NCBI GenBank assembly: GCA_040218145.1
Contig: JAVJQK010000122.1
Span: 186,001-250,000 of the forward strand
Reading direction: 5' to 3'
Length of the DNA: 64,000 nt
From: Sandaracinaceae bacterium
GTDB taxonomy: Bacteria; Myxococcota_A; Polyangia; Polyangiales; Sandaracinaceae
Made by a program: the position numbers and the translations under genes. The notes under the pieces were generated by a model. The model was not told the origin of the DNA. It saw nothing but the letters and a program-made list of their open reading frames with translations, and did no database searches. Below are positions 1 to 64,000 of the stretch, piece by piece. The stretch's first letter is position 1, and each line of letters opens with the position of its first letter.

Positions 1-235
1 GGCCCAGGAGCTCGGCTTCACGCTGAAGGAGGTCGCGGAGCTCCTCGCGCTCCGGGAGGGCGGCACGTGCTCGGAGGCGCGGGCCGCGGCCGAGCTGAAG
101 CTCGAAGACGTCGGCCGCAAGATCGAGCGGCTCCGCGCCATTCGCGCGGCGCTCCAGGAGCTCGTGAGCACGTGCACGGGGACGGGCAGCACGCGCAGCT
201 GCCCCATCCTCGAGGCGATGGAGGGGCAGGAGTGA
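1..235 (+). CDS. MerR-family regulator of the mercury-sensing type, C-terminal part
   Basis: The reading frame is open from the window edge (frame starts at base 2) and ends with TGA at 233-235, leaving 77 residues. The DNA-binding part lies outside the window; what remains is the end of the effector domain and the long dimerisation helix. Three cysteines are visible: GGTC at residue 23, STC at 58 and RSCPIL at 67. Their spacing (C-x34-C-x8-C) equals that of C82, C117 and C126 of Tn21 MerR, the three Hg(II) ligands. This favours a MerR-type metal sensor over CueR or ZntR types. It converges on a multicopper oxidase gene 7 bases away. The ligand metal is inferred from spacing only. Confidence 0.85.
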   Translation, partial: AQELGFTLKEVAELLALREGGTCSEARAAAELKLEDVGRKIERLRAIRAALQELVSTCTGTGSTRSCPILEAMEGQE

Positions 236-242
236 CGGGCGC

Positions 243-1649
243 TCAGCGCGGGTCGACGACGATCTCGCTCATCATGCCCAGCTCCGCGTGCTCGAGGATG
301 TGGCAGTGCGCCATCCAGCGGCCCGGGTTGTCGAGGTGGGCGATGATCTCCACCGTCTCGGAGCCGCCGACGAGCACCGTGTCGTAGAGCCCCGGGCGGC
401 CCGGGACCTCGAAGAACTGGCCGTGCAGGTGGAAGGGGTGCTCCTGGCCCGCGAGGTTGGCCAGCGTGATCCGGACCGTCTCGCCCTGACCGAAGGTGAA
501 GAGCGGCTCCATGCGGTGGGCCTCGCCGTTGATGCGCCAGAGGATGCCCTCCTCCGGATCGTTGATCGCGTCGAAGCTCATCTCCACCTCGCGATCGACA
601 GTGCGCGGCTCGGGCGTGGCGAGCTCCGGCCAGACCAGCTCGCGCGGCTCCACGGCCTCCCCGTCGACGTCGACGACGTAGACCGGGATGGCCTGCTCCA
701 CGACGTCGCCCGCGTCGTTCACCACCAGCACGTGGCTCTGCAGCGCCACCGTGCCAGCGGCGCCGTAGCGCACCTCGAGCTCGTAGCGCTGCCCGACGGG
801 CAGCTCGAGCCGATCCGTCTCGAACGGCTCCGCGATGCGCCCGCCGTCGGTGGCGATCACGCGCATCGTCGCCCCGGAGAGCGAGAGGCTCATCGTACGT
901 GCGTTCGCCGTGTTGACGATGCGCCAACGCTCGATCTGTCCGGGTCGGGCCGTCCGCTCCGGGCCGGGGCTCACCTGCCCGTCCGTCAGCAGGACGTTGC
1001 CGCTCCTGCCGTGCACGAGCTCGGGGTGGAAGCGGAGGAAGGGCGCGATCTGGTCGGTGGCGGGATCGATGAGCACGTCGTCGAGCACGATCATGCGCTC
1101 CGCGTCGAAGACCGGATCCTCGCGGTCGTGCACGATCAGCGTGCCGACGAGCCCGAGCTCGAGCTGCTCGTTGGTGCGAACGTGCGGGTGGTACCAGAAG
1201 GTCCCCGCCTCCGGCACGACGAACCGGTAGGTGAAGGTGCCGCCCTCGGCCGCCACGGGCTCCTGGATGCGGGGCGAGCCGTCCATCTCGTCGCTGATCC
1301 GCAGGCCATGCCAGTGCACGGTCGTCGCGTCCCACGTGTGGTTCTCGAAGTGCACGATCACCTCGTCGCCCACCTTCGCCTGCAGGACCGGCCCCGGGAC
1401 CATCCCGTTGTAGCCGAGCATGGGACGCGTGGTCCCATCGCCCAGATCCACCTCGACCATCTCGGCCCGCAGGCTGACCTCGACCACGTCGGGGTCCGGG
1501 TTCGTGTCCTCGAGCGACGCCTCGGGTCCGATGAGGGCGGGCGCGCTCCAGGCGGGCTCCGTCGAGGCGTCTCCACCCGCGTCGGGTCCGGCGGTGGGCT
1601 CGGCGCAGGCGACGAGAAGGATGGGCAAGAGAGCGGCGAGACGCGACAT
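243..1649 (-). CDS. Multicopper oxidase, lipoprotein (468 aa)
   Basis: Three-cupredoxin-type copper oxidase. A short signal peptide ends in a lipobox (LLVAC, C15), so it should be anchored at a membrane facing the periplasm or outside. The four copper-binding stretches are intact: HWHG at 112-115, WYHPH at about 153-156, HPFHLHG near 409, and HCHILEHAELGMM near 448-460, which supplies type 1 and type 2/3 ligands. The ATG start at 1649 has a GGAGG sequence just upstream. It is the last gene of a minus-strand run of metal genes, 61 bases after a diheme cytochrome. A role in oxidising Cu(I) or another metal is inferred from family and context; the substrate cannot be read from sequence. Confidence 0.9.
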   Translation of the reverse strand: MSRLAALLPILLVACAEPTAGPDAGGDASTEPAWSAPALIGPEASLEDTNPDPDVVEVSLRAEMVEVDLGDGTTRPMLGYNGMVPGPVLQAKVGDEVIVHFENHTWDATTVHWHGLRISDEMDGSPRIQEPVAAEGGTFTYRFVVPEAGTFWYHPHVRTNEQLELGLVGTLIVHDREDPVFDAERMIVLDDVLIDPATDQIAPFLRFHPELVHGRSGNVLLTDGQVSPGPERTARPGQIERWRIVNTANARTMSLSLSGATMRVIATDGGRIAEPFETDRLELPVGQRYELEVRYGAAGTVALQSHVLVVNDAGDVVEQAIPVYVVDVDGEAVEPRELVWPELATPEPRTVDREVEMSFDAINDPEEGILWRINGEAHRMEPLFTFGQGETVRITLANLAGQEHPFHLHGQFFEVPGRPGLYDTVLVGGSETVEIIAHLDNPGRWMAHCHILEHAELGMMSEIVVDPR

Positions 1650-1710
1650 GAAGACCTCCGAAGGCCTCGCGTCTACCGGTCTCGCGCCGGGTGGTCAACC
1701 GGGCGGAGGC

Positions 1711-2739
1711 TCAGGGGAGCGGGCTCTGTCGGATCCAGCGCTCGATCGCGGCGCGCCCGTCCGGGTCGATGGCCTCGGTGCCGAGGGGCGGCATGCCCAG
1801 CTCGCCGCGCAGGCCCATGCGCACGTAGATCTGGGACGCGTCGGGATCGCCGGGCACGAGGAGCTGCCGGGCGCCACCGATGTCATGGAAGGCGACTTGC
1901 TCGACGCTGGTTCGCCACGCGGGGGCCTCGAGCGGGTCGTCGAGACCGACCGGAAGGCTCAGCCGGAGAGACCGGTGCATCGCGAGCGGGTGAGACTCCG
2001 TGTGGCAGTGCCCGCAGTTGCCGTGCAGGTACCCGAGCGCGGCGCGCTGGGCGTCGTCGCCGGGCGGCTCCCCCCAGCGCGTCCCGTCGGGGAGCACGCC
2101 CGCCCGTGTCCAGGCGTCGAACGAGGCGCGGTCCAGCTGGTTCGCGGACACCCCCAGCAAGAAGTCGGCGGCGCCTCGGTGGCAGTTGAAGCACCCGGCC
2201 ACGTCGGGCACGTCGTGCGCGGTCCCGAGCGCGTCGACGACGCCTCCCGGTGCCGCGTCCGCGTCCTCGCCGTCCTCTCGGTAGACGTACGCGACGCGCA
2301 CCCAGTCGCGCTCCCCGACCTTCCAGAGCAGGCGTGTCTCGATCGGTCGACCGTCGACTGCGAACTCCTTGAACGCGCGCGTCCCGACGGGGAACCGCCA
2401 GCCGTCGGGATCCGAGGTGTCGATCGTCGCTCCGTCGGGCAGCAGCAGGTAGCGTCGCTTGGTCGAGCCATCGCTCCAGAGCGGGTAGCGGACGTCATAG
2501 GCGAGCACACCTTCGGCGAGGTCTCCTCCCACCGCGTCTCGGTAGAGCCCCGCGGCCGAGAGGGTCGCGGGATGCGGCGGGCCCGCGTCCACGAGGGCGC
2601 CAGCGTCGTCTGCGCTCGCGTCCGCCGTCCCACCATCGACTGGATCGGGCGGCGCCTCACACGCGGAGGCGAGGCCGCAGAGGAGCATACAGAGGAGCAA
2701 GCAGAGGAGCGGAGCACGGTCCACGCCGGCAGCATGCAT
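1711..2739 (-). CDS. Diheme c-type cytochrome lipoprotein, SO_2930/HNE_0200-like (342 aa)
   Basis: The start used is ATG at 2739 with GGGAGGGA just upstream; the open frame continues to 3120 but that part lacks protein-like composition. A hydrophobic segment ends in LASAC (C27), a lipobox. Two haem-attachment motifs are present, CFNCH at 183-187 and CGHCH at 242-246. The segment before them (YPLWSDGSTKRRYLLLP) and the C-terminal LVPGDPDASQIYVRM followed by MPPLGTE are typical of a conserved diheme family usually found beside secreted or outer-membrane proteins. It lies between a thioredoxin-fusion gene and a multicopper oxidase, suggesting electron transfer in the envelope. Function is unassigned beyond cytochrome. 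Confidence 0.85.
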   Translation of the reverse strand: MHAAGVDRAPLLCLLLCMLLCGLASACEAPPDPVDGGTADASADDAGALVDAGPPHPATLSAAGLYRDAVGGDLAEGVLAYDVRYPLWSDGSTKRRYLLLPDGATIDTSDPDGWRFPVGTRAFKEFAVDGRPIETRLLWKVGERDWVRVAYVYREDGEDADAAPGGVVDALGTAHDVPDVAGCFNCHRGAADFLLGVSANQLDRASFDAWTRAGVLPDGTRWGEPPGDDAQRAALGYLHGNCGHCHTESHPLAMHRSLRLSLPVGLDDPLEAPAWRTSVEQVAFHDIGGARQLLVPGDPDASQIYVRMGLRGELGMPPLGTEAIDPDGRAAIERWIRQSPLP

Positions 2740-2801
2740 CCATCTCCCTCCCGGGACGAGCCTGTGAGCCCGACTCGCGAGCGACCTGCGCGACGCGTGC
2801 G

Positions 2802-4532
2802 TCAGCGACCGGTCCTCGCTGCCTGCGCCCGCAGCGCGCGCAGGAGGGCGGGCTCGTCGAGCCGATCGCCGGTCCACGCGCCGCGCAGCCGCCGGTCGGC
2901 GTCGAACACGAAGAGGCCGGGCAGCGGTGGGACACCGAGCGCCGCCGCCGCCCCCGCGTCGCGCACCACCTCTCCTTCGAAGCCCCAGCGGCGCGCCGTC
3001 GCGACGGCGCGAGACGCGGGCCCCTCGTCGAGGCTGACCGCGAGCACCCGCGTCCCGCTCGGGAGGCGGGCGCGGCTCCGCTGGAGCTGAGCGAGCTCGT
3101 CGCGGCACGGCTGACACCAACGCGCGAAGAACGCGACGACCAGAGGCGCCTCACCGGCCAGCTCGGACAGCGTGACGCGCGCGCCCTGTTCGTCCAGCAC
3201 CGCCGCGTCCGGGAGCGCGTCGCCCAGCGCGAGGCGACGCGGCGCGTTGGACTCCGCCTCCCTCGCGGGACCGCGAGGCAGCGCGCTCACGGGCAGCGCG
3301 GCGACGTGGACGCGGGGGGGCTCGGCGGCGTCGCGATACGCGACGAGCAGCCGGTCCCCGTCGCGGGCGATCACGGGGAAGCCGCTCGCGCGGGCCGCGC
3401 CCATGTCCGCGATGACGCTGGCGGCGCCGAGCGTTCCGTCCGGCGACACGAAGCGTGCGCGCGCCTCACCGCCGGTCGGCGTCCGCGCGAGCCAGCTCAC
3501 GACCGCGCCGTCGTCGAGCAGCGCCACGTCGACGCGACCCGGCGGCTGATCGGGGTCGACGATCACGGGCGGCGCGAACGAGGCGCCCCCGTCCCGGCTG
3601 AACGCCACGCGCACCGAGCCTCCGTCGGCCCCGGTGAACCAGGCCGTGACGACGCGCTCCCCCGCCGCGTCGATCGCCGGGCCGTTCACGGGGCAGCCGG
3701 CGATCTCCCACCCGTCCCGGTGGGCTGGCGTGGGCGTCGAGAACCCCTCCGGGGTCCGCCGCACCACGGACACGTCGCGCACCTCCTCCTCGCCGCGGTC
3801 CCGGTACGCGACCAGGGGGCCCGTCGAGGCGACGGCGGCGTCGGTCTGACAACAATCACACGTGCGATCATCCAAGCTCTCCGGGCTGGAGACGACGTCC
3901 GTGACGGTGGCCGTGTAGATCCCCGTCGGCCCCCCGCGCACCGCGGCGCGACCGTCGAGCCAGAAGACCCGGACGCCCGCGCCCTCGGGCACGAGTGAGA
4001 CGAACCCGTGCTCGGTCGCGGTGGCGTCGTCATGGACCGGGCCGAGCTGCTCGAACGCGTCACTCGGCCCGGCGGCCCGGGCGAGGTGGAGGTCGTAGGC
4101 GTGAGGCGAGGCGCCGCCCGAACGGCGCAGGTGGGAGACGAAGATCGACCCGTCTCCGCCGCGCGCCGCGCGCGGGAAGTCCGCCCAGTTGGCGACGACC
4201 TCGGCGGACTCCGTCACGGTTCGGGGCGCGCTCCAGTCGTCACCGCGCAGGACGGCGAAGCGGACGCGGTGGCCGTCGGTGGTCGGCTCGATCCACGTGC
4301 CGAGCACGCCGTCCTCGGTCGCGGTGAGGCTGGGCGCCAGGGCGCCCGCGGAGGCGGGAGGGTCCAGTGCTTCCCACGACGGCGCCGCGGGCGACGCCGA
4401 CGGGAGCGAGCGGGATGACTCGGGGGTCGCTTCGGCGCGCGGGTCGGGGGCGGGCGACGGGTCCTCGGAGCACGCGGCGCAGCCGAGCGCGGCCCCGAGG
4501 AGCAAGGCGGTATGAAGGCGAGGGCTCGGCAC
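2802..4532 (-). CDS. Sialidase-like propeller fused to a TlpA-type thioredoxin domain, lipoprotein (576 aa)
   Basis: The start is taken as GTG at 4532 because it places a signal peptide with a lipobox (LGCAAC, C18 or C21) at the N terminus; no strong ribosome site is visible, so the start is uncertain. Residues about 65-415 contain BNR/sialidase-like repeats (for example AFSRDGGASF near 310) and the motif TCDCCQTD with cysteines 225-228. Residues about 435-576 form a TlpA/redoxin domain with the redox motif WCQPC at 472-476. A covalent link between a propeller carrying CDCC and a periplasmic thiol-redox domain suggests the latter delivers electrons or metal to the former. Neighbouring genes are copper oxidases and a cytochrome. 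The function is inferred. Confidence 0.8.
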   Translation of the reverse strand: MPSPRLHTALLLGAALGCAACSEDPSPAPDPRAEATPESSRSLPSASPAAPSWEALDPPASAGALAPSLTATEDGVLGTWIEPTTDGHRVRFAVLRGDDWSAPRTVTESAEVVANWADFPRAARGGDGSIFVSHLRRSGGASPHAYDLHLARAAGPSDAFEQLGPVHDDATATEHGFVSLVPEGAGVRVFWLDGRAAVRGGPTGIYTATVTDVVSSPESLDDRTCDCCQTDAAVASTGPLVAYRDRGEEEVRDVSVVRRTPEGFSTPTPAHRDGWEIAGCPVNGPAIDAAGERVVTAWFTGADGGSVRVAFSRDGGASFAPPVIVDPDQPPGRVDVALLDDGAVVSWLARTPTGGEARARFVSPDGTLGAASVIADMGAARASGFPVIARDGDRLLVAYRDAAEPPRVHVAALPVSALPRGPAREAESNAPRRLALGDALPDAAVLDEQGARVTLSELAGEAPLVVAFFARWCQPCRDELAQLQRSRARLPSGTRVLAVSLDEGPASRAVATARRWGFEGEVVRDAGAAAALGVPPLPGLFVFDADRRLRGAWTGDRLDEPALLRALRAQAARTGR

Positions 4533-4573
4533 ACCCGGGTGTAACACGCGCGTCTCGTGGAACGCCGACCTCG

Positions 4574-5872
4574 TCAGGTCTCGACGCCATCCGCGGCGAG
4601 CTCCGCCGCGGTGGCCGGGCGGGCGACGGTGCCCTGCGGGTGCTCGTACCAGCCGGGGTCCTCGTCGTAGCTGGTCAGGTCCTCCCGCACCTTGAGGATC
4701 GTGAACATGCCGCCCATGTCGATGCGACCGAACGCGCCGGGGCCGCCGCGCATCGGGATGCTGTTGTCGGGCACGGGCATGTCCATCTCGCCCATCTCCG
4801 CCATTCCGTCGGTGCCCATCGTCATGTAGCCGGGGATCATGCGGCGAATGCGGCGCGTGGCGACCGGGAGCTCGGCGCCGATCATGTTGGGGAAGTCGTG
4901 CCCCATCTGGTTCATGATGTGGTGGGTCATGTGGCAGTGCATCGCCCAGTCGCCGGGGTTGTCGGCGACGAGCTCGATCACGCGACACGCGCCCGTCGGG
5001 ACCAGCACCGTGGTGTTCGGCTCCTGCGCGCTCCGCGGGATCTCTCCGCCGTCGGTCGCGGTGATCCGGAACGAGTAGCCATGGAGATGGATCGGGTGAT
5101 TGTCGATCCCGCTCAGGTTCCCGAAGCGGATGCGGACGAGGTCGCCGCGCCGCACGACGAGCGGCTCGGTCCCGGGGAACGCCTTCGAATTCATCGTGAG
5201 CACGTTGAAGTCGTTCATCTCGAGCGGGTTCGGGCGCGCAGAGCCCATGGGGATGCTCCACTCGCTGAGCATGATCGCGAAGTCCCGGTCGGGCTGCCGG
5301 CCGCGCGGTCGGCGCGGGTGCACCACGAGCATGCCCATCATGCCGAGCGCCATCTGGGTCATCTCGTCCCAGTGCGGGTGGTACATGAACGTGCCGGCGT
5401 GCTGGAACGTGAACTCGTATCGGAACGTCTGCCCCGGCGGGATCGGCCGCTGGGTGAGGCCGCCCACACCATCCATCCCGGCAGGCAAGATGACGCCGTG
5501 CCAGTGGACCGTGGTGGGCTCGCGCAGGTTGTTCGTGACGTAGATGCGGACCCGGTCGCCTTCCACCGCCTCGATGGTCGGGCCCGGTGTGCTGCCGTTG
5601 TATCCCCAGCAGTTGGCCTCGAGCCCGTCGGTGAAGACGTGCCGCACCGGCTCCGCGACGAGGTGAAATACCTTGACTCCATCCACCATCCGGAACGGGA
5701 GCGAGGAGCCGTTCGGCGTCACCACGGGGCGGTAGCGCGGGTCGACGTCGGTGGCGGGCCCCGCTGCGTCCGTGGCGGAGGGGCTCTCTTCCTGCGCCTC
5801 GGCGACGCCTCGCGCGACGGCCGCTGCGGCCGCGGCCGCGGCGCCTCCCATGAGCAAGTCTCGTCGGTTCAT
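4574..5872 (-). CDS. Multicopper oxidase with twin-arginine signal, CopA-like (432 aa)
   Basis: The N terminus MNRRDLLMGG followed by an Ala-rich hydrophobic stretch is a twin-arginine export signal, as usual for enzymes that take copper before export. Copper-site motifs are intact: HWHG 123-126, YHPH 164-167, HPIHLHG 259-265, and HCHMTHHIMNQM 312-323. After residue 340 there is a Met-rich loop (MIPGYMTMGTDGMAEM and following), as in CueO/CopA-type cuprous oxidases. The gene starts 16 bases after the TolC-like gene, so they are likely cotranscribed. A periplasmic cuprous oxidase role is likely by family; the two oxidases in this operon differ in export route, one Tat and one lipoprotein. Confidence 0.9.
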   Translation of the reverse strand: MNRRDLLMGGAAAAAAAAVARGVAEAQEESPSATDAAGPATDVDPRYRPVVTPNGSSLPFRMVDGVKVFHLVAEPVRHVFTDGLEANCWGYNGSTPGPTIEAVEGDRVRIYVTNNLREPTTVHWHGVILPAGMDGVGGLTQRPIPPGQTFRYEFTFQHAGTFMYHPHWDEMTQMALGMMGMLVVHPRRPRGRQPDRDFAIMLSEWSIPMGSARPNPLEMNDFNVLTMNSKAFPGTEPLVVRRGDLVRIRFGNLSGIDNHPIHLHGYSFRITATDGGEIPRSAQEPNTTVLVPTGACRVIELVADNPGDWAMHCHMTHHIMNQMGHDFPNMIGAELPVATRRIRRMIPGYMTMGTDGMAEMGEMDMPVPDNSIPMRGGPGAFGRIDMGGMFTILKVREDLTSYDEDPGWYEHPQGTVARPATAAELAADGVET

Positions 5873-5888
5873 CTCTGCGCTCCCATGG

Positions 5889-7286
5889 TCAGTGCCCTGC
5901 GTCCCCGCCCGAAGGCGACGCCGTCATCATCGGGATCGTCGCCTGCCCCATGTCCTCGGGCTGGCCGCCGGCGAGCACCTGCTCCAGGACCGCTCGGGCC
6001 ACCCAGTAGTCCCGCAGCGCCTCGACGAACTGGCGCGCCGTGTCGATCAGCGTGCGACGCGCGGTCAGCAGCTCGAACACCCCGAGGTTCATCGCGTTGT
6101 ACTGGCGCAGGCTCTCGACGAGCACCTCCTCGCGGAGGGGCAGGAGCGTCTCGCGGTAGAAGCGGCTGCGCGCGCTGGCGTTGAGGTAGGCGTTGCGCGC
6201 GCGCCGCACCCTCGAGCGCACCGCGATGGCGCTCGCGACGTAGCGGTGCTGCTCGACGCGGAGCTCCGCCGACACCCGGTCGATGTCGCCCTGCCCTTGG
6301 TGGAAGAGCGGCAGCTGCATCTCCACCATCGGGCCCACCGACCACTCGCCCTCCTCGCGCTCGGCGACGACGCCCACGTGGAGCGCGGGGATCACCCCCT
6401 CCACCCGCGCGAGCCCCACGCGGCGCGCGAGCGCCTCGAGGCGATGTCGGCGCTGCTCGAGCGCCAGGCTGCGCTCGATGGCGGTCTGCTCGATGGCCTC
6501 GAGCCCCGGGTCGGACTCGGCGGGGTCGGGCAGTCGAGACGCCACCTCCCAGGTCGTCGCGTCGCCGCTCAACCCCATCAGAACCTGGAGGCGCTCTCGG
6601 CTCTGGAGCGCAGCCAGCTCGGCCTGCGCGAGCGCGACCCGCGCCTCCTCGTAGAGGGCGCGCTGCTGCACGACGTCGAGCCGCGGCACGTTGCCCGCCT
6701 CGCGCAGCGCCTCGGCCGTCTCCCACCCCGCGCGCAGCGTCTCGACCACCTGCTGAAAGAGCTCGACCAGCTGGAGATCCCCCTGGTGTCGGTAGAACGA
6801 GACGCGGACCTCGAAGGCCAGATCCAGCACCGCCCGCGCCGCCTCCGCCCGGGCCGCGGAGAGCTCCGCGTCCGCCACCGCGCGGCGCAGCGGCATGCGC
6901 ATCGCGTCCGCGAGGTCGAACATGAAGGAGCCCATCAGACCCGGCTCGGCGTTGCCGTCGACCGGGAACGTCGCCTCGAGCTCCACGTCCGGGTTCGCCA
7001 GCAGGGTGGCGCGCAGCACGTCGGCGAGCGCGACGTCGACCTGCTCGAGCGAGGCCTGCAGGTCCGGGCTCTGGAGGATCGCGATCTCGACCGCCGCCTC
7101 GGCGTCGACGGGGTCCGCCAGCAGCGCATCGACCCGCGGCCGCACGGTCCCGTCGCTGGCGGGGTCACGGAAGACGACCTCGCGATCGATCCGGTCTCGA
7201 ACGGTGTTCGCGACCCCCGCGTGCCCGGCCGAGGTCGCGATGCACCCGGTCGCGAAGACGGAGAGGAGCCCCACCTCAATGCGCAT
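5889..7286 (-). CDS. TolC-family outer-membrane efflux protein, lipoprotein (465 aa)
   Basis: The ATG at 7286 is preceded by GAGGAGC and followed by a short hydrophobic segment ending in ATGC (C14), so the mature protein is probably lipid-anchored. The rest is long heptad-rich helices with the internal duplication typical of OEP/TolC proteins, such as EVRVSFYRHQGDLQLVELF near 165 and YNAMNLGVFELLTARRTL near 400. It resembles outer-membrane partners of CusBA/CzcBA systems, although no RND pump or adaptor lies in the window. Its start overlaps the end of the upstream His-rich lipoprotein gene by 11 bases, suggesting coupled translation. Metal efflux is inferred from neighbours. Confidence 0.85.
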   Translation of the reverse strand: MRIEVGLLSVFATGCIATSAGHAGVANTVRDRIDREVVFRDPASDGTVRPRVDALLADPVDAEAAVEIAILQSPDLQASLEQVDVALADVLRATLLANPDVELEATFPVDGNAEPGLMGSFMFDLADAMRMPLRRAVADAELSAARAEAARAVLDLAFEVRVSFYRHQGDLQLVELFQQVVETLRAGWETAEALREAGNVPRLDVVQQRALYEEARVALAQAELAALQSRERLQVLMGLSGDATTWEVASRLPDPAESDPGLEAIEQTAIERSLALEQRRHRLEALARRVGLARVEGVIPALHVGVVAEREEGEWSVGPMVEMQLPLFHQGQGDIDRVSAELRVEQHRYVASAIAVRSRVRRARNAYLNASARSRFYRETLLPLREEVLVESLRQYNAMNLGVFELLTARRTLIDTARQFVEALRDYWVARAVLEQVLAGGQPEDMGQATIPMMTASPSGGDAGH

Positions 7287-7569
7287 GTTGGTGCTCCTCT
7301 CGCTCGCGCGCGTGCTCGACCGGCGCGTCGTCACCCGTCGCGGGCGGAGGCTCCGTCTGCGCGCCATGGCCGTGGTGTCCGTGGCCACGCTCCTCCATGT
7401 CCGTCGTTTCGGGTGGGGGGGCCGGATCCTCCGTCAGCGCCGTGGCCACCGACGGCGGCGGCGCCTCCGGTGCGTCCGGGTGCGTGGGCGACGTGGAGCT
7501 CCAGCTCGGCGTCGGCGACGCGCAGGCCACGGCCATCGAACCGAATAGCAGCAAGACCCACCCCCGCAT
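7276..7569 (-). CDS. Small His-rich lipoprotein (97 aa)
   Basis: ATG at 7569 begins MRGWVLLLFGSMAVACAS, a lipoprotein signal with the acylated Cys at position 16. The mature part is Pro/Thr/Ala-rich and low in complexity, with two histidine clusters, GHGHHGHG near residue 70 and EEHQHAH at the C terminus. These could bind zinc or copper in the periplasm. It overlaps the TolC-like gene by 11 bases and is the first gene of the copper-oxidase run. No family was recognised; a metal-buffering role is an inference from composition and position. Confidence 0.65.
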   Translation of the reverse strand: MRGWVLLLFGSMAVACASPTPSWSSTSPTHPDAPEAPPPSVATALTEDPAPPPETTDMEERGHGHHGHGAQTEPPPATGDDAPVEHAREREEHQHAH

Positions 7570-7690
7570 CACGCGCCTCCCGTCACCGACCCCACGCCCG
7601 AGAGCCACAGTCATACCGCTCACGATCTGGGCGAGCGAAGCCCGAGAAACCAGTCCACACCTCGGGCCCGTAGGCCTGAGCGGGATCATC

Positions 7691-9505
7691 TCAACCGCAG
7701 CACTCGTCGTCGTGGTGGTGATGATGGTGATGTACGTGGTCGTGCTCGTGGGCGTGGGCGTGGCCGCCGAGCCCGTCGCCGAGGGTGGTCAGCCACGCGC
7801 GGAGGCCCACCAGCCAGATGCTCCGCGTCATCGCGAGCGCGAGCACGAGCGCCGCGCCGATCGCCACCGCGCCGTGCTCGTGCTCGGAGGCCGCGCTCGC
7901 GGCCGCCTCGACGGAGAGCCCGGACACGTTCACCAGCGCGCCCGCCGCCCAGGCGAAGACCACCGCCGCGCCGAGGCCGATGAAGGTCGCGCGGTTGCCG
8001 TAGCGCTGACGAAGGAAGCCCACCGTGGCGAGGTTGGTGGCCGGCCCGAGCAGGAGACCGACGAGCACCGCGCCCGGGCTCATGCCCTTGGCGAGCAGGA
8101 CGGCGGCGAGGGGCGTCGCGCTCGCCGCGCAGATGTAGCTGGGCACGGCCACGAGGGTGACCACGAGCATGTCGAGGCCGCCCGTGGCGAGCGCGTCCAT
8201 CGACTCGGCCGGCAACACAGCTTGCACATACGCTGCCGCGACGAGGCCGACCACCGTCCAGGGCGCGACGTGGAAGAGGAGCTCGTCGAAGGCGTGCAGC
8301 CAGCGCGCGAAGAAGCTGCCGTCCGGCGACGCGTCTTCTTGATCGTGGTCGTGATCGTGGGCGTGGTCGTGCGCTTGGCTGGGGGTCGCCGCGCGATGCA
8401 TCACCAGGGCCGCGAACATCGCGAGCGCGACCGCGGCCACGAGCCGCACCAGCGCGAAGGGCCACCCGATGAAGGAGGTCGTCAGCGCGAACGTCTCGAT
8501 GCCCAGCTCGGGCGTGGCGAGCAGGAACGCGACCACGAGCGCCGGCCCGGCCCCCCGGCGGCGCAGGGTGTCGGCGAGGGGGAGCACCCCGCACGCGCAG
8601 ATGGGGAGCGGCGCGCCGACCACCGCGCCGCGCATCGCCTGGGAGAGGGCCCCGCCGCGGCGCAGCCAGTCGGTGGGGAGACGCGTCCCGGCCGCGGTGA
8701 GCACCGCGCCGAGCGCCAGCCCGATCGCCAGCGCGGGCGCGGTGTCGAGCGAGAGATCGAGCAGCGCCGCCTCGATCCGGTCGCGCACGTCGCCGCCGCC
8801 GTGGTGGTCGTGTCCACCGAAGAAGAAGAGGCTGAGCGCGGCGGCCGCCACCGCGAGGTCGACCACGCGCGTGCCCCAGCCGCTCGGCTGGTTCTGGGGC
8901 GCCCAGTCGTGCGCGACCACGTGGATCAACAGGCCGGCCACGCCCGCGGTGACCCACGGCTCCGCGGCGTCGAAGATCGCGGGCGGCACGACCGCGGGCA
9001 CGCCGATGCCGACCAGCGACGCGAGCGCGAGCCCGGCCACGCGCCAGAGCGCGGCCGCCGCGCCGCTCCGCCGCACGAAGGCCAGGGTCATGAAGGCGAC
9101 CAGGGGGACGGAGTGGGCGGCGAGGGCGAGCAGGACGTCGACGTGGTTGTGGCCGGCGTGCTCGTGCCCGCCGTAGATGCCGAGCCCGATCCCGTCGCCG
9201 ATGCGATGCACGAAGAGGGCCCAGTAGCCCAGCTCGAGCCCGAGCCGCCCGCTCCGCTCCTGGCCCATGACGCGCGCCACGCCGCGCTCGAGCAAGCTCG
9301 GGAGGACCGCGGCGCCCGCGAAGACGAGGAGCGCCAAGATGCCCGCCCCGCCGAGCGCGTCCGGGAGCAGCTGCCCCAGGGCGATGGCGAGCGCCGCGAC
9401 CACCGCGAACGTGACGAGCACGCGCGAGTGATCGCGCCGCCCACCCAGGCCGAGGGCGGCGCCGAGCGCGCAGGAGGCCACCGCGATCGTGACGGGAATC
9501 CACAT
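7691..9505 (-). CDS. ZIP-like domain fused to SO_0444-type Cu/Zn efflux permease (604 aa)
   Basis: This is a polytopic membrane protein in two halves. Residues 1-235 resemble ZIP metal transporters, with HRIGDG at 100-105 followed by HAGHNH and then AAHSVP near 131, recalling the H-x3-DG and HExP signatures. Residues about 245-590 are a permease of the SO_0444/PF03773 kind, with PICACGVLPLA from residue 301 and a second conserved stretch YICAASATPLAAVLL. Histidine-rich loops lie at about 231 (GHDHH) and about 390 (HDHAHDHDHDQ), and the tail is HVHHHHHHHDDECCG. It is divergent from a Fur-family gene. Export of zinc or copper is the family expectation; the role of the ZIP-like half is unknown. 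Confidence 0.8.
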   Translation of the reverse strand: MWIPVTIAVASCALGAALGLGGRRDHSRVLVTFAVVAALAIALGQLLPDALGGAGILALLVFAGAAVLPSLLERGVARVMGQERSGRLGLELGYWALFVHRIGDGIGLGIYGGHEHAGHNHVDVLLALAAHSVPLVAFMTLAFVRRSGAAAALWRVAGLALASLVGIGVPAVVPPAIFDAAEPWVTAGVAGLLIHVVAHDWAPQNQPSGWGTRVVDLAVAAAALSLFFFGGHDHHGGGDVRDRIEAALLDLSLDTAPALAIGLALGAVLTAAGTRLPTDWLRRGGALSQAMRGAVVGAPLPICACGVLPLADTLRRRGAGPALVVAFLLATPELGIETFALTTSFIGWPFALVRLVAAVALAMFAALVMHRAATPSQAHDHAHDHDHDQEDASPDGSFFARWLHAFDELLFHVAPWTVVGLVAAAYVQAVLPAESMDALATGGLDMLVVTLVAVPSYICAASATPLAAVLLAKGMSPGAVLVGLLLGPATNLATVGFLRQRYGNRATFIGLGAAVVFAWAAGALVNVSGLSVEAAASAASEHEHGAVAIGAALVLALAMTRSIWLVGLRAWLTTLGDGLGGHAHAHEHDHVHHHHHHHDDECCG

Positions 9506-9524
9506 GGAAGAGACGTGCCGCTGT

Positions 9525-9553
9525 CTGCAATCCGGTTACGACTGTTCTATACT
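9525..9553 (+). promoter_or_regulatory. Putative fur promoter
   Basis: A TATACT box at 9548-9553 has a weak -35 (CTGCAA, 9525-9530) 17 bases upstream. It would start transcription of the Fur-family gene at 9580. The -35 region overlaps the shared operator-like site, which fits autoregulation. Confidence 0.45.
9526..9540. promoter_or_regulatory. Operator-like site A (putative Fur/Zur box)
   Basis: On the minus strand this reads GTAACCGGATTGCA, matching site C (32730-32743) at 11 of 14 bases. The three sites A, B and C fit RYAACYGRRTTGCA. It lies between the permease (start 9505) and the Fur-family gene (start 9580), where an autoregulatory box would be expected. The regulator identity is inferred. 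Confidence 0.5.
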
Positions 9554-9579
9554 GACGCGAGACGGAGGAGAGTCGAGCG

Positions 9580-10035
9580 ATGGGTGATCCCCCGAAGCGC
9601 GGAGTGTTCAGCGAGCGCAAGGAAGAGCTGAAGCGCGCGCTGCGCGAAGGTGGGCTCCGTGCCACCAGCAGCCGCGCGCTGGTGCTCGCGTGCCTGCAAG
9701 ACGCCGACGGTCCACTCGCGCACGGCGAGGTCTGTGATCGGCTCGAGCCCCACGGCTACGACCGCGCGACGATCTATCGCAACCTGGTCGATCTGACCAA
9801 CGCGGGGCTCGCGCTCCGGAGCGACTTCGGCGACCACCTCTGGCGCTTCGAGCTGGCCCGCGGCGAGGCGCACGACCCGACCGCGCACCCCCACTTCGTC
9901 TGCCAGGAGTGCGGTGACGTCAGCTGCTTGCCCGACGACGCCATCGCGGTGAAGGCCAAGCGCGGTGCGCCGAAGGCCCTCGCCCGAAAGAAGGTCGAGA
10001 TCCAGGTGCGCGGGCTCTGCAACGCCTGCGAGTAG
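9580..10035 (+). CDS. Fur-family metal-responsive repressor (151 aa)
   Basis: ATG at 9580 follows GGAGGA. The N-terminal winged helix (GLRATSSRALVLACLQD, then DRATIYRNLVDL near 65) and the C-terminal dimerisation part with HPHFVCQECGD near 105 and GLCNACE at the end are typical of Fur/Zur/PerR proteins. The two CxxC pairs would form the structural zinc site. The adjacent gene, 74 bases away on the other strand, encodes a zinc/copper permease, and a shared operator-like sequence lies between them. A zinc sensor is the best guess; Fur, Zur and PerR cannot be separated by eye. Confidence 0.9.
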   Translation: MGDPPKRGVFSERKEELKRALREGGLRATSSRALVLACLQDADGPLAHGEVCDRLEPHGYDRATIYRNLVDLTNAGLALRSDFGDHLWRFELARGEAHDPTAHPHFVCQECGDVSCLPDDAIAVKAKRGAPKALARKKVEIQVRGLCNACE

Positions 10036-10043
10036 GCGCGGGC

Positions 10044-10898
10044 TCACCGGGCGGTCTCGAAGTCCGGGCGGGCGCCCGAGGTGAGGCCGATGGAGAGCGC
10101 GCGCCCGACGGCGTCGTCGGCGTCGAGCGCGACCGACTCCACGCAGCCAACGCCGCGGACGCACGCCTGATCGAGGTCGGCGCAGTCCCTCATCTCGGCC
10201 ACGCCGCCGTCGGCCGCGCAGCGCTGCTCGACGGAGCCGGCGCAGACCACCTCGGCGCCCTCGCTGCACCCGGCGTCTTCGACCAGGGAGTCGAAGCTGG
10301 CGCTGGAGAGCCAGTCGGCGGGGTCGAAGCGCACCGTCAGCGTGGAGGCGCCGTCGGGCCGGAGGAGGAGCTCGAAGCCCTCGGTCGCGCTGCTCCGGAC
10401 CACGGGCACGCCGCCCTCGACCGAGGCGCTCTGGGCCACGGCGATCGCGATCGTGAAGGGGATCGTCTGCCCGTTGACGTCGGCCCGTCCGCCCACCACG
10501 GCGGAGGCCCCGTCGAGGGACGCGGCGGCTTCGGTCACCAGCGGCGCGTCGCGCCCGAGGAGCGAGACGATGCCGAGGTCGTACATGTACGAGCGCGCGG
10601 TGCCGGTGAGCGCGCTCATCTCCCCGACCTCGCGGCGCGCTGGATCGAGCGCGTCGACCACGACGGCGTCCGTGTACTCGGCGAGCGCCTCCTCGCAGAG
10701 CTCTCCCGCCTGACGCCCCGGGCATAGGTAGAGCGGCCCGAAGGCCAGCTCCGCCCGCTCGAGCGTGATGACGCTCCCGCTGCGATCTTCGAAGGGCGTC
10801 GGCGCGGCGCCCGCCACCGAGAGCGCGACCGTGGTCGCCTCGACGCTCGTGTCGATGCACCCGGTCAGGAGCAGCGCCGCGAAGAGGAGGCGCGTCAC
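10044..10898 (-). CDS. Lipoprotein downstream of TonB receptor (284 aa)
   Basis: The GTG start at 10898 overlaps the TGA of the receptor gene (GTGA), so the two are probably translated together. The signal ends LLLTGC (C12 or so). A mid-domain contains ELAFGPLYLCPG, a segment VVVDALDP, SYMYDLG, and TLTVRFDPADWL near 200, followed by a Cys-rich stretch with six cysteines. The same order of motifs appears in the lipoproteins at 18085 and 31723, suggesting a common fold. It probably works with the receptor at the outer membrane, for example in metal capture. No named family was recognised. Confidence 0.7.
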   Translation of the reverse strand: MTRLLFAALLLTGCIDTSVEATTVALSVAGAAPTPFEDRSGSVITLERAELAFGPLYLCPGRQAGELCEEALAEYTDAVVVDALDPARREVGEMSALTGTARSYMYDLGIVSLLGRDAPLVTEAAASLDGASAVVGGRADVNGQTIPFTIAIAVAQSASVEGGVPVVRSSATEGFELLLRPDGASTLTVRFDPADWLSSASFDSLVEDAGCSEGAEVVCAGSVEQRCAADGGVAEMRDCADLDQACVRGVGCVESVALDADDAVGRALSIGLTSGARPDFETAR

Positions 10899-13618
10899 GG
10901 CGAGACCCCCAGCGTGACCATGAAGGTGAACGGCGAGCCGGCCGAGAGGTGCCGCGCGGGCACGCGGGTGGGCACCGCGTCCGGATCCCAGCTGGACGTG
11001 AAGACGTACTCGGAGGCGGCGTAGCGCACGTCGAAGATGTTGAAGAAGGAGACGCCGAGGTCCACCGGGCCCCAACCGAGCCCCGCGCTCGCGTCGACGA
11101 GGTTCACCGGGTCGGCGAAGCCACCGAAGGGCAGCGGCCGCGGTGAGAGGAAGGAGTAGCCGAGCCCGACGTGACCGCGCAGCTCCTCGCCGAGCACGTC
11201 GTCCGCGAGGGTGCCGCGCGCGCCGAGATCCGCGCGGATCACGACCGGCGGCACGTAGGGGAGGTTCTGCCCGGGCACGAAGGCGGGCTGCGGATCGCTC
11301 GCGCTCGGCGGCGGGGGCTCGAGCAGCTCCGCGTCCACGAAGGTCACGCTCACCGCCCCGACGAGCCAGTCGAGCGGGCGGGCCTGCGCGTGCAGCACCG
11401 CGCCGATGCGCCGCGAGGCGCCGATGCGCTCCAGCCGACCCTCGCGCGGCTCGAAGGCGACGTCGTCCGACAGCTCCGTCCAGAAGCCAGCCACCTGCAC
11501 GCGGAGGGTCCGGTCGAGCTCGAGCACCGCGCCGAGGTCGGCCGAGCGGACCTCGGTGAACGGCGCGCGCTCTCCGTCGTCGAGCGTTCGCGCCTGGGGG
11601 GAGCGATACCCGTGGCCGTAGGCCGCGCGGAGCGAGAGCGGCTCGATCGGCTTGACCTCCACGCTCGCGCGCGGGCCGGCCGTGACCCCGCCCGCGCTCC
11701 GGCGAAACCCGCGGAGGAAGGTCTCGGGGCGCTCCATCGCGATGAAGTTCCCGAGTCGATCGTCGATCTCGTAGACGGCCAGCGCCGCGCGCGCCCCGAC
11801 GTGGAGCTCGACGTACTCGGTGAGCGCGATCTCCACGTCGCCGTAGAGCGCCGCGTTCGTCGTGAAGACGTCCGCGTCGATCAGCTCGTCCCAGGTGCGG
11901 TTGCGGCCGGCCTCGATCAGGCTCTGCCCCTGCTCCAGGAAATCCACGCGTCCGTCCAGCCCGAGCTCGAGGCGGGCCGAGGCCCAGTCCCAGGGCTCCC
12001 ACGGCGAGGTCCGGAAGCGGCCCTGCAGCCCGGCCGAGAAGGTTCGGTTGCGCTGCTCGATCAGATCGCCGCGACCCGCCACGCCCCGCCCGGTCGCGCC
12101 GTCGAAGACCGTGCGCGAGCGGCGCGTGTAGCCGGTGAAGTTCTCTTGCACACGGAAGGCGTCCGCGCCGACCCACACGCCGAGCCCGCCGCCCGCCCCG
12201 CCCTCGGAGCGGTGGTCGGCGAAGAAGCCGGCGAGGAACCGCCCGCTCAGCGCGTTCTGCGACTGCGCGGTGGGATCCGGGTAGGCGTCGTAGTAGCCGA
12301 CGCGCCCCGCCTGCAGGTCGTCCACGCGAACCACGCCCGCGAGATCGGCGCGCGCCCCGTAGAGGATGCCGACGCCCCGGAGGCGCCAGTCGCCGCTCCG
12401 CGCGCCGGCCTGCACGATCGCGCTGATCGCGTCGCCGCTCCGCCGCTGCCCGAAGCCGCCCGTGCGTCGGTACTGCACCGCGCCGAGGGTCTCCTCGCGC
12501 TCGCCCTCCGGCGCCCAGAGCACGAGCTGCTCGAACGTGTCGAACAGCCCGTAGCCGGACTGCACGCGGAAGCCGCGCTCGTCCTCGGGCACGCCGAGAT
12601 CGAAGGCGATGCTCCCCGCCACCGCGAAGTCGCCCTGCCGCGGGTCGTACACGCCCTCGGTCGCGCGCACCCGGCGCACCGCCTCCGGGATGAGGAAGCC
12701 GAGGTCCGCGTAGCCCTGGCCGTGAATGTGCGAGGGCAGGTTGATGGGCAGCCCGCCGACGGACAGCTCGATGTCCTGGCCGTGGTCTGCGTCGAAGCCG
12801 CGGAGGTTGATGCGGTGTCCGACGGCCATGCCCTCCGCGCGGGCCGCGAACACCCCGGGCACGCTGAGGAGCAGGTCCGCGCCCTCCCGGCGCGGCGCGG
12901 CGGCGAGCACGTCGCGATCGATCTCGAAGCTGCCCGCGCCGCGGTCCTCGTCGCGCTCCTCGTGCTCGACCTGCGCGGTCACGCCGAGCTCCGGCTCCGC
13001 GTCTCCTTCTTCCTCCTCGACGATCTCCGCCGCCGGCTCGGGCGCGGGGTGATCGTGATGCGGCAGCACCTGCACCGGCTCGACCACGCCGCCCGCCTCC
13101 ATCGGCTCGGCCCCCGTCGCGAGGTCGAACGCGGGGAGCTCGAAGTGCACCGCCACCCGGACGCGGGACGCGATGGGCTGCCCGTCGCGCTCGGCGGCGG
13201 CGAACTCCCAGGTGCGCACGGCCGCGCGCGCCGCGGCGTCGAAGTCGGCGTCGGCCGAGTGCTCGACCTCCGCGTCGACCACCCGCCCGTCGGGGTCGAG
13301 GGTCACGATGAGCACGACCGAGGGGTGCAGCCGCTCTCCGAGCCGGCTCTCCGGGTACGCAGGCGGCGCGGAGCGCACGATGCGCGGCGGGATCAGGCGC
13401 GGCGGCGCAGGCTGGGCCGCTTCGTCTCGCGGCGGCTCCTGTTCTTCTTCCTCTTCGGTTGGCTCTTCGGCCGGCTCTTCGGTTGGCTCTACGGCTGGCG
13501 TCTGCGCGGCATCATCGGGGACTCCGCCGTCGGGCGCGCCGGCGTCCTGCGCGCACACCTCGACCGGGCACAGCGCGAACGCCGTGAGCGCGAGACAGAG
13601 CGGGAGCCGGGCGGCCAT
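10895..13618 (-). CDS. TonB C-terminal domain fused to TonB-dependent outer-membrane receptor (907 aa)
   Basis: A signal peptide (MAARLPLCLALTAFALC, cleaved near VCAQ) precedes an acidic Pro-rich linker, then a TonB C-terminal-like domain at about 85-165 (PPAYPESRL to VRVAVHFELP). A His-containing linker (LPHHDHP) follows, then a plug domain at about 235-370 (INLRGFDADHGQDIELSVGG) and a beta-barrel ending FMVTLGVSP. The start at 13618 is chosen because GAGGG lies 5 bases upstream; an ATG at 13630 in the same frame is the alternative. An operator-like site sits 31 bases upstream. Family knowledge says uptake of metal complexes or siderophores; the His linker and neighbours suggest zinc or copper. 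Confidence 0.85.
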   Translation of the reverse strand: MAARLPLCLALTAFALCPVEVCAQDAGAPDGGVPDDAAQTPAVEPTEEPAEEPTEEEEEQEPPRDEAAQPAPPRLIPPRIVRSAPPAYPESRLGERLHPSVVLIVTLDPDGRVVDAEVEHSADADFDAAARAAVRTWEFAAAERDGQPIASRVRVAVHFELPAFDLATGAEPMEAGGVVEPVQVLPHHDHPAPEPAAEIVEEEEGDAEPELGVTAQVEHEERDEDRGAGSFEIDRDVLAAAPRREGADLLLSVPGVFAARAEGMAVGHRINLRGFDADHGQDIELSVGGLPINLPSHIHGQGYADLGFLIPEAVRRVRATEGVYDPRQGDFAVAGSIAFDLGVPEDERGFRVQSGYGLFDTFEQLVLWAPEGEREETLGAVQYRRTGGFGQRRSGDAISAIVQAGARSGDWRLRGVGILYGARADLAGVVRVDDLQAGRVGYYDAYPDPTAQSQNALSGRFLAGFFADHRSEGGAGGGLGVWVGADAFRVQENFTGYTRRSRTVFDGATGRGVAGRGDLIEQRNRTFSAGLQGRFRTSPWEPWDWASARLELGLDGRVDFLEQGQSLIEAGRNRTWDELIDADVFTTNAALYGDVEIALTEYVELHVGARAALAVYEIDDRLGNFIAMERPETFLRGFRRSAGGVTAGPRASVEVKPIEPLSLRAAYGHGYRSPQARTLDDGERAPFTEVRSADLGAVLELDRTLRVQVAGFWTELSDDVAFEPREGRLERIGASRRIGAVLHAQARPLDWLVGAVSVTFVDAELLEPPPPSASDPQPAFVPGQNLPYVPPVVIRADLGARGTLADDVLGEELRGHVGLGYSFLSPRPLPFGGFADPVNLVDASAGLGWGPVDLGVSFFNIFDVRYAASEYVFTSSWDPDAVPTRVPARHLSAGSPFTFMVTLGVSP

Positions 13619-13649
13619 CTGTGCCCTCATACGCGAAGCAAATGGCTCC

Positions 13650-13664
13650 TGCAACTCAGTTGTG
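13650..13664. promoter_or_regulatory. Operator-like site B upstream of TonB receptor
   Basis: The minus strand reads ACAACTGAGTTGCA, 12 of 14 bases identical to site C at 32730. It lies 31 bases before the chosen receptor start, the same distance as site C from its gene. It also lies in the divergent region shared with the FG-GAP gene at 13738. Confidence 0.5.
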
Positions 13665-13737
13665 ATTAGCCGACGGGGCGGCCAGGAGCGGAGTGGAGGC
13701 GTCGCCGCGGTCCTACGTGGCGGTGCTATCGTGGCGC

Positions 13738-16700
13738 ATGCTTTCGCGCGCCCTCGTGCTCTTCGCTTCGACCTGTCTCCTCCCCGCCCTCGCCCACGCC
13801 GACTGGCCACTCCAGCGGCACGACCGAGCGAGGACCGGCGCCGCCTCGGGCGCGAGCGACATCGCCGATCCGGCCGCCTACTACCGCTACTACCTGGGCG
13901 GCTCGCTCGGCGCGTCCGCGATGATGCCCTTCGACGTCGACGCCGATGGGTCCGTCGACGTCATCATGGTCACGGGCGGACGCGTCGTCGCCCGCACCGT
14001 CACGGACGGCGATCTCTGGAGCAGCGCGCCGCGCGGCTTCGACCGGCTCGTCGGCCTGGCCGACCTGAACGGGGACGGGGCGCTCGACCTGGCCGTGAGC
14101 TCGAGCGACCGCGCGTTCGTGCTCGACCCCCGGACGGGCGAGGTGCTCTGGGGCGAGCCGGCCGGAGAGCTGGGCACCCTGGGCGGCACGCGGCTCGCGG
14201 ACTTCGACGACGACGGGACCACCGATCTCCTGGTGGCCGAGTGCGGGTGCTGCGGCGTCAACAGCGGATACCCGGGCGCGATCTACACGTTCGCGGATGG
14301 CTTCGGCGCCGCCCGACGGCTGTGGGAGATCCCGAACGTGCACTGCGGCTTCTCCCGCGCCATCACCGTGCTCGACATCGACGGCGTCGGTCCCCCCGAG
14401 GTCGTGATCCCGACGAACACGACGCTGCGCGTGTGGAGCCCGGCCACCGGCGCGCTGGTGGCGGAGAGCGCGAGCCTGGGTGGGTTCGCCTACTGGAACT
14501 TCTGCTACCCCGCGAACGTCGACGCGGACCCGGCCGAGGAGCTCGCCTGCGTCCGCCTCGACAACAACAGCGCGGTGACCGATCGGTGGCGCGTCGCCGT
14601 GCTCGACCACGACGGCGCGGGTGGCCTGACGACGCTCTGGTCCTCGGTGCTCGCGCCCGACGACGGCGGCAACCTCCGCGTCGCCGACCCGGTCGCGGAT
14701 CTGGACGGCGACGGCGCGCTGGAGCTCGTCGTCGCGGTCTTCTCGAGCGGCGCGTGGGAGACGCGGATCTTCGACGCCGCGTCCGGCGCCGTCGAGGCCA
14801 CGATCCCGGGCGCGATCGCGGTCGGACACTTCCCCCACGGCGGCGGCCGTCAGCTCGTCACGCGCTCGGAGGGCGCGCTCTCCGGGTGGACCTTCGACGG
14901 CGCGTCCGCGACCTCCACCTGGTCGCTCGGAGACCACGACGCGTTCGGCGGTTGGAGCTTCGACCGCGCGGCCGTCCAGTCGCGCCCCGACACCCTCGTC
15001 ACCCTCGACCTCGACATGGACGGTGACCAGGATCTCTTGACCGTCGCGCGGGCCGGCGCCGCGAGCCGGCTCGTGGCCTACGCGGTCGACGGCGGCGCGC
15101 TCTCGGAGCTGGCGCGCCACGACATCGCCGCCGGCACGCGGGCCCAGGCCGCCTTCACGATCCCCCCCGTGACCGCCTCGAACGCCACGCTCGCCGTGTC
15201 CTACAGCGACGGCTTCATGGTCATCCACGACCGCGATCTCCTGCCCACCGTCGCGGGGGGCGAGTTCGAGGTCGCGAGGCTGCGCACCGGCGGATACTAC
15301 GCCTCGGGCGCCTGGCGCGACCTGCAGCGCGGCCCCGTCACGGCCGCGCTCGAGGCGGGCGCCCCGGAGGCGATCGTGGTGAGCGACGCCCGCGGCGCGC
15401 TGCTGCGGCTCGACGCGTCGGACGCCAGCTGGGCGTCGCCCCCTCGGCGCGACTGGGAGCGACTCTTCACCACCGCGCCGAGCATCGTCGACGGCCTCGT
15501 CGATGGCTCGCGGGCCATCGCGTGCCTCGCCCAGCGCAGCCCCGGCGCGCCCGCGGGGGGGACGGACGTCGCGGTCGTCACCCCGGACGGCGAAGAGCGC
15601 TGGCGCGTGCCCGCGCCGGACGCGCCGATCCTCGATCTCGTGCCCGCGCGCCTGGACGGCGACGCCGTCCCGGACCTCGTCTTCCACTGGGGCGAGCCCT
15701 CCAACACCCTCACGCGCATCCGCGCCATCTCGGGAGCCGACGGCGCGACGCTCTGGGACGCCGCGCCCGTGGAGACCGGCTCCGGGCGACAGGCCGCCGG
15801 GCTCGCCGTGGGGCGCTTCGACGCCGACGACCGCGACGACGTGTACTGGCAGGGGGGCGGCACGCGCGTGCTCTCGGGCGCGACCGGCGCGCAGCTCGCC
15901 GCGATCGGCGGGCCCAGCTACTACCTCACCACCCTCTACGACGTCGACGACGAGCCGCGCGACGAGATCGTCCTGCACGGCGGCTTCTCGCCCGTGGGCA
16001 TCGTGGAGGACGATCTGTCGGGGCTCCTCTGGCAGAGCGCGGACGACGACCGGCCTTACCCCTACGGGAGCGTCGTGGAGTGCCCCGGGGACCGCGCGGT
16101 CCTGATCAGCGGCTCGTGGCAGCACCCCGCGCGTCTCAAGATGACCGACCTCCGCGGGCCTGCGCGCGGCGCGGAGACCACGCTACACCTCGGCTCCGGC
16201 GCTCGCTACGACACGCGGGCCGACCTGGACGCCGCGGGCGCGTTCGCGGGGCAGCTCACGAGCGTGGTGGCCCACGAGGACCTCGCGAGCGACGGGGCGC
16301 CCGCCGCGCTGGTCGGCTCCACCGACGGCTGGCTCTACTGGGTGAGCGCCTGCGACGACGCCCTCGTCCACGCGCTCGACTTCGGGGTCGCGGTGGGGCA
16401 AGCGAGCTTCGCTGACACGGACCGCGACGGCCTGGACGAGATCCTGGTGTCGGTCGCGGACGGCTTCCTCTACGGCATCACCCAGCGCCACGCGAACACG
16501 CCCACCGGGGTCATCGACGTCGATCCGTCGGATCCGGCGAGCGACGTGGACAGTGACTTCATCACCACCACCGACACGTGGATCGCGCGGTGGGACGCCG
16601 TCGATGGCGCGCTGCGCTACGAGGTCGGGATCTTCGACGCGGCCGGCTCGCCGCTCCTCGACGAGCGCTGGCGAGACGTCGGCACCGACACGGAGGCGAC

Positions 16701-17001
16701 CCTGACCGGCCTCGCCCTCGCGAACGGGCGCCGCTACTACGTCGGGGTGCGCGCCTACTCCGCCGAGGGCCCCTCGGTCGACGGGGTGAGCGACGGCGCG
16801 GTGGTGCGGTTCCCCGCGCCGAACACGGACGGCGGTCCGTCCGGATCGGACGCTGGCGTCAGGCCGATGAGCGACGCGTCCGTGGAGCCGCCGCCCGACG
16901 ACACGGGCGGCTGCGGGTGCCGGACGAGCGGCCAGGGCGCGCCGCCCGTCGCGTGGTGTCTGGCCCTGCTCGGCGCGCTCGCGCTGCGGCGGCGGCGGTA
17001 G
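13738..17001 (+). CDS. Secreted FG-GAP/VCBS repeat protein with MYXO-CTERM-like tail (1087 aa)
   Basis: ATG at 13738 gives a clean signal peptide (MLSRALVLFASTCLLPALAHA). The body has many FG-GAP/VCBS-type units with acidic Ca-binding-like loops, such as VDADGSVDV near 65, LNGDGALDL, LDGDGALEL and LDMDGDQDL, which together suggest one or more beta-propellers. A fibronectin III-like segment follows near 940-1030. The C terminus is a Cys-Gly motif (GGCGCRTSG), a hydrophobic helix and RRRR, the arrangement of MYXO-CTERM sorting signals. It is therefore probably displayed on the cell surface. The ligand is unknown. It is divergent from the TonB receptor gene. Confidence 0.85.
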   Translation: MLSRALVLFASTCLLPALAHADWPLQRHDRARTGAASGASDIADPAAYYRYYLGGSLGASAMMPFDVDADGSVDVIMVTGGRVVARTVTDGDLWSSAPRGFDRLVGLADLNGDGALDLAVSSSDRAFVLDPRTGEVLWGEPAGELGTLGGTRLADFDDDGTTDLLVAECGCCGVNSGYPGAIYTFADGFGAARRLWEIPNVHCGFSRAITVLDIDGVGPPEVVIPTNTTLRVWSPATGALVAESASLGGFAYWNFCYPANVDADPAEELACVRLDNNSAVTDRWRVAVLDHDGAGGLTTLWSSVLAPDDGGNLRVADPVADLDGDGALELVVAVFSSGAWETRIFDAASGAVEATIPGAIAVGHFPHGGGRQLVTRSEGALSGWTFDGASATSTWSLGDHDAFGGWSFDRAAVQSRPDTLVTLDLDMDGDQDLLTVARAGAASRLVAYAVDGGALSELARHDIAAGTRAQAAFTIPPVTASNATLAVSYSDGFMVIHDRDLLPTVAGGEFEVARLRTGGYYASGAWRDLQRGPVTAALEAGAPEAIVVSDARGALLRLDASDASWASPPRRDWERLFTTAPSIVDGLVDGSRAIACLAQRSPGAPAGGTDVAVVTPDGEERWRVPAPDAPILDLVPARLDGDAVPDLVFHWGEPSNTLTRIRAISGADGATLWDAAPVETGSGRQAAGLAVGRFDADDRDDVYWQGGGTRVLSGATGAQLAAIGGPSYYLTTLYDVDDEPRDEIVLHGGFSPVGIVEDDLSGLLWQSADDDRPYPYGSVVECPGDRAVLISGSWQHPARLKMTDLRGPARGAETTLHLGSGARYDTRADLDAAGAFAGQLTSVVAHEDLASDGAPAALVGSTDGWLYWVSACDDALVHALDFGVAVGQASFADTDRDGLDEILVSVADGFLYGITQRHANTPTGVIDVDPSDPASDVDSDFITTTDTWIARWDAVDGALRYEVGIFDAAGSPLLDERWRDVGTDTEATLTGLALANGRRYYVGVRAYSAEGPSVDGVSDGAVVRFPAPNTDGGPSGSDAGVRPMSDASVEPPPDDTGGCGCRTSGQGAPPVAWCLALLGALALRRRR

Positions 17002-17006
17002 CGCCC

Positions 17007-18023
17007 TCAGCGCACCGCCACCACGAGCTTCCCGAAGTTCTTCCCCGACAGCATGCCGATGAAGGCCTCGGGCGCGCTCTCGAGGCCCTCGACGACGTCC
17101 TCGCGCACCTTCACCTCGCCGCTGAGCACCGCCGGCGCGACGTCCTTGGCGAACGCGCCGAACTGGTCGAAGTGATCGGCGATGATGAAGCCCTGCATCC
17201 GGATCTTCTTCCGCAGCAGCAGCCCGAGCAGCAGCGGCGTGCGGTCGGGCCCCTCGGGCAGCGACGTCGCGTTGTAGTGCGCGACGAGCCCGCAGAGCGG
17301 CACGCGCGCGTGCGGGTTGAGGAGCGGCATCACCGCCTCGAGCACCTTGCCGCCGACGTTCTCGAAGTAGACGTCGATGCCGTCGGGGCACGCCTCGCCG
17401 AGCGCCGCCGCGAAGCCCTCCGAGCGATGATCGACGCAGACATCGAACCCGAGCTCGTCCACCGCGTAGGCGCACTTCTCCGGCCCGCCCGCGACGCCGA
17501 CCGTGCGCAGCCCAGCCCGCTTGGCGAGCTGACCGACCATCGAGCCCACCGGCCCGGTGGCCGCGGCGACGACGAGGGTCTCGCCCTCCTTCGGCTCCCC
17601 GATCCGGTTCAGCCCCCACCACGCGGTGAACCCCGGCATGCCGAGCGCGCCGAGCGCGAGCGACAGGCGATCCTCGGGGAGCTCCAGCTTGCGCAGCCCC
17701 TCCCCGTTCGAGACCGCGTAGGTCTGCCAACCGCTCATCGCGAGCACGTGATCGCCCGCCTGGAAGTCGGGGTGGCGGCTCTCCTCCACGACGCTGACCG
17801 TCCCGCCGACCATCACCCCGCCTACCGGAACGGGCTCCGCGTACGACGGCGCGTCGCTCATGCGGCCGCGCATGTACGGGTCGAGGGAGAGATAGCGAGT
17901 CCGGAGCAACAGCTCTCCCTCACCGGGGCTCGGCTTGGGGCCGCGACGGACGTCGAAGTCGCCGGTGCTCGGAGCGCCCTTGGGGCGGGACGCGAGGCAG
18001 ATCTGGAGGTTCTCGTCACTCAT
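17007..18023 (-). CDS. Zinc-independent medium-chain reductase, CurA/leukotriene B4 dehydrogenase family (338 aa)
   Basis: Cytosolic NADP-dependent oxidoreductase of about normal family length. The N-terminal catalytic domain includes YLSLDPYMRGRM near 47-58, a signature of CurA/PTGR-type enzymes. The nucleotide-binding motif AAATGPVGSMVGQLAK lies near 155-170, and GFDVCVDHRSE precedes DVYFENVGG near 220, also characteristic. There are no structural or catalytic zinc-ligand clusters. Family members reduce the double bond of alpha,beta-unsaturated aldehydes and ketones. Its stop lies 5 bases from the stop of the convergent FG-GAP gene. The substrate cannot be predicted. Confidence 0.9.
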   Translation of the reverse strand: MSDENLQICLASRPKGAPSTGDFDVRRGPKPSPGEGELLLRTRYLSLDPYMRGRMSDAPSYAEPVPVGGVMVGGTVSVVEESRHPDFQAGDHVLAMSGWQTYAVSNGEGLRKLELPEDRLSLALGALGMPGFTAWWGLNRIGEPKEGETLVVAAATGPVGSMVGQLAKRAGLRTVGVAGGPEKCAYAVDELGFDVCVDHRSEGFAAALGEACPDGIDVYFENVGGKVLEAVMPLLNPHARVPLCGLVAHYNATSLPEGPDRTPLLLGLLLRKKIRMQGFIIADHFDQFGAFAKDVAPAVLSGEVKVREDVVEGLESAPEAFIGMLSGKNFGKLVVAVR

Positions 18024-18084
18024 GGGCCTCGGTGTCGGTCAGCGCGCACGAAACGTCAATGCCGGGGCAAACCGAGGGCGACCC

Positions 18085-18759
18085 TCAGCGATGGCTGGTG
18101 GCGAGCGGACCGGCCGCGACCTCCGCCGGATCGAGCGATCCGTCACCGTCTGTGTCCTCGAAGAGATCGACCGAGCGGAGCAAGGCGCCGTCCAGCCCGG
18201 CGTCGTCCGGACCGATCCGGATCACCCCGTCCGGGTCGGGGACGGCCGCCTCGAGACCGACGAGCCAGGCCGCCACGTCGAAGGTCAGGAGCACCGACTG
18301 CGCCTCCGAGAGGACGAGCGGGCCCATGCTCTCGAGATCGACCCCGTGGTCCATCGCCACCTGCGCGGTGAACGGCGCACCGTCCGCGCGCACGCCGCGC
18401 GCGAAGAGCACGAGGCCCGCCAGCTCCGGCGGCCCTTCCGTCGCCTGCGCGAGACCGACATGGAGGCCGCAACCCTCCGCCGCGTCGAGCGTGCCCAGCT
18501 CCCCCCGCACGAGGTCGATCACGCGGGGCTCGGCGATGGGCGCCGCTCGCAGTCGGTCGCACGCGACGCCCTCACGGACACGGATCGGCCCGAGGGAGAT
18601 CCACGCCGCCTCGACGCGCGTGCCGTCCCCCTCTCCGATGCTGATCGACGGATCGCTGGACCGCGCGGTGAGGGCCGCCGGAGCCGCCGGCGGGTTGCCC
18701 GTCTCGGTGCCCAGGCACCCGGGAAGCACGAGCAGGAAGCAGAGCCACGCACGTCTCAT
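18085..18759 (-). CDS. GTETGNP-type lipoprotein (224 aa)
   Basis: The signal peptide ends LVLPGC, giving the mature start CLGTETGNPP, a leader common in myxobacterial lipoproteins. The middle part (AAWISLGPIRV, then IDLVRGELGTL and VLLTFDVAAWLVG near 160) follows the same plan as the lipoproteins at 10044 and 31723. An EF-hand-like loop, DTDGDGSLDP, lies near 205. The ATG overlaps the stop of the TIGR02147 gene (ATGA), so it is the last gene of that four-gene operon. The function is unknown; calcium binding is only suggested by the loop. Confidence 0.75.
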   Translation of the reverse strand: MRRAWLCFLLVLPGCLGTETGNPPAAPAALTARSSDPSISIGEGDGTRVEAAWISLGPIRVREGVACDRLRAAPIAEPRVIDLVRGELGTLDAAEGCGLHVGLAQATEGPPELAGLVLFARGVRADGAPFTAQVAMDHGVDLESMGPLVLSEAQSVLLTFDVAAWLVGLEAAVPDPDGVIRIGPDDAGLDGALLRSVDLFEDTDGDGSLDPAEVAAGPLATSHR

Positions 18760-19610
18760 CGATCACTCTCCTGGTCCGGTCGCGACGAGAGAGGAAACAC
18801 CTGAAAGTTGATCTGCACCACTTGCTCCGGTTCGTCCTCGAGCGCCGACAGCTCGAGGAGCTCGCGACGAAAGCGCTGGATCCGCTCCTTGAGGCGCGCG
18901 AGGCCGTCGACGCCGAGGCAGAGCGTCAACGACGAGATGTCGCGCTCGCCGCCACGGAACAAGTCGATGGACTCCGAGGCGCGCTCGAGCATCGCGCGAT
19001 GGTAGCGGACCACGTGCACGCCCGAAGCCTCCGACCCGGTGGAGACGAGCGGATCCGATTGCACGACGTGCCCCTCGTCATCCCGACCGAGGAGCCCGAG
19101 CTCGAGCAGGATCGCGAGCCCCTTCTTCGCCTCGCGTTTGCTGATCTTCGGTCGGAGCCTCGACGCGATCCAGGCTGGGTCTTCGTCGAAGTCGCGTCGC
19201 GCCGCCAGCTCGCGGATGGCCGGCAGGTACCACTTGGAGTGGTAGGCGTCTTGCGCGACGTCGAGCGCCTGCGCGCTCCGATAGCGACGGAACCCGGTGA
19301 TCTTCTGGTAGCAGGCCTCGCGCTCGGCGTTCGTGCCGGCCTGCCCGAAGGTCACGAGGTCGACGAAGAACTCGCGCTCCTCGTCGTCCAGCCCACACGC
19401 GCGGCCGAAGCGCTCGGCCATCGGGACGGTCAGGTTGCGCTCGCCGTCGATGACGAGCTTCAAGTAGTTCGGCGAGCGAAGCTTCGCGCTGCGGCTGAAG
19501 GCGCGGTACGAGAAGCCTCGTCCACGCGCCTTCTGCTCGAGATAGTAGTCGCGCAGGTAGGCCCGATAGTCGAGGTACGCGAAGACGTCGATCTGGCTGC
19601 GCTTCGCCAT
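18756..19610 (-). CDS. TIGR02147-family putative regulator (284 aa)
   Basis: Starts MAKRSQIDVFAYLDYRAYLRDYY, then FSYRAFSRSAKLRSPNYLKLVIDGERN, an N-terminal Cro-like helix-turn-helix region. The rest, including LGLLGRDDEGHV near 195 and GERDISSLTLCLG near 235, matches the layout of TIGR02147 proteins, which are abundant in Fibrobacteres and Myxococcota and usually encoded beside lipoproteins. The ATG at 19610 is 4 bases from the previous gene's stop, and the last bases overlap the next start. It is likely to control or be co-expressed with this surface-protein operon; no target has been described for this copy. Confidence 0.8.
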   Translation of the reverse strand: MAKRSQIDVFAYLDYRAYLRDYYLEQKARGRGFSYRAFSRSAKLRSPNYLKLVIDGERNLTVPMAERFGRACGLDDEEREFFVDLVTFGQAGTNAEREACYQKITGFRRYRSAQALDVAQDAYHSKWYLPAIRELAARRDFDEDPAWIASRLRPKISKREAKKGLAILLELGLLGRDDEGHVVQSDPLVSTGSEASGVHVVRYHRAMLERASESIDLFRGGERDISSLTLCLGVDGLARLKERIQRFRRELLELSALEDEPEQVVQINFQVFPLSSRPDQESDR

Positions 19611-19614
19611 GGGC

Positions 19615-22062
19615 TCAGCGGCGCCTCCAGGCCCAGAGCGCCAGCACCCAGAGCGACCAGGCGATCGGACGAGCGCCGCCCGAGGCCGAGCAGCCGCCCC
19701 GCGCGGGCACGCGGTCATCGTCGCCTCCCCCCCCGTCGACGCCCGCCGCCGCGTCGTCGCCCGGCGGTCCCGCATCGGGCGGCCCGCAAGAGGTCTCGCA
19801 GGGAGCGACCTGGATCTCGACCGTCGCCGTGCCGCTCGCGCCAGTGTGATCGATGGCTCGAACGGTGGCCGTGTAGCGCCCCTCGGTCGCGTACCGATGT
19901 CGCGCGCGCCGACCGATGGCGGTGGCGCCGTCCCCGAAGTCCCACTCCCAGCGGAGGACCTCCCCACCGGCCGACCCGGACGCCTCGAGCGCGACGTCCA
20001 GGGGCGCGGCGCCCGAAGCCGCAGATCCGCTGGCCGAGAGAGAGGGCGCCGCTCCGGGCTCGACGACCACGGCGAAGGTGCGGCGCGATTCGGCGACGTT
20101 GCCCGCCGCGTCCGCCACGCGCGCGACGAGCTCGACCGGTCCGACCGGGAGCCCCGACACCCACGCGATCGTCACGTCACCCTGACGGACCAACGCGCGC
20201 TCCGCGAGGTTGGTCCCCGCCGGCGCGCCCGCCGCGTCCACGTCGAGCGTCAGCGAGAGCGAGGCGGCGTCGATCCCGCTCGCGTCGGCGTGCGTGACCA
20301 CCAGGCGGACCGAGGAGGCCCAGGACTCGGTCGTCGGTGAGACGATCTGGAGCCGTGGGGCTCGCTCGTCCGCGCCGCTCGGCGCCGAGACCTGCCCCGA
20401 CACCTCGCCGCTCGGTGCGCTCTGCGCGTTCTCGGGGCCCACGTGCGACACGGAGTAGAAGTACCGGACCCCCGGCTCGATGTCCTCGTCGCGAAACTGG
20501 ACGCGCCCGTCGCGCCAGCTCACCGCGTCGTCCAGCAGCGCGGACGCGGACCGCCCGCCGAGCGGCGCGCTGAAGCCCTCGTCTTCGAATGCGGTCAGCC
20601 CGACCACGCGCAGACGCTCTCGATCCCGCCGCTCGCGCCCCGCGGCGAGGGACCGATGGACGATGTAGTGCCGCGCCGTGGCGGCGAACGGCGGGGGCGA
20701 CCAGCTGAGCGTGATCGCGCCACCCTCCGCCCCCTCGACCCGGACGTCCCTGGGTACGTCGGCGGGCAGGCCGCTCGGGTCTCGCCAGGTGTTCTCGAGG
20801 TGCGTGACCTGCCCGCCGCCGATGCCGACCCAGACGTCGTAGGTCCCGTCTCCGTTCAGATCCGCGACGTCCGTGTCGGCGCCCACGCTGCTCGGCCGCC
20901 CGGCGCCGAACGCCGGCACCCCCTCGCGGGACCACGTGAAGACGCCGTCGCCGTCGTTGAGGTAGAGCTGGAAGTTGAGCGGCGGTCCCGCGAGGTCGGT
21001 GAAGGCGAGGAAGTCGAGGTCACCGTCGTAGTCGACGTCGAGCAGCTTCCCGTTCGCGCCCACCAGGCGCCCGGTCACGCCTCCCGCCGCGACGAAACGT
21101 GAGCCGGCCTCCTCCGTGAACCCGCCAGACCCGTCGTTGACGAACGCGAGGTGCCCCACCACGGACGAGCTCCCCACGTAGTCGTCCGTCGCCATGATCG
21201 CGTCGAGATCGCCGTCCCCGTCGATGTCGCCGAGCGACAAGGTCTGGGCGAAGCCCGAGGTGACGCGGAAGCGCCCGGCCACGTCGACCTCGCGCCGCGT
21301 GAAGCTGCCTGCGCCGTCGTTGGAGAAGATCCAGAGCTGGCCCGCCTCTCGGCTGACCGCCAGCACGTCGAAGTCGCCGTCGCCGTCCACGTCGCCGCTC
21401 GCGAGCCCGATGATCTGGCGCGCGCCGATGTCGAGTCCGCGCGCGGCGGTCTCGTCCGTCAGCTCGCCGCGGCCGTCGTTCACGAAGACGGTGAAGTCGG
21501 CTGGACCGCCCGCGAACCAGCAGGCGACGAGCAGGTCGGCGTCGCCGTCGCGCTCGAGGTCGGTCGTGACGATCTGCACCGCGCTCGCGCTCAGGCGCTG
21601 CGTGACCGTGAAGCGTCCGCCCCGGTTCATCTGTACGACGAAGGGCTCGCCGTTGCCGCCTTGCACCACGTCGAGGTCCCCGTCGCCGTCCAGGTCCACC
21701 CACTGCACCGCGTCGTTGCCGATGCGGGCCTCGTCGCCGAACGCGTATCCCGTCAGGCTCGGCCGACTGTTCGGGCGGGTGGTGGCGTCACGCTGACTGG
21801 AGACGGGCACGAAAATGCCATCGCCGGCGTTCCACAGCAGCCCGTAGCGGGAGATGATCGCGCGGTCGATGCGACCGTCCCCGTCGAAGTCTCCGAAGTC
21901 ACCGTCGTAGTAGTTCTCGTTCGATCCCGCGGCGCCCTCGAAGTCGTAGCGCGTCACCTCGCGCTCTGCCGAGACGTCCACGAAGCCCCCCCACTGCGCG
22001 CGCGCCCAGCTGGGCACCGCCACCATCGAGGCCACCAGGGCGCACGTGCTCCAGCGGATCAT
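19615..22062 (-). CDS. FG-GAP/PKD surface protein with sorting tail (815 aa)
   Basis: Signal peptide MIRWSTCALVASMVAVPSWARAQ. Residues about 45-420 are FG-GAP repeats (DFGDFDGDGRIDRA, DLDGDGDLDVV, DIDGDGDLDAI, DLNGDGTYDVWVG), consistent with a beta-propeller. A fibronectin III-like part follows (about 430-540), then a PKD domain near 680-775 with WEWDFGDG. The C terminus has GGCSASGG, a hydrophobic helix and AWRRR, a MYXO-CTERM-like signal. The start overlaps the upstream lipoprotein stop (ATGA). The partner or substrate is unknown; display on the surface is inferred from the tail. Confidence 0.85.
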   Translation of the reverse strand: MIRWSTCALVASMVAVPSWARAQWGGFVDVSAEREVTRYDFEGAAGSNENYYDGDFGDFDGDGRIDRAIISRYGLLWNAGDGIFVPVSSQRDATTRPNSRPSLTGYAFGDEARIGNDAVQWVDLDGDGDLDVVQGGNGEPFVVQMNRGGRFTVTQRLSASAVQIVTTDLERDGDADLLVACWFAGGPADFTVFVNDGRGELTDETAARGLDIGARQIIGLASGDVDGDGDFDVLAVSREAGQLWIFSNDGAGSFTRREVDVAGRFRVTSGFAQTLSLGDIDGDGDLDAIMATDDYVGSSSVVGHLAFVNDGSGGFTEEAGSRFVAAGGVTGRLVGANGKLLDVDYDGDLDFLAFTDLAGPPLNFQLYLNDGDGVFTWSREGVPAFGAGRPSSVGADTDVADLNGDGTYDVWVGIGGGQVTHLENTWRDPSGLPADVPRDVRVEGAEGGAITLSWSPPPFAATARHYIVHRSLAAGRERRDRERLRVVGLTAFEDEGFSAPLGGRSASALLDDAVSWRDGRVQFRDEDIEPGVRYFYSVSHVGPENAQSAPSGEVSGQVSAPSGADERAPRLQIVSPTTESWASSVRLVVTHADASGIDAASLSLTLDVDAAGAPAGTNLAERALVRQGDVTIAWVSGLPVGPVELVARVADAAGNVAESRRTFAVVVEPGAAPSLSASGSAASGAAPLDVALEASGSAGGEVLRWEWDFGDGATAIGRRARHRYATEGRYTATVRAIDHTGASGTATVEIQVAPCETSCGPPDAGPPGDDAAAGVDGGGGDDDRVPARGGCSASGGARPIAWSLWVLALWAWRRR

Positions 22063-22604
22063 TCGCAGACCACGTCGACGCCGCAGCAGGAGGCGGCGAT
22101 CTCGGCCGGGAAGCACGCGTCGGGGTCGGCGCAGTAGCAGTCCCCGGCCTCGCAGTAGCGGCGCGTCCCATCGAGCAACGGGTGCGTCCCGGTACAGATC
22201 ACACCGCCTCCATCCGCGGCGCCGGCGTCCGCGTCGCCGCAGGTCACCGCCACCTCGCAGCAGGCCTCGGCGATCTCCTCGGGGAAGCAGTTGTCCGGGT
22301 CCGCGCAGAAGCAGTCTCCCGGCTCGCAGTAGCGGCGGGCGCCATCGAGCAGCGGGTGGGTTCCGGTGCAGATGGGAGCCGCGTCGACGGGGGCGCTGGC
22401 GTCGTCCGCGACGCCGGCGTCTTCGGTGATCCCCGCGTCCATCTCGGAGCCGCCACCGCCCGCGTCGTCGCCCGGCGCCATGCCGCCATCGTCCCGATAG
22501 CAGAAGCCTTCGCGCTCGACGGGGTAGTCCGGCGGACAGCTCTCCGCGTCACACCCCACCACCAGTCCCAGCGCCATCAATCCACCCATCCAAGCTGCAC
22601 GCAT
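22059..22604 (-). CDS. Cys-rich lipoprotein with two tandem 50-residue repeats (181 aa)
   Basis: A strong ribosome site (GGAGGTGA) sits 5 bases before the ATG at 22604. The lipoprotein signal ends LVVGC (C17). After an Asp/Ala-rich linker there are two near-identical repeats of about 46 residues: ICTGTHPLLDGARRYCEPG near 92 and ICTGTHPLLDGTRRYCEAG near 138. Each has eight cysteines, ending in ACCEVAVTCG or SCCGVDVVCE. The high repeat identity suggests recent duplication. It is the first gene of the operon that continues with the FG-GAP/PKD protein. The module was not recognised as a named family. Confidence 0.75.
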   Translation of the reverse strand: MRAAWMGGLMALGLVVGCDAESCPPDYPVEREGFCYRDDGGMAPGDDAGGGGSEMDAGITEDAGVADDASAPVDAAPICTGTHPLLDGARRYCEPGDCFCADPDNCFPEEIAEACCEVAVTCGDADAGAADGGGVICTGTHPLLDGTRRYCEAGDCYCADPDACFPAEIAASCCGVDVVCE

Positions 22605-22664
22605 CTGCTCACCTCCGGAGCTCCACACTGCCCGAGGCGAGCGCATCGGCCAAGCCACCCAGGA

Positions 22665-22755
22665 GAGTTTGCGTATACGTCCGTATACAGAATATGCGCG
22701 GATTGGCGCACGACGGGGCTCACTTGGCCCACTATCAGAGCGATGCGAGTATACA
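22665..22755. promoter_or_regulatory. Divergent promoter region with three GTATAC copies
   Basis: In the 138-base gap between the divergent genes at 22604 and 22743, GTATAC occurs at 22673-22678 and 22683-22688 (one helical turn apart). A third copy at 22749-22754 lies inside the first codons of the cytochrome gene. Such spacing suggests a binding site for a regulator. Confidence 0.35.
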
Positions 22756-24974
22756 TCGTCGCGCTCGCGCTCCTCGTCCCCGTGGAGGCCTCGGCCCAGA
22801 ACCTCCCGCCGGTCGCGCGGCTCTCCGCCAGCGTCGACGAGCCGCTCGTGGGCGAGGTGGTGACCTTCTCCGCCGCGGGCTCGTTCGACCCGGACGAGAG
22901 CCCCTCTCCGCTCGCCGCGCGCTGGGAGTTCGACGACGGCCAGAGCGCGGACGGTCTCGAGGTCAGCCACGCGTTCCTCGCCGCGGGCGCCTACCGCGTG
23001 CGGGTGACGGTAGACGACGGGGAGGCGCGCGCCGAGGCGGGGCTGACCGTGTTCGTGCTCGCTCCGCCCACCACGCGGTCGGTGAGCGCGGGGGCGATCG
23101 CGTGGCACGACGGTCGCGTGTTCGTGGCCGACCCGATCGGCGGCGCGGTCTGGGCGCTCGAGCCGGAGTCGGGGGAGCTGTCCCGTCGTGACGTGTGCGA
23201 GCGCCCCACTCACGTGGCCGCGCACACATCCCCCGAGGGCTCTCGCGTGTTGGTGGCGTGCGAGGGCGGGCTGCTCTCCCTCGACGGCGAGGTCGTGATC
23301 TCGGCGCGCGGGGGAGTCCGCAGCGTCGCGTCCAGCGGGGTGCACACCCTCGCGGCCACGGCGAGCGGAGCGCTCGTCCTGCTGGACGCCACACTCTCGG
23401 AGCGAGCGCGGCTGTCGGTCGGAGACGTGGACGCGATCGCCATCGCCGGAGACCGCGCCTGGGCGGCCGTCTTCCTCACGCGGGCCCCGGAGATGGCGGC
23501 GCGGATCGTGGAGATCGATCTCGGGCTCGGGGAGTTGGTGGCCACCCACCGCTTGGACCGCGACCGGAGCGACGACACCCCCAGCTCGGGCGGCGGCGTG
23601 GTGAATCTGCTCTCCGCCCTCGCGGTGACGCCCAGCGGCGACACCCTCTGGGTCGGCGCGACCAAGTCCAACACGGGGCGGGGCGAGTGGCTCGACGGTC
23701 GCCCACTGACTCCGGAGAACCGCACCCGAGGCCTGCTGGCGCCGCTCACCCTCCCCGGAGGTCGAGACGCGGCCGAGCTTCGCATCGACACCAACGACGC
23801 CGGCCGCGTCAGCGCGCTGGCGCTGACCGAACGAGGGCGGTTCGCGTTCGCGCTCCACCCGGGCATCGGCGCGCTCTCGGTCTACGATCTCGCGGCGGCG
23901 ACCCTCTATCGGGGCGGCGACCCCGGGGCCACGGTGCCGTTCGAGGCGAGGCTCGAGCTGGGCGACACGCCGGACGCGATCCTGTTGCGGGGGGAGAGGC
24001 TCTTCGTGAGGCTCCGTGAGGCGCTCGCGATCGTGGTGGTCGACGTGTCGACCCCGTCCCGACCCGCCGTCGCTGGGCGCTTCGGCTACGGCCCCGACCC
24101 GCGCCCGGCGGACGTCGCGTGGGGGGCGCGTCTGTTCGCCTCCAGCCGCCCCCCGGTCCACTCGCGAGGTGGCTACATCGCGTGCACCGGCTGTCACCCC
24201 GGCGGCGGTCACGACGGCCGGACGTGGGACTTCACGCAATCGGGCGAGGGGCTCCGGAACACGATCGATCTGCGCGGCCGCGGGGGCTTGCTCGACGGTC
24301 CGCTGCACTGGACAGCCAACTTCGACGAGGTCCAGGACTTCGAGAACGACATCGTGCACGGGTTCGGCGGCGCCGGGCTCGCGGCCGACGGCCTCCCGCC
24401 CCACCCGCCCGACGGACCGCCGAACGCGGGTCGCAGTGAGGCGCTGGACGCGCTCGCCGCCTACGTGTCCAGCCTCGACGTGGCCCCGGTCAGCCCCTTC
24501 GAGTCGGACGACGCCGTGGCACGAGGGAGAGCCGTCTTCTTCGATCCGGAGGTCGGGTGCGCGCGCTGTCACGCCGGGGCGCGGTTCACCGACTCGAGCT
24601 TCGACGCCCCCATACGTCACGACGTGGGCACCCTGCGGCCCTCCAGCGGCGCGCGGCTCGGGGCTCCGCTCGACGGGCTGGACACCCCCTCTCTGATAGG
24701 CGTCTGGGCGAGCGCACCGTACCTGCACGATGGGCGCGCAGAGAGCCTGCTCGCGGTGTTGACGACGCACAACGAGAGCGATCGTCACGGCGCGACCTCA
24801 CACCTCGAGCCCGCGGCGCTCGCGGACCTGGTCGCGTTCCTGCGAAGCCTGGACGAGCCAGCGGCCGGGATCGCGGGGACGTGCGGCGTCTCCCGAACGG
24901 CGCGCGGCTCGTCGTTGCTCGCGCCGCTGCTGCTGTGCGCTCTGCTGGCGCTCAGACCTTGCCGCGCTCGATGA
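22743..24974 (+). CDS. PKD-domain protein with MauG-like diheme cytochrome region (743 aa)
   Basis: A signal peptide (MRVYIVALALLVPVEASA) is followed by a PKD domain (about 20-105, with WEFDDG), then a WD40/YVTN-like propeller at about 110-470. The C-terminal third is MauG/cytochrome-c-peroxidase-like, with CTGCH near 482, CARCH near 606, and TPSLIGVWASAPYLHDGRAE near 650. It ends in a hydrophobic tail with Arg residues after GTCG, possibly a sorting signal. The last 23 bases overlap the convergent response-regulator gene. The haem pair suggests oxidation or peroxide chemistry in the envelope; the substrate is unknown. Confidence 0.8.
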   Translation: MRVYIVALALLVPVEASAQNLPPVARLSASVDEPLVGEVVTFSAAGSFDPDESPSPLAARWEFDDGQSADGLEVSHAFLAAGAYRVRVTVDDGEARAEAGLTVFVLAPPTTRSVSAGAIAWHDGRVFVADPIGGAVWALEPESGELSRRDVCERPTHVAAHTSPEGSRVLVACEGGLLSLDGEVVISARGGVRSVASSGVHTLAATASGALVLLDATLSERARLSVGDVDAIAIAGDRAWAAVFLTRAPEMAARIVEIDLGLGELVATHRLDRDRSDDTPSSGGGVVNLLSALAVTPSGDTLWVGATKSNTGRGEWLDGRPLTPENRTRGLLAPLTLPGGRDAAELRIDTNDAGRVSALALTERGRFAFALHPGIGALSVYDLAAATLYRGGDPGATVPFEARLELGDTPDAILLRGERLFVRLREALAIVVVDVSTPSRPAVAGRFGYGPDPRPADVAWGARLFASSRPPVHSRGGYIACTGCHPGGGHDGRTWDFTQSGEGLRNTIDLRGRGGLLDGPLHWTANFDEVQDFENDIVHGFGGAGLAADGLPPHPPDGPPNAGRSEALDALAAYVSSLDVAPVSPFESDDAVARGRAVFFDPEVGCARCHAGARFTDSSFDAPIRHDVGTLRPSSGARLGAPLDGLDTPSLIGVWASAPYLHDGRAESLLAVLTTHNESDRHGATSHLEPAALADLVAFLRSLDEPAAGIAGTCGVSRTARGSSLLAPLLLCALLALRPCRAR

Positions 24975-25527
24975 TCTTCGAGAGGTGCTGACGGCTGATG
25001 CCGAGCAGGCTCGCCGCGTGCGACTTGGTGTGCTGGGTGCGGGCGAGGGCCTCGTTGACCATCGAGCGCCGGACGGCGTCGAGCACCTCGGGCATGGGGC
25101 GGACGCCCACGCTGCGCCGGATGATCGCCTCGAGCTCCACCGGGCGCGGCGGCTCGAGCTGCGCGAGCGCGTCGCGGAGGTGCTCGATGGTGAAGGGCTT
25201 CTGCAGGAGCTGCGCGACCCCGGCCCGCCCGAGCATGAGCCCGTCCTCCGGAGACGCCGCGCCGGTCACGGCGACGACCGGGGGGACCGGGTGCAGGGTC
25301 GCGGCCGCGCGGGCCAGCTCGACGCCGTTTCGCTCCCCCAGGTGGACGTCGATCACGAGCAGATCCACCCCGCCATCACGCAGGACCGAGAGCCCCTCGT
25401 CACAGGTGGAGGCCGACACGACCTCTCCCGCGAAACGCGCGAGCATACGTGCGAGCAGCCGCAGAACATGCGGGTCGTCGTCGACTGCCAGGACTCTTCC
25501 GAAATGCAGGTCGTTCGCCCCGTCCAC
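24952..25527 (-). CDS. Response regulator with Fis-type helix-turn-helix, PrrA/RegA-like (191 aa)
   Basis: GTG start at 25527, with a weak ribosome site. The receiver has the acidic pocket D16-D18, the phosphorylation site D60 (LVIDVHLG), T88 and K110. A short linker leads to a Fis-like HTH (VNEALARTQHTKSHAASLL, then GISRQHLSKII). This two-domain form is the ActR/PrrA/RegA type, which acts with a redox-linked sensor kinase. No kinase lies beside it, so it is an orphan. It overlaps tail-to-tail with the cytochrome gene, which hints at, but does not show, a redox theme. Confidence 0.88.
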   Translation of the reverse strand: MDGANDLHFGRVLAVDDDPHVLRLLARMLARFAGEVVSASTCDEGLSVLRDGGVDLLVIDVHLGERNGVELARAAATLHPVPPVVAVTGAASPEDGLMLGRAGVAQLLQKPFTIEHLRDALAQLEPPRPVELEAIIRRSVGVRPMPEVLDAVRRSMVNEALARTQHTKSHAASLLGISRQHLSKIIERGKV

Positions 25528-25933
25528 GGCGGAGAGCCTTTCGAAAACCCGAGGGATTTTCTACGAAACAGTTGTTGCCTCTCGTCACATCGCCCGTTTC
25601 CGGACGTCACCGACTCCGTACGTCCGGCCGGAAGAGTTCTGCAGGGGAGGACTGTAAAGGCCGTGAGCTGGCTCCCAGGGCCGCGGCCGACAACCTCCCT
25701 CGACGTGGACGACGCGACGAAGCACCACGCGCTGCGTCAACTTCGTACACCGGTGGGACCGAACCGGGAAAACTCCAACGATCCCAACCAGATCGCGACG
25801 AAGTAATACGACGAATTACATTTCGATGACATTCCGCGTCGTATAGACGGTCCGCACATGACGCAGCGCGTATCGTGCGCTGCCCTGGCCGTCTCTTCCA
25901 CGACGGCTGCCCTGGGGGGGACCCGGAGCACTC
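25528..25933. other. Intergenic region between response regulator and glycosyltransferase
   Basis: This 406-base gap is more AT-rich than its surroundings and holds divergent promoters. No convincing short gene was seen. It contains a dyad GTAAT-N7-ATTAC (25803-25819; 14 of 17 bases symmetric) and a TATAGA box at 25842-25847, both upstream of the glycosyltransferase. Confidence 0.5.
25803..25847 (+). promoter_or_regulatory. Dyad and TATAGA box upstream of GT2 gene
   Basis: The palindrome GTAAT-N7-ATTAC at 25803-25819 is 22 bases upstream of TATAGA (25842-25847). This is a plausible operator and -10 pair; a good -35 was not found. The leader to the ATG would be about 80 bases. Confidence 0.4.
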
Positions 25934-27376
25934 ATGGAAATCTTCGTCATCGGGGTCTATCTGCTGACCCTCACGATCCTCGCGGTCTACGGCTTCCACC
26001 GTGGCCAGCTGGTCTACCTGTACTGGAAGCACCGCAAGCGCGCGCCCAAGCCGCCGCGCAAGTTCGAGGAGCTGCCGGTGGTGACCGTGCAGCTGCCGAT
26101 GTTCAACGAGCTCTATGTGGCGGAGCGCCTCATGGAGTCCGTGGCCAGCCTCGAGTATCCGAAGGACAAGCTCGAGATCCAGGTGCTCGACGACTCGACC
26201 GACGAGACCGTCAGCATCGCGAAGGCCAAGGTCGAGGAGCTCGTCGAGCGCGGCTACCGGGCCGTCTACCTGCACCGCACCGACCGCACCGGCTACAAGG
26301 CCGGCGCGCTCGAAGAGGGCGTGAAGGTCGCCTCGGGTGACTACCTCCTGGTGTTCGACGCGGACTTCGTCCCGACCCCGACCATCATCACCGACCTGGT
26401 GCACCACTTCACCGACGAGAACGTCGGCATGGTCCAGGCGCGCTGGGGTCACCTCAACCGCGACTACTCGATGCTCACCCGGGTCCAGTCGATGATGCTC
26501 GACGGCCACTTCGTCATCGAGCACATCGCGCGCAACCGCTCGGGCCGCTTCTTCAACTTCAACGGCACCGCCGGCATGTGGCGCAAGCAGACCATCGAGG
26601 ACGCCGGCGGCTGGCAGCACGACACGCTCACCGAGGACATGGACCTCAGCTTCCGCGCGCAGCTCGCGGGCTGGCGCTTCGTCTACGTGCCCGACGCGCT
26701 CGCGCCGGCCGAGATCCCCTGCGAGATGAACAGCTTCAAGACCCAGCAGTTCCGCTGGGCCAAGGGCTCGGCGCAGACGGCCAAGAAGCTGCTCCCGATC
26801 GTGCTCCGCGCGAAGCTGCCGCTGCACGTGAAGGTCGAGGCGCTCTTCCACCTCACCAACAACTTCGCGTACGTCTTCCTCATCCTGCTCGCGCTCCTGC
26901 AGCTGCCGAACATGCTGCTCCGCGAGCAGATGAACCGCCCGGAGCTCCTGCTCCTCGACGTGCCGCTCTTCGCGGCCACGAGCGGCTCGATCGTGCTCTT
27001 CTACCTGACCACGCACCGCGCCCTCTACAGCAACCTGTGGGAGGCCATCCGCCGCCTGCCGCTGATGATGGCGCTCGGCATCGGGCTCTCGCTCAACAAC
27101 GCGCGCGCCGTGGCCGAGGGCCTCTTCGGCAAGGAGAGCGAGTTCGTCCGCACGCCCAAGCACGGCGTCGTCCAGAAGAGCGAGACCTGGGTGAAGAAGA
27201 AGTACAAGGCGGGCAAGAACCTCTACGCCCTGCTCGAGTTCTCCTTCGGCCTCTACTTCGTCGCGACCATCGCGCTCGCGATGTACATCGGCGCCTGGGC
27301 GTCGATCCCCTTCCTGGTCCTGTTCATGGTCGGCTTCCTCTACGTGGGCGGCCTGTCCCTGTACCAGGCGCGCTGA
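25934..27376 (+). CDS. Membrane GT2 glycosyltransferase, cellulose synthase-like (480 aa)
   Basis: An N-terminal membrane helix (3-25) precedes a cytoplasmic GT-A domain. The family residues are present: VLDDSTD near 84-90, FDADFVP near 142, [10 protein letters not shown] near 236, and the acceptor/processivity motif QQFRW near 272. Three or more C-terminal helices follow (for example [12 protein letters not shown] and [10 protein letters not shown]). Length and motifs fit bacterial GT2 enzymes that make or start a surface polysaccharide or glycolipid. It stands alone, followed by a clear terminator. The sugar donor and product cannot be read. Confidence 0.9.
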
Positions 27377-27399
27377 GCAGCAGCGCTCTCTCGACCTGA

Positions 27400-27429
27400 A
27401 GCCCGCGGTCACCCGACCGCGGGCTTTTT
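27400..27429 (+). terminator. Rho-independent terminator after GT2 gene
   Basis: A 10-bp stem GCCCGCGGTC/GACCGCGGGC with a 4-base loop is followed by TTTTT. It lies 23 bases after the stop codon. Confidence 0.9.
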
Positions 27430-27478
27430 CGTTCGGAGCGCGTTGCCGCCGTCGCGCTCGGAGGACAGGCTCTCTCGC

Positions 27479-28210
27479 GTGAGCGAGCAAGACGACTTCG
27501 AGGCCCGCTTCCGCCGCTCGCTGCTGATGCGGCGGCTGGTCATCGGCGTGGGCGCCCTCGCCTTCGGGCTGTGCAGCCTCGCGCTCGCCGCCCTCGCGCT
27601 CTTCGGAGCCCGGGTGCAGATGGCGTTCGGCGGCTTCGCGGCCGGCGTGGGCGCGTGCGCGGTCGGCTTCGTCACCCTGCGCCGCGGCGAGGTCGACCTG
27701 AGCACGGGGGAGCTCTTCGAGGGCGAGCCCGTGCCGGTGAAGCTGATCGCGCTCGCGACCTCGGGCGTCGTCGTCGCGCTCTCTGCCCTCCTGGCCTGGC
27801 CCCTCGGCGCCTATGGCTGGCTGTCGGACCAGCTCTCGCCGTGCCACGCGCTCGTGTCGCTCGATCTCCTGAGAGAGCTCTCGGAGTCCGACCTGGAGGT
27901 GGGCGAGGTCCACGACTCCGAGGGTCGCTGCCTCTTGCGCCTCGAGGACGGCGCGCGGCTCCCGGCGGTCACGATCATCGTGCACGACGACGACTGGAGC
28001 GAGGGCTACGCGCGCAACCGCCGCACCGTCCGCGAGGTCACGCCCATCGACGGCCTGGCCGCGGAGGCCGTTCGAGGGCGAAGGGGCGGCTACTACCACG
28101 TCGGCTATCGGGAGGACCCGGTCGGCGGCGGCTGGATCCAGCTCCGGGAGGACCTCTTCGGCGAGCCCGAGGTGGACGCGGTGATCGAGGCCGTGCGCGC
28201 GAGTCGCTGA
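27479..28210 (+). CDS. Membrane protein of unknown function (243 aa)
   Basis: Start taken at GTG 27479 (SEQDDFEARFRR); a TTG at 27443 in the same frame is possible. Two N-terminal transmembrane helices lie at about 20-42 and 50-67, and a third near 100-120 (SGVVVALSALLAWPL). The remaining 120 residues form a soluble domain (SPCHALVSLDLLRELSE, EGRCLLRLEDGARLP, VTIIVHDDDW, GYYHVGYRED). Paired cysteines in SPCH and EGRC could bond if it is periplasmic. It follows the GT2 terminator, and its stop is 4 bases from the convergent sigma-54 activator. No family recognised. Confidence 0.7.
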   Translation: MSEQDDFEARFRRSLLMRRLVIGVGALAFGLCSLALAALALFGARVQMAFGGFAAGVGACAVGFVTLRRGEVDLSTGELFEGEPVPVKLIALATSGVVVALSALLAWPLGAYGWLSDQLSPCHALVSLDLLRELSESDLEVGEVHDSEGRCLLRLEDGARLPAVTIIVHDDDWSEGYARNRRTVREVTPIDGLAAEAVRGRRGGYYHVGYREDPVGGGWIQLREDLFGEPEVDAVIEAVRASR

Positions 28211-28214
28211 GGGG

Positions 28215-29693
28215 TCAGCCGCGCGAGCGGCTCATGCCGCGCTTGTCGAGGAGCCGGTAGAGCGTGACCGCGTTGACGCCCGCCTCCTTCGCCGCGCGGC
28301 GCACGCTGCCCTCGTGGCGCGCGAGCAGATCGCGGAGGTACTGCGCCTCGAGCGGGGCGAGCCAGCGCTCACGCAGCTCCGCCAGACTGACGCGCTCGGG
28401 CGCGGGCTCGGGGTACGGCTTGACCGGGTGGCGACCGCGCGGCCCGTGCATCAGCGCGGGGAGATCCGCGGCGCGCACCACTCCGTCGCGCGCCATGATC
28501 ACCGCGTGCTCGAGCGCGTTCTTCAGCTCGCGCACGTTGCCGGGGTAGTCGTAGGCGAGCAGGACCGCGAGCGCGTCCGGGTCGATGCGGCGCACGTCGC
28601 GGCGGTGCTTCTCGGTCGCCTGCTCCAGGAAGACGCGCGCCATCACCTCGAGGTTGTCGTGCTTGTAGCGACGGAGCGGCGGCAGCTCCATCGTCATCAC
28701 GCTCAGCCGGTAGTAGAGGTCGCCGCGAAAGTCGCCGCGCTCCATCATCGTCGCGAGGTCGCGGTTGGTCGCCGCGACGAAGCGCACGTCGACCGAGAGC
28801 GGCGCCGCGTTGCTCCCGAGCGGCTGCACCTCCCCGTCCTCCACCGCGCGCAGCACCTTCGCCTGGAGCGGCACGGGGAGCTCGCCCAGCTCGTCGAGGA
28901 AGAGCGTGCCGCCGTCGGCCTTGGCGAACTCACCCACCTTGTCCGCCGTGGCGCCGGTGAACGCGCCCTTGACGTGCCCGAAGAGCACGCTCTCGAGCAA
29001 GGTCTCGGGGATGGCCGCGCAGTTCACGGTGACGAAGGGCCCGGCGCTCCGCGGGCTGTTGAAGTGGATGGCGTGGGCCGTCAGCTCCTTTCCCGTCCCG
29101 CTCTCGCCCGTGATCAAGACGGGCGCGTCGGTCGCGGCGACCCGCTCCATCTTGCGCTCCACCTCGAGCCACTCGGGCGAGAGCCCCTTGATGAGGAACG
29201 GGCGGCCCTTGCCCTTGGTGGCGCGGTGGAGCTGAGCGCGACGCAGGAACTTCGCGCTCGACGCCGCGACCTCCGAGAGCGCCGTCACCGTGTCGTCGTC
29301 GAAGGCGTCGCGGCGGCGGCTCGAGACGGTGAGCACGCCGATCGGCCGCTCCTGATAGGGGATCGGCACCGCCGCGATGGACAGCACATCGAAGAAGTAG
29401 TCCTGGTAGTGCGGGTCGTCCGGCCCGTAGGCGCAGACATAAGGCGCGTTGGTGTCGAACGCGTAGGCCGCGACGCCGTTGTACCCGCGCCCCTTGCGCA
29501 GCGGCATCACCCGGTCGTGCATGGTCACGACGAGGTCCTCGACCACGTGGAAGTCGAGCGCGAGCCCCTGCGCCTCCTCGTCCCAGAGGAGGATGGCGCC
29601 GTGACGCGCCCCGGTCCGTTCGAGGGCGACCTCCATGATGCGCCGCTCGAGCTGCTCGTGGTCGCTGGCGTGTAGGGCTTCGTCGACTTGCAT
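28215..29693 (-). CDS. Sigma-54-dependent activator, GAF-AAA-Fis (492 aa)
   Basis: The N-terminal GAF domain (about 15-160) senses a small ligand. The AAA+ domain has Walker A GESGTGKE near 190, the sigma-54-contacting loop GAFTGA near 237, and a Walker B region TLFLDELGEL near 262. The C-terminal Fis HTH is GSVRRAAKEAGVNAVTLYRLL. Start chosen at ATG 29693; the open frame reaches a TTG at 29744, but that would read through one of the two upstream dyads. It is divergent from the YegP-like lipoprotein gene, which has a sigma-54 promoter, so that gene is the likely target. Confidence 0.9.
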   Translation of the reverse strand: MQVDEALHASDHEQLERRIMEVALERTGARHGAILLWDEEAQGLALDFHVVEDLVVTMHDRVMPLRKGRGYNGVAAYAFDTNAPYVCAYGPDDPHYQDYFFDVLSIAAVPIPYQERPIGVLTVSSRRRDAFDDDTVTALSEVAASSAKFLRRAQLHRATKGKGRPFLIKGLSPEWLEVERKMERVAATDAPVLITGESGTGKELTAHAIHFNSPRSAGPFVTVNCAAIPETLLESVLFGHVKGAFTGATADKVGEFAKADGGTLFLDELGELPVPLQAKVLRAVEDGEVQPLGSNAAPLSVDVRFVAATNRDLATMMERGDFRGDLYYRLSVMTMELPPLRRYKHDNLEVMARVFLEQATEKHRRDVRRIDPDALAVLLAYDYPGNVRELKNALEHAVIMARDGVVRAADLPALMHGPRGRHPVKPYPEPAPERVSLAELRERWLAPLEAQYLRDLLARHEGSVRRAAKEAGVNAVTLYRLLDKRGMSRSRG

Positions 29694-29708
29694 CGGATTC
29701 GACGAAGT

Positions 29709-29724
29709 GTTGCACAAGATCAAC
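29709..29724. promoter_or_regulatory. Upstream activator dyad 1 (GTTG-N8-CAAC)
   Basis: A perfect 4-bp inverted repeat with 8-base spacer, flanked by T on both sides. Its centre is about 108 bases upstream of the expected sigma-54 transcription start, a normal position for an activator site. An identical arrangement follows 21 bases later. Confidence 0.55.
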
Positions 29725-29729
29725 TCGAT

Positions 29730-29745
29730 GTTGAAATCCCACAAC
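29730..29745. promoter_or_regulatory. Upstream activator dyad 2 (GTTG-N8-CAAC)
   Basis: Same dyad as at 29709, offset by exactly 21 bases (two helical turns), so both face the same side of the DNA. It is centred about 87 bases upstream of the expected start. It may also autoregulate the activator gene at 29693. Confidence 0.55.
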
Positions 29746-29797
29746 TGACGGTTCCTGAAAAACCAATGATTTCATACAGAGCACATGTGGGATGAGG

Positions 29798-29812
29798 TGG
29801 CACCGTGGTTGC
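29798..29812 (+). promoter_or_regulatory. Sigma-54 promoter (-24/-12)
   Basis: TGGCAC at 29798-29803, five bases, then TTGC at 29809-29812: full match to the core sigma-54 consensus with correct spacing. Transcription would start near 29824, with GGAGAG at 29843-29848 and the ATG at 29853. Confidence 0.85.
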
Positions 29813-29852
29813 GTAAGGGGAGCACGACACCGACCTCGCAACGGAGAGAACG

Positions 29853-30617
29853 ATGACCCAGCCCAAGCCCCTCGCCCTGATCCTCGTCGCCCTGACCGCC
29901 CTCCTCGGGGGCTGCGCCATGGAGGCCGCCACCGCGGGCGGGTCCGACTCCGCGCTCGCCGGCCGCCCCTACTTCGAGGTCTTCGAGGCGGAGAACGGCG
30001 ACCACTACTTCCACCTCAGCGCGGCCAACCACGAGATCATCCTGGGCTCGCAGGGCTACGACAGCCGCAGCGCGGCGCTCGGAGGCGTGCTCAGCGTGCT
30101 CGACAACGGCGAGAGCGCGCATCGCTACGAGGTGCGCACGGCGGCGAACGGGCAGTCCTACTTCGTGTTGAAGGCGGGCAACGGCCGCGTCATCGGCACG
30201 AGCGAGCTCTACACGACCGCGTCCAGCGCCCGCCGCGGCGCGGCCGGCGTGCGCCGCAACGTCGGCGAGTACCTCGACTTCCTCGCGAACCGCACCGGCG
30301 CCCGCTTCGACGTCTTCGAGGGCGCGGACGGCCGCTTCTACTTCAACCTCCACGCGGGCAACGGCGAGATCGTGCTCAGCTCGCAGGGCTACGCGCAGGA
30401 GAACAGCGCGTACAACGGCGCCTTCAGCGTGGCCGAGAACGGCCTCGACCCCGACCGGTACGAGGTGCTCGAGGCGTCCAACGGCGGCTGGTACTTCAAC
30501 GTGAAGGCCGCGAACGGCCGCGTCGTCGGCACCAGCGAGGTCTACGCGAGCCGCAGCAACGCCGAGCGCGCCGTCGACTCGGTCATGGAGCTCTGCGCCA
30601 CCGTCGACATCCTCTGA
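29853..30617 (+). CDS. YegP-like (DUF1508) four-repeat lipoprotein (254 aa)
   Basis: The signal peptide ends LLGGC (C21), so the protein is lipid-anchored. The mature part has four DUF1508/YegP units: [20 protein letters not shown] near 43, [19 protein letters not shown] near 92, [19 protein letters not shown] near 152, and [19 protein letters not shown] near 205. Each is followed by VIGTSELY- or VLSSQGY-like sequence. Classical YegP is a short cytosolic two-unit protein, so export and doubling are unusual. It is preceded by a sigma-54 promoter and divergent from the activator gene. The role is unknown; stress or signal-induced envelope binding is a guess. Confidence 0.85.
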
Positions 30618-30706
30618 GCCTCGCGGCTCCCCCCTTCGAGGTCGGAAGGGAGACGGCGGCGTGCCTCCGGGCGCGTCGCCGTTCTGCGTTCTATGCACGC
30701 TGTCGT

Positions 30707-31708
30707 ATGAGCGAGGCGAGGGACACGATGCGCGACTGGGTGCGGCACGTCACGGGGGCGCGCGAGGTCGAGGTGGTCGAGCGCGTGCAGTCGCTCTGGA
30801 GCGGCTACGGCGAGATCGTGCGCGTCCGGCTCGACGGCGCCGAGACCGTGATCTGCAAGCGCGTCGCGCCGCCGCGACAAGCCCGGCACCCGCGCGGCTG
30901 GAGCACGAGCCGCTCACACGAGCGCAAGCTTCGTTCGTACGCCATCGAGTCCCGCTGGTACCGCGACCACGCGGCGCGCTGCACGGACGCGTGCCGGGTG
31001 CCCCGATGCCTGGCCGCTGAGGAGCTGGCCGCTGGGGAGACGGCCGCCGAGGAGACGCAGGGTGGCTTCTGCTTCTTGCTCGAGGATCTCGACGCGGCGG
31101 GGTTCTCGGCGCGACGCACGGAGGTGAGCGACGCGGAGATCGATCGCTGCCTGGCCTGGCTCGCGGGGTTCCACGCGACCTTCCTCGGCGCCGAGCCCGA
31201 GGGGCTCTGGGAGGTGGGCACGTACTGGCACCTCGCGACGCGCCCCGACGAGCTGGCGGTGATCGACGACGACGCGCTGCGAGACGCGGCGGCGCGCATC
31301 GACGCGCGACTCAACGCGGCGCGCTTCTCGACCTTCGTGCACGGCGACGCCAAGCTCGCGAACTTCTGCTTCCGCCCGGACTCGAGCGCGGTGGCGGCCG
31401 TCGACTTCCAGTACGTGGGCGGCGGCTGCGGCATGAAGGACGTCGCCTACTTTCTGAGCAGCTGTCTGGACGCGGGCGAGCTCGAGGCGAGCCAGGACGC
31501 GCACCTCGCCGCGTACTTCGGGCACCTCCGCGAGGCGCTCAGCGAGCGCGAGGTCGACGTCGACGCGCTCGAGGCCGAGTGGCGCGCGCTCTATCCCCTC
31601 GCCTGGGCCGACTTCGTCCGCTTCCTGGTCGGCTGGTCGCCCGGCCACTGGAAGCTCCACGACTACAGCCGCGCGCTGACGCGCGAGGTGCTCGCGCAGC
31701 TCGGCTGA
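30707..31708 (+). CDS. Phosphotransferase, ecdysteroid-kinase/APH-like (333 aa)
   Basis: Protein-kinase-like fold of small-molecule kinases. The ATP-binding part has ETVICKRV near 45-52. An ecdysteroid-kinase-like segment [16 protein letters not shown] follows near 75. The catalytic loop is [13 protein letters not shown] near 205, then [19 protein letters not shown] near 225, the usual metal-binding Asp region. No export signal. The ATG at 30707 is used; another ATG lies at 30728. The substrate is unknown; members phosphorylate alcohols such as choline, steroids or antibiotics. It appears monocistronic. Confidence 0.75.
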
Positions 31709-31722
31709 GCCGAGTCGGTATC

Positions 31723-32697
31723 TCAGTGGTCGTGGGCCACTCCGTCCACGGGGCACTCGCCTTCGCCCTGGAAGTGGCCCTGCGTCTTGAGCTGGGCGGT
31801 GACGTAGGCCCACATGCTCGCGTCGATCGGGATCGGCGCGCCGCCGAGCTGGTAGCGGTCGTCGAGCTCCGGGAGATCGCTCGGCGCGATCTGCTCGAGC
31901 TCTTCGCGGGTGACCTCACCGTCGAGGTTCAGGTCGCTGTCGGCGAGCCACTGCGCGAGGCGCTGCACGCCGCCTTCGCCGCCCTCGGGGAAGCCGTTGA
32001 AGAAGAGGTGGTCGCCGTGGATCGTCAGCGCGACGGTGCTGACCGTGCCGGCCGTGACCGCGAAGCCGGGGACCTCGTCGATCTCGCACGGCCCGTAGCT
32101 CGTCTCGGCCGTCACACCCCAGCGGAAGCGGACCGACGTCGCGTCGTAGCAAGCGTCGCCGCCCGCGTTCACGCTCCCGTTCGGCGTGGCGTCGGCGCGC
32201 AGCTCCGCCCCGACCGACGCGGGCGGGCAGGACTGGCCGCCGTCCTGGTCGATCGTGCCGGCCACCAGGTAGGTCCAGTCGCCGGCCTGCATCTCCGAGA
32301 ACTGCGCCTCGGTCACGCTGGGGTCACGCATCGCGCCGTCGGCCGCGCCGCCGACCCGGTAGAAGACCTCCCAGCGCCCGGTCTCGAGGCCCTCGAAGTC
32401 CCACAGCGCGAGGCCGCTCTCCGACACGTCGACGAGATCCACCGCGAACAGCTCGCTCGCCTCCGCCTCGACCGTCTCGTCGGTCGCGAGGTGGAGATCG
32501 ACGTCCCCGATGACCACGACGTAGTCGTCGAACGTCACCGACCAGCCGTCCTGGATCGCCTCGCCGGAGCTGCCCGCGGGGATGCCGCCGGTGATGGTGT
32601 CCTCGGCCTCGAGGAGCACGGTCGCCTCGCCCGTGCCCTGGCCACAGCCCAGGGCGCCGAGGAGCGCGCCCGCCACGATGATGTGTCGAAAGCTCAT
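31723..32697 (-). CDS. Lipoprotein with EF-hand-like loop and His tail (324 aa)
   Basis: ATG at 32697 gives MSFRHIIVAGALLGALGC, a lipoprotein signal (C18). Motifs along the chain: FDDYVVVIGDVDLHL near 55, a region ending GDWTYLVAGT near 130, VALTIHGDHLFFNGF near 225, and an EF-hand-like loop in DLNLDGEVTREEL near 253. It ends VAHDH. The layout recalls the lipoproteins at 10044 and 18085. The palindrome at 32728 falls in its promoter, which links it to the TonB receptor and fur genes. Zinc or copper binding is suggested by the operator, the HGDH segment and the tail, but is not shown. Confidence 0.7.
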   Translation of the reverse strand: MSFRHIIVAGALLGALGCGQGTGEATVLLEAEDTITGGIPAGSSGEAIQDGWSVTFDDYVVVIGDVDLHLATDETVEAEASELFAVDLVDVSESGLALWDFEGLETGRWEVFYRVGGAADGAMRDPSVTEAQFSEMQAGDWTYLVAGTIDQDGGQSCPPASVGAELRADATPNGSVNAGGDACYDATSVRFRWGVTAETSYGPCEIDEVPGFAVTAGTVSTVALTIHGDHLFFNGFPEGGEGGVQRLAQWLADSDLNLDGEVTREELEQIAPSDLPELDDRYQLGGAPIPIDASMWAYVTAQLKTQGHFQGEGECPVDGVAHDH

Positions 32698-32727
32698 GGT
32701 TCGGAGCTGAGCACAGTCGAATATCGG

Positions 32728-32744
32728 ATGCAACCGAGTTGCAT
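32728..32744. promoter_or_regulatory. Operator-like site C, perfect palindrome ATGCAAC-N3-GTTGCAT
   Basis: The best of three matching sites: 7-bp arms with a 3-base spacer. On the minus strand it sits between a TTGATG -35 and a GATATT -10 of the lipoprotein gene at 32697, where a repressor would block polymerase. It is also about 34 bases upstream of the divergent uracil-DNA glycosylase start. Confidence 0.65.
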
Positions 32745-32777
32745 CAACGTCACGCGCCGGCGTGCTAAGGGAGGGCT

Positions 32778-33494
32778 ATGCGCCTGATCGAGATCAGCCG
32801 GACGCTCGCCGAGGGGGTCGACGCGCTCGACTTCGCCGCGCCGGTCGCCCACGTCTACAACCCGCTGACGTACGCGCGCGCGCCGCACGAGGCGTTCCTG
32901 AAGCGCTACGGCGAGGGGAAGAAGGAGATCGTGCTCCTCGGCATGAACCCCGGTCCGTTCGGCATGGCGCAGACGGGCGTCCCGTTCGGCGACCCGACCT
33001 TCGTGCGCGAGTGGATGGGCATCGAGGGCGAGGTCGGCAAGCCGCCGAAGGAGCACCCCAAGCGCCAGATCGTCGGCCTCGACTCCCCGCGGAGCGAGGT
33101 CAGCGGCAGCCGCCTGTGGGGCTGGGCGCGAGACCGCTTCGGGAGCGCCGACGCCTTCTTCGCGCGCTTCTTCGTCCTCAACTACTGCCCCCTCGTCTTC
33201 ATGGAAGAGAGCGGGCGCAACCGCGTCCCAGAGAAGCTCCCGAAGGAGGAGCGAGAGGCGCTCTTCACCGTCTGCGACGACGCCGTCCGCGCCTCGATCG
33301 ACGCGCTCTCCCCCGAGCTGGTGATCGGCGTTGGCAAGTTCGCCGAGGACCGCGCGCGCACCATCCTGGGCGACGACGGCCCCCGCATCGGCCGCGTCCT
33401 CCACCCCTCGCCCGCGTCACCCAAGGCGAACCGAGGCTGGGCGGAGGCGGCCGAAGCCGAGCTCGCGGCGCTCGGAGTGACATGGGGAACCTAA
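32778..33494 (+). CDS. SMUG1-type uracil-DNA glycosylase (238 aa)
   Basis: The motif GMNPGPFGMAQTGVPFG near 55-71 is the SMUG1 catalytic/uracil-binding loop, and VLHPSPASPKANRGW near 210-224 is the second active-site segment with the conserved His. Length is close to that of bacterial SMUG1. It removes uracil and some oxidised pyrimidines from DNA in base excision repair. Its stop overlaps the stop of the convergent serine hydrolase by 3 bases. SMUG1 is scattered in bacteria, and horizontal acquisition is common for the family. Confidence 0.9.
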   Translation: MRLIEISRTLAEGVDALDFAAPVAHVYNPLTYARAPHEAFLKRYGEGKKEIVLLGMNPGPFGMAQTGVPFGDPTFVREWMGIEGEVGKPPKEHPKRQIVGLDSPRSEVSGSRLWGWARDRFGSADAFFARFFVLNYCPLVFMEESGRNRVPEKLPKEEREALFTVCDDAVRASIDALSPELVIGVGKFAEDRARTILGDDGPRIGRVLHPSPASPKANRGWAEAAEAELAALGVTWGT

Positions 33495-34495
33495 ACTGAC
33501 TTGAGTCGATCGACGACGCGGGCGAGCGTCGCGTCTCCGGCGTTCGCGAGGGCCGCGACGCCGACGCCTCGCTCGGGCTCAATCCACAGCTCGCTCCGGT
33601 AGCCGCCCGCCCAGCCACCGTGGCCGCGCCACGCGCCGTCGTGCCAGAAGCCGAGGCCGAAGGTGCCCTCGGGCCCGGTCCCGTGCGGCTCCAGCATCTC
33701 CCGCACGCTCTCGGGCCGCAGGACTCCGTCACCGTCGCGAAGGAAGACCTGGCCGAAGCGCGTCAGATCCAGGATGGAGCCGACGAGCCCTCCGTAGGCC
33801 GCGCCCTCGATCTCGTACGGGACCAGGCCGATCCAGCCACGCTCCGCGTAGGCGATGAGACGCGGCGTGCGCGGGAGGAAGAGCACGCTCATCACCGCGC
33901 TGCGCAGCGACGCGAGCTTCTCGTGTCCCAGCGCAGCGTCCCGCGGCGAGAAGCCGGTCTCCTCCAGGGAGAGCGCGTCCAGGAGCGCGCGCGCGCCGTC
34001 CTCGAAGGGCGCGCCCTCGACCCCTTCCAGCACCCGCGCGAGGAGCAGGTAGCCGAGGTTCGTGTAGCGCGCTCGCCCGATGCCCTCGGCGTGAGGATGT
34101 CGGCTGAGCAGCTCGCGCGTCAGCGTCACACCGTCGCGGCGCCGCGCGCCCGGAGGATGGGCCCAGCGGATCGGGCTCGGCACCGCGATCCCCCCCGCGT
34201 GCGACAGGAGCTGGCGCAGGGTCGGCGAAGGCGTCGGCGAGAGCGCGTGGTCGGCGAGGCGGTCGTCGAGCGAGAGCAGCCCACGCTCGGCCGCCCGCAT
34301 GACGAGCGTCGCGGTCAGCAGCTTCGTGATCGAGAACCATCGGAAGCGCGTCTCTGGAGTGACCGGTCGCGCCTCGTCCAGGCGCGCGTGCCCGTCGACC
34401 CACACCTCGCGCGGACCGCTCGCGTCGAAGCGCACGGCCGCCCAACCCGGCGCCGACGCGCCCGCGCCGGGCGGCGCCTCTCGATGAATGTCCAC
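33491..34495 (-). CDS. Serine hydrolase, beta-lactamase class C/esterase family (334 aa)
   Basis: Contains the nucleophile motif SITK near 54-57, the YTN motif (RARYTNLGYLLLA) near 145, and HGGWAGG near 295, corresponding to the third element (KTG/HxG). This set is typical of penicillin-binding-protein-like esterases and D-aminopeptidases. There is no signal peptide, so a cytosolic role is likelier than beta-lactam defence. A small Zn-ribbon gene lies 12 bases upstream on the same strand. The substrate is unknown. Confidence 0.85.
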   Translation of the reverse strand: MDIHREAPPGAGASAPGWAAVRFDASGPREVWVDGHARLDEARPVTPETRFRWFSITKLLTATLVMRAAERGLLSLDDRLADHALSPTPSPTLRQLLSHAGGIAVPSPIRWAHPPGARRRDGVTLTRELLSRHPHAEGIGRARYTNLGYLLLARVLEGVEGAPFEDGARALLDALSLEETGFSPRDAALGHEKLASLRSAVMSVLFLPRTPRLIAYAERGWIGLVPYEIEGAAYGGLVGSILDLTRFGQVFLRDGDGVLRPESVREMLEPHGTGPEGTFGLGFWHDGAWRGHGGWAGGYRSELWIEPERGVGVAALANAGDATLARVVDRLKSV

Positions 34496-34507
34496 GCGCC
34501 GAGGGTT

Positions 34508-34720
34508 CTACGGGTCGCGCTCGATCGCGAGCACATCCGTGACGTCGGGAGGGCGCGTCCACTTCTCGGCGTCCTCGTCGTGCACGCCGCCGCAGGCGAC
34601 CGCGCACTCGAAGCAGAGCATCGACTGCTCCCCGAAAGGGAACACGCGATCGCCGGACGTGGTGACGTGGACGCCGCAACGGGCGCAGCGCAGCTCGCGG
34701 GTGGCTTCGGAAGGGTGCAT
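34508..34720 (-). CDS. Small zinc-ribbon protein (70 aa)
   Basis: ATG at 34720, ending 12 bases before the serine hydrolase start. Residues RCARCGVHV near 12 and MLCFECAVACGG near 34 give two CxxC pairs, likely a zinc ribbon. The rest is short and acidic. No ribosome site stands out, and a GTG at 34774 could extend it. Probably cytosolic and cotranscribed with the hydrolase. No named family. Confidence 0.5.
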   Translation of the reverse strand: MHPSEATRELRCARCGVHVTTSGDRVFPFGEQSMLCFECAVACGGVHDEDAEKWTRPPDVTDVLAIERDP

Positions 34721-34829
34721 CGCCCGAAGAGGTAGGCACCGATCCGTGGCGAGCGATTCCGTGAGCTGTCGCACGATGTCACGGGGAGGGCGTCGAAGTC
34801 CGGGGACGGCGCCCGTAGGCTGGGCCGCG

Positions 34830-34846
34830 GCTCCCGTGACGGGAGC
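34830..34846 (+). promoter_or_regulatory. Leader hairpin before vWA lipoprotein gene
   Basis: GCTCCCG-TGA-CGGGAGC, a 7-bp stem with a 3-base loop, ends 18 bases before the ATG at 34865, just upstream of the GGAGGGA ribosome site. It could affect translation or transcript stability, or be a DNA operator. Confidence 0.4.
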
Positions 34847-34864
34847 TCCTGTGGGAGGGAATCA

Positions 34865-37279
<2,415 letters not shown>

Positions 37280-37302
37280 TCGGCGCTCGCTGATCGCTCG
37301 AT

Positions 37303-37339
37303 GAGCCGGGGTCCTTCGGGGCCTCGGCTCTCTTCTTTT
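37303..37339. terminator. Terminator with UUCG loop between convergent genes
   Basis: A 12-bp stem (GAGCCGGGGTCC paired with GGGCCTCGGCTC, two wobble pairs) closed by C(TTCG)G and followed by TCTTCTTTT. It follows the vWA gene and abuts the stop of the convergent lipoprotein gene at 37339. Confidence 0.85.
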
Positions 37340-37971
37340 CAGGGCCCGACGACGTCGACGACGCGCCACTCGCCCGACTCGCGGACCAGCTCGATGGAGC
37401 CTCCCCCCGTGGTGCGCACCCGGGCGCGGTTGCCCTGGATCTCCACCTCGAGGTCGTCGGTGTCGGCGGTCGCCTCGAGCACGCGGCGCAGCTCCTCTTC
37501 CCACTCCGCGCGCGTCTGGCGGCTGAGCACGCGCTCGACCCCCTCGAGGTCGCGGCGCATCAGGGCGCGGCGGAAGGCGGCGACCGCGTCGAGGGGCGTG
37601 CCGAGGCCGGCCGCGTCGAGCACGCCGCCGTCGATGCGCCATCGGCCGTCCTCGAGCACGAGCACCACCGTCTCGCCGCTCTGGAGCGGGACGCGGGCGC
37701 GCGCCTCCACCGCGTCGGTGCCCGCCGCGCGGGCCAGCGCTGCCCCCTGCTCCCGCAGCTCCGCCCCGTTCGCCTCCATCAGCGTCGCGTGCTCCGCCTC
37801 GCTCCGACCCCGGCGCGCGTCCTCGTCCAGCAGCGCCCACGCTCCGTCGGCGTCCCCGCGCTGGAGCGCGCCGGCGTAGGTACGGACGGACGGCGAGGGG
37901 CCGCGAACGGGTGGACCTCCACCGCAGCCGACGATCAGGAGCGCGCAGAGCCAGGTCCTCACCGCGCGCAT
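37339..37971 (-). CDS. Lipoprotein of unknown function (210 aa)
   Basis: ATG at 37971 starts MRAVRTWLCALLIVGC (C16), a lipoprotein signal. The mature part resembles DUF4878-like folds: YAGALQRGDADGAWALLDEDARR near 32, then VLVLEDGRWRIDGGVL near 105, and a second copy of the plan, AFRRALMRRDLEGVERVLS near 130 with ELVRESGEWRVVDVVGP at the end. This suggests a tandem pair of nuclear-transport-factor-2-like domains. It is alone on this strand between two plus-strand lipoprotein genes. The function is unknown. Confidence 0.7.
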   Translation of the reverse strand: MRAVRTWLCALLIVGCGGGPPVRGPSPSVRTYAGALQRGDADGAWALLDEDARRGRSEAEHATLMEANGAELREQGAALARAAGTDAVEARARVPLQSGETVVLVLEDGRWRIDGGVLDAAGLGTPLDAVAAFRRALMRRDLEGVERVLSRQTRAEWEEELRRVLEATADTDDLEVEIQGNRARVRTTGGGSIELVRESGEWRVVDVVGP

Positions 37972-38129
37972 CCTACCCGATCTCGTCGGAATCACCCGGT
38001 TTCGCCTGTGCCGGTCCGTTCACGTCGCCGCGGCCCCGGGCGTGAACGCTGGTTGACGGTTCGGAGGGAATCGCGCGCGATCCATGGCGGTGAGCCGTTT
38101 GGTACGGATCCTGTTAGACACCAGGCGTA

Positions 38130-38155
38130 CTCACCCCGTCGCCCTCGGGGGTGAG
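38130..38155 (+). promoter_or_regulatory. Leader hairpin before Cys-rich lipoprotein gene
   Basis: CTCACCCC (38130-38137) and GGGGTGAG (38148-38155) form an 8-bp stem with a 10-base loop, ending 13 bases before the GTG at 38169. It could influence translation. No U-tract follows, so it is not a terminator. Confidence 0.4.
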
Positions 38156-38168
38156 AGAAAGGTGTCCC

Positions 38169-39152
38169 GTGAGCGATCGACGCTTGGCGATCATTCCCTT
38201 CCTGGCTGCTGCGCTGATGGCCTTCACCGGCTGCGCGAGCGAGGACTATTTCTGCGATGACTCCGGCTGCTACTTCTGCGACGGCGTCGGCTGCCGCGAG
38301 GTGGATCCGCCGGAGCGCCCCGCGTGCCGCGGCGACTTCGAGTGTGCGGAGGGAGAGCGCTGCACCGACCTCGGCTGTACGGCCAGCGGCTGCGCGAGTG
38401 ACGACGATTGCCCCATGGGGACGGTCTGTCGCGGTGAAGGCGCCGACGCGTTCTGCGTCGCGCCGACCGAGCCGAACCCCAACCCGAACCCGGGCACCTG
38501 CATGTCGAACGTCGACTGCGACGGCGACCTCGTCTGCCTCGACGGCGTCTGCACCCCGCGCGAGGAGCCGAACGCCTGCATGGCCGACGCCGACTGCGCG
38601 ATGGGTCAGGTCTGCCTCGACGGGGAGTGCCGCGACGAGGAGAACACCTGCCAGTTCAACACGGAGTGCGGCGAGGGTCGCGTCTGTGTGAACGAGCGCT
38701 GCACGACCGGCTGCGGCATGGACAACCCCTGCCCCACCGGCCAGACCTGTGAGGCGGGCTTCTGTCGCGAGGAGCCGCCGCCGCCCGGCGAGTGCACCAC
38801 CAACGCCGAATGCGGGGCGGGCGAGATCTGCCTCGACGGCTCGTGCTTCGAGGGCTGCATGGGCGACGCGGAGTGCGGCGACGGCAACTACTGCTACTTC
38901 GGCCGCTGCCGCGTCGACGACCGGCCCAACCCGTTCTGCTCGAGCGACGCGGACTGCATGATGGGCTCGGTCTGCCGCAACGGCGCCTGCCGCTCGCCGT
39001 GCACGAGCAACGACGAGTGCCCGCGCTTCGACGTGAGCCTCACCTTCTGCCTCGACGGCCTGTGCGCCACCACCAACGAGGCGACCAGCGACTGCTCGAG
39101 CTCCACCGAGTGCCGCGCCGGTCAGGACTGCGTCGACGGCGTCTGCCGCTGA
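38169..39152 (+). CDS. Cys-rich lipoprotein with tandem DC-type repeats (327 aa)
   Basis: GTG at 38169 (AAAGGTG upstream) begins SDRRLAIIPFLAAALMAFTGC, a lipoprotein signal. The mature protein has about eight short repeats with the pattern C-x2-DxDC-x2-G-x2-C-x2-G-x-C (for example CMADADCAMGQVCLDGEC, CTTNAECGAGEICLDGSC), separated by linkers such as NPNPNP. Such repeats occur in myxobacterial surface lipoproteins. An upstream GTG at 38151 in the same frame is possible. A terminator follows. The role is unknown; structural or adhesive is likely. Confidence 0.8.
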   Translation: MSDRRLAIIPFLAAALMAFTGCASEDYFCDDSGCYFCDGVGCREVDPPERPACRGDFECAEGERCTDLGCTASGCASDDDCPMGTVCRGEGADAFCVAPTEPNPNPNPGTCMSNVDCDGDLVCLDGVCTPREEPNACMADADCAMGQVCLDGECRDEENTCQFNTECGEGRVCVNERCTTGCGMDNPCPTGQTCEAGFCREEPPPPGECTTNAECGAGEICLDGSCFEGCMGDAECGDGNYCYFGRCRVDDRPNPFCSSDADCMMGSVCRNGACRSPCTSNDECPRFDVSLTFCLDGLCATTNEATSDCSSSTECRAGQDCVDGVCR

Positions 39153-39170
39153 GGCGAACGCCCTCTCGGA

Positions 39171-39203
39171 GGCCGCGCTGGGCTCGCCCGGCGCGGCCTT
39201 TCG
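39171..39203 (+). terminator. Terminator after Cys-rich lipoprotein
   Basis: GGCCGCGC (39171-39178) pairs with GCGCGGCC (39191-39198) around a loop that can pair further, followed by a T-rich stretch (TTTCGCTTT). It lies 18 bases after the stop. Confidence 0.75.
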
Positions 39204-39249
39204 CTTTCCGTCGGTCCCCCTGGTTCAGGGCGCTGCTAGATTCCCCCGC

Positions 39250-40392
39250 ATGCTCGACCCCAAGGCGCTCCGCACGCACTACGCCCGCTTCCTGCGCGGC
39301 AAGGACGACCACGCGCTCTTGACCGGACACTCGCATCAGGCGTGGCCGGACGCGGCGCGCGAGGGGATGCTCGAGGCGTTCGACGACGCGGCGGCGCTCG
39401 TCGACGACAAGTGGGGCCGCGCGTTCGAGGCGGCCGACGCGGTGCGACGCTGCGTGGCCGAGGTCATCGGCGCGGAGGCGGACGAGATCGCGCTCGGGCA
39501 GAACACGCACGAGCTCGTCACGCGCTTCCTCAGCGCGCTCGACTGGAGGCGACGCCGGCACGTGGTCACCACCGCGGGCGAGTTCCACAGCCTCTACCGG
39601 CAGCTCTCGCGGCTCGCGGAGGAGGGGCTGGAGGTGACCTGGGTCGATCCAGATCCACTCGACACCCTCGCCGAACGGATCGCGGCCGAGGTGCGCGACG
39701 ACACGGCGGCCGTGATGTGCTCGAACGTGCTCTTCGAGACCTCGTCCATCGTGCCGCACCTCGAGCTCGCAACGGAGGCGGCCCGCGCGCATGGCGCGGA
39801 GATGCTGCTCGACGCTTACCACTCGTTCATGAACGTCCCGTTCACCATCCCGGCGGGCGTGTGGCTGACCTCGGGCGGCTACAAGTACGCGCAGTGGGGA
39901 GAGGCGACGTGCTTCCTCCGCGTGCCGAAGGAGACGACGCTCCGTCCGGTCTACACGGGCTGGTTCGCGGACTTCGCGCACCTCGCGGCCCCGCGCGACG
40001 GCCAGGTCCACTACGGGGCGCGGCCCGCCGACAGGTTCGCGGGCAGCACCTACGATCCCGTCAGCCACTACCGCGCGCGCGCGGTGATCCGCTTCTTCGA
40101 GGCGCAGGGCATGACCGTCGAGGCCCTCCGCGCGAGCTACCTGCGCCAGACGGCGCGACTGATCGAAGGGCTGGACGGCTACGACGTGCGCACCCCCCGC
40201 GAGGACGCGCGCCGCGGTGGGTTCGTCACGGTCGAGATCGACGACGCGAGCCGGGTGGTGGCCGCGCTGCGCGAGCGCGACGTCCACACCGACGCGCGCG
40301 GACGCATGCTGCGCTTCGGACCCGCCCCGTACGTCACGGACGACGAGATCGACCGCGCGATCGCGGCGCTCAGAGAAGTCGCCCCGCGGTGA
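39250..40392 (+). CDS. Class V PLP-dependent aminotransferase, kynureninase-like (380 aa)
   Basis: Cytosolic PLP enzyme. GHSHQAWPDA near 26, LDAYHSFMNVPF near 192 (the Asp that contacts the PLP ring) and GGYKYAQWGEATCFL near 213 (with the likely Schiff-base Lys) match the kynureninase/class V fold. The C-terminal small domain is complete. The sequence does not identify kynureninase itself, and no tryptophan-catabolism gene lies nearby. The PPK2 gene starts 13 bases after its stop, so the two may be cotranscribed, though they share no obvious pathway. Confidence 0.85.
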   Translation: MLDPKALRTHYARFLRGKDDHALLTGHSHQAWPDAAREGMLEAFDDAAALVDDKWGRAFEAADAVRRCVAEVIGAEADEIALGQNTHELVTRFLSALDWRRRRHVVTTAGEFHSLYRQLSRLAEEGLEVTWVDPDPLDTLAERIAAEVRDDTAAVMCSNVLFETSSIVPHLELATEAARAHGAEMLLDAYHSFMNVPFTIPAGVWLTSGGYKYAQWGEATCFLRVPKETTLRPVYTGWFADFAHLAAPRDGQVHYGARPADRFAGSTYDPVSHYRARAVIRFFEAQGMTVEALRASYLRQTARLIEGLDGYDVRTPREDARRGGFVTVEIDDASRVVAALRERDVHTDARGRMLRFGPAPYVTDDEIDRAIAALREVAPR

Positions 40393-40405
40393 TACGCTCG
40401 CGCCG

Positions 40406-41293
40406 ATGAGCGAGCGATACCTGGAGCCGATCGACAGCCCCTACCGCGTCCACTTCGACGGGAGCTTCCGCGTCGCCAAGACCGACACGGGACCGCCGGA
40501 GGACGACCAGGGCAAGAAGAAGAAGCACAAGAAGGCGCTCAAGGACTGCATCGAGCGGATGCGCGACCTGCAGCGCGCGATGTACGCCGATGACTCGTGG
40601 TCGCTGCTCCTGGTCTTTCAGGCGATGGACGCGGCGGGCAAGGACGGGACGATCCGCGCGGTGATGAGCGGCGTGAACCCGGCCGGCTGCCAGGTCTACT
40701 CCTTCAAGAAGCCGAGCGACGAGGAGCTCGACCACGACTTCCTCTGGCGCATCAACCGCCGCCTCCCCGAGCGCGGCCGGATCGGCATCTTCAACCGCAG
40801 CCACTACGAGGAGGTGCTCGCCGTGCGCGTGCACCCGGAGTACCTCGAGGCGCAGAAGCTCCCGGGCAAGTTCGACCTCGAGCAGCTCTGGAAGGATCGC
40901 TTCGAGTCGATCCGCGCCTTCGAGCGGCACCTCGCGCGGAGCGGCACCGTCATCCTCAAGTTCTGGCTCAACGTGAGCAAGGAGGAGCAGCGCAGCCGCT
41001 TCCTCGACCGCATCGACGAGCCGGAGTCGAACTGGAAGTTCAACCCGGGTGACATCTCGGAGCGCGGCCACTGGGACTCCTACATGGAGGCCTACGAAGA
41101 CGCGCTGAACCAGACGAGCCGTCCGTGGGCGCCCTGGTTCTCCATCCCCGCCGACGAGAAGCCCTACATGCGGCTGAAGGTCGCGGAGATCATCGTCGAG
41201 ACGCTCGAGAAGATGGCGCCGAAGTATCCCGAGGTGAACGACGAGGTGCGCAAGCGCCTGATGGCGTACCGGGAGCAGCTCGCGAGCGAGTGA
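40406..41293 (+). CDS. ppk2: Polyphosphate kinase 2 family (PPK2, 295 aa)
   Basis: Contains the Walker A motif MDAAGKDGTIRAVM near 73, a Walker B-like region FNRSHYEEVLAVRVHP near 130, and lid residues ERHLARSGTVILKFWLN near 175 with EEQRSRFLDRIDEPESNWKF near 190. It has the usual length of single-domain PPK2 enzymes. They transfer phosphate between polyphosphate and nucleotides (ADP/ATP or GDP/GTP, AMP in some classes). The class cannot be settled by eye. Cytosolic, and 13 bases after the aminotransferase gene. Confidence 0.93.
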   Translation: MSERYLEPIDSPYRVHFDGSFRVAKTDTGPPEDDQGKKKKHKKALKDCIERMRDLQRAMYADDSWSLLLVFQAMDAAGKDGTIRAVMSGVNPAGCQVYSFKKPSDEELDHDFLWRINRRLPERGRIGIFNRSHYEEVLAVRVHPEYLEAQKLPGKFDLEQLWKDRFESIRAFERHLARSGTVILKFWLNVSKEEQRSRFLDRIDEPESNWKFNPGDISERGHWDSYMEAYEDALNQTSRPWAPWFSIPADEKPYMRLKVAEIIVETLEKMAPKYPEVNDEVRKRLMAYREQLASE

Positions 41294-41372
41294 GCGGCAC
41301 CCTCTGACACACGCGCAGCGCCACGAAGCCGCGACGCCCGACCGAGGCCCGTCGGTTGCACGTCGTCGGCGC

Positions 41373-43139
41373 GTGCGCGCGCACCCCGTAATCCTCGCCG
41401 CCCTCGCGCTGAGCGGCTGCTACCTCTCTCACGGTCGAGACGCGCCGGCCGCCGCCCGGGACGCCAGCGTGCCCGACGCCGCGCGCTCCGACGCCGAGCC
41501 CGACGACGCGGGCCCGCCCCCGCCACCACGCTGTGCGCTCGCGCCGACGGCCGAGCTGTTCGTCGCCAGTCACCCCGACGGGTCGATGAGCGCCCCCGAC
41601 CTCGTGCGCGCGGGGGATCGCCTCGCGCTGGTCATGTTCCTGAGCGACACCGTGCGGCACCCGGTCGTGGTGATGAGCCACGCCGATCTCGGGCTGACCG
41701 AGGTGACGGAGCCTCGGCGCGTGGGCGAGGAGTCGCACGGCTGGGCCGAGGCGGCGTGGACGGGAGACGCGCTCGGGCTCTGCTGGAACGCCGACCCCGG
41801 CGGCCCCAGCGCGCTGCGCTTCCGCGAGGTCGAGGGCCTCGACGGTCCGCTCGGGCCGCGCCGCGACTTCGCCCCCGAAGACGGCTCTTGCCTCGACCTC
41901 GCGTACGCCGACGGACGCTACGCGATGATCTGGAGGCGCCTCGACTTCGACGTGGACCCCGCGCAGGTCGACACGATGTTTGCAATCATCGACCGCCCTG
42001 GCGAGCTCGTGGGTGAGCCCGTCGTGCTCGCGCGCGCGGACTACCCGGGCGTCTCCGCGTCGTTGCTCACGACCGAGGAGGGCTTCGTGAGCCTGACCGG
42101 GCTCGAAGACGGCGTGCGTGTCGTGGCGCTTCGAAGAGACGGAAGCGTGCTCCGCGAGACGACCCTGCCGATCGAGGGGGGCTACACCGCCGCGGCGCTG
42201 CGCGGGGATCGGCTCGCGCTGCTCTCGCTCGAGGGGCCGACGGAGACCCGTCGACTCGTCCTCCGGGTCTTCGAGCGCGGCGAGCGGCTGCTTCACGAGC
42301 GCGTGATCGAGGACGGCGCGCCGAGCGCCTCGTATCCGCGCGTGGTGGCCCGGCCGGAGGGCTTCGCGCTGCTCTGGGCCCAGGGCTCACGGCCGACCTA
42401 CCGCGCGATGATCCTCTCGGTGGATCCCGACGGGAGACCCCTCGGCCCTCGCCGCGTGCTGCACGAAGGTCAACACTCGGGCTACGGCGGCCCGTCGATG
42501 GTCTCGGTGGACGGGGATGTGGACGACGCCGTCTTCGTCGCCATGTCGCGCCCGCCGCCCGACAGCCCGGGCGCGCGCGAGGCGATGCACCTCGAGCGAT
42601 GGGACTGCGCGCCGGTCGAGGACGCCTGCGAAGCGCAGGACGCGTCGCCCGTGCGCTGCGACGGTGAGGAGCGCGTCTTCGGCTTCGCGTGGACGGGCGA
42701 GAGCTGCGCGCCCGTGATCGGCTGCGAGTGCGTGGGAGAGGACTGCGACGCGCTCGTGCCGACGCGAGGCGCATGCGAATCCGACCGCGAGGCCTGCCCC
42801 GCGCCGCGCTGCGAGACCGCGGACGACGCCTACGTCGGGCTCTGCGCCTCGAACGACGTCGAGGCCGGCCGCGCCACGACGCTCTGGGTCGACGCCCTGC
42901 GCTGCGATCGATGCGCGCCCCCGACCTGCCGCGTGACCCCCAGCGGACCGGGCACGCTCGCGCTGCACCTCGAGCAGTGCGGCGACTGTGTCTGCGATGG
43001 GCGGCCGGAGACGATCGAGTGCGCCCTTCCCCCGCTGGCCCCGGGCACGTGGACCCTCGAGGGGCCGGGCGCGGCGCGCCTCACGATCACCGCGCGCCCT
43101 TACTGGGAGCGCCCCACGCCCGAGCGCGTCTGCGATTGA
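41373..43139 (+). CDS. Large lipoprotein with Cys-rich C-terminal region (588 aa)
   Basis: GTG at 41373 begins a lipoprotein signal (RAHPVILAALALSGC, C16). An Ala/Asp/Pro linker follows, then a region of about 320 residues with repeated beta-strand-like segments (ADRLALVMF..., PRVVARPEGFALLW) suggestive of a beta-propeller. The last 180 residues carry about 20 cysteines, for example CAPVIGCECVGEDCD near 447, CAPPTCRVTPSGPG near 520 and CGDCVCDGRPETIEC near 545. The function is unknown. It is convergent with purT, with 2 bases between the stops. Confidence 0.7.
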   Translation: MRAHPVILAALALSGCYLSHGRDAPAAARDASVPDAARSDAEPDDAGPPPPPRCALAPTAELFVASHPDGSMSAPDLVRAGDRLALVMFLSDTVRHPVVVMSHADLGLTEVTEPRRVGEESHGWAEAAWTGDALGLCWNADPGGPSALRFREVEGLDGPLGPRRDFAPEDGSCLDLAYADGRYAMIWRRLDFDVDPAQVDTMFAIIDRPGELVGEPVVLARADYPGVSASLLTTEEGFVSLTGLEDGVRVVALRRDGSVLRETTLPIEGGYTAAALRGDRLALLSLEGPTETRRLVLRVFERGERLLHERVIEDGAPSASYPRVVARPEGFALLWAQGSRPTYRAMILSVDPDGRPLGPRRVLHEGQHSGYGGPSMVSVDGDVDDAVFVAMSRPPPDSPGAREAMHLERWDCAPVEDACEAQDASPVRCDGEERVFGFAWTGESCAPVIGCECVGEDCDALVPTRGACESDREACPAPRCETADDAYVGLCASNDVEAGRATTLWVDALRCDRCAPPTCRVTPSGPGTLALHLEQCGDCVCDGRPETIECALPPLAPGTWTLEGPGAARLTITARPYWERPTPERVCD

Positions 43140-43141
43140 AA

Positions 43142-44326
43142 TCAGAGAAGGGGCGTGACCGCGTCGGCGACGCGCTTGGCCTTCGCGCGGGCCTCTTCGA
43201 TCGTCGCCGCGCGCGCCAGGCCCACGCCCATGCGGCGGTGGCCCTTCACCTCCGGCTTGCCGAAGAGGCGGAGCTGCGTCTCGGGCTCGGCGAGCGCGGC
43301 GGGAGAGACCTCGAACGACGGAGACTCGCTCTCGCCCTCGACGAGGATCACCGCGCTCGCGCTGGGGCCGTGCTGACTCAGGGGCTCGGGGATCGGGAGC
43401 CCCAGGATGGCGCGCGCGTGCAGGGCGAACTCGCTCAGATCCTGGGAGATCATCGTGACCATGCCCGTGTCGTGGGGGCGCGGGGAGACCTCGCTGAACC
43501 AGACGTCGTCGCCTTTGACGAACAGCTCCACGCCGAAGAGCCCGCGGCCGCCGAGCGAGTCGGTCACCGCCCTGGCCATGCGCTCCGACTCCGCGCGCGC
43601 CGCCTCGCTCATGGGCTGCGGCTGCCAGCTCTCGACGTAGTCGCCGGCGACCTGTCGGTGGCCCACCGGGGCGCAGAAGCTCGTGCCGTCCACGTGGCGC
43701 ACGGTGAGCAACGTGATCTCGTACTCGAAGTCGACGAAGCCCTCGACGATGACGCGCCCCGCGCCGCCCCGGGCCTCCGCGTTGGCGAAGCGGAACGCCC
43801 GCTCGACGTCCTCCTGCGTGCGGAGCGTGCTCTGCCCCTTGCCGCTCGAGCTCATGACCGGCTTGACCACGCAGGGCAGGCCGATCTCGGCCACCGCAGC
43901 GCGGTACTCCTCCTCGGTGCCCGCGAAGCGGTAGGGCGAGGTCTTCAGGCCGAGCTCTTCGGCCGCGAGCCGGCGGATGCCCTCCCGGTCCATCGTCAGC
44001 CGCGCCGCGCGCGCGGTCGGGATCACGTGCACGCCCTCCTTCTCGAGCTCGACGAGGGTCTCGGTCGCGATGGCCTCGATCTCGGGGACGACGTAGTCGG
44101 GCTTCTCCTGCTCGATGATCTTCCGGAGCGCCGCGCCGTCCGTCATCGCGATCACGTGCGAGGCGTGCGCGACCTGCATGGCCGGCGCGTTCGCGTAGCG
44201 GTCGACGGCCACGACCTCGACCCCGTAGCGCTGGAGCTCGAGCGTCACCTCTTTGCCGAGCTCACCCGAGCCGAGCATGAGGACCTTGGTGCGAGACGGC
44301 GTCGTGGCGGTTCCGAGGGTGGGCAT
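43142..44326 (-). CDS. purT: Formate-dependent GAR transformylase PurT (394 aa)
   Basis: ATP-grasp enzyme that makes formyl-glycinamide ribonucleotide from formate, ATP and GAR in purine synthesis. [19 protein letters not shown] near 15-33, the ATP-grasp stretch [16 protein letters not shown] near 149, [16 protein letters not shown] near 195, and the metal-binding [18 protein letters not shown] near 278 all match PurT. Length equals that of E. coli PurT. It follows the amidase gene by 4 bases, an arrangement with no obvious pathway link. Confidence 0.96.
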
Positions 44327-44330
44327 GGCT

Positions 44331-45998
44331 TCATCCGAGGGGGTTGGCGGGGATGCGGGGGGCGCGCACCGACGCGACGCCGAGGCGCTCGAGGTGGGCG
44401 AGCACCGACAAGACAGAGTGCTCGTCGAAGGCGTCCCCGACGATCTGGAGACCGACCGGGAGGTCCGCGTCGCCGTAGCCGATCGGGGCCGTGCCCGCGG
44501 GGAGCCCGGTGAGGTTTCCGAGGAACGCGTAGCGGCAGGCGCCCTGCAGCGCGGGCGTGTCCGCGAAGCCTTGCTTCAGATCGAGATCGGTGACCGTCGG
44601 CGCCACCGAGCGCGTCGTGGGCATCGCGAGCACGTCGACCTCGCGCAGCAGCTCGGCCGCTTGCACGCGGAGCGCCGCCCTGAGGCACTGCGCGTCGAGG
44701 TAGTCGCCCGACTCGAAGGTCGACAGCAGCCGACAGAGCAGCTGCAGGTCGGGCCCGATCGAGGACCAGTGCTCGCGGCGCGCGTCGAGCAAGGAGACGT
44801 ACGTCTCGACACCGATGGTCAGGTAGCCGATCCCGGCCGCGTGCTTCGCGAGCGGGAGCTCCACGTCCACCAGGATCGCGCCCTCCCGCTGCAGCACGGC
44901 GAGCGCGTCGCGACAGGCGCTCGCGACCGCGGGGTCGGCGTCGTCGATCTCGCCCTGCAGCACGCCGACGCGCAGCCCCGTCACGCCGCGGCCGAGCGCG
45001 CGCAGCAGCTCACCCGACTCGATCTCGGGCGTGCCGTGGGTCAGCTCGTCCGCGGGGTCGGGCCCCGAGGCCGCCTCGAGGAAGATGGCGAGGTCCCGGC
45101 TCGACGCGCCGATGGGCCCGAGGTGATCGACGGTGCCGCCGAAGCCGTCCCCGGCGCGCGAGACGCGGCCGAAGGTGGGCTTGATGCCGAACAGCCCGTT
45201 GAAGCAGGCGGGGATGCGGATGGAGCCGCCGCCGTCGCTCCCGAGCGAGACCGGGGCGAGCCCGGATCCGACCGCGACCGCGCTGCCCGTGGAGCTGCCG
45301 CCCGGGAGCCGATCGCGCGCGTGCACGTTGCGGGGCATCTCGCGCTGGGTGTTGCCGCCCAGGGGTGACATGCCCATCTCGGTCATCGCCGTGTGCCCGA
45401 CGATGATCGCGCCCGCCTTCCGGAGGCGCGCCACCGAGGTCCCGTCGCTGGCGTCTCGCGGGGGGACGAAGGCCGTGCCCAGCCGGTAGCCGTGGCCGTC
45501 GATGTCGACCTCCTCCTTGATCGGCACCGGGACTCCGTCGAGGGGCGAGAGCGGCTCACCCTTCGCCCAGCGCTCGGCGCTCTGCTTCGCCTCGCGGAGC
45601 GCGCCCTCCTCGTCGGTCGCGCTGAAGCAGCGCATGGTCGGCGTCGCGCTCTCGAGCCGACGCGCCTCGGCGAAGACCCGCTCGATCACCTCGTCCGGCC
45701 GGGCCTCTCCCTTCTCGTAGCGCGCCTGCCACCCGGCCGCGCTCGGGAGCGCGTCGACGCCCTCGGGAGGCGTCAGGCCCGCGTCGCTCCGCTCGTAGCG
45801 GTCGCGCGCGCGCAGGGGCCGGGCGTGCAGCGGCTGGGCGTCGCGAGCTCCGGCGGGCAGGGCCAGCGCGGCGGTGATGCCGAGATCCTTCCGCATGAGC
45901 GTCGCGAGCGTGCGGCGCACCGGCTCGGCCCCCGTCGCTTTGACGATCGACCGGAGGACGGCGCCGCTGAGTCTCGGGGCGGGAGGCAGCTCGAACAT
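44331..45998 (-). CDS. Amidase-signature enzyme (555 aa)
   Basis: The Ser-cisSer-Lys triad is visible: VPIKEEVD near 166 (Lys) and [16 protein letters not shown] near 242 (the two serines), then [14 protein letters not shown]. Length is somewhat above the 480-500 of typical amidases because of an N-terminal region (about 110 residues, [12 protein letters not shown] to YERSDAGL) not seen in short members. No export signal. It may hydrolyse an aryl or peptide amide. The start at 45998 lacks a ribosome site. It is directly upstream of purT. Confidence 0.88.
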
Positions 45999-46056
45999 GC
46001 CGCGGAGGTTCCCGCCTGAACCCCAGACCGTCAATACCGAGCGTCGACGCCGAGCC

Positions 46057-46509
46057 TCAACGCCGGGCGCGGCGGATCCCCAGGAGGCCGAGCGCCAGCA
46101 ACGCGAGCCCGCCGAGCGGGGCGCCGCGGCGCGCGCCGACGCGACACCCACAGCCTCCGTCCGCCGCGACCTCCCCCGAGCAGACGCTGCGGGTCCGGCA
46201 CTCGCCCGTGGCGCAGCTCCCGTCCCCCTCGCACGGTCCGACGACGTTCTCGAGCGTGCAGGGCTCCGCGTCGGGCGGCATGAGCCCGCCGCAGCCGCGC
46301 GTCTCGACGCACTGCTGGATGGGGTTGCAGGCCTCGCCTTCGCCGCACGCCGAGTCGGCGCTGCACTCGGCGAGCGGCGCGCAGTACGGCCCGGAGTGCG
46401 AGACGGCGGGCTGCGAGCCAGGCGGACAGCTCTCGGGCTCGGGGCCGACCACGTCGGCGAAGGCGACCTGAGGGAGGAGGAGCACGCACACGAGGCAGAG
46501 GGTTCGCAT
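46057..46509 (-). CDS. Cys-rich secreted protein with MYXO-CTERM tail (150 aa)
   Basis: Signal peptide MRTLCLVCVLLLPQVAFA, then a mature domain with about 14 cysteines, including CAPLAECSADSACGEGEAC near 42 and CEGDGSCATGECRTRSVC near 92. The end has GCGCR, a hydrophobic helix (LGGLALLALGLLGI) and RRARR, a clear MYXO-CTERM sorting signal. It is therefore probably surface-attached after processing. It is divergent from yebC, with 73 bases between the starts. The function is unknown. Confidence 0.8.
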   Translation of the reverse strand: MRTLCLVCVLLLPQVAFADVVGPEPESCPPGSQPAVSHSGPYCAPLAECSADSACGEGEACNPIQQCVETRGCGGLMPPDAEPCTLENVVGPCEGDGSCATGECRTRSVCSGEVAADGGCGCRVGARRGAPLGGLALLALGLLGIRRARR

Positions 46510-46582
46510 GGGCGAGAGCCTACCGCGCCTGCCGCCCCAGTGGTTGACGGGTCACCGGCGCGCTACCTACGTTCCGACAGGC

Positions 46583-47335
46583 ATGAGCGGCCACAACAAA
46601 TGGTCCACGATCAAGCACCGCAAGGGTCGCCAGGACGCCAAGCGGAGCCGGGTCTGGACGCGCATCATCAAGGAGATCACCGTCGCGGCGCGCCTCGGCG
46701 GCGGTGACGTGGACGGCAACCCTCGCCTGCGACGCGCCGTCGACGAGGCGAAGGCCGTCAACATGCCCAACGACAACATCGACCGCGCCATCAAGAAGGG
46801 CACGGGCGAGCTCGAGGGCGTGGAGTACGAGGAGCTGCTCTACGAAGGCGTGGGACCGAACGGCGCGCTGGTGATGGTCGAGATCGTGACCGACAACCGC
46901 AACCGCGCGGCGGCGGAGATCCGGAAGATCTTCGACATGCACGGCGGACAGCTCGCGGGGGCCAACGCCGCGGGCTGGGCCTTCGACCAGAAAGGCATCT
47001 TGCGGCTCGATCGGAGCGCGGCCACGGAGGCCAAGCTCTTCGAGGTGGCCGTCGGCGCGGGCGCCGAGGACCTGGTGGCCGAAGACGAGCGCTGGGTGAT
47101 CACCACCGCGCGCGAGGATCTGGACACGATCTCGAGCGCGCTCGAGGCGGCGGAGGTCCCCGTGAGCGAGGCCGGGCTCGAGCAGATCCCGAAGACCCCG
47201 AAGGTCTTCGGCGGCGATGACGGTGAGAAGATGCTGCAGCTCCTGGACGCGCTCGACGAGCACGACGACGTGCAGAACGTCTTCAGCGACTTCGAGCCCG
47301 ACGAGGCGCTGCTCGCGCAGCTCGACGCCGACTGA
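46583..47335 (+). CDS. yebC: YebC/PmpR-family protein (250 aa)
   Basis: Starts MSGHNKWSTIKHRKGRQDAKR, the YebC signature, then three-domain sequence of normal length (VNMPNDNIDRAIKKGTGE near 56, RNRAAAEIRKIFDMHGG near 107). YebC proteins are described as transcription regulators and, more recently, as factors helping ribosomes through proline-rich stretches. It overlaps ruvC by one base (TGATG), the conserved yebC-ruvC arrangement. A TTGACG sequence at about 46552 and TACGTT 18 bases further may be its promoter. Confidence 0.95.
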   Translation: MSGHNKWSTIKHRKGRQDAKRSRVWTRIIKEITVAARLGGGDVDGNPRLRRAVDEAKAVNMPNDNIDRAIKKGTGELEGVEYEELLYEGVGPNGALVMVEIVTDNRNRAAAEIRKIFDMHGGQLAGANAAGWAFDQKGILRLDRSAATEAKLFEVAVGAGAEDLVAEDERWVITTAREDLDTISSALEAAEVPVSEAGLEQIPKTPKVFGGDDGEKMLQLLDALDEHDDVQNVFSDFEPDEALLAQLDAD

Positions 47336-47820
47336 TGCGCGTCCTCGGTGTCGACCCCGGGACCCGCGTCACCGGCTGGGGCGTCGCGGAGCGGCGGCGC
47401 GGCAAGCTCGTCGGCGTCGCGGCCGGCGTGGTGCGCCCGAAGGCGAAGTCACCGCTCGCGGATCGTCTCGAGGTCATCTACGACGGCCTCGAGGCGCTGA
47501 TCGAGGAGCACCGCCCGCACGCGCTCGCGGTCGAGGACGTCTTCTACGCGAAGTACCCCAACGCGGCGATCAAGCTCGGCCACGTGCGCGGCGCGGTGCT
47601 GCTGCTCGCGGCCAAGCGGGGCCTTCACCTCGCGGAGTATCCGCCCGCGCTGGTGAAGCGAACCGTCGCGGGCCGAGGCGCGGCGGAGAAGGAGCAGGTG
47701 GCCCGGGTGGTGGCGGCGATGCTCGGCTTCCACGAGAAGCTGGCCGTCGACGCGACGGACGCCCTGGCGGTCGCGATCACGCATCTGCAGGCGAGCGCGG
47801 GCCGTCAGTCCGTGCCCTGA
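47335..47820 (+). CDS. ruvC: Holliday junction endonuclease RuvC (161 aa)
   Basis: Resolves Holliday junctions with RuvAB. Catalytic acids match E. coli RuvC: D7 in VLGVDPGTRVTGWG, E66 in ALAVEDVFYAK, and the pair D139/D142 in AVDATDALAVAITH. Length is slightly below E. coli's 173. It overlaps yebC by one base. The next plus-strand gene is not ruvA: ruvA begins only at 63923. The stop overlaps the convergent kinase-receiver gene by 16 bases. Confidence 0.95.
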   Translation: MRVLGVDPGTRVTGWGVAERRRGKLVGVAAGVVRPKAKSPLADRLEVIYDGLEALIEEHRPHALAVEDVFYAKYPNAAIKLGHVRGAVLLLAAKRGLHLAEYPPALVKRTVAGRGAAEKEQVARVVAAMLGFHEKLAVDATDALAVAITHLQASAGRQSVP

Positions 47821-49121
47821 TCGAGCGTGCGGCGCACGAGCGCGATCAGGCTCACCGGGTCGATGGGCTTGACGAGGAAGCCGTCCGCGCCGAGCCCCTG
47901 GAGCAGGCGCCAGTCCGGCGCGCCGCCCGTGGCCGTCATCACGAGGATGGGCATCTTCTCGAGGTGGGGCGTCGCGCGAAACGCGGCGGTCAGCTCGACG
48001 CCGTTGAGCCCGGGCATGTCGAGGTCCACGAGGGCGAGCGACGCGGGGTTGTGCTCCGCCTCCTCGAGCGCCGCGTCTCCGTCTTCACACAGCGCGAGGT
48101 CCGCCTCGGGGAACGCGTAGCGCAGCGTCTCCGCCACGAGCTCCCGGAAGTCGTCGTCGTCGTCGGCGATCAGGAAGCGCCGCTTGGGAGCCTTCCCGCT
48201 CGCGGTCTCTCGCGCCGCGAGCAGCGCGTTCCGGAACGCCGCGGCGCCCTGGACGCGATCCCGCGGCTCCTTCGCGAGCGCCGAGAGGATCACGTCGTCG
48301 AAGGCCTCCGGGAGATCCGGACGCAGATCGCTCGGGATGGGCGGCAGCTCGTCCACGTGGGCGAGCATCATGTCGGTCGGGTTGGCGTGCTCGAAGGGGA
48401 GGCGGTTGGTGAAGAGCTCGAAGGCGAGCACGCCCAGCGAGTAGACGTCGACCTGCGACTCCAGCTCGGCCGGCAGCGGCGTACCGAGCACGACCTCCGG
48501 CGCCATGTAGGCCGGCGTGCCGCTGACCGTGTCCTTGTCCTCGTGCCGCAGCGGCCGGTCGAGGACCTTGGCGAGGCCCAGGTCGGTCACGCAGACGCGG
48601 AACGCGGGCCCGATCAACACGTTCGTGGGCTTGAGGTCGCGGTGCACCGCGCCGGCCTCGTGCACGGCGGCGACGCCGCGGCAGATCTGGTCGAGGATCC
48701 CGATGACCTCGTCCACCGAGAGGTAGGGATGGGCGTGCAGCCGCATCCAGTCGTCGACGGTCGTGCCGGGCACGTACTCCATCACGAAGTACGGCGCGCC
48801 CAGGTACTCCCCGTACGCGTAGATCTCGACGACGTTGACGTGATGCACGCGCGCCATCGTCCGGGCCTCGCGCAGGAAGCGCTCGTGCGCCTCCCGGCTG
48901 CGGACCAGCTCGGGCTGGATGAACTTGATGGCCACGTCGCGCTCGAGGCGCGTGTCACGCCCGAGGTAGACCATGCCCATCGCGCCCTCGCCGACGGACT
49001 TCTCCAGGCGGTATGCGTCGTCGAGCACCACCCCCTCGCGGATCCCGGGCGGGATCGAGGTGCGGCGTGGGGCCCCGAGGGTGGAAGACCGGGGAGTGGG
49101 GGGATCGTCGGATCCGCTCAT
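47805..49121 (-). CDS. Ser/Thr protein kinase fused to a receiver domain (438 aa)
   Basis: Eukaryote-like kinase at about 25-300: Gly loop GEGAMGMVYLG, VAIKF (Lys), catalytic loop HRDLKPTNVL, DLG in place of DFG, TVSGTPAYMAPEV, and a normal C-lobe. Residues about 313-438 are a receiver with DDDDDF near 319, LVDLDMPG (phosphorylatable Asp) near 367, TATGG and VKPID. No transmembrane segment. The start is 18 bases from the divergent Hpt-receiver gene. The pairing joins Ser/Thr and His-Asp signalling, but who phosphorylates whom is unknown. Confidence 0.88.
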   Translation of the reverse strand: MSGSDDPPTPRSSTLGAPRRTSIPPGIREGVVLDDAYRLEKSVGEGAMGMVYLGRDTRLERDVAIKFIQPELVRSREAHERFLREARTMARVHHVNVVEIYAYGEYLGAPYFVMEYVPGTTVDDWMRLHAHPYLSVDEVIGILDQICRGVAAVHEAGAVHRDLKPTNVLIGPAFRVCVTDLGLAKVLDRPLRHEDKDTVSGTPAYMAPEVVLGTPLPAELESQVDVYSLGVLAFELFTNRLPFEHANPTDMMLAHVDELPPIPSDLRPDLPEAFDDVILSALAKEPRDRVQGAAAFRNALLAARETASGKAPKRRFLIADDDDDFRELVAETLRYAFPEADLALCEDGDAALEEAEHNPASLALVDLDMPGLNGVELTAAFRATPHLEKMPILVMTATGGAPDWRLLQGLGADGFLVKPIDPVSLIALVRRTLDQGTD

Positions 49122-49139
49122 TGGAGGCTTCGTGGCAGG

Positions 49140-49925
49140 GTGCCTGCGCCGTCCGAGGCGTGCAACAATCACGATGGGTTGAGCGGAGAACCGAAGCTGG
49201 GCGAGCTCGAGGCGAGGCTCGCGGCGCTGCACGCGCGAACGCGAGACGGCTTCGCGCAGCGCGCCGAAGGGCTGCGTGAGGCGGCCGACCGACTCGAGCG
49301 CGGGGACGACGACGCGCGCGACGAGATCCGTCGGCTCGCGCACAAGCTCCGCGGCGTCGCGGGGAGCGCGGGCCACGAAGGGCTCGGCGAGCGCGCCGGG
49401 CGGCTCGAGGGCGCGGTCGGAACGGGGGCGGCGGACTTCGCGATCGCGGAGGGCGCGCGCCGCCTCGCGAAGGCCGCGGATGTCGCGCGCGCCACGATCC
49501 CCCCGCCGCCCCAGACGTCGGCCGTGACGAGCCGCGACGCGGGCACGCAGACCCTGGCGTGGCGCGTGGTGGCGCTCGACGACGAGGCCTCGACGCGACG
49601 CCTGCTCCAGATCGCGCTGAAGCACGCGGGCTGCGACGCGCACGTCTTCGCCGATCCGGCCGAGGCGATGCGCGCCGTCTCCGAGCGCCCCCCGGACCTC
49701 GTGATCGTCGACGCGATGATGCCCGACGTCGACGGGCTGACGTTCTACCGCGGCGTGCGCGCTCGCGGGGAACGCACCCCCGTGGTCATCCTCTCGGCCG
49801 CGAGCCACGAAGAGCTGGGCTGGCAGCTGCCGGACGACCCGCGCCTGACGTGGATGCGCAAGCCGTTCAGACCGGGCGCGCTGCTCGAGGACCTGCGCGC
49901 CTTCGTCGCAGCCACCACAGCGTGA
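49140..49925 (+). CDS. Hpt-receiver two-component protein (261 aa)
   Basis: Start uncertain: GTG 49140 (GGAGG 12 bases upstream) or TTG 49179. After an amphipathic helix comes a histidine-phosphotransfer domain, with RRLAHKLRGVAGSAG carrying the candidate phosphorylated His. A receiver domain at about 145-261 has LDDEAS, the phosphorylation site VDAMMPDVDG, LSAAS and RKPF. There is no kinase or DNA-binding part, so it could act as a phosphorelay shuttle. It is divergent from the kinase-receiver gene. The last 59 bases overlap the convergent protease gene. Confidence 0.75.
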   Translation: MPAPSEACNNHDGLSGEPKLGELEARLAALHARTRDGFAQRAEGLREAADRLERGDDDARDEIRRLAHKLRGVAGSAGHEGLGERAGRLEGAVGTGAADFAIAEGARRLAKAADVARATIPPPPQTSAVTSRDAGTQTLAWRVVALDDEASTRRLLQIALKHAGCDAHVFADPAEAMRAVSERPPDLVIVDAMMPDVDGLTFYRGVRARGERTPVVILSAASHEELGWQLPDDPRLTWMRKPFRPGALLEDLRAFVAATTA

Positions 49926-50670
49926 GCGCGAGCCAACCCGCCGTCGCGGGAACCGAAGGGCGTCCCCGGATCGTCGCGGCGCAGCCCGTGAGCGGAGGCG
50001 AGCGCACGTAGGGCGCGCCCGGGCTCGCGAGGCCCGCCGGGTACGTGAAGCAGAGACCCGCCGCGTCGTCCTCGCTCAGCGACCGCTTCTCCAGATCGCC
50101 GGGATCGCTCTGCCCGTACATCGTCGCCTCCGGGTCGGAGACGTGACCCAGCCCCAGCAGGTGGCCGAGCTCGTGCGTGAGCGTGTTCTCCGCGTCCGTC
50201 AGCGCCCCCGCGTCGGCGACCGTCCAGGTGTGGCTGACGCCATTCAGGTCGATGTCGGCGTCGAGGATCTGCCCGGTCGAGCGGCGGAAGACCAGCGTCG
50301 TCAGCGCGAGCGTGGCGGGCGAGATGTCGTCGGGCCAGGAGCGCTCCCGCCAGATGATGCGGTTCTCTCCGTCGTAGCCCTCGGCGCCGATCAGGTTCGT
50401 CGCGAACCCGGTGGGGTATCCGTCGTCGACCATGCGGAAGTCGCTGCAGACGTCGCCGGCGCGGTTCCAGGTCGCGACCGAGCGCGCGACGGCGCCGCCG
50501 ACCGCCTCGGGACCGAGATCGTCGCAGCTGTCATACGCGGTCCGCAGGTGCACGACGCGCGCATCCCAGAAGAGCGGGCGCTCCGGCTCGCCGATCACGG
50601 TCGAGCGCTCGAACGCGCGCGCCCCGGACGCGGTGAGCCACACGATCGAGATCACGACGAGAGCGCGCAT
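49867..50670 (-). CDS. Matrixin-like zinc metalloprotease (267 aa)
   Basis: ATG at 50670 gives a signal peptide (MRALVVISIVWLTASGARA). The zinc site HELGHLLGLGH (HExxHxxGxxH) near 165 and a Met-turn segment (ATMYGQSDPG) after it mark an M10A/metzincin-type peptidase. The C terminus has a hydrophobic stretch (PATAGWLALTLWWL) and an Arg cluster, a possible surface-sorting tail. It was probably exported; the substrate is unknown. The stop overlaps the Hpt-receiver gene by 59 bases. Confidence 0.85.
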   Translation of the reverse strand: MRALVVISIVWLTASGARAFERSTVIGEPERPLFWDARVVHLRTAYDSCDDLGPEAVGGAVARSVATWNRAGDVCSDFRMVDDGYPTGFATNLIGAEGYDGENRIIWRERSWPDDISPATLALTTLVFRRSTGQILDADIDLNGVSHTWTVADAGALTDAENTLTHELGHLLGLGHVSDPEATMYGQSDPGDLEKRSLSEDDAAGLCFTYPAGLASPGAPYVRSPPLTGCAATIRGRPSVPATAGWLALTLWWLRRRRAGPRAARPV

Positions 50671-50893
50671 CTGCCGGGATGATAGCGCGGAAGCCCCACG
50701 AGGCCGGAGACGCTTCGTCGCGTCGACGCCCACAACTCTGATTGCGCACCCCCGCGACGCCACTGGGACACGTCAACTCCGCTACCGGTGGTACACATGG
50801 CCCGCGGCGGCGCCCCCCGAGGTGTCGTCGAGCGAAGCCCGATTCGACGGATGAATCGCGTGTGAGTCGTTCTTCCGGAGGGCGATCACTCTT

Positions 50894-52894
50894 ATGGACG
50901 CGAGGACGAGAGGTGATAGTCTCCGCCCGATGGTCCGCGCGCGGATCGGGGCTTCCCCCGCGAACCCAACCCCGACGCACGGGGAGACGCGAGAGACGTC
51001 GGGATGGGCCATGCTCATGTCCCCGGTCTGTCGCTGGGTGGACGAGCACATCGCGCCCCTCTTCTCGGCGTCGTCCCTGAAGGACGGCGCGGCGGTCGCG
51101 TGGATCGCCCTCGCGCTCGGTGGCTGCGGGGACGCACACCGCGTCGAGGTGGAGGGCACCGTGCGTGACGGACGGACGGGTGCGCCAGTCGCGCACGCGA
51201 CCGTGTCCACCGATGACGGACGCCACGCGGAGACAGATGAGGAGGGCGTCTTCGTCCTCGAGCTCGACGAGGGTGAAGCCACCCTCACCGCGGAGGCCCC
51301 CGGTCGATGCCCCCGAACCGAGCGGGTCGACGTGCGACCGGGGATGGCGCCGCTGCGCCTCGTCGTGTTCGACGCGCTCGAGGTCGACGCGCCCTCGCAC
51401 GTCGGGTTCGATGAGTCGATCACGCTCGAGGCACGCGCGCGATGTGACGCGGGCGCGATCACCTGGACGCAGACCGGTGGGCCCAGGCTCGGGGACCGCA
51501 TGCGAGCCGAAGACGGGCGGCTCCACGTCCGGACGCACGCGCGGCGATCGCTTCGAGACGAGCGCGACGACACGCGGGCGGACTACCGCTTCGAGGCGCG
51601 CGCCGCGCTCCGGCCCACGAGGAGCCCGGGGGCGCGACGCGGCGTGACTCGCGTGGCCGCGCGCCGGGTCCGCGTGACCGCGAGCTCCGCGCGCGCGGAC
51701 GGCGGCCGTGGACGGACCGATCCTCGCGTCGACTACGAGCGCTTCACGGCCTCATCGATCGAGCCCTTCGCGGACCCGTCAACCTACCTTCCCCAAGCCC
51801 GAGCGGCATATGCGGCCGACGCGTCGACGCCTGTCGGATCACCCACAGACCCGAGCCTCGTCGTAGACGATCGCTGTTCGAGTTGTCACGCGGTGACACC
51901 TTCTCTCCTGCTGGAGGAGTGGCTCGGCGCGCCGATGAGTCGAACCACGATCGAGCGCGACGAGCGCGATCCGGCGCAGCGCGCCGAGTGCGCTGGATGC
52001 CATGTGCCCGGAGTCAGCAGCTTCGAGCCGAGCGCCTCTCGGACCTCGGAGACCTTGCGTTGCGACATGTGTCACGGCCTCGATCACACCGCTCCCGAAA
52101 CGCAGCGAGGGTTCCAGCAACACGGCCTCGACGCACATCCCCTCCCTCTCTACGATGCGACAGTTCTGATTGCAGACGCTCCGACACGGCACCTGGGGAG
52201 CGGCGCGGTCTGCGCGAGCTGCCATCGGAGCGGCGTGGCGAACGCGGAGGCCTCCGACAGGGCTCCTCACGCGCCGCAGAGCGATCTTCTGGTCGGTCGC
52301 GGAGCGCGCGGCATAGCTCCACTCGATGACGGCGCGCACCGACACATCGCGGACAGCTGCGCGCGTTGTCACATGACGCGCCCCGACGCGGCCGATGCCT
52401 CCTACGGTCGGACGGGTGGACACTCGTTCGCGGTCCGCGCGCCGGGATCGGCGTCCATCTCCATGGCGGCGTGCGCTCCATGTCACGGAGACGAGGCGCC
52501 CGAGCGAATCGGCGCGCGTGACTGGAACGGCGACGGCGAGGAGGGCACCGTCCTCGAGGAGCACGACGCGGCGATCGCCCGACTGGAGCGTCAATTCAGC
52601 TCGCGAGTATCTGCGGAGACCATTCGCGATCTCTGCGGACGCGTCGCCGTGGACGTCTCCGAGCGAGATGCGCGGCTGCACCTCGTGGACGCCGAGGGCG
52701 CGCTGCTCGGCGACTGCGACGATGATGGCGAGTTCGTCGGCGAGACAGCGGTCACGGTCGACGCGCTCCCGGGCTGGCTCCGAGACGTCGCGTGGGACCT
52801 CTCGCTCTTGCGCGCCGACGGATCGCGCGGCCTGCACAACCCCCGCTACACCTTCCGCGTCCTCCGCGCGGCGCGGGCTCGCCTGACCGAATAG
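50894..52894 (+). CDS. Six-haem cytochrome c with N-terminal carboxypeptidase-regulatory-like domain (about 666 aa)
   Basis: Six CxxCH motifs are present after about residue 330: CSSCH, CAGCH, CDMCH, CASCH, CARCH and CAPCH. Spacing resembles multihaem proteins of respiration or nitrite/sulfite-type chemistry. Before them, VEVEGTVRDGRTGAPVAHATVS is a carboxypeptidase-regulatory/Ig-like domain. A hydrophobic stretch ending LALGGC looks like a lipobox but lies about 75 residues from the first ATG, so the start is uncertain; ATGs at 51011 or 51017 are alternatives. Periplasmic or surface electron transfer is likely. Neighbours give no partner. Confidence 0.75.
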   Translation: MDARTRGDSLRPMVRARIGASPANPTPTHGETRETSGWAMLMSPVCRWVDEHIAPLFSASSLKDGAAVAWIALALGGCGDAHRVEVEGTVRDGRTGAPVAHATVSTDDGRHAETDEEGVFVLELDEGEATLTAEAPGRCPRTERVDVRPGMAPLRLVVFDALEVDAPSHVGFDESITLEARARCDAGAITWTQTGGPRLGDRMRAEDGRLHVRTHARRSLRDERDDTRADYRFEARAALRPTRSPGARRGVTRVAARRVRVTASSARADGGRGRTDPRVDYERFTASSIEPFADPSTYLPQARAAYAADASTPVGSPTDPSLVVDDRCSSCHAVTPSLLLEEWLGAPMSRTTIERDERDPAQRAECAGCHVPGVSSFEPSASRTSETLRCDMCHGLDHTAPETQRGFQQHGLDAHPLPLYDATVLIADAPTRHLGSGAVCASCHRSGVANAEASDRAPHAPQSDLLVGRGARGIAPLDDGAHRHIADSCARCHMTRPDAADASYGRTGGHSFAVRAPGSASISMAACAPCHGDEAPERIGARDWNGDGEEGTVLEEHDAAIARLERQFSSRVSAETIRDLCGRVAVDVSERDARLHLVDAEGALLGDCDDDGEFVGETAVTVDALPGWLRDVAWDLSLLRADGSRGLHNPRYTFRVLRAARARLTE

Positions 52895-52922
52895 CGAGGA
52901 ACACGAGCCCCGCGCGCGACGT

Positions 52923-53351
52923 ATGCTCGTGGCGATGCCGGTGATCTGGATCCTCGTCGGCGGCCTGGTCGCCGCGCTCGTGCTGGTCGCGCTCTCGCGC
53001 GCCAACGAGATCTTCTGCGTGTCGATACGCAACGGCCGAAGCCTGGTCGTGCGCGGCCACGTCCCACCGTCGGTGATGCGAGAGATCGCGGAGATCGCGC
53101 GCCGCGCCAAGCTGCAGCGAGCGACCGTCAAGGCCGTCAAGCAGGGCGGTCGTCCGCGCCTCGTCACCTCCGGCGTCGACGAGGGGACGACCCAGCGCCT
53201 CCGCAACGCGGTGGGCGCGCAGGGCTTCGGTCAGCTCAAGGCGAGCCAACAGGTCGCTGGCGCTGGCGCCGGCCGAAGCGGCCTGGGCCGAAATCTGGGT
53301 CAGTGGCTGGGCATCGCCTGGCTCGCCTGGCTGCTCGGCGGCCGCGACTGA
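52923..53351 (+). CDS. DUF3634-like membrane-anchored protein (142 aa)
   Basis: A membrane helix (VIWILVGGLVAALVLVAL) is followed by ANEIFCVSIRNGRSLVVRGHVPPSVMREIAEI, the hallmark of DUF3634. A second part contains RLRNAVGAQGFGQLKAS, then a Gly-rich C-terminal tail with a helix (GIAWLAWLLGGRD). The function of this family is unknown. The stop overlaps the convergent Cys-repeat gene by 52 bases. Confidence 0.7.
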   Translation: MLVAMPVIWILVGGLVAALVLVALSRANEIFCVSIRNGRSLVVRGHVPPSVMREIAEIARRAKLQRATVKAVKQGGRPRLVTSGVDEGTTQRLRNAVGAQGFGQLKASQQVAGAGAGRSGLGRNLGQWLGIAWLAWLLGGRD

Positions 53352-53773
53352 CCGAGCGCGCCGCAGTCGTGGCGGCAGAACGCCTGGAGGCTCGGATCGC
53401 GGACAGAGTCGCAGCGCCCCTCACAGAGCGCCACGAAGTCCGGATCGTGGGCGAGCTGACATTGCCCGAGGCAGAGCGCGCGCAGGTCGACGTGCTGCAC
53501 CGCGCCGCAGTCCCCTCCGCACATCGCGCGCGTGTCCGGGTCGCGAACCCGCTCACAACGTCCACGGCAGAAGGCGCGCAGATCGGGGTCGCGCACTGCG
53601 CCGCAGTCGTGCCGACACAGCGCGCGCTGATCCGCGCTCGACGCCTCCCGCACGTGCGCCACCGCGGCCACCAGCGTCAGCTCGTCCACCCACGCCGACG
53701 ACGTCGTCGCGATCAGACCGCACCCGAGCACGGCCGCGAGCCGAAGCCACCGTTCCACGGCGGAGAGGTACAC
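53300..53773 (-). CDS. 16-residue CxxxC-repeat secreted protein (157 aa)
   Basis: GTG at 53773 begins a signal-like segment (ERWLRLAAVLGCGLIATTSSA); GTG at 53758 is an alternative start. The mature part has five complete and one partial 16-residue repeats of the form A-L-C-x3-C-x2-V-x-DPDLR, for example ALCRHDCGAVRDPDLR and AFCRGRCERVRDPDTR. All units keep both cysteines. Such a regular array suggests a superhelical or disulfide-stapled solenoid. It overlaps the DUF3634-like gene tail-to-tail. No family recognised. Confidence 0.6.
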   Translation of the reverse strand: MYLSAVERWLRLAAVLGCGLIATTSSAWVDELTLVAAVAHVREASSADQRALCRHDCGAVRDPDLRAFCRGRCERVRDPDTRAMCGGDCGAVQHVDLRALCLGQCQLAHDPDFVALCEGRCDSVRDPSLQAFCRHDCGALGQSRPPSSQASQAMPSH

Positions 53774-53803
53774 CCCCCCTCAGAAGTGCCAGTCAGGCTC
53801 GCT

Positions 53804-54643
53804 TCAAGGCAGGATCGACTTCGCGCGTAGGTAGCCCTGGTCGACCATCGCGGCCATCTGGGCGGGGTCGAACTCGAGCGGGTCGGGCGCGAGCGAGGAC
53901 GCGGGGCGGAAGGCGGTCAGGTCGACGCCGCGCTCCTGCATGAGGGCGAGGGTGTCGTCGACCTGCTGGGTGGCCATCAGGAGGATGGCGCGGCGGAGCG
54001 TGTAGTTGAGCACGTCGGTGCCCGGCTCGTTCGGGAAGCGGCGCGTGATGGGGGGCCGGGCGCCCGGCGCGGCGAAGGCGGCGCACGCGTAGATCTTGGT
54101 GGCTCCCGCGTCGAGCGCGGCCTGCACGGGGAGCATCTGCATGATGCCGCCGTCGAGGTAGTCGTGCGCGCCGATCTGGATGGTCGGCATGAGCGCGGGC
54201 TGGCACGCCGAGGCGAGGACGAAGGTCTTGAGGCGCTCGAGCGAGTCGGCCTGCGTGCCGTACTCCACCGCGCCGGTCTGCATGTTGGTCGACGCGATGC
54301 GCAGCTGGACGCCGCGGTCGCGGATCTTCTGGAGGCGCCGCGGGGTGAAGTAGGTGTCGATGAGCTCGCGCAGCGGCTCGACGCTGTTGACGTAGCCGTG
54401 GAGGATCAGGCCCGCGTCGCCCACGAGCGATCGGTGCAGCACGTCGCGCGTCTGCACGTTCGTGTAGAGGTCGCTCAGGAGCCCCGCCTCACCCGTGGCC
54501 GCGAGCACGGCGGCGAGCGCGCCGGTCGAGGTCCCCGTGACCACGTCGGGGCGGATGCCCTTGTCGACCACGAGCCAGCGCAGGACGCCAACGCTGAAGG
54601 CGCCGAGAGAGCCGCCGCCGCCGAGCACGAATCCGTTGGTCAT
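53804..54643 (-). CDS. Patatin-like phospholipase (279 aa)
   Basis: ATG at 54643 follows GGAGGA. Motifs of the patatin fold: GGGGSLGAF near 9-17 (oxyanion hole), GTSTG near 42-46 (catalytic Ser), and YLDGGIMQ near 158-165 (Asp of the dyad). No signal peptide, so it is probably cytosolic or secreted by another route. Family members hydrolyse phospholipids or acylglycerols. It is coupled to the upstream lipoprotein gene (TGATG overlap). Confidence 0.9.
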   Translation of the reverse strand: MTNGFVLGGGGSLGAFSVGVLRWLVVDKGIRPDVVTGTSTGALAAVLAATGEAGLLSDLYTNVQTRDVLHRSLVGDAGLILHGYVNSVEPLRELIDTYFTPRRLQKIRDRGVQLRIASTNMQTGAVEYGTQADSLERLKTFVLASACQPALMPTIQIGAHDYLDGGIMQMLPVQAALDAGATKIYACAAFAAPGARPPITRRFPNEPGTDVLNYTLRRAILLMATQQVDDTLALMQERGVDLTAFRPASSLAPDPLEFDPAQMAAMVDQGYLRAKSILP

Positions 54644-55122
54644 CAGTGTCCTCCCTCGCTCAGCTCGCAGGACGCGCGGGCGAAGGCGCGGGTGACGCCA
54701 CGCGCGTCGCAGGTCTCCTCCGGCTGTCCGTCGCAGTCCCGGTCGGCCGGCGCGAAGTCGTCGTGCGCGCGGGTCAGCGCCGCGTCGAGCGATCCGTCGA
54801 TGTCGGTGAAGAGGGCCGGGTGATCGGGCGCGGGGAGCGCGACCAGGGCGGCGCGGAGCGGCGTCATCGCGCACTCGCTCGTGGGCGGGCTCGCGTCACA
54901 GGCCGCCTGGTAGGTGGCCACGAGGTCCGCGAAGCTCGCCTTCTCCGCCGCCGAGGCCTCACGCAGCTCGGCCCGCGCCGGGACGACGACCAGCGACGCG
55001 ATCGAGTCGGTGTAGCTCGGGTCGGGGTCCGGGAGCCCGGGCTCGGGGCAGCTCACCGAGGGCCCGCCGCAGCCGAACGAGATCAGGGCGAGGAGCGCGA
55101 GGCGTGTCAGGGTCCGATGCAC
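54643..55122 (-). CDS. Lipoprotein of unknown function (159 aa)
   Basis: ATG at 55122 gives MHRTLTRLALLALISFGC (C18), a lipoprotein signal. The mature part has a Pro-rich linker (PEPGLPDPDPSYTD), then helical sequence (SAAEKASFADLVATYQAA) and an acidic stretch with cysteines (DRDCDGQPEETCDARGV). Its stop overlaps the patatin start by one base (TGATG), so it is probably co-translated. No family recognised. Confidence 0.65.
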   Translation of the reverse strand: MHRTLTRLALLALISFGCGGPSVSCPEPGLPDPDPSYTDSIASLVVVPARAELREASAAEKASFADLVATYQAACDASPPTSECAMTPLRAALVALPAPDHPALFTDIDGSLDAALTRAHDDFAPADRDCDGQPEETCDARGVTRAFARASCELSEGGH

Positions 55123-55168
55123 GGGCTCGCCTTACCACGGATGCCGCGCTGCCAGAAGCGAAGGGCGC

Positions 55169-56305
55169 GTGCCATCCTCCGGACGCGTGATCCCGCCGCC
55201 CACCGACCTGACCCTCCCCCGCGCGGGCGTCCCGACGCTCCGGGCCGCGCTCTCGGCCGCGCTGAAGCGGCTGGCGCAGGATCTCGGGCGCCTCCCGCTC
55301 GCGTCCCTGTCGCCCGACGCGAGGGCGACGCTCACCCAGGTGCTGCGCGCGACCAAGGCCGAGCTGGCGCGCGAGCCAGGGCGCGTCTTCGGGGTGCTCC
55401 GCCGACCGAACGTGGGCGCGGCGCTGCGGGTGCTCCGCGAACGCGCCGACGACGCGATCGCGAGGCAGCTCGCCGCGACCCTCGCGGTGGAGCTGGCCGC
55501 GGCCGGCGCCGAGCTCCCCGCGCTGCGCTTCGAGGGGCTGCCGCCCGAGATCGTGTGTCTGGGCGCGCGGCGGGCGCTGCCGGGGGGCGACGCGACTCTC
55601 GCGCGGGGGGAATGGAGTGGCCGCGCGATCATGGACCACCCGAGCCCCTTCACGGAGATCGAGGGCGGGATCGTCTTGGCCGAGATCGACGACAACCCGC
55701 TGTCCATGCTCGAGGCGCACCCCGACAAGCTCGGGAACGCGATCGATCTCGGCGGCCGCGACGCGGAGGCGTGGGCGGACGCCCTGCGGGAGGCGCTGGG
55801 CCTGATCGCCGAGCACACGCCCGCGCTCCGCGAGACCATCGCGCTGCTCGTGCACCAGATCGTCCCGGTGGGCTACGACGCCGAGCAGCACCTGAGCGCG
55901 AGCTATCGCGAGGCGCTCGGCACGCTCTACCTCACGCTGCACCCGAGCCCGCTGACGATGGCCGAGGCGCTGATCCACGAGACCCAGCACAACGTGCTCA
56001 ACGCGGTGTTCGAGCTGGACCCGCTGCTCGAGAACGCCTTCTCGCCGCTCTTCTCCTCGCCGGTTCGGCCCGATCCGCGCCCGCTCCACGGCGTCCTCCT
56101 CGCGGTGCACGCCTTCCTCCCCGTGGCGGAGCTCCACCGCCGGATGGCCGAGGCCGGGCACCCGCTCTCGAAGACGCCCGAGTTCGCCCGGCGCGTGGAG
56201 CGGGTGCGCGAGGGGAACCGGGAGGGCGCGGCGGTGCTGCTGGAGAACGCGGCGCCGACCGCGATCGGGCGCGCGCTGCTCGACGAGATCGCGCGCCTCG
56301 TGTGA
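55169..56305 (+). CDS. HEXXH-motif putative peptide-modifying protein, RiPP-type (378 aa)
   Basis: GTG at 55169 is used; GTG at 55187 is also in frame. A long helical region is followed near 265-285 by MAEALIHETQHNVLNAVFEL. That HExxH with the adjacent QHxxL is the mark of the TIGR04267 (mod_HExxH) family, found with ribosomally made, modified peptides, some members being iron/2-oxoglutarate enzymes rather than proteases. No clear leader/core precursor was found nearby. It precedes an SDR gene by 10 bases, so the operon may encode a peptide or small-molecule pathway. Assignment is by motif only. Confidence 0.65.
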   Translation: MPSSGRVIPPPTDLTLPRAGVPTLRAALSAALKRLAQDLGRLPLASLSPDARATLTQVLRATKAELAREPGRVFGVLRRPNVGAALRVLRERADDAIARQLAATLAVELAAAGAELPALRFEGLPPEIVCLGARRALPGGDATLARGEWSGRAIMDHPSPFTEIEGGIVLAEIDDNPLSMLEAHPDKLGNAIDLGGRDAEAWADALREALGLIAEHTPALRETIALLVHQIVPVGYDAEQHLSASYREALGTLYLTLHPSPLTMAEALIHETQHNVLNAVFELDPLLENAFSPLFSSPVRPDPRPLHGVLLAVHAFLPVAELHRRMAEAGHPLSKTPEFARRVERVREGNREGAAVLLENAAPTAIGRALLDEIARLV

Positions 56306-56315
56306 CGCTCCCCGC

Positions 56316-57140
56316 ATGATCGTCCTCTGCACCGGGTGTCGCTCCGGCTTCGGCCTCCTCATCGCCGTCGCGGCCGCGCGCGCCGGCCACACCGTCTACG
56401 CCGGGCTCCGCGATCTCGAGACGCGCGAGGACCTCGACCGCGCCACGAAGGGGCTCGACGTGCGCCCCGTTCAGCTCGACGTGCTCGACCGCCTGCAGCA
56501 CGAGGAGGTGGTCGAGCGCATCCTCGGCGAGCACGGGCGGCTCGACGCGCTGATCAACAACGCGGGCATCGCGCTCGGCGGCTTCCAGGAGCAAATCGAG
56601 GAGGACGAGCTGCGGCGCCTCTTCGACGTGAACGTCTTCAGCCCCTGGGCGCTCACCAAGCGCTGCCTCCCGACCATGCGCGAGCAGCGCGCGGGGATCG
56701 TCATCAACGTCTCGTCGATGGCCGGCCGCCAGGCGATGCCGGGGCTCGGCGCGTACGCGGGGAGCAAGTTCGCGCTCGAGGGCATGACCGAGGCGCTGCG
56801 CCACGAGCTGCGTCCGTTCGGCGTGCGCGTGGTGCTCGTGGAGCCCGGGCCGTACAAGACCGACATCTTCGGACGCAACCGCCGAACCGCGCGCGAGAGC
56901 CACGAGGCGGGCGGGCCGTACGCGCGCATGCAGGCGCGCATGGAGAAGCTCGTCGAGAAGATGGAGGCCCGCATGGGCGACCCGCAGGAGGTCGCGGACC
57001 TCGTGGTCGAGCTGCTCCAGGATCCTTCCCCGCGCCTCCGCTATCCCCTCGGCCCGGGGGTGCAGGCGCGCCTGTGGGCGCGACGCCTCCTGCCGTTCCA
57101 GGGCTACGAGAAGGTCATCGAGCGCGTGGTGGGGTTCTGA
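56316..57140 (+). CDS. Short-chain dehydrogenase/reductase (274 aa)
   Basis: Classical SDR: TGCRSGFGLLIAVAAA near 6-21 (NAD(P) Gly motif), INNAGIALGG near 85, VINVSSMAG near 130, YAGSKFALEGM near 148 (catalytic Tyr-x3-Lys) and EPGPYKTD near 182. Cytosolic. It begins 10 bases after the HEXXH gene and ends in a one-base overlap with the next ORF, so the three are cotranscribed. The substrate is unknown. Confidence 0.9.
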   Translation: MIVLCTGCRSGFGLLIAVAAARAGHTVYAGLRDLETREDLDRATKGLDVRPVQLDVLDRLQHEEVVERILGEHGRLDALINNAGIALGGFQEQIEEDELRRLFDVNVFSPWALTKRCLPTMREQRAGIVINVSSMAGRQAMPGLGAYAGSKFALEGMTEALRHELRPFGVRVVLVEPGPYKTDIFGRNRRTARESHEAGGPYARMQARMEKLVEKMEARMGDPQEVADLVVELLQDPSPRLRYPLGPGVQARLWARRLLPFQGYEKVIERVVGF

Positions 57141-57400
57141 TGGCGCGCATGGAGACCAAGCCCGAGGGCCCCGCCTGGGACGCGCTGCGAGAGGCGCTCG
57201 CGCGCATGCAGCGGATCGCGGAGTCCGACTCGGTGCACCTGGTGGACCTCGGCAAGGCCTACGCGGCGCTCGCGTCGGCGATGCTCGGCGCGGCCGAGGC
57301 CTCCGGGCAGACCAGCGCGCGCTTCCGCGCCGTCGTGCGCGCGCTCGATCTGCGCACGCCCAAGTCGTCGATCGAGGCGTTCGCCCGCGGAAGCGAGTAG
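57140..57400 (+). CDS. Small protein of unknown function (86 aa)
   Basis: The ATG overlaps the SDR stop (TGATG). The sequence is helical and Ala-rich (LREALARMQRIAESDSVHL, KAYAALASAMLGAAEASGQ) and has no Cys, so it is not an obvious lanthipeptide- or thiopeptide-type precursor. It could be a chaperone or regulatory partner in the HEXXH-SDR-kinase operon. The next gene starts 9 bases later. Confidence 0.6.
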   Translation: MARMETKPEGPAWDALREALARMQRIAESDSVHLVDLGKAYAALASAMLGAAEASGQTSARFRAVVRALDLRTPKSSIEAFARGSE

Positions 57401-57409
57401 AACGTCGCG

Positions 57410-58753
57410 GTGAGCTGGCTGTGGCACACGCTTGTGCGTTCGGTCTGGATCGGGCTCGTGCTCTTTCCGATGTGGGTGGCGTACGTGGTGCCCTGGGTCC
57501 GCTGGCGGCGCTTCGGAGCGACCATCCCCGACGCGGTCTGGGAGCGAAAGCACCGGAAGTACGCGGCCCGCTTCTATCGGCTCGCGGTCGGCATGCGCGG
57601 CGGGCTGATCAAGGTCGGGCAGATCCTCTCGACGCGGGTGGACCTGATGCCGCGCGCGTGGATCGAGGAGCTGTCGGGGCTCCAGGACGAGGTGTCTCCG
57701 ACGCCGTGGCGAGACCTCGAGGAGCACCTGCGCGCGGGGTACGACGCGCCCCTCGAGGAGCTCTTCCGCGAGCTGGACCACGAGGCCATCGCCGCCGCGA
57801 GCTTCGGGCAGGTGCACCGGGGCGTGACGGCGGACGGGACGCGCATCGCGCTGAAGATCCGGTACGCCGACATCGAGCGGAAGCTCGCGGTCGACATGTT
57901 CCTGATGAGCTGGGCGGTGCGGCTCTTCAACGTGTTCCTCCCGAAGATCCGGCTCAGTCCGATCTACGACGAGATCAAGCGCGCCCTGACGACCGAGCTG
58001 GACTACGAGCAGGAGGCACGCTTCACCCAGATCGTGCACGACCACTTCGTGGACCGCGACGGGGTGGAGGTCCCGGCCGTCGTGCACGCGCTGAGCACCC
58101 GCGACGTCATCTGCACCACGTGGATCGACGGCGTGAAGATCACGAGCCCCAAGCTGCTCGACGATCCCCGGCTCGACCGGGCCAAGCTGCTCGAGCGGCT
58201 CCTCTGGGCGTGGATCCAGATGATGTACGTCGACGGCGTCTTCCAGAGCGATCCACACCCGGGCAACCTGCTCGCGCGCCTCGACGAGGACGGTGAGCCC
58301 ATCCTCGGGGTGGTCGACTTCGGCCAGGTGAAGATCCTCGATCGCGCGTTCCATCAGAAGCTCGTGAACGGCGTGATGGCGTTCGCGATGGGCAACGTGG
58401 ACATGTTCCTCGGCTCACTCGTCGACATCGGGCTGTTCCCCGAGTCCGAGAAGGACCGCATGCGCCCGATCGTGAGCGAGCTGATGGAGCACCTCCGCGG
58501 CGCCGATCCGATGGGCGGCGGTCAGCTCGACTTCGCGGCCCTGCGCATGCGGGTGCTGGAGACGATCGATCGCATGGAGGGCGTCGCCATCCCGCAGGAG
58601 CTCGTGCTCTACGGCCGCACCTTCGCGCTGCTGGCCGGGGTGACGCGATCGATCGCGCCCGACGTGAACGCGCTCGCCATCGCGCGCCCGCTCGTCACCC
58701 AGGCCCTGCTCGCGGGCGGGCCCCCCGAGGACCCGATGCAGCGCGCGGGCTGA
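57410..58753 (+). CDS. ABC1/UbiB-family atypical kinase (447 aa)
   Basis: GTG start at 57410. A membrane-associated N-terminal helix (VWIGLVLFPMWVAYVV) leads to the KxGQ motif LIKVGQILSTR near 65-76, ASFGQVHRG near 128 (modified Gly loop), ELDYEQEARF near 197 and QSDPHPGNLL near 279, VDFGQVK near 304. This set defines ABC1/ADCK proteins, which support quinone or lipid metabolism. It is the last gene of the HEXXH operon. The substrate is unknown. Confidence 0.9.
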   Translation: MSWLWHTLVRSVWIGLVLFPMWVAYVVPWVRWRRFGATIPDAVWERKHRKYAARFYRLAVGMRGGLIKVGQILSTRVDLMPRAWIEELSGLQDEVSPTPWRDLEEHLRAGYDAPLEELFRELDHEAIAAASFGQVHRGVTADGTRIALKIRYADIERKLAVDMFLMSWAVRLFNVFLPKIRLSPIYDEIKRALTTELDYEQEARFTQIVHDHFVDRDGVEVPAVVHALSTRDVICTTWIDGVKITSPKLLDDPRLDRAKLLERLLWAWIQMMYVDGVFQSDPHPGNLLARLDEDGEPILGVVDFGQVKILDRAFHQKLVNGVMAFAMGNVDMFLGSLVDIGLFPESEKDRMRPIVSELMEHLRGADPMGGGQLDFAALRMRVLETIDRMEGVAIPQELVLYGRTFALLAGVTRSIAPDVNALAIARPLVTQALLAGGPPEDPMQRAG

Positions 58754-58869
58754 GCCGTCCTCGCGAGAACACCTGAAGCCCTCAGCGAAGTCGCACCTGG
58801 CCAGCCGGGCCGCTCGAAACGCGAGCGCTGACCCTCCGGTATGCTCGGCGCTCGAGGGAGGGAGCGAGC

Positions 58870-60453
58870 ATGCGCGGCGACTTCGACTTCATCATCATCG
58901 GCTCGGGCTTCGGCGGGAGCGTGTCGGCGCTGCGGCTCGCGGAGAAGGGGTACTCGGTCCTTGTCCTCGAGCGCGGTCGCCGCTTCGGGATGAAGGACTT
59001 CCCCAAGACGAACTGGGACCTCCGCAACTACATGTGGAACCCGAAGGCGGGCATGCGCGGGATCCTCTCGCTGAGCTTCTTCGATCACGTGACGGTCTTG
59101 CACGGGGTAGGCGTGGGTGGGGGCTCCCTCGGCTACGCCAACACGCTGCCCACGCCGAAGGACGCGTTCTTCGAGACCGGGAGCTGGAAGGGGCTCGCCG
59201 ACTGGAAGGCCGAGCTCGCGCCACACTACGAGCGCGTCCTCACGATGCTCGGCGCGGCCGAGAACCCACGCCTCGGAGAGCCCGATCGGATCCTCGGGGA
59301 GATCGCGCGCGAGGTCGGCCGCGAGGAGGACTTCCACCGCACGCGCGTCGGCGTCTTCTTCGGCGAGCCCGGCCGCACCGTGCCCGATCCTTTCTTCGGA
59401 GGCGCCGGGCCCGAGCGCACGGGCTGCACCTTCTGCGGCGCCTGCATGACGGGCTGCCGGGTCGGGGCGAAGAACACGCTCGACCGGAACTACCTCCACC
59501 TCGCCGAGGCGCTCGGCGTGGAGGTCCTCGCGGAGACGGAGGTGACCGCGCTGCGCGCCCGCGACGGCGGCGGCTACGTCGTGGAGACGAAGGAGGCGTT
59601 CGGGAGGCATCGACGACGCGAGTCTTTCGGTGCGCGCTCCGTCGTCCTCGCGGGGGGCGTGCTCGGGAGCGTGCCGTTGCTCTTGAAGATGCGCGAGGAC
59701 CCGCGTGGGCTGCCGAAGCTGTCCCCGCGCGTCGGAGACCAGGTCCGCACGAACAACGAGGCGCTGATCGGCGTCGTCAATCCGGACACGACGGCCGACA
59801 TGACCCGCGGCGTCGCGATCACCTCGATCTTCCACACCGACGAGCACAGTCACCTCGAGCCGGTCCGGGCAGGCAAGGGCGCCGACATGTTTCGGATCCT
59901 CTCTCTGCCGCACGCGCCGGGGAAGACGTTGGGCGCTCGGGTGCGCGGCGCGATCGCGGGGTACGTGAAGGACCCGCTCCTGTGGGCGAAGTTCTATACC
60001 CGACGAGACCTCTCGCCCGCCGGCGTGACGCTCCTCTACATGCGCACCCTCGAGAGCACCCTCTCCCTTTCGCTCGAAGGTCGCGCGCGTCGTCTCGTCA
60101 CGCGGCTCGACGATCCGACGAGCGCGCCGCGCGCCTTCATGGACGAGGCCAACGATCTCGCGGATCGGTTCCGAGCGAAGATGGGCGGTGTGCAGGTCTC
60201 GATGCTCACCGAGCTGCTCCGGGCGATCCCCACGACGGCGCACATCCTCGGCGGCGCGTGCATCGGCGCCAACGCGGAGGAGGGCGTCATCGACACCCAG
60301 CACCGGGTCTTCGGCTACGACGGGCTCTACGTGATCGACGGCTCCGCGATGAGCGCCAACCCCGGAGTCAATCCGTCGCTCAGCATCGCGTCCATGGCCG
60401 AGCGCGCGATGACCTTCGTGCCAGCGAAGGGGCACGCCTCTCCTCCGAGCTGA
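58870..60453 (+). CDS. GMC oxidoreductase with Cys cluster (527 aa)
   Basis: Ribosome site GAGGGAGGGAG. FAD Rossmann motif IIIGSGFGGSVSALRLAEKG near 8-27, followed by VLERGRRF. HGVGVGGGSLGYAN near 80 and a C-terminal block with ANPGVNPSLSIASMAERA near 495 are GMC marks. The middle carries CTFCGACMTGC (C-x2-C-x2-C-x3-C) near 180-195, a ferredoxin-like cluster seen in cholesterol oxidase-type and related GMC proteins. It may oxidise a sterol or alcohol; the substrate is unproven. It appears monocistronic. Confidence 0.88.
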   Translation: MRGDFDFIIIGSGFGGSVSALRLAEKGYSVLVLERGRRFGMKDFPKTNWDLRNYMWNPKAGMRGILSLSFFDHVTVLHGVGVGGGSLGYANTLPTPKDAFFETGSWKGLADWKAELAPHYERVLTMLGAAENPRLGEPDRILGEIAREVGREEDFHRTRVGVFFGEPGRTVPDPFFGGAGPERTGCTFCGACMTGCRVGAKNTLDRNYLHLAEALGVEVLAETEVTALRARDGGGYVVETKEAFGRHRRRESFGARSVVLAGGVLGSVPLLLKMREDPRGLPKLSPRVGDQVRTNNEALIGVVNPDTTADMTRGVAITSIFHTDEHSHLEPVRAGKGADMFRILSLPHAPGKTLGARVRGAIAGYVKDPLLWAKFYTRRDLSPAGVTLLYMRTLESTLSLSLEGRARRLVTRLDDPTSAPRAFMDEANDLADRFRAKMGGVQVSMLTELLRAIPTTAHILGGACIGANAEEGVIDTQHRVFGYDGLYVIDGSAMSANPGVNPSLSIASMAERAMTFVPAKGHASPPS

Positions 60454-60587
60454 GGCGCGCCGAAGGAGCGGGGGCCGCGTGTGGCTCCTCGCCGAGGACC
60501 GCGCGATGCTGAACGCGCTCCAGCGATTCGGCAGAGTCACGCTCTGCGAAACCGCCAGCGCGTGCGCCGGGCTCGCGAGATCGGCGC

Positions 60588-61409
60588 TCAGCCGAAGAGC
60601 ATGGCGGAGGTGAGCTCGGCCGCGAGGTCCTCCCACTCCTCTTCCGCGTGCAGCATGCGCCAGCCGCGCTTCGCCACGAAGCTGCCCACGACGTCGTGGT
60701 CGAAGCCCCAGAGCATGACCTCGCAGGCCTCCGGCACGCGGGGGAGGAAGGTGGCCAGGGTGGTCAGATCGACGGTGGGTCGATACCCGTCGACGAGGAT
60801 CCAGACCGGCGCGACGCGGGTGTCGAGCGCGGTGAAGAGCTCGAACGCGTCGGTCACGCGGAGCAGGCGGACGCCGCTGGGCAGGCCGTTCGCGAGCTCG
60901 TGGTAGGCCGGCGCGGCGGTCGCGATCACCAGCTGGGGCAGGGTGTCGGGTCGTCGCATGACCCCGCTGCTCGCCTCCGACTCGTCGGCGGGGCCCGGCG
61001 CGGCCGTCGTCACGTGCTCCCGATCGAGGCTGTCCGGCCGACGGGTCTCCATCAGCTCGGGGCGCACGGTCGGCGCGCTGTAAGGGTCGGCGCCCGCCGC
61101 GGGTCGGACCGTGGCGAGCTGGTGCTCGTCGCGGCACGGCTGCTGACTCTCGGCGAGACAGAGGATCGGCTCGAGGTCCTCGAGCACGAAGCGCGCGGTC
61201 TCGGGTCCCACCGCCTCGATGATCGCGCTCGCGAGCGCACCCTCGACGAAGACCCTCGCTTCGACCGCCGTCTCCGGCACCTCGCGGCGGCCCGACACCC
61301 GGAACGCGCGCTCCAGGACCCGGTCGCGCAGCTCGGGCGCGAGCAAGGTGCTCAGCGCCTCCAGCACGGAGTAACCGAGCGGTCCTGAGGCTGTGACCGG
61401 GATGCTCAC
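60588..61409 (-). CDS. Protein with degenerate receiver-like C-terminal domain (273 aa)
   Basis: GTG at 61409 has GAGGA 9 bases upstream; a TTG at 61412 is an alternative. The N-terminal 80 residues (VLEALSTLLAPELRDRVLERAF, then EGALASAIIEAVGPETARFVLEDLEPIL) form a helical module. A Pro/Ser/Thr-rich linker follows. Residues about 150-273 look receiver-like (PQLVIATAAPAY, VTDAFELFTAL, VWILVDGYRPTVDLTTL), but the acidic pocket is poor, so phosphorylation is doubtful. Cytosolic. The identity is tentative. Confidence 0.55.
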   Translation of the reverse strand: MSIPVTASGPLGYSVLEALSTLLAPELRDRVLERAFRVSGRREVPETAVEARVFVEGALASAIIEAVGPETARFVLEDLEPILCLAESQQPCRDEHQLATVRPAAGADPYSAPTVRPELMETRRPDSLDREHVTTAAPGPADESEASSGVMRRPDTLPQLVIATAAPAYHELANGLPSGVRLLRVTDAFELFTALDTRVAPVWILVDGYRPTVDLTTLATFLPRVPEACEVMLWGFDHDVVGSFVAKRGWRMLHAEEEWEDLAAELTSAMLFG

Positions 61410-61525
61410 CAAGGGGTCCTCGAAGGTGAGGATAGATCGAAACGGAAAAGCTCTATATGCCCGTCTTCGAAGTCACCAGTCGAGTTCGAGGCCAGATCGG
61501 CGCTTTCGGCCCATATTGGAGGGTG

Positions 61526-61864
61526 ATGCGTTCGCTATTCCTGATGGTTTTTCTGAGCTTCGCGGGCTGCGCCCCGCACGTGGGTCCGGACGGCGCGGTG
61601 ATCGGCGGGCCGTGCGTGGACGACCTCGACTGCGCGGCGGGCTCGTTCTGCCTGACGGCGCGTGACTACCCGGGAGGCACCTGCACCACCAACTGCGACG
61701 ACGACGGAGAGTGCCGCGGTGACAGCGCGTGCATCGAGAGCCGCGCGGGGGTCTGCCTCCTGCGCTGCGACGAGGACCTCGACTGCGGACGCGAGGGCTA
61801 CGTCTGCCGCTCGCGCACGTCGCGCGGCGTGGCGGGCCAGAGCATGGTCTGCGTCGGGGGCTGA
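61526..61864 (+). CDS. Cys-rich lipoprotein (112 aa)
   Basis: ATG at 61526 begins MRSLFLMVFLSFAGC (C15). A GGAGG lies just before, and a GTG at 61523 is possible. The mature part has ten or more cysteines in pairs, GGPCVDDLDCAAGSFC near 35, CTTNCDDDGECRGDSAC near 58 and CDEDLDCGREGYVC near 86, as in the larger Cys-repeat lipoproteins here. It is convergent with the TetR gene (stop adjacent). The function is unknown. Confidence 0.75.
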   Translation: MRSLFLMVFLSFAGCAPHVGPDGAVIGGPCVDDLDCAAGSFCLTARDYPGGTCTTNCDDDGECRGDSACIESRAGVCLLRCDEDLDCGREGYVCRSRTSRGVAGQSMVCVGG

Positions 61865-62506
61865 TCAGCTCGGCGTGGGCCCGAGCACGATGTCGGCGTC
61901 GGGGTCGAGCGTCTTGGCCATCATCAGCGTGCCCCAGAGCGCGCCGATCAGCAGGCGCACGACGCTCTCGCGGGACAGGTCGCGGTGGTCGAGGCGGTCC
62001 ACGCTGGCCGCCTCCACCTGGCCGATCCAGCTCCGCGCGGCCGTGCGAAAGACGGCGCGGCTCTCGTCGAGGCCCATCCCGTCGAGCATGCGGCGCACGA
62101 TGACGGTCCGCGTGCGCTCGAGGATGGCCGCGACCTCCGGGTCGTTGCCGATGCCGCTCCGCATGAGGGCCATGTAGGCCGCCTCGTGCTCCTCCACGAA
62201 GTCGAGATAGGCCTCGAGCCCGGCGCGGGCGCGCTCGCTCTCGGGCAACGTCAGGTCCGGCGCGATGCGCGCGAGCAGGAGCCCCGCCGCGTTCTCCACG
62301 CACGCGACGTAGAACGCGCGCTTGCCGCCGAAGTAGTGGTAGAGCAGCCCCTTCGACACCCCGGCCTCGCGGGCGATGTCGTCGATGGAGACCTCGTCGT
62401 AGGAGCGCTCCGAGAAGAGGCGGAGCCCCAACGCGAGCAGCTGCGCGCGCCGCTCGTCGACCTGGAGGCGCGTCCGCGTTTGGGCTTCGGGCATCCCTCG
62501 CATCAT
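61865..62506 (-). CDS. TetR-family transcriptional repressor (213 aa)
   Basis: HTH: RRAQLLALGLRLFSERSYDEVSI, DDIAREAGVSKGLLYHYFGGKRAF, then a helical ligand-binding domain with ENAAGLLLARIAP. Candidate ATGs are 62506, 62503 and 62494; 62506 is used, none has a strong ribosome site. It could be autoregulated through the TTGA-N7-TCAA dyad at 62516. The ligand is unknown. Confidence 0.9.
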   Translation of the reverse strand: MMRGMPEAQTRTRLQVDERRAQLLALGLRLFSERSYDEVSIDDIAREAGVSKGLLYHYFGGKRAFYVACVENAAGLLLARIAPDLTLPESERARAGLEAYLDFVEEHEAAYMALMRSGIGNDPEVAAILERTRTVIVRRMLDGMGLDESRAVFRTAARSWIGQVEAASVDRLDHRDLSRESVVRLLIGALWGTLMMAKTLDPDADIVLGPTPS

Positions 62507-62515
62507 GCCCACGTA

Positions 62516-62530
62516 TTGACTTCCGTTCAA
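62516..62530. promoter_or_regulatory. Possible TetR operator (TTGA-N7-TCAA)
   Basis: A short inverted repeat TTGA-N7-TCAA lies 9 bases upstream of the TetR start, where an autorepressor would bind. The arms are only 4 bases long. Confidence 0.35.
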
Positions 62531-62684
62531 CGCAGCTCGGGACGAGGCGCAGCGCTTCGAGCTGTTCCAGCGGGCTTCCACCCGGACGAGCCGACGACCA
62601 CGGCCTCGCGCGCGATTGCCTCGAGCGCGTCGGCGCGCCGGTCTGACGCTTGTCGTGACGCGCCCGCCTCGTCACGATCGAGGC

Positions 62685-63869
62685 GTGGGGCGATCTCTTC
62701 TCTTCCTCGCGGCCGTCGCGCTCGGTGGCTGCGGGCTGTCACTGGACTTCGATCCGCCCGCCGACGCGCGCGCGGGCATGGACGCGGGCGTCGGCGATGG
62801 GGGACGCGCCGAGTGCGAGTCCGACGCGGTCTGCGACGACGGCCTGGTCTGCAACGGCGCGGAGCGCTGCGACGCGGGCGTCTGCGTGAGTGGGCAGGCG
62901 CCGCGCTGCGACGACGGGTTGGACTGCACCGACGACGCGTGTGACGAGGCCACGGCGGGCTGCGTGTTCACGCCGCGGTCCGAGCGCTGCCCGAGCGTGG
63001 GCTGCGCGGTCGGCGTGTGCGAGGTCGAGGTCGGCTGTCAGCTCGCGCCGATGGACGACGCCTGCGACGACGTCGTCGCCTGCACGGTGGATCGGTGCGG
63101 GATCGACGGGGAGTGCGTCTCGCTCCCCGACGACGCGCTCTGCGGCGCGGGCGAGGTCTGCCGCGACGACGGCTGCGGGCCGCCGCCGAGCTGCGCGACG
63201 GACTCCGACTGCGACGCGCCGCCGGTGTGCAAGCGCGGGGGGCGCTGCGAAGACGGTCGCTGCCTCTACGAAGAGGCGGCCGAGGACGCGCGCTGCGCGA
63301 GCGGCGATCCGTGCGAGCCCGCCTTCTGCGACGGAGGGCGCTGTGAGCGCTACCCGCGCCTCGACTGCGGGCCGACCAACCTCCGATCCTGCGTGAGAAT
63401 GGTGTGCGGGACCAACGGAACGGGCGCGCCGGACTGCGTGTCCGCAAATCGAGATGGCGAGAGCTGCGTGGGACCGGACGCGTGCTCACCCGGCACGTGT
63501 GACGGCGCGACCTGCGTGGCCCCGCCCCAGTGTGTGGCGCCGAACGCGTGCGAGACCTCGACTTGTGGGCCGGGCGGGTTCTGCATTCCGGGGTCTCGGG
63601 CTTGTCCCCCTGGCGCGAGCTGCGACCCCCTCTCCGGATCTTGCCAGTGCGACGACGGGCTGGCGGACTGCGACGGTGACGGCATGTGCGAGTGCGACCG
63701 CACGAACGCCTGGTGCGACGGCTCGGTCTGTCGGCCGTACCGCGCCTGCTCGGCGTGCGGGGGCGCCGCGAGCGAATGCTGTCCCTGCACTGGAATCTGC
63801 TTCGATCCCAGGTGCCTGTCGTGCTGCATGTTCTGTCCGTCTCCTGCGATGCCGACGTCGATGCCCTGA
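62685..63869 (+). CDS. Cys-rich lipoprotein (394 aa)
   Basis: GTG at 62685 starts GRSLLFLAAVALGGCG, a lipoprotein signal; other in-frame starts upstream are possible. The mature part carries over 50 cysteines in repeats such as CDDGLVCNGAERCDAGVC and CDDGLDCTDDACDEATAGC near 70-110, as in MopE-like and related surface proteins. It ends in a Cys-dense stretch (CCPCTGICFDPRCLSCCMFC). Such clusters suggest metal binding or disulfide cross-linking on the surface. The function is unknown. Confidence 0.75.
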   Translation: MGRSLLFLAAVALGGCGLSLDFDPPADARAGMDAGVGDGGRAECESDAVCDDGLVCNGAERCDAGVCVSGQAPRCDDGLDCTDDACDEATAGCVFTPRSERCPSVGCAVGVCEVEVGCQLAPMDDACDDVVACTVDRCGIDGECVSLPDDALCGAGEVCRDDGCGPPPSCATDSDCDAPPVCKRGGRCEDGRCLYEEAAEDARCASGDPCEPAFCDGGRCERYPRLDCGPTNLRSCVRMVCGTNGTGAPDCVSANRDGESCVGPDACSPGTCDGATCVAPPQCVAPNACETSTCGPGGFCIPGSRACPPGASCDPLSGSCQCDDGLADCDGDGMCECDRTNAWCDGSVCRPYRACSACGGAASECCPCTGICFDPRCLSCCMFCPSPAMPTSMP

Positions 63870-63922
63870 TCCGCTCGATCGCGATCGCTGCTCCGACGTT
63901 CAGCGTGTGGTAGCGTCCGCCC

Positions 63923-64000
63923 GTGATCGGAAGGCTCCGCGGAGTGATCGCCGAACGCCTCCCCGACGGCTCCGCCATCGTGGACGTCGGGGGCGTCGGC
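63923..64000 (+). CDS. ruvA: RuvA, N-terminal start (partial)
   Basis: Starting with GTG at 63923, the last 26 codons read VIGRLRGVIAERLPDG then SAIVDVGGVG, the standard RuvA N-terminal OB-fold (compare MIGRLRG at the start and VDVGGVG of known RuvA). RuvA binds the Holliday junction that RuvC cuts. It runs off the window. It lies about 16 kb from ruvC, which is unusual. Confidence 0.85.
   Translation, partial: MIGRLRGVIAERLPDGSAIVDVGGVG

Follow-up and report, generated by a model that had tools for sequence, protein, structure and literature searches.

The repeat gene and its surroundings

On the minus strand of the window, by which we mean the whole stretch of 64,000 nucleotides from the Sandaracinaceae contig JAVJQK010000122.1 that was analysed, an open reading frame at 53300-53773 with a GTG start encodes a protein of 157 amino acids that carries a cysteine array, the sole array of its kind in these 64 kb. 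The genome holding the gene comprises 11 Mb. The features of the gene and its immediate neighbours are the following:

53300..53773, minus strand: whole gene, probably exported six-unit cysteine-repeat protein, 157 aa
53693..53773, minus strand: probable signal peptide VYLSAVERWLRLAAVLGCGLIATTSSA, assigned by eye
53642..53686, minus strand: N-terminal helix DELTLVAAVAHVREA, predicted as helical in the AlphaFold2 model
53615..53638, minus strand: N-terminal half unit SADQRALC with C53, the putative partner of C137
53567..53605, minus strand: unit 1, CGAVRDPDLRAFC, C57-C69
53519..53557, minus strand: unit 2, CERVRDPDTRAMC, C73-C85
53471..53509, minus strand: unit 3, CGAVQHVDLRALC, C89-C101
53423..53461, minus strand: unit 4, CQLAHDPDFVALC, C105-C117
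53375..53413, minus strand: unit 5, CDSVRDPSLQAFC, C121-C133
53354..53365, minus strand: C-terminal half unit CGAL with C137, which would complete a sixth unit together with the N-terminal half
53804..54643, minus strand: patatin-like phospholipase, 30 bp upstream of the repeat gene, probably on a common transcript
54643..55122, minus strand: putative lipoprotein, first gene of the presumed operon; its stop overlaps the patatin start (TGATG)
55169-56302, plus strand: stand-alone aKG-HExxH peptide beta-hydroxylase (TIGR04267, E 2e-31), 1.4 kb from the repeat gene

The array cysteines are residues 53, 57, 69, 73, 85, 89, 101, 105, 117, 121, 133 and 137, and their spacings alternate between 4 and 12 without exception, giving six CxxxC motifs with a period of exactly 16 residues. 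Among 200,000 shuffles of the protein, 3 produced an array even as long as three units. An earlier note, written from the DNA sequence, had described a regular repeat with both cysteines kept in every unit, and this description is borne out by the exact spacing. Its consensus, A-[LFM]-C-x3-C-x2-V-x-DPDLR, captures the repeat but is loose in the last element, since DPDLR occurs once in the array and other units read DPDTR, HVDLR, DPDFV or DPSLQ. Similarly, its count of five full units and a partial sixth translates, in the natural register of the protein, into five complete C-x11-C units with a half unit at either end, the C-terminal one followed by a 17-residue tail.

The premise that the frame is translated is supported by homologues in other genera, 32-40% identical to the window protein, which all carry the identical cysteine array, by a GC content by codon position of 0.75/0.56/0.87, and by the finding that four of the five differences from the same-species copy fall at third positions (few differences, and weak evidence alone). 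A nearly identical copy of the gene, with flanks 98.5% identical, is present in a Sandaracinaceae metagenome assembly. A candidate N-terminal signal sequence is visible by eye in nearly all members of the family, and the protein is probably exported, by means of a putative Sec signal peptide; VLGC in this region could alternatively be a lipobox. The surface location proposed earlier agrees with this as far as probable export is concerned.

The repeat gene appears to be the last in an operon, after the genes for the lipoprotein and the patatin-like phospholipase. In 20 homologue neighbourhoods, no conserved partner gene was found and the patatin-like phospholipase was not conserved; the sole recurrent unrelated ORFs were found in three other loci. 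The hydroxylase has two further copies elsewhere in the genome, one of them under the family cut-off, and no precursor peptide was identified for the copy at 55169-56302. On the other side, a DUF3634 protein (52923-53351, plus strand) is convergent with the repeat gene, and 50894-52894 (plus strand) encodes a multihaem cytochrome-like protein in which a CarboxypepD-regulatory domain is combined with six CXXCH haem motifs. A 129-bp tandem repeat of 3.5 copies at 35018-35479 encodes a different Cys-rich repeat, of NCGGCG type, and similar repeats adjoin the homologue in locus L010.

Relatives and three arrangements of the array

A protein search of 183 genomes of the order gave matches in ten genera (one of them weak), and the nine distinct arrays aligned first all share the six-fold array. 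Profile searches matched 46 of 377 genomes of the phylum, 13 of 63 and 15 of 52 genomes of two other groups, and 21 of 317 genomes of the window's class, Polyangia, where a search for the repeat had been suggested. Homologues are thus spread across Myxococcota and Pseudomonas plasmids; outside Myxococcota, with limited sampling there, relatives were seen on plasmids only. The plasmid search matched about 100 records, for the most part large plasmids, and the relatives include a six-unit Pseudomonas protein with 21-residue units as well as three-unit proteins. Four of the latter (L048-L051) lie on large Pseudomonas plasmids, two of them (L048, L049) without a listed gene in the plasmid table. 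Viral contigs yielded no relatives, and apparent phage homologues were rejected as spurious matches to low-complexity Ala/Ser arrays.

The six-unit sequences fall into three classes. The permuted class, to which the window protein belongs, comprises 12 sequences from 11 species, all from the window's own taxonomic class; its arrays open with the latter half of a unit (DxRxxC) and end on the first half (CGSI), which coincides with the protein end within one residue in 9 of the 12. The unpermuted class, whose 16 sequences come exclusively from the phylum's other classes, has six complete C-x11-C units joined by linkers of three residues and followed by a short basic tail. The long-linker class (19 sequences, one of them the plasmid protein from Pseudomonas) has six units of 21-25 residues, with linkers of 10 residues, 12 in the middle in many members, and 8 in the plasmid protein. 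Between-unit identity in this class is 0.69 at an offset of three and 0.53-0.54 at offsets of one and two, a three-unit super-period, as if a three-unit module had been duplicated. The irregular spacing that the earlier note had named as refuting is found among homologues for CxxxC, with linkers of 3, 8, 10 or 12 residues, and tells against the CxxxC staple but not against the repeat itself.

The unit number is nearly always six, as in these 12 permuted, 16 unpermuted and 19 long-linker sequences; five, three or one full units occur in a few lineages. A paralogue in two genomes of one genus (L015/L061) consists of one full unit and both half units and has four cysteines in alpha-hairpinin spacing, apparently as an internally shortened copy. 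In two divergent relatives of family f18 (L065, L068), the linkers vary and the N-terminal half unit contains no cysteine.

The family is widespread and without description in the databases searched, in agreement with the earlier statement that no named family could be recognised. Neither Pfam, NCBIfam and PADLOC profiles nor PDB sequences gave a credible match for the window protein, and a literature search found no description of the family. A relative at L025 scored 22.0 bits against zf-DPOE of Pfam (cut-off 21), and PHROGs gave single-member weak matches only, the best an unnamed one at 1.6e-05; both were judged to reflect short cysteine stretches and the former to be trivial. A match of Pseudomonas elastase to the long-linker profile (E 0.025) covers one short stretch and was rejected as chance.

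Cysteine pairing and proposed closure of the array

The distance C-x11-C is constant in all three classes, and the losses of cysteines follow it. Among the 96 units of the 16 unpermuted proteins, 19 lack both the first and the second cysteine and no unit lacks just one of the two, with replacement by Y and G in 18 and by T and A in one (Fisher p 2e-20, a value inflated by the kinship of the sequences). At least two separate losses, one in unit 3 and one in unit 5, are required to explain this pattern, since in L032 only unit 5 is affected. In contrast, the 80 CxxxC neighbours in the same proteins include none that lost both cysteines and 38 that lost exactly one. Pairing by C-x11-C in 53 proteins leaves no orphan cysteine in 41 and the first and last only in 12, whereas pairing by CxxxC leaves orphans in 41. 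From the constant distance, the coupled losses and the orphan counts we conclude that the C-x11-C pair is the repeat unit and the likely disulfide, and that the eye-catching CxxxC motif would be merely the junction of two units. The disulfide staple suggested earlier is therefore probably real, but moves from CxxxC to C-x11-C. A metal staple, the other suggestion, is unsupported, because the coupled replacement of C by Y and of C by G resembles a lost disulfide.

In the permuted class, C53 and C137 at the two ends have no C-x11-C partner, yet they are invariant in 11 of 11 species. Relatives from family f18 that lack the final half unit also lack the first cysteine: it is V or L in three loci with five full units (L057-L059) and absent in four with three full units (L062, L063, L066, L067). 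The two end cysteines thus covary, in the way expected of partners, which suggests that the ends of the array pair and close it. Together with the fixation of six units in two registers, this covariation makes a closed six-membered ring, its split unit sealed by C53-C137, the simplest reading. The open solenoid of the earlier note fits less well with the nearly constant count of six, the half-unit permutation and the covarying ends. Closure would not be essential to the fold, given that five-, three- and one-unit relatives exist.

AlphaFold2, run with nine sequences, gave block pLDDT values of 91-95 over residues 31-130 of the window protein, modelled as helices of 8 residues that each end at a cysteine, alternating with helical turns of 3 residues at the following cysteine. 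One unpermuted member was modelled at a pLDDT of 53 with a strand-like pattern, and the helical fold is thus predicted from a single model together with the sequence. Foldseek and VIA gave no match to the model in the PDB, and Foldseek gave none in BFVD. In the permuted class, unit position 10 (Y, N, H, A, D and others) shows an identity of 0.83 within a protein and 0.15 between proteins, and the same holds for positions 2, 4, 13 and 15, where residues agree along a protein but differ from one protein to another. The contrast is milder for synonymous codons, which are alike at 0.745 within a gene and 0.644 between genes. This uniformity of faces could stem from selection for equal faces or from an old repeat amplification that purifying selection then maintained; since both accounts imply that the repeated surface matters, multivalent binding may tentatively be proposed.

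On balance, we favour, at somewhat better than even chances, an exported six-unit ring of disulfide-clamped mini-hairpins. The exported core would repeat six times a mini-hairpin of 13 residues with the pattern C-G-x-[IV]-x-[DN]-x-D-[LMT]-R-x-x-C, in which a one-turn helix bearing the first cysteine is followed by a loop and a short Asp-capped helix ending in the second. In the window's class, the register would be shifted by half a unit and the sixth unit divided between both ends, so that a C53-C137 disulfide would close the array into a ring, like the shared last blade of a beta-propeller. More speculatively, oxidation in the periplasm would yield a rigid, protease-resistant ring with six near-identical faces outward, which might serve in the cell envelope or its surroundings as a scaffold or multivalent binding module.

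The covariation of the end cysteines would be explained equally well if the split sixth unit were completed between molecules, C137 pairing with C53 of the next chain so that disulfides join the molecules head to tail into a fibre or surface layer; this would also account for the uniform faces seen along the array. However, a polymer does not need six units, which are fixed in both the permuted and the unpermuted class, and the unpermuted relatives with their complete units could not polymerise in this way; we regard this alternative as unlikely. A secreted defence or competition peptide, acting on a membrane or enzyme target like plant alpha-hairpinins but in a six-fold array, appears less probable still. 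The similar helix-loop-helix cysteine arrangement of these peptides (PMC7191063), the exactly four such cysteines in the L015/L061 paralogue and the sporadic, neighbour-less distribution speak for it, but there is no alpha-hairpinin sequence match, the 20 neighbourhoods hold no conserved immunity or transport genes, and the array is near neutral (pI ~6.0).

A CxxxC-stapled or metal-binding open solenoid gains from the permuted class alone, where CxxxC pairing leaves no orphan, but the long-linker class does not preserve this spacing, and the coupled losses and orphan counts given above make it very improbable. The hydroxylase 1.4 kb away and the repeated Asp/Asn residues as potential hydroxylation targets would fit a multi-core RiPP precursor, a reading that is largely refuted, and to which we give hardly any credence: no HExxH gene lies near any homologue outside the species, such a gene is absent from 11 of 20 genomes, and in the other genera it is located on a different contig.

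Significance and comparison with known systems

The exported ring, if correct, would be a very small closed repeat scaffold, naturally occurring and locked by disulfides, of use in protein design, and could serve to test hypotheses on the evolution of ring closure and of circular permutation. The family itself would add undescribed and widespread repeat proteins, probably exported, with an unusually clean internal logic: the C-x11-C pair and the count of six stay fixed, whatever the unit length, linker and register. A new fold class, defined as a single-chain six-membered ring of disulfide-clamped mini-hairpins with natural circularly permuted forms and terminal disulfide closure, is possible, but we rate it at somewhat less than an even chance. 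A function as a multivalent envelope binding module would be in line with the uniform faces.

Plant alpha-hairpinins are helix-loop-helix peptides of the form C1xxxC2-x(n)-C3xxxC4 with C2-C3 as the inner bond (PMC7191063). The short helix-loop-helix, predicted here, is shared, as probably is the inner disulfide, and CxxxC-x11-CxxxC spacing runs throughout the short-linker classes, and these only. In contrast to alpha-hairpinins, the array is bacterial, has six tandem units with probably one disulfide per hairpin, and has no detected sequence similarity to them. Their two-disulfide pattern (C1-C4, C2-C3) disagrees with the coupled losses and orphan counts, which support one C-x11-C bond per unit; only the four-Cys paralogue L015/L061, whose pattern matches, could follow it fully. 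In the small Tims, twin CX3C helical hairpins are arranged six around a ring in the six-bladed alpha-propeller of the Tim9-Tim10 hexamer (PMC3759932). CX3C hairpins, predicted to be helical here, are common to both, and six around a ring would be if the array closes, but there six separate chains with long helices carry two disulfides each, whereas here one chain would carry one disulfide per unit. No homology was found, with no small Tim match in the PDB by sequence or by Foldseek.

Beetle antifreeze proteins are disulfide-stapled solenoids, beta in structure and open, with coils of about 12 residues; like them, the family has a short Cys-containing tandem repeat and is probably exported, but it is predicted to be helical. 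Beta-propellers have a fixed unit number, permuted relatives and a shared last blade built from N- and C-terminal pieces (Velcro closure). The family resembles them in its fixed unit number and its permuted relatives, would do so in a last unit formed from both termini, and differs in showing no homology, in its predicted helical units and in a closure that would be made by a disulfide.
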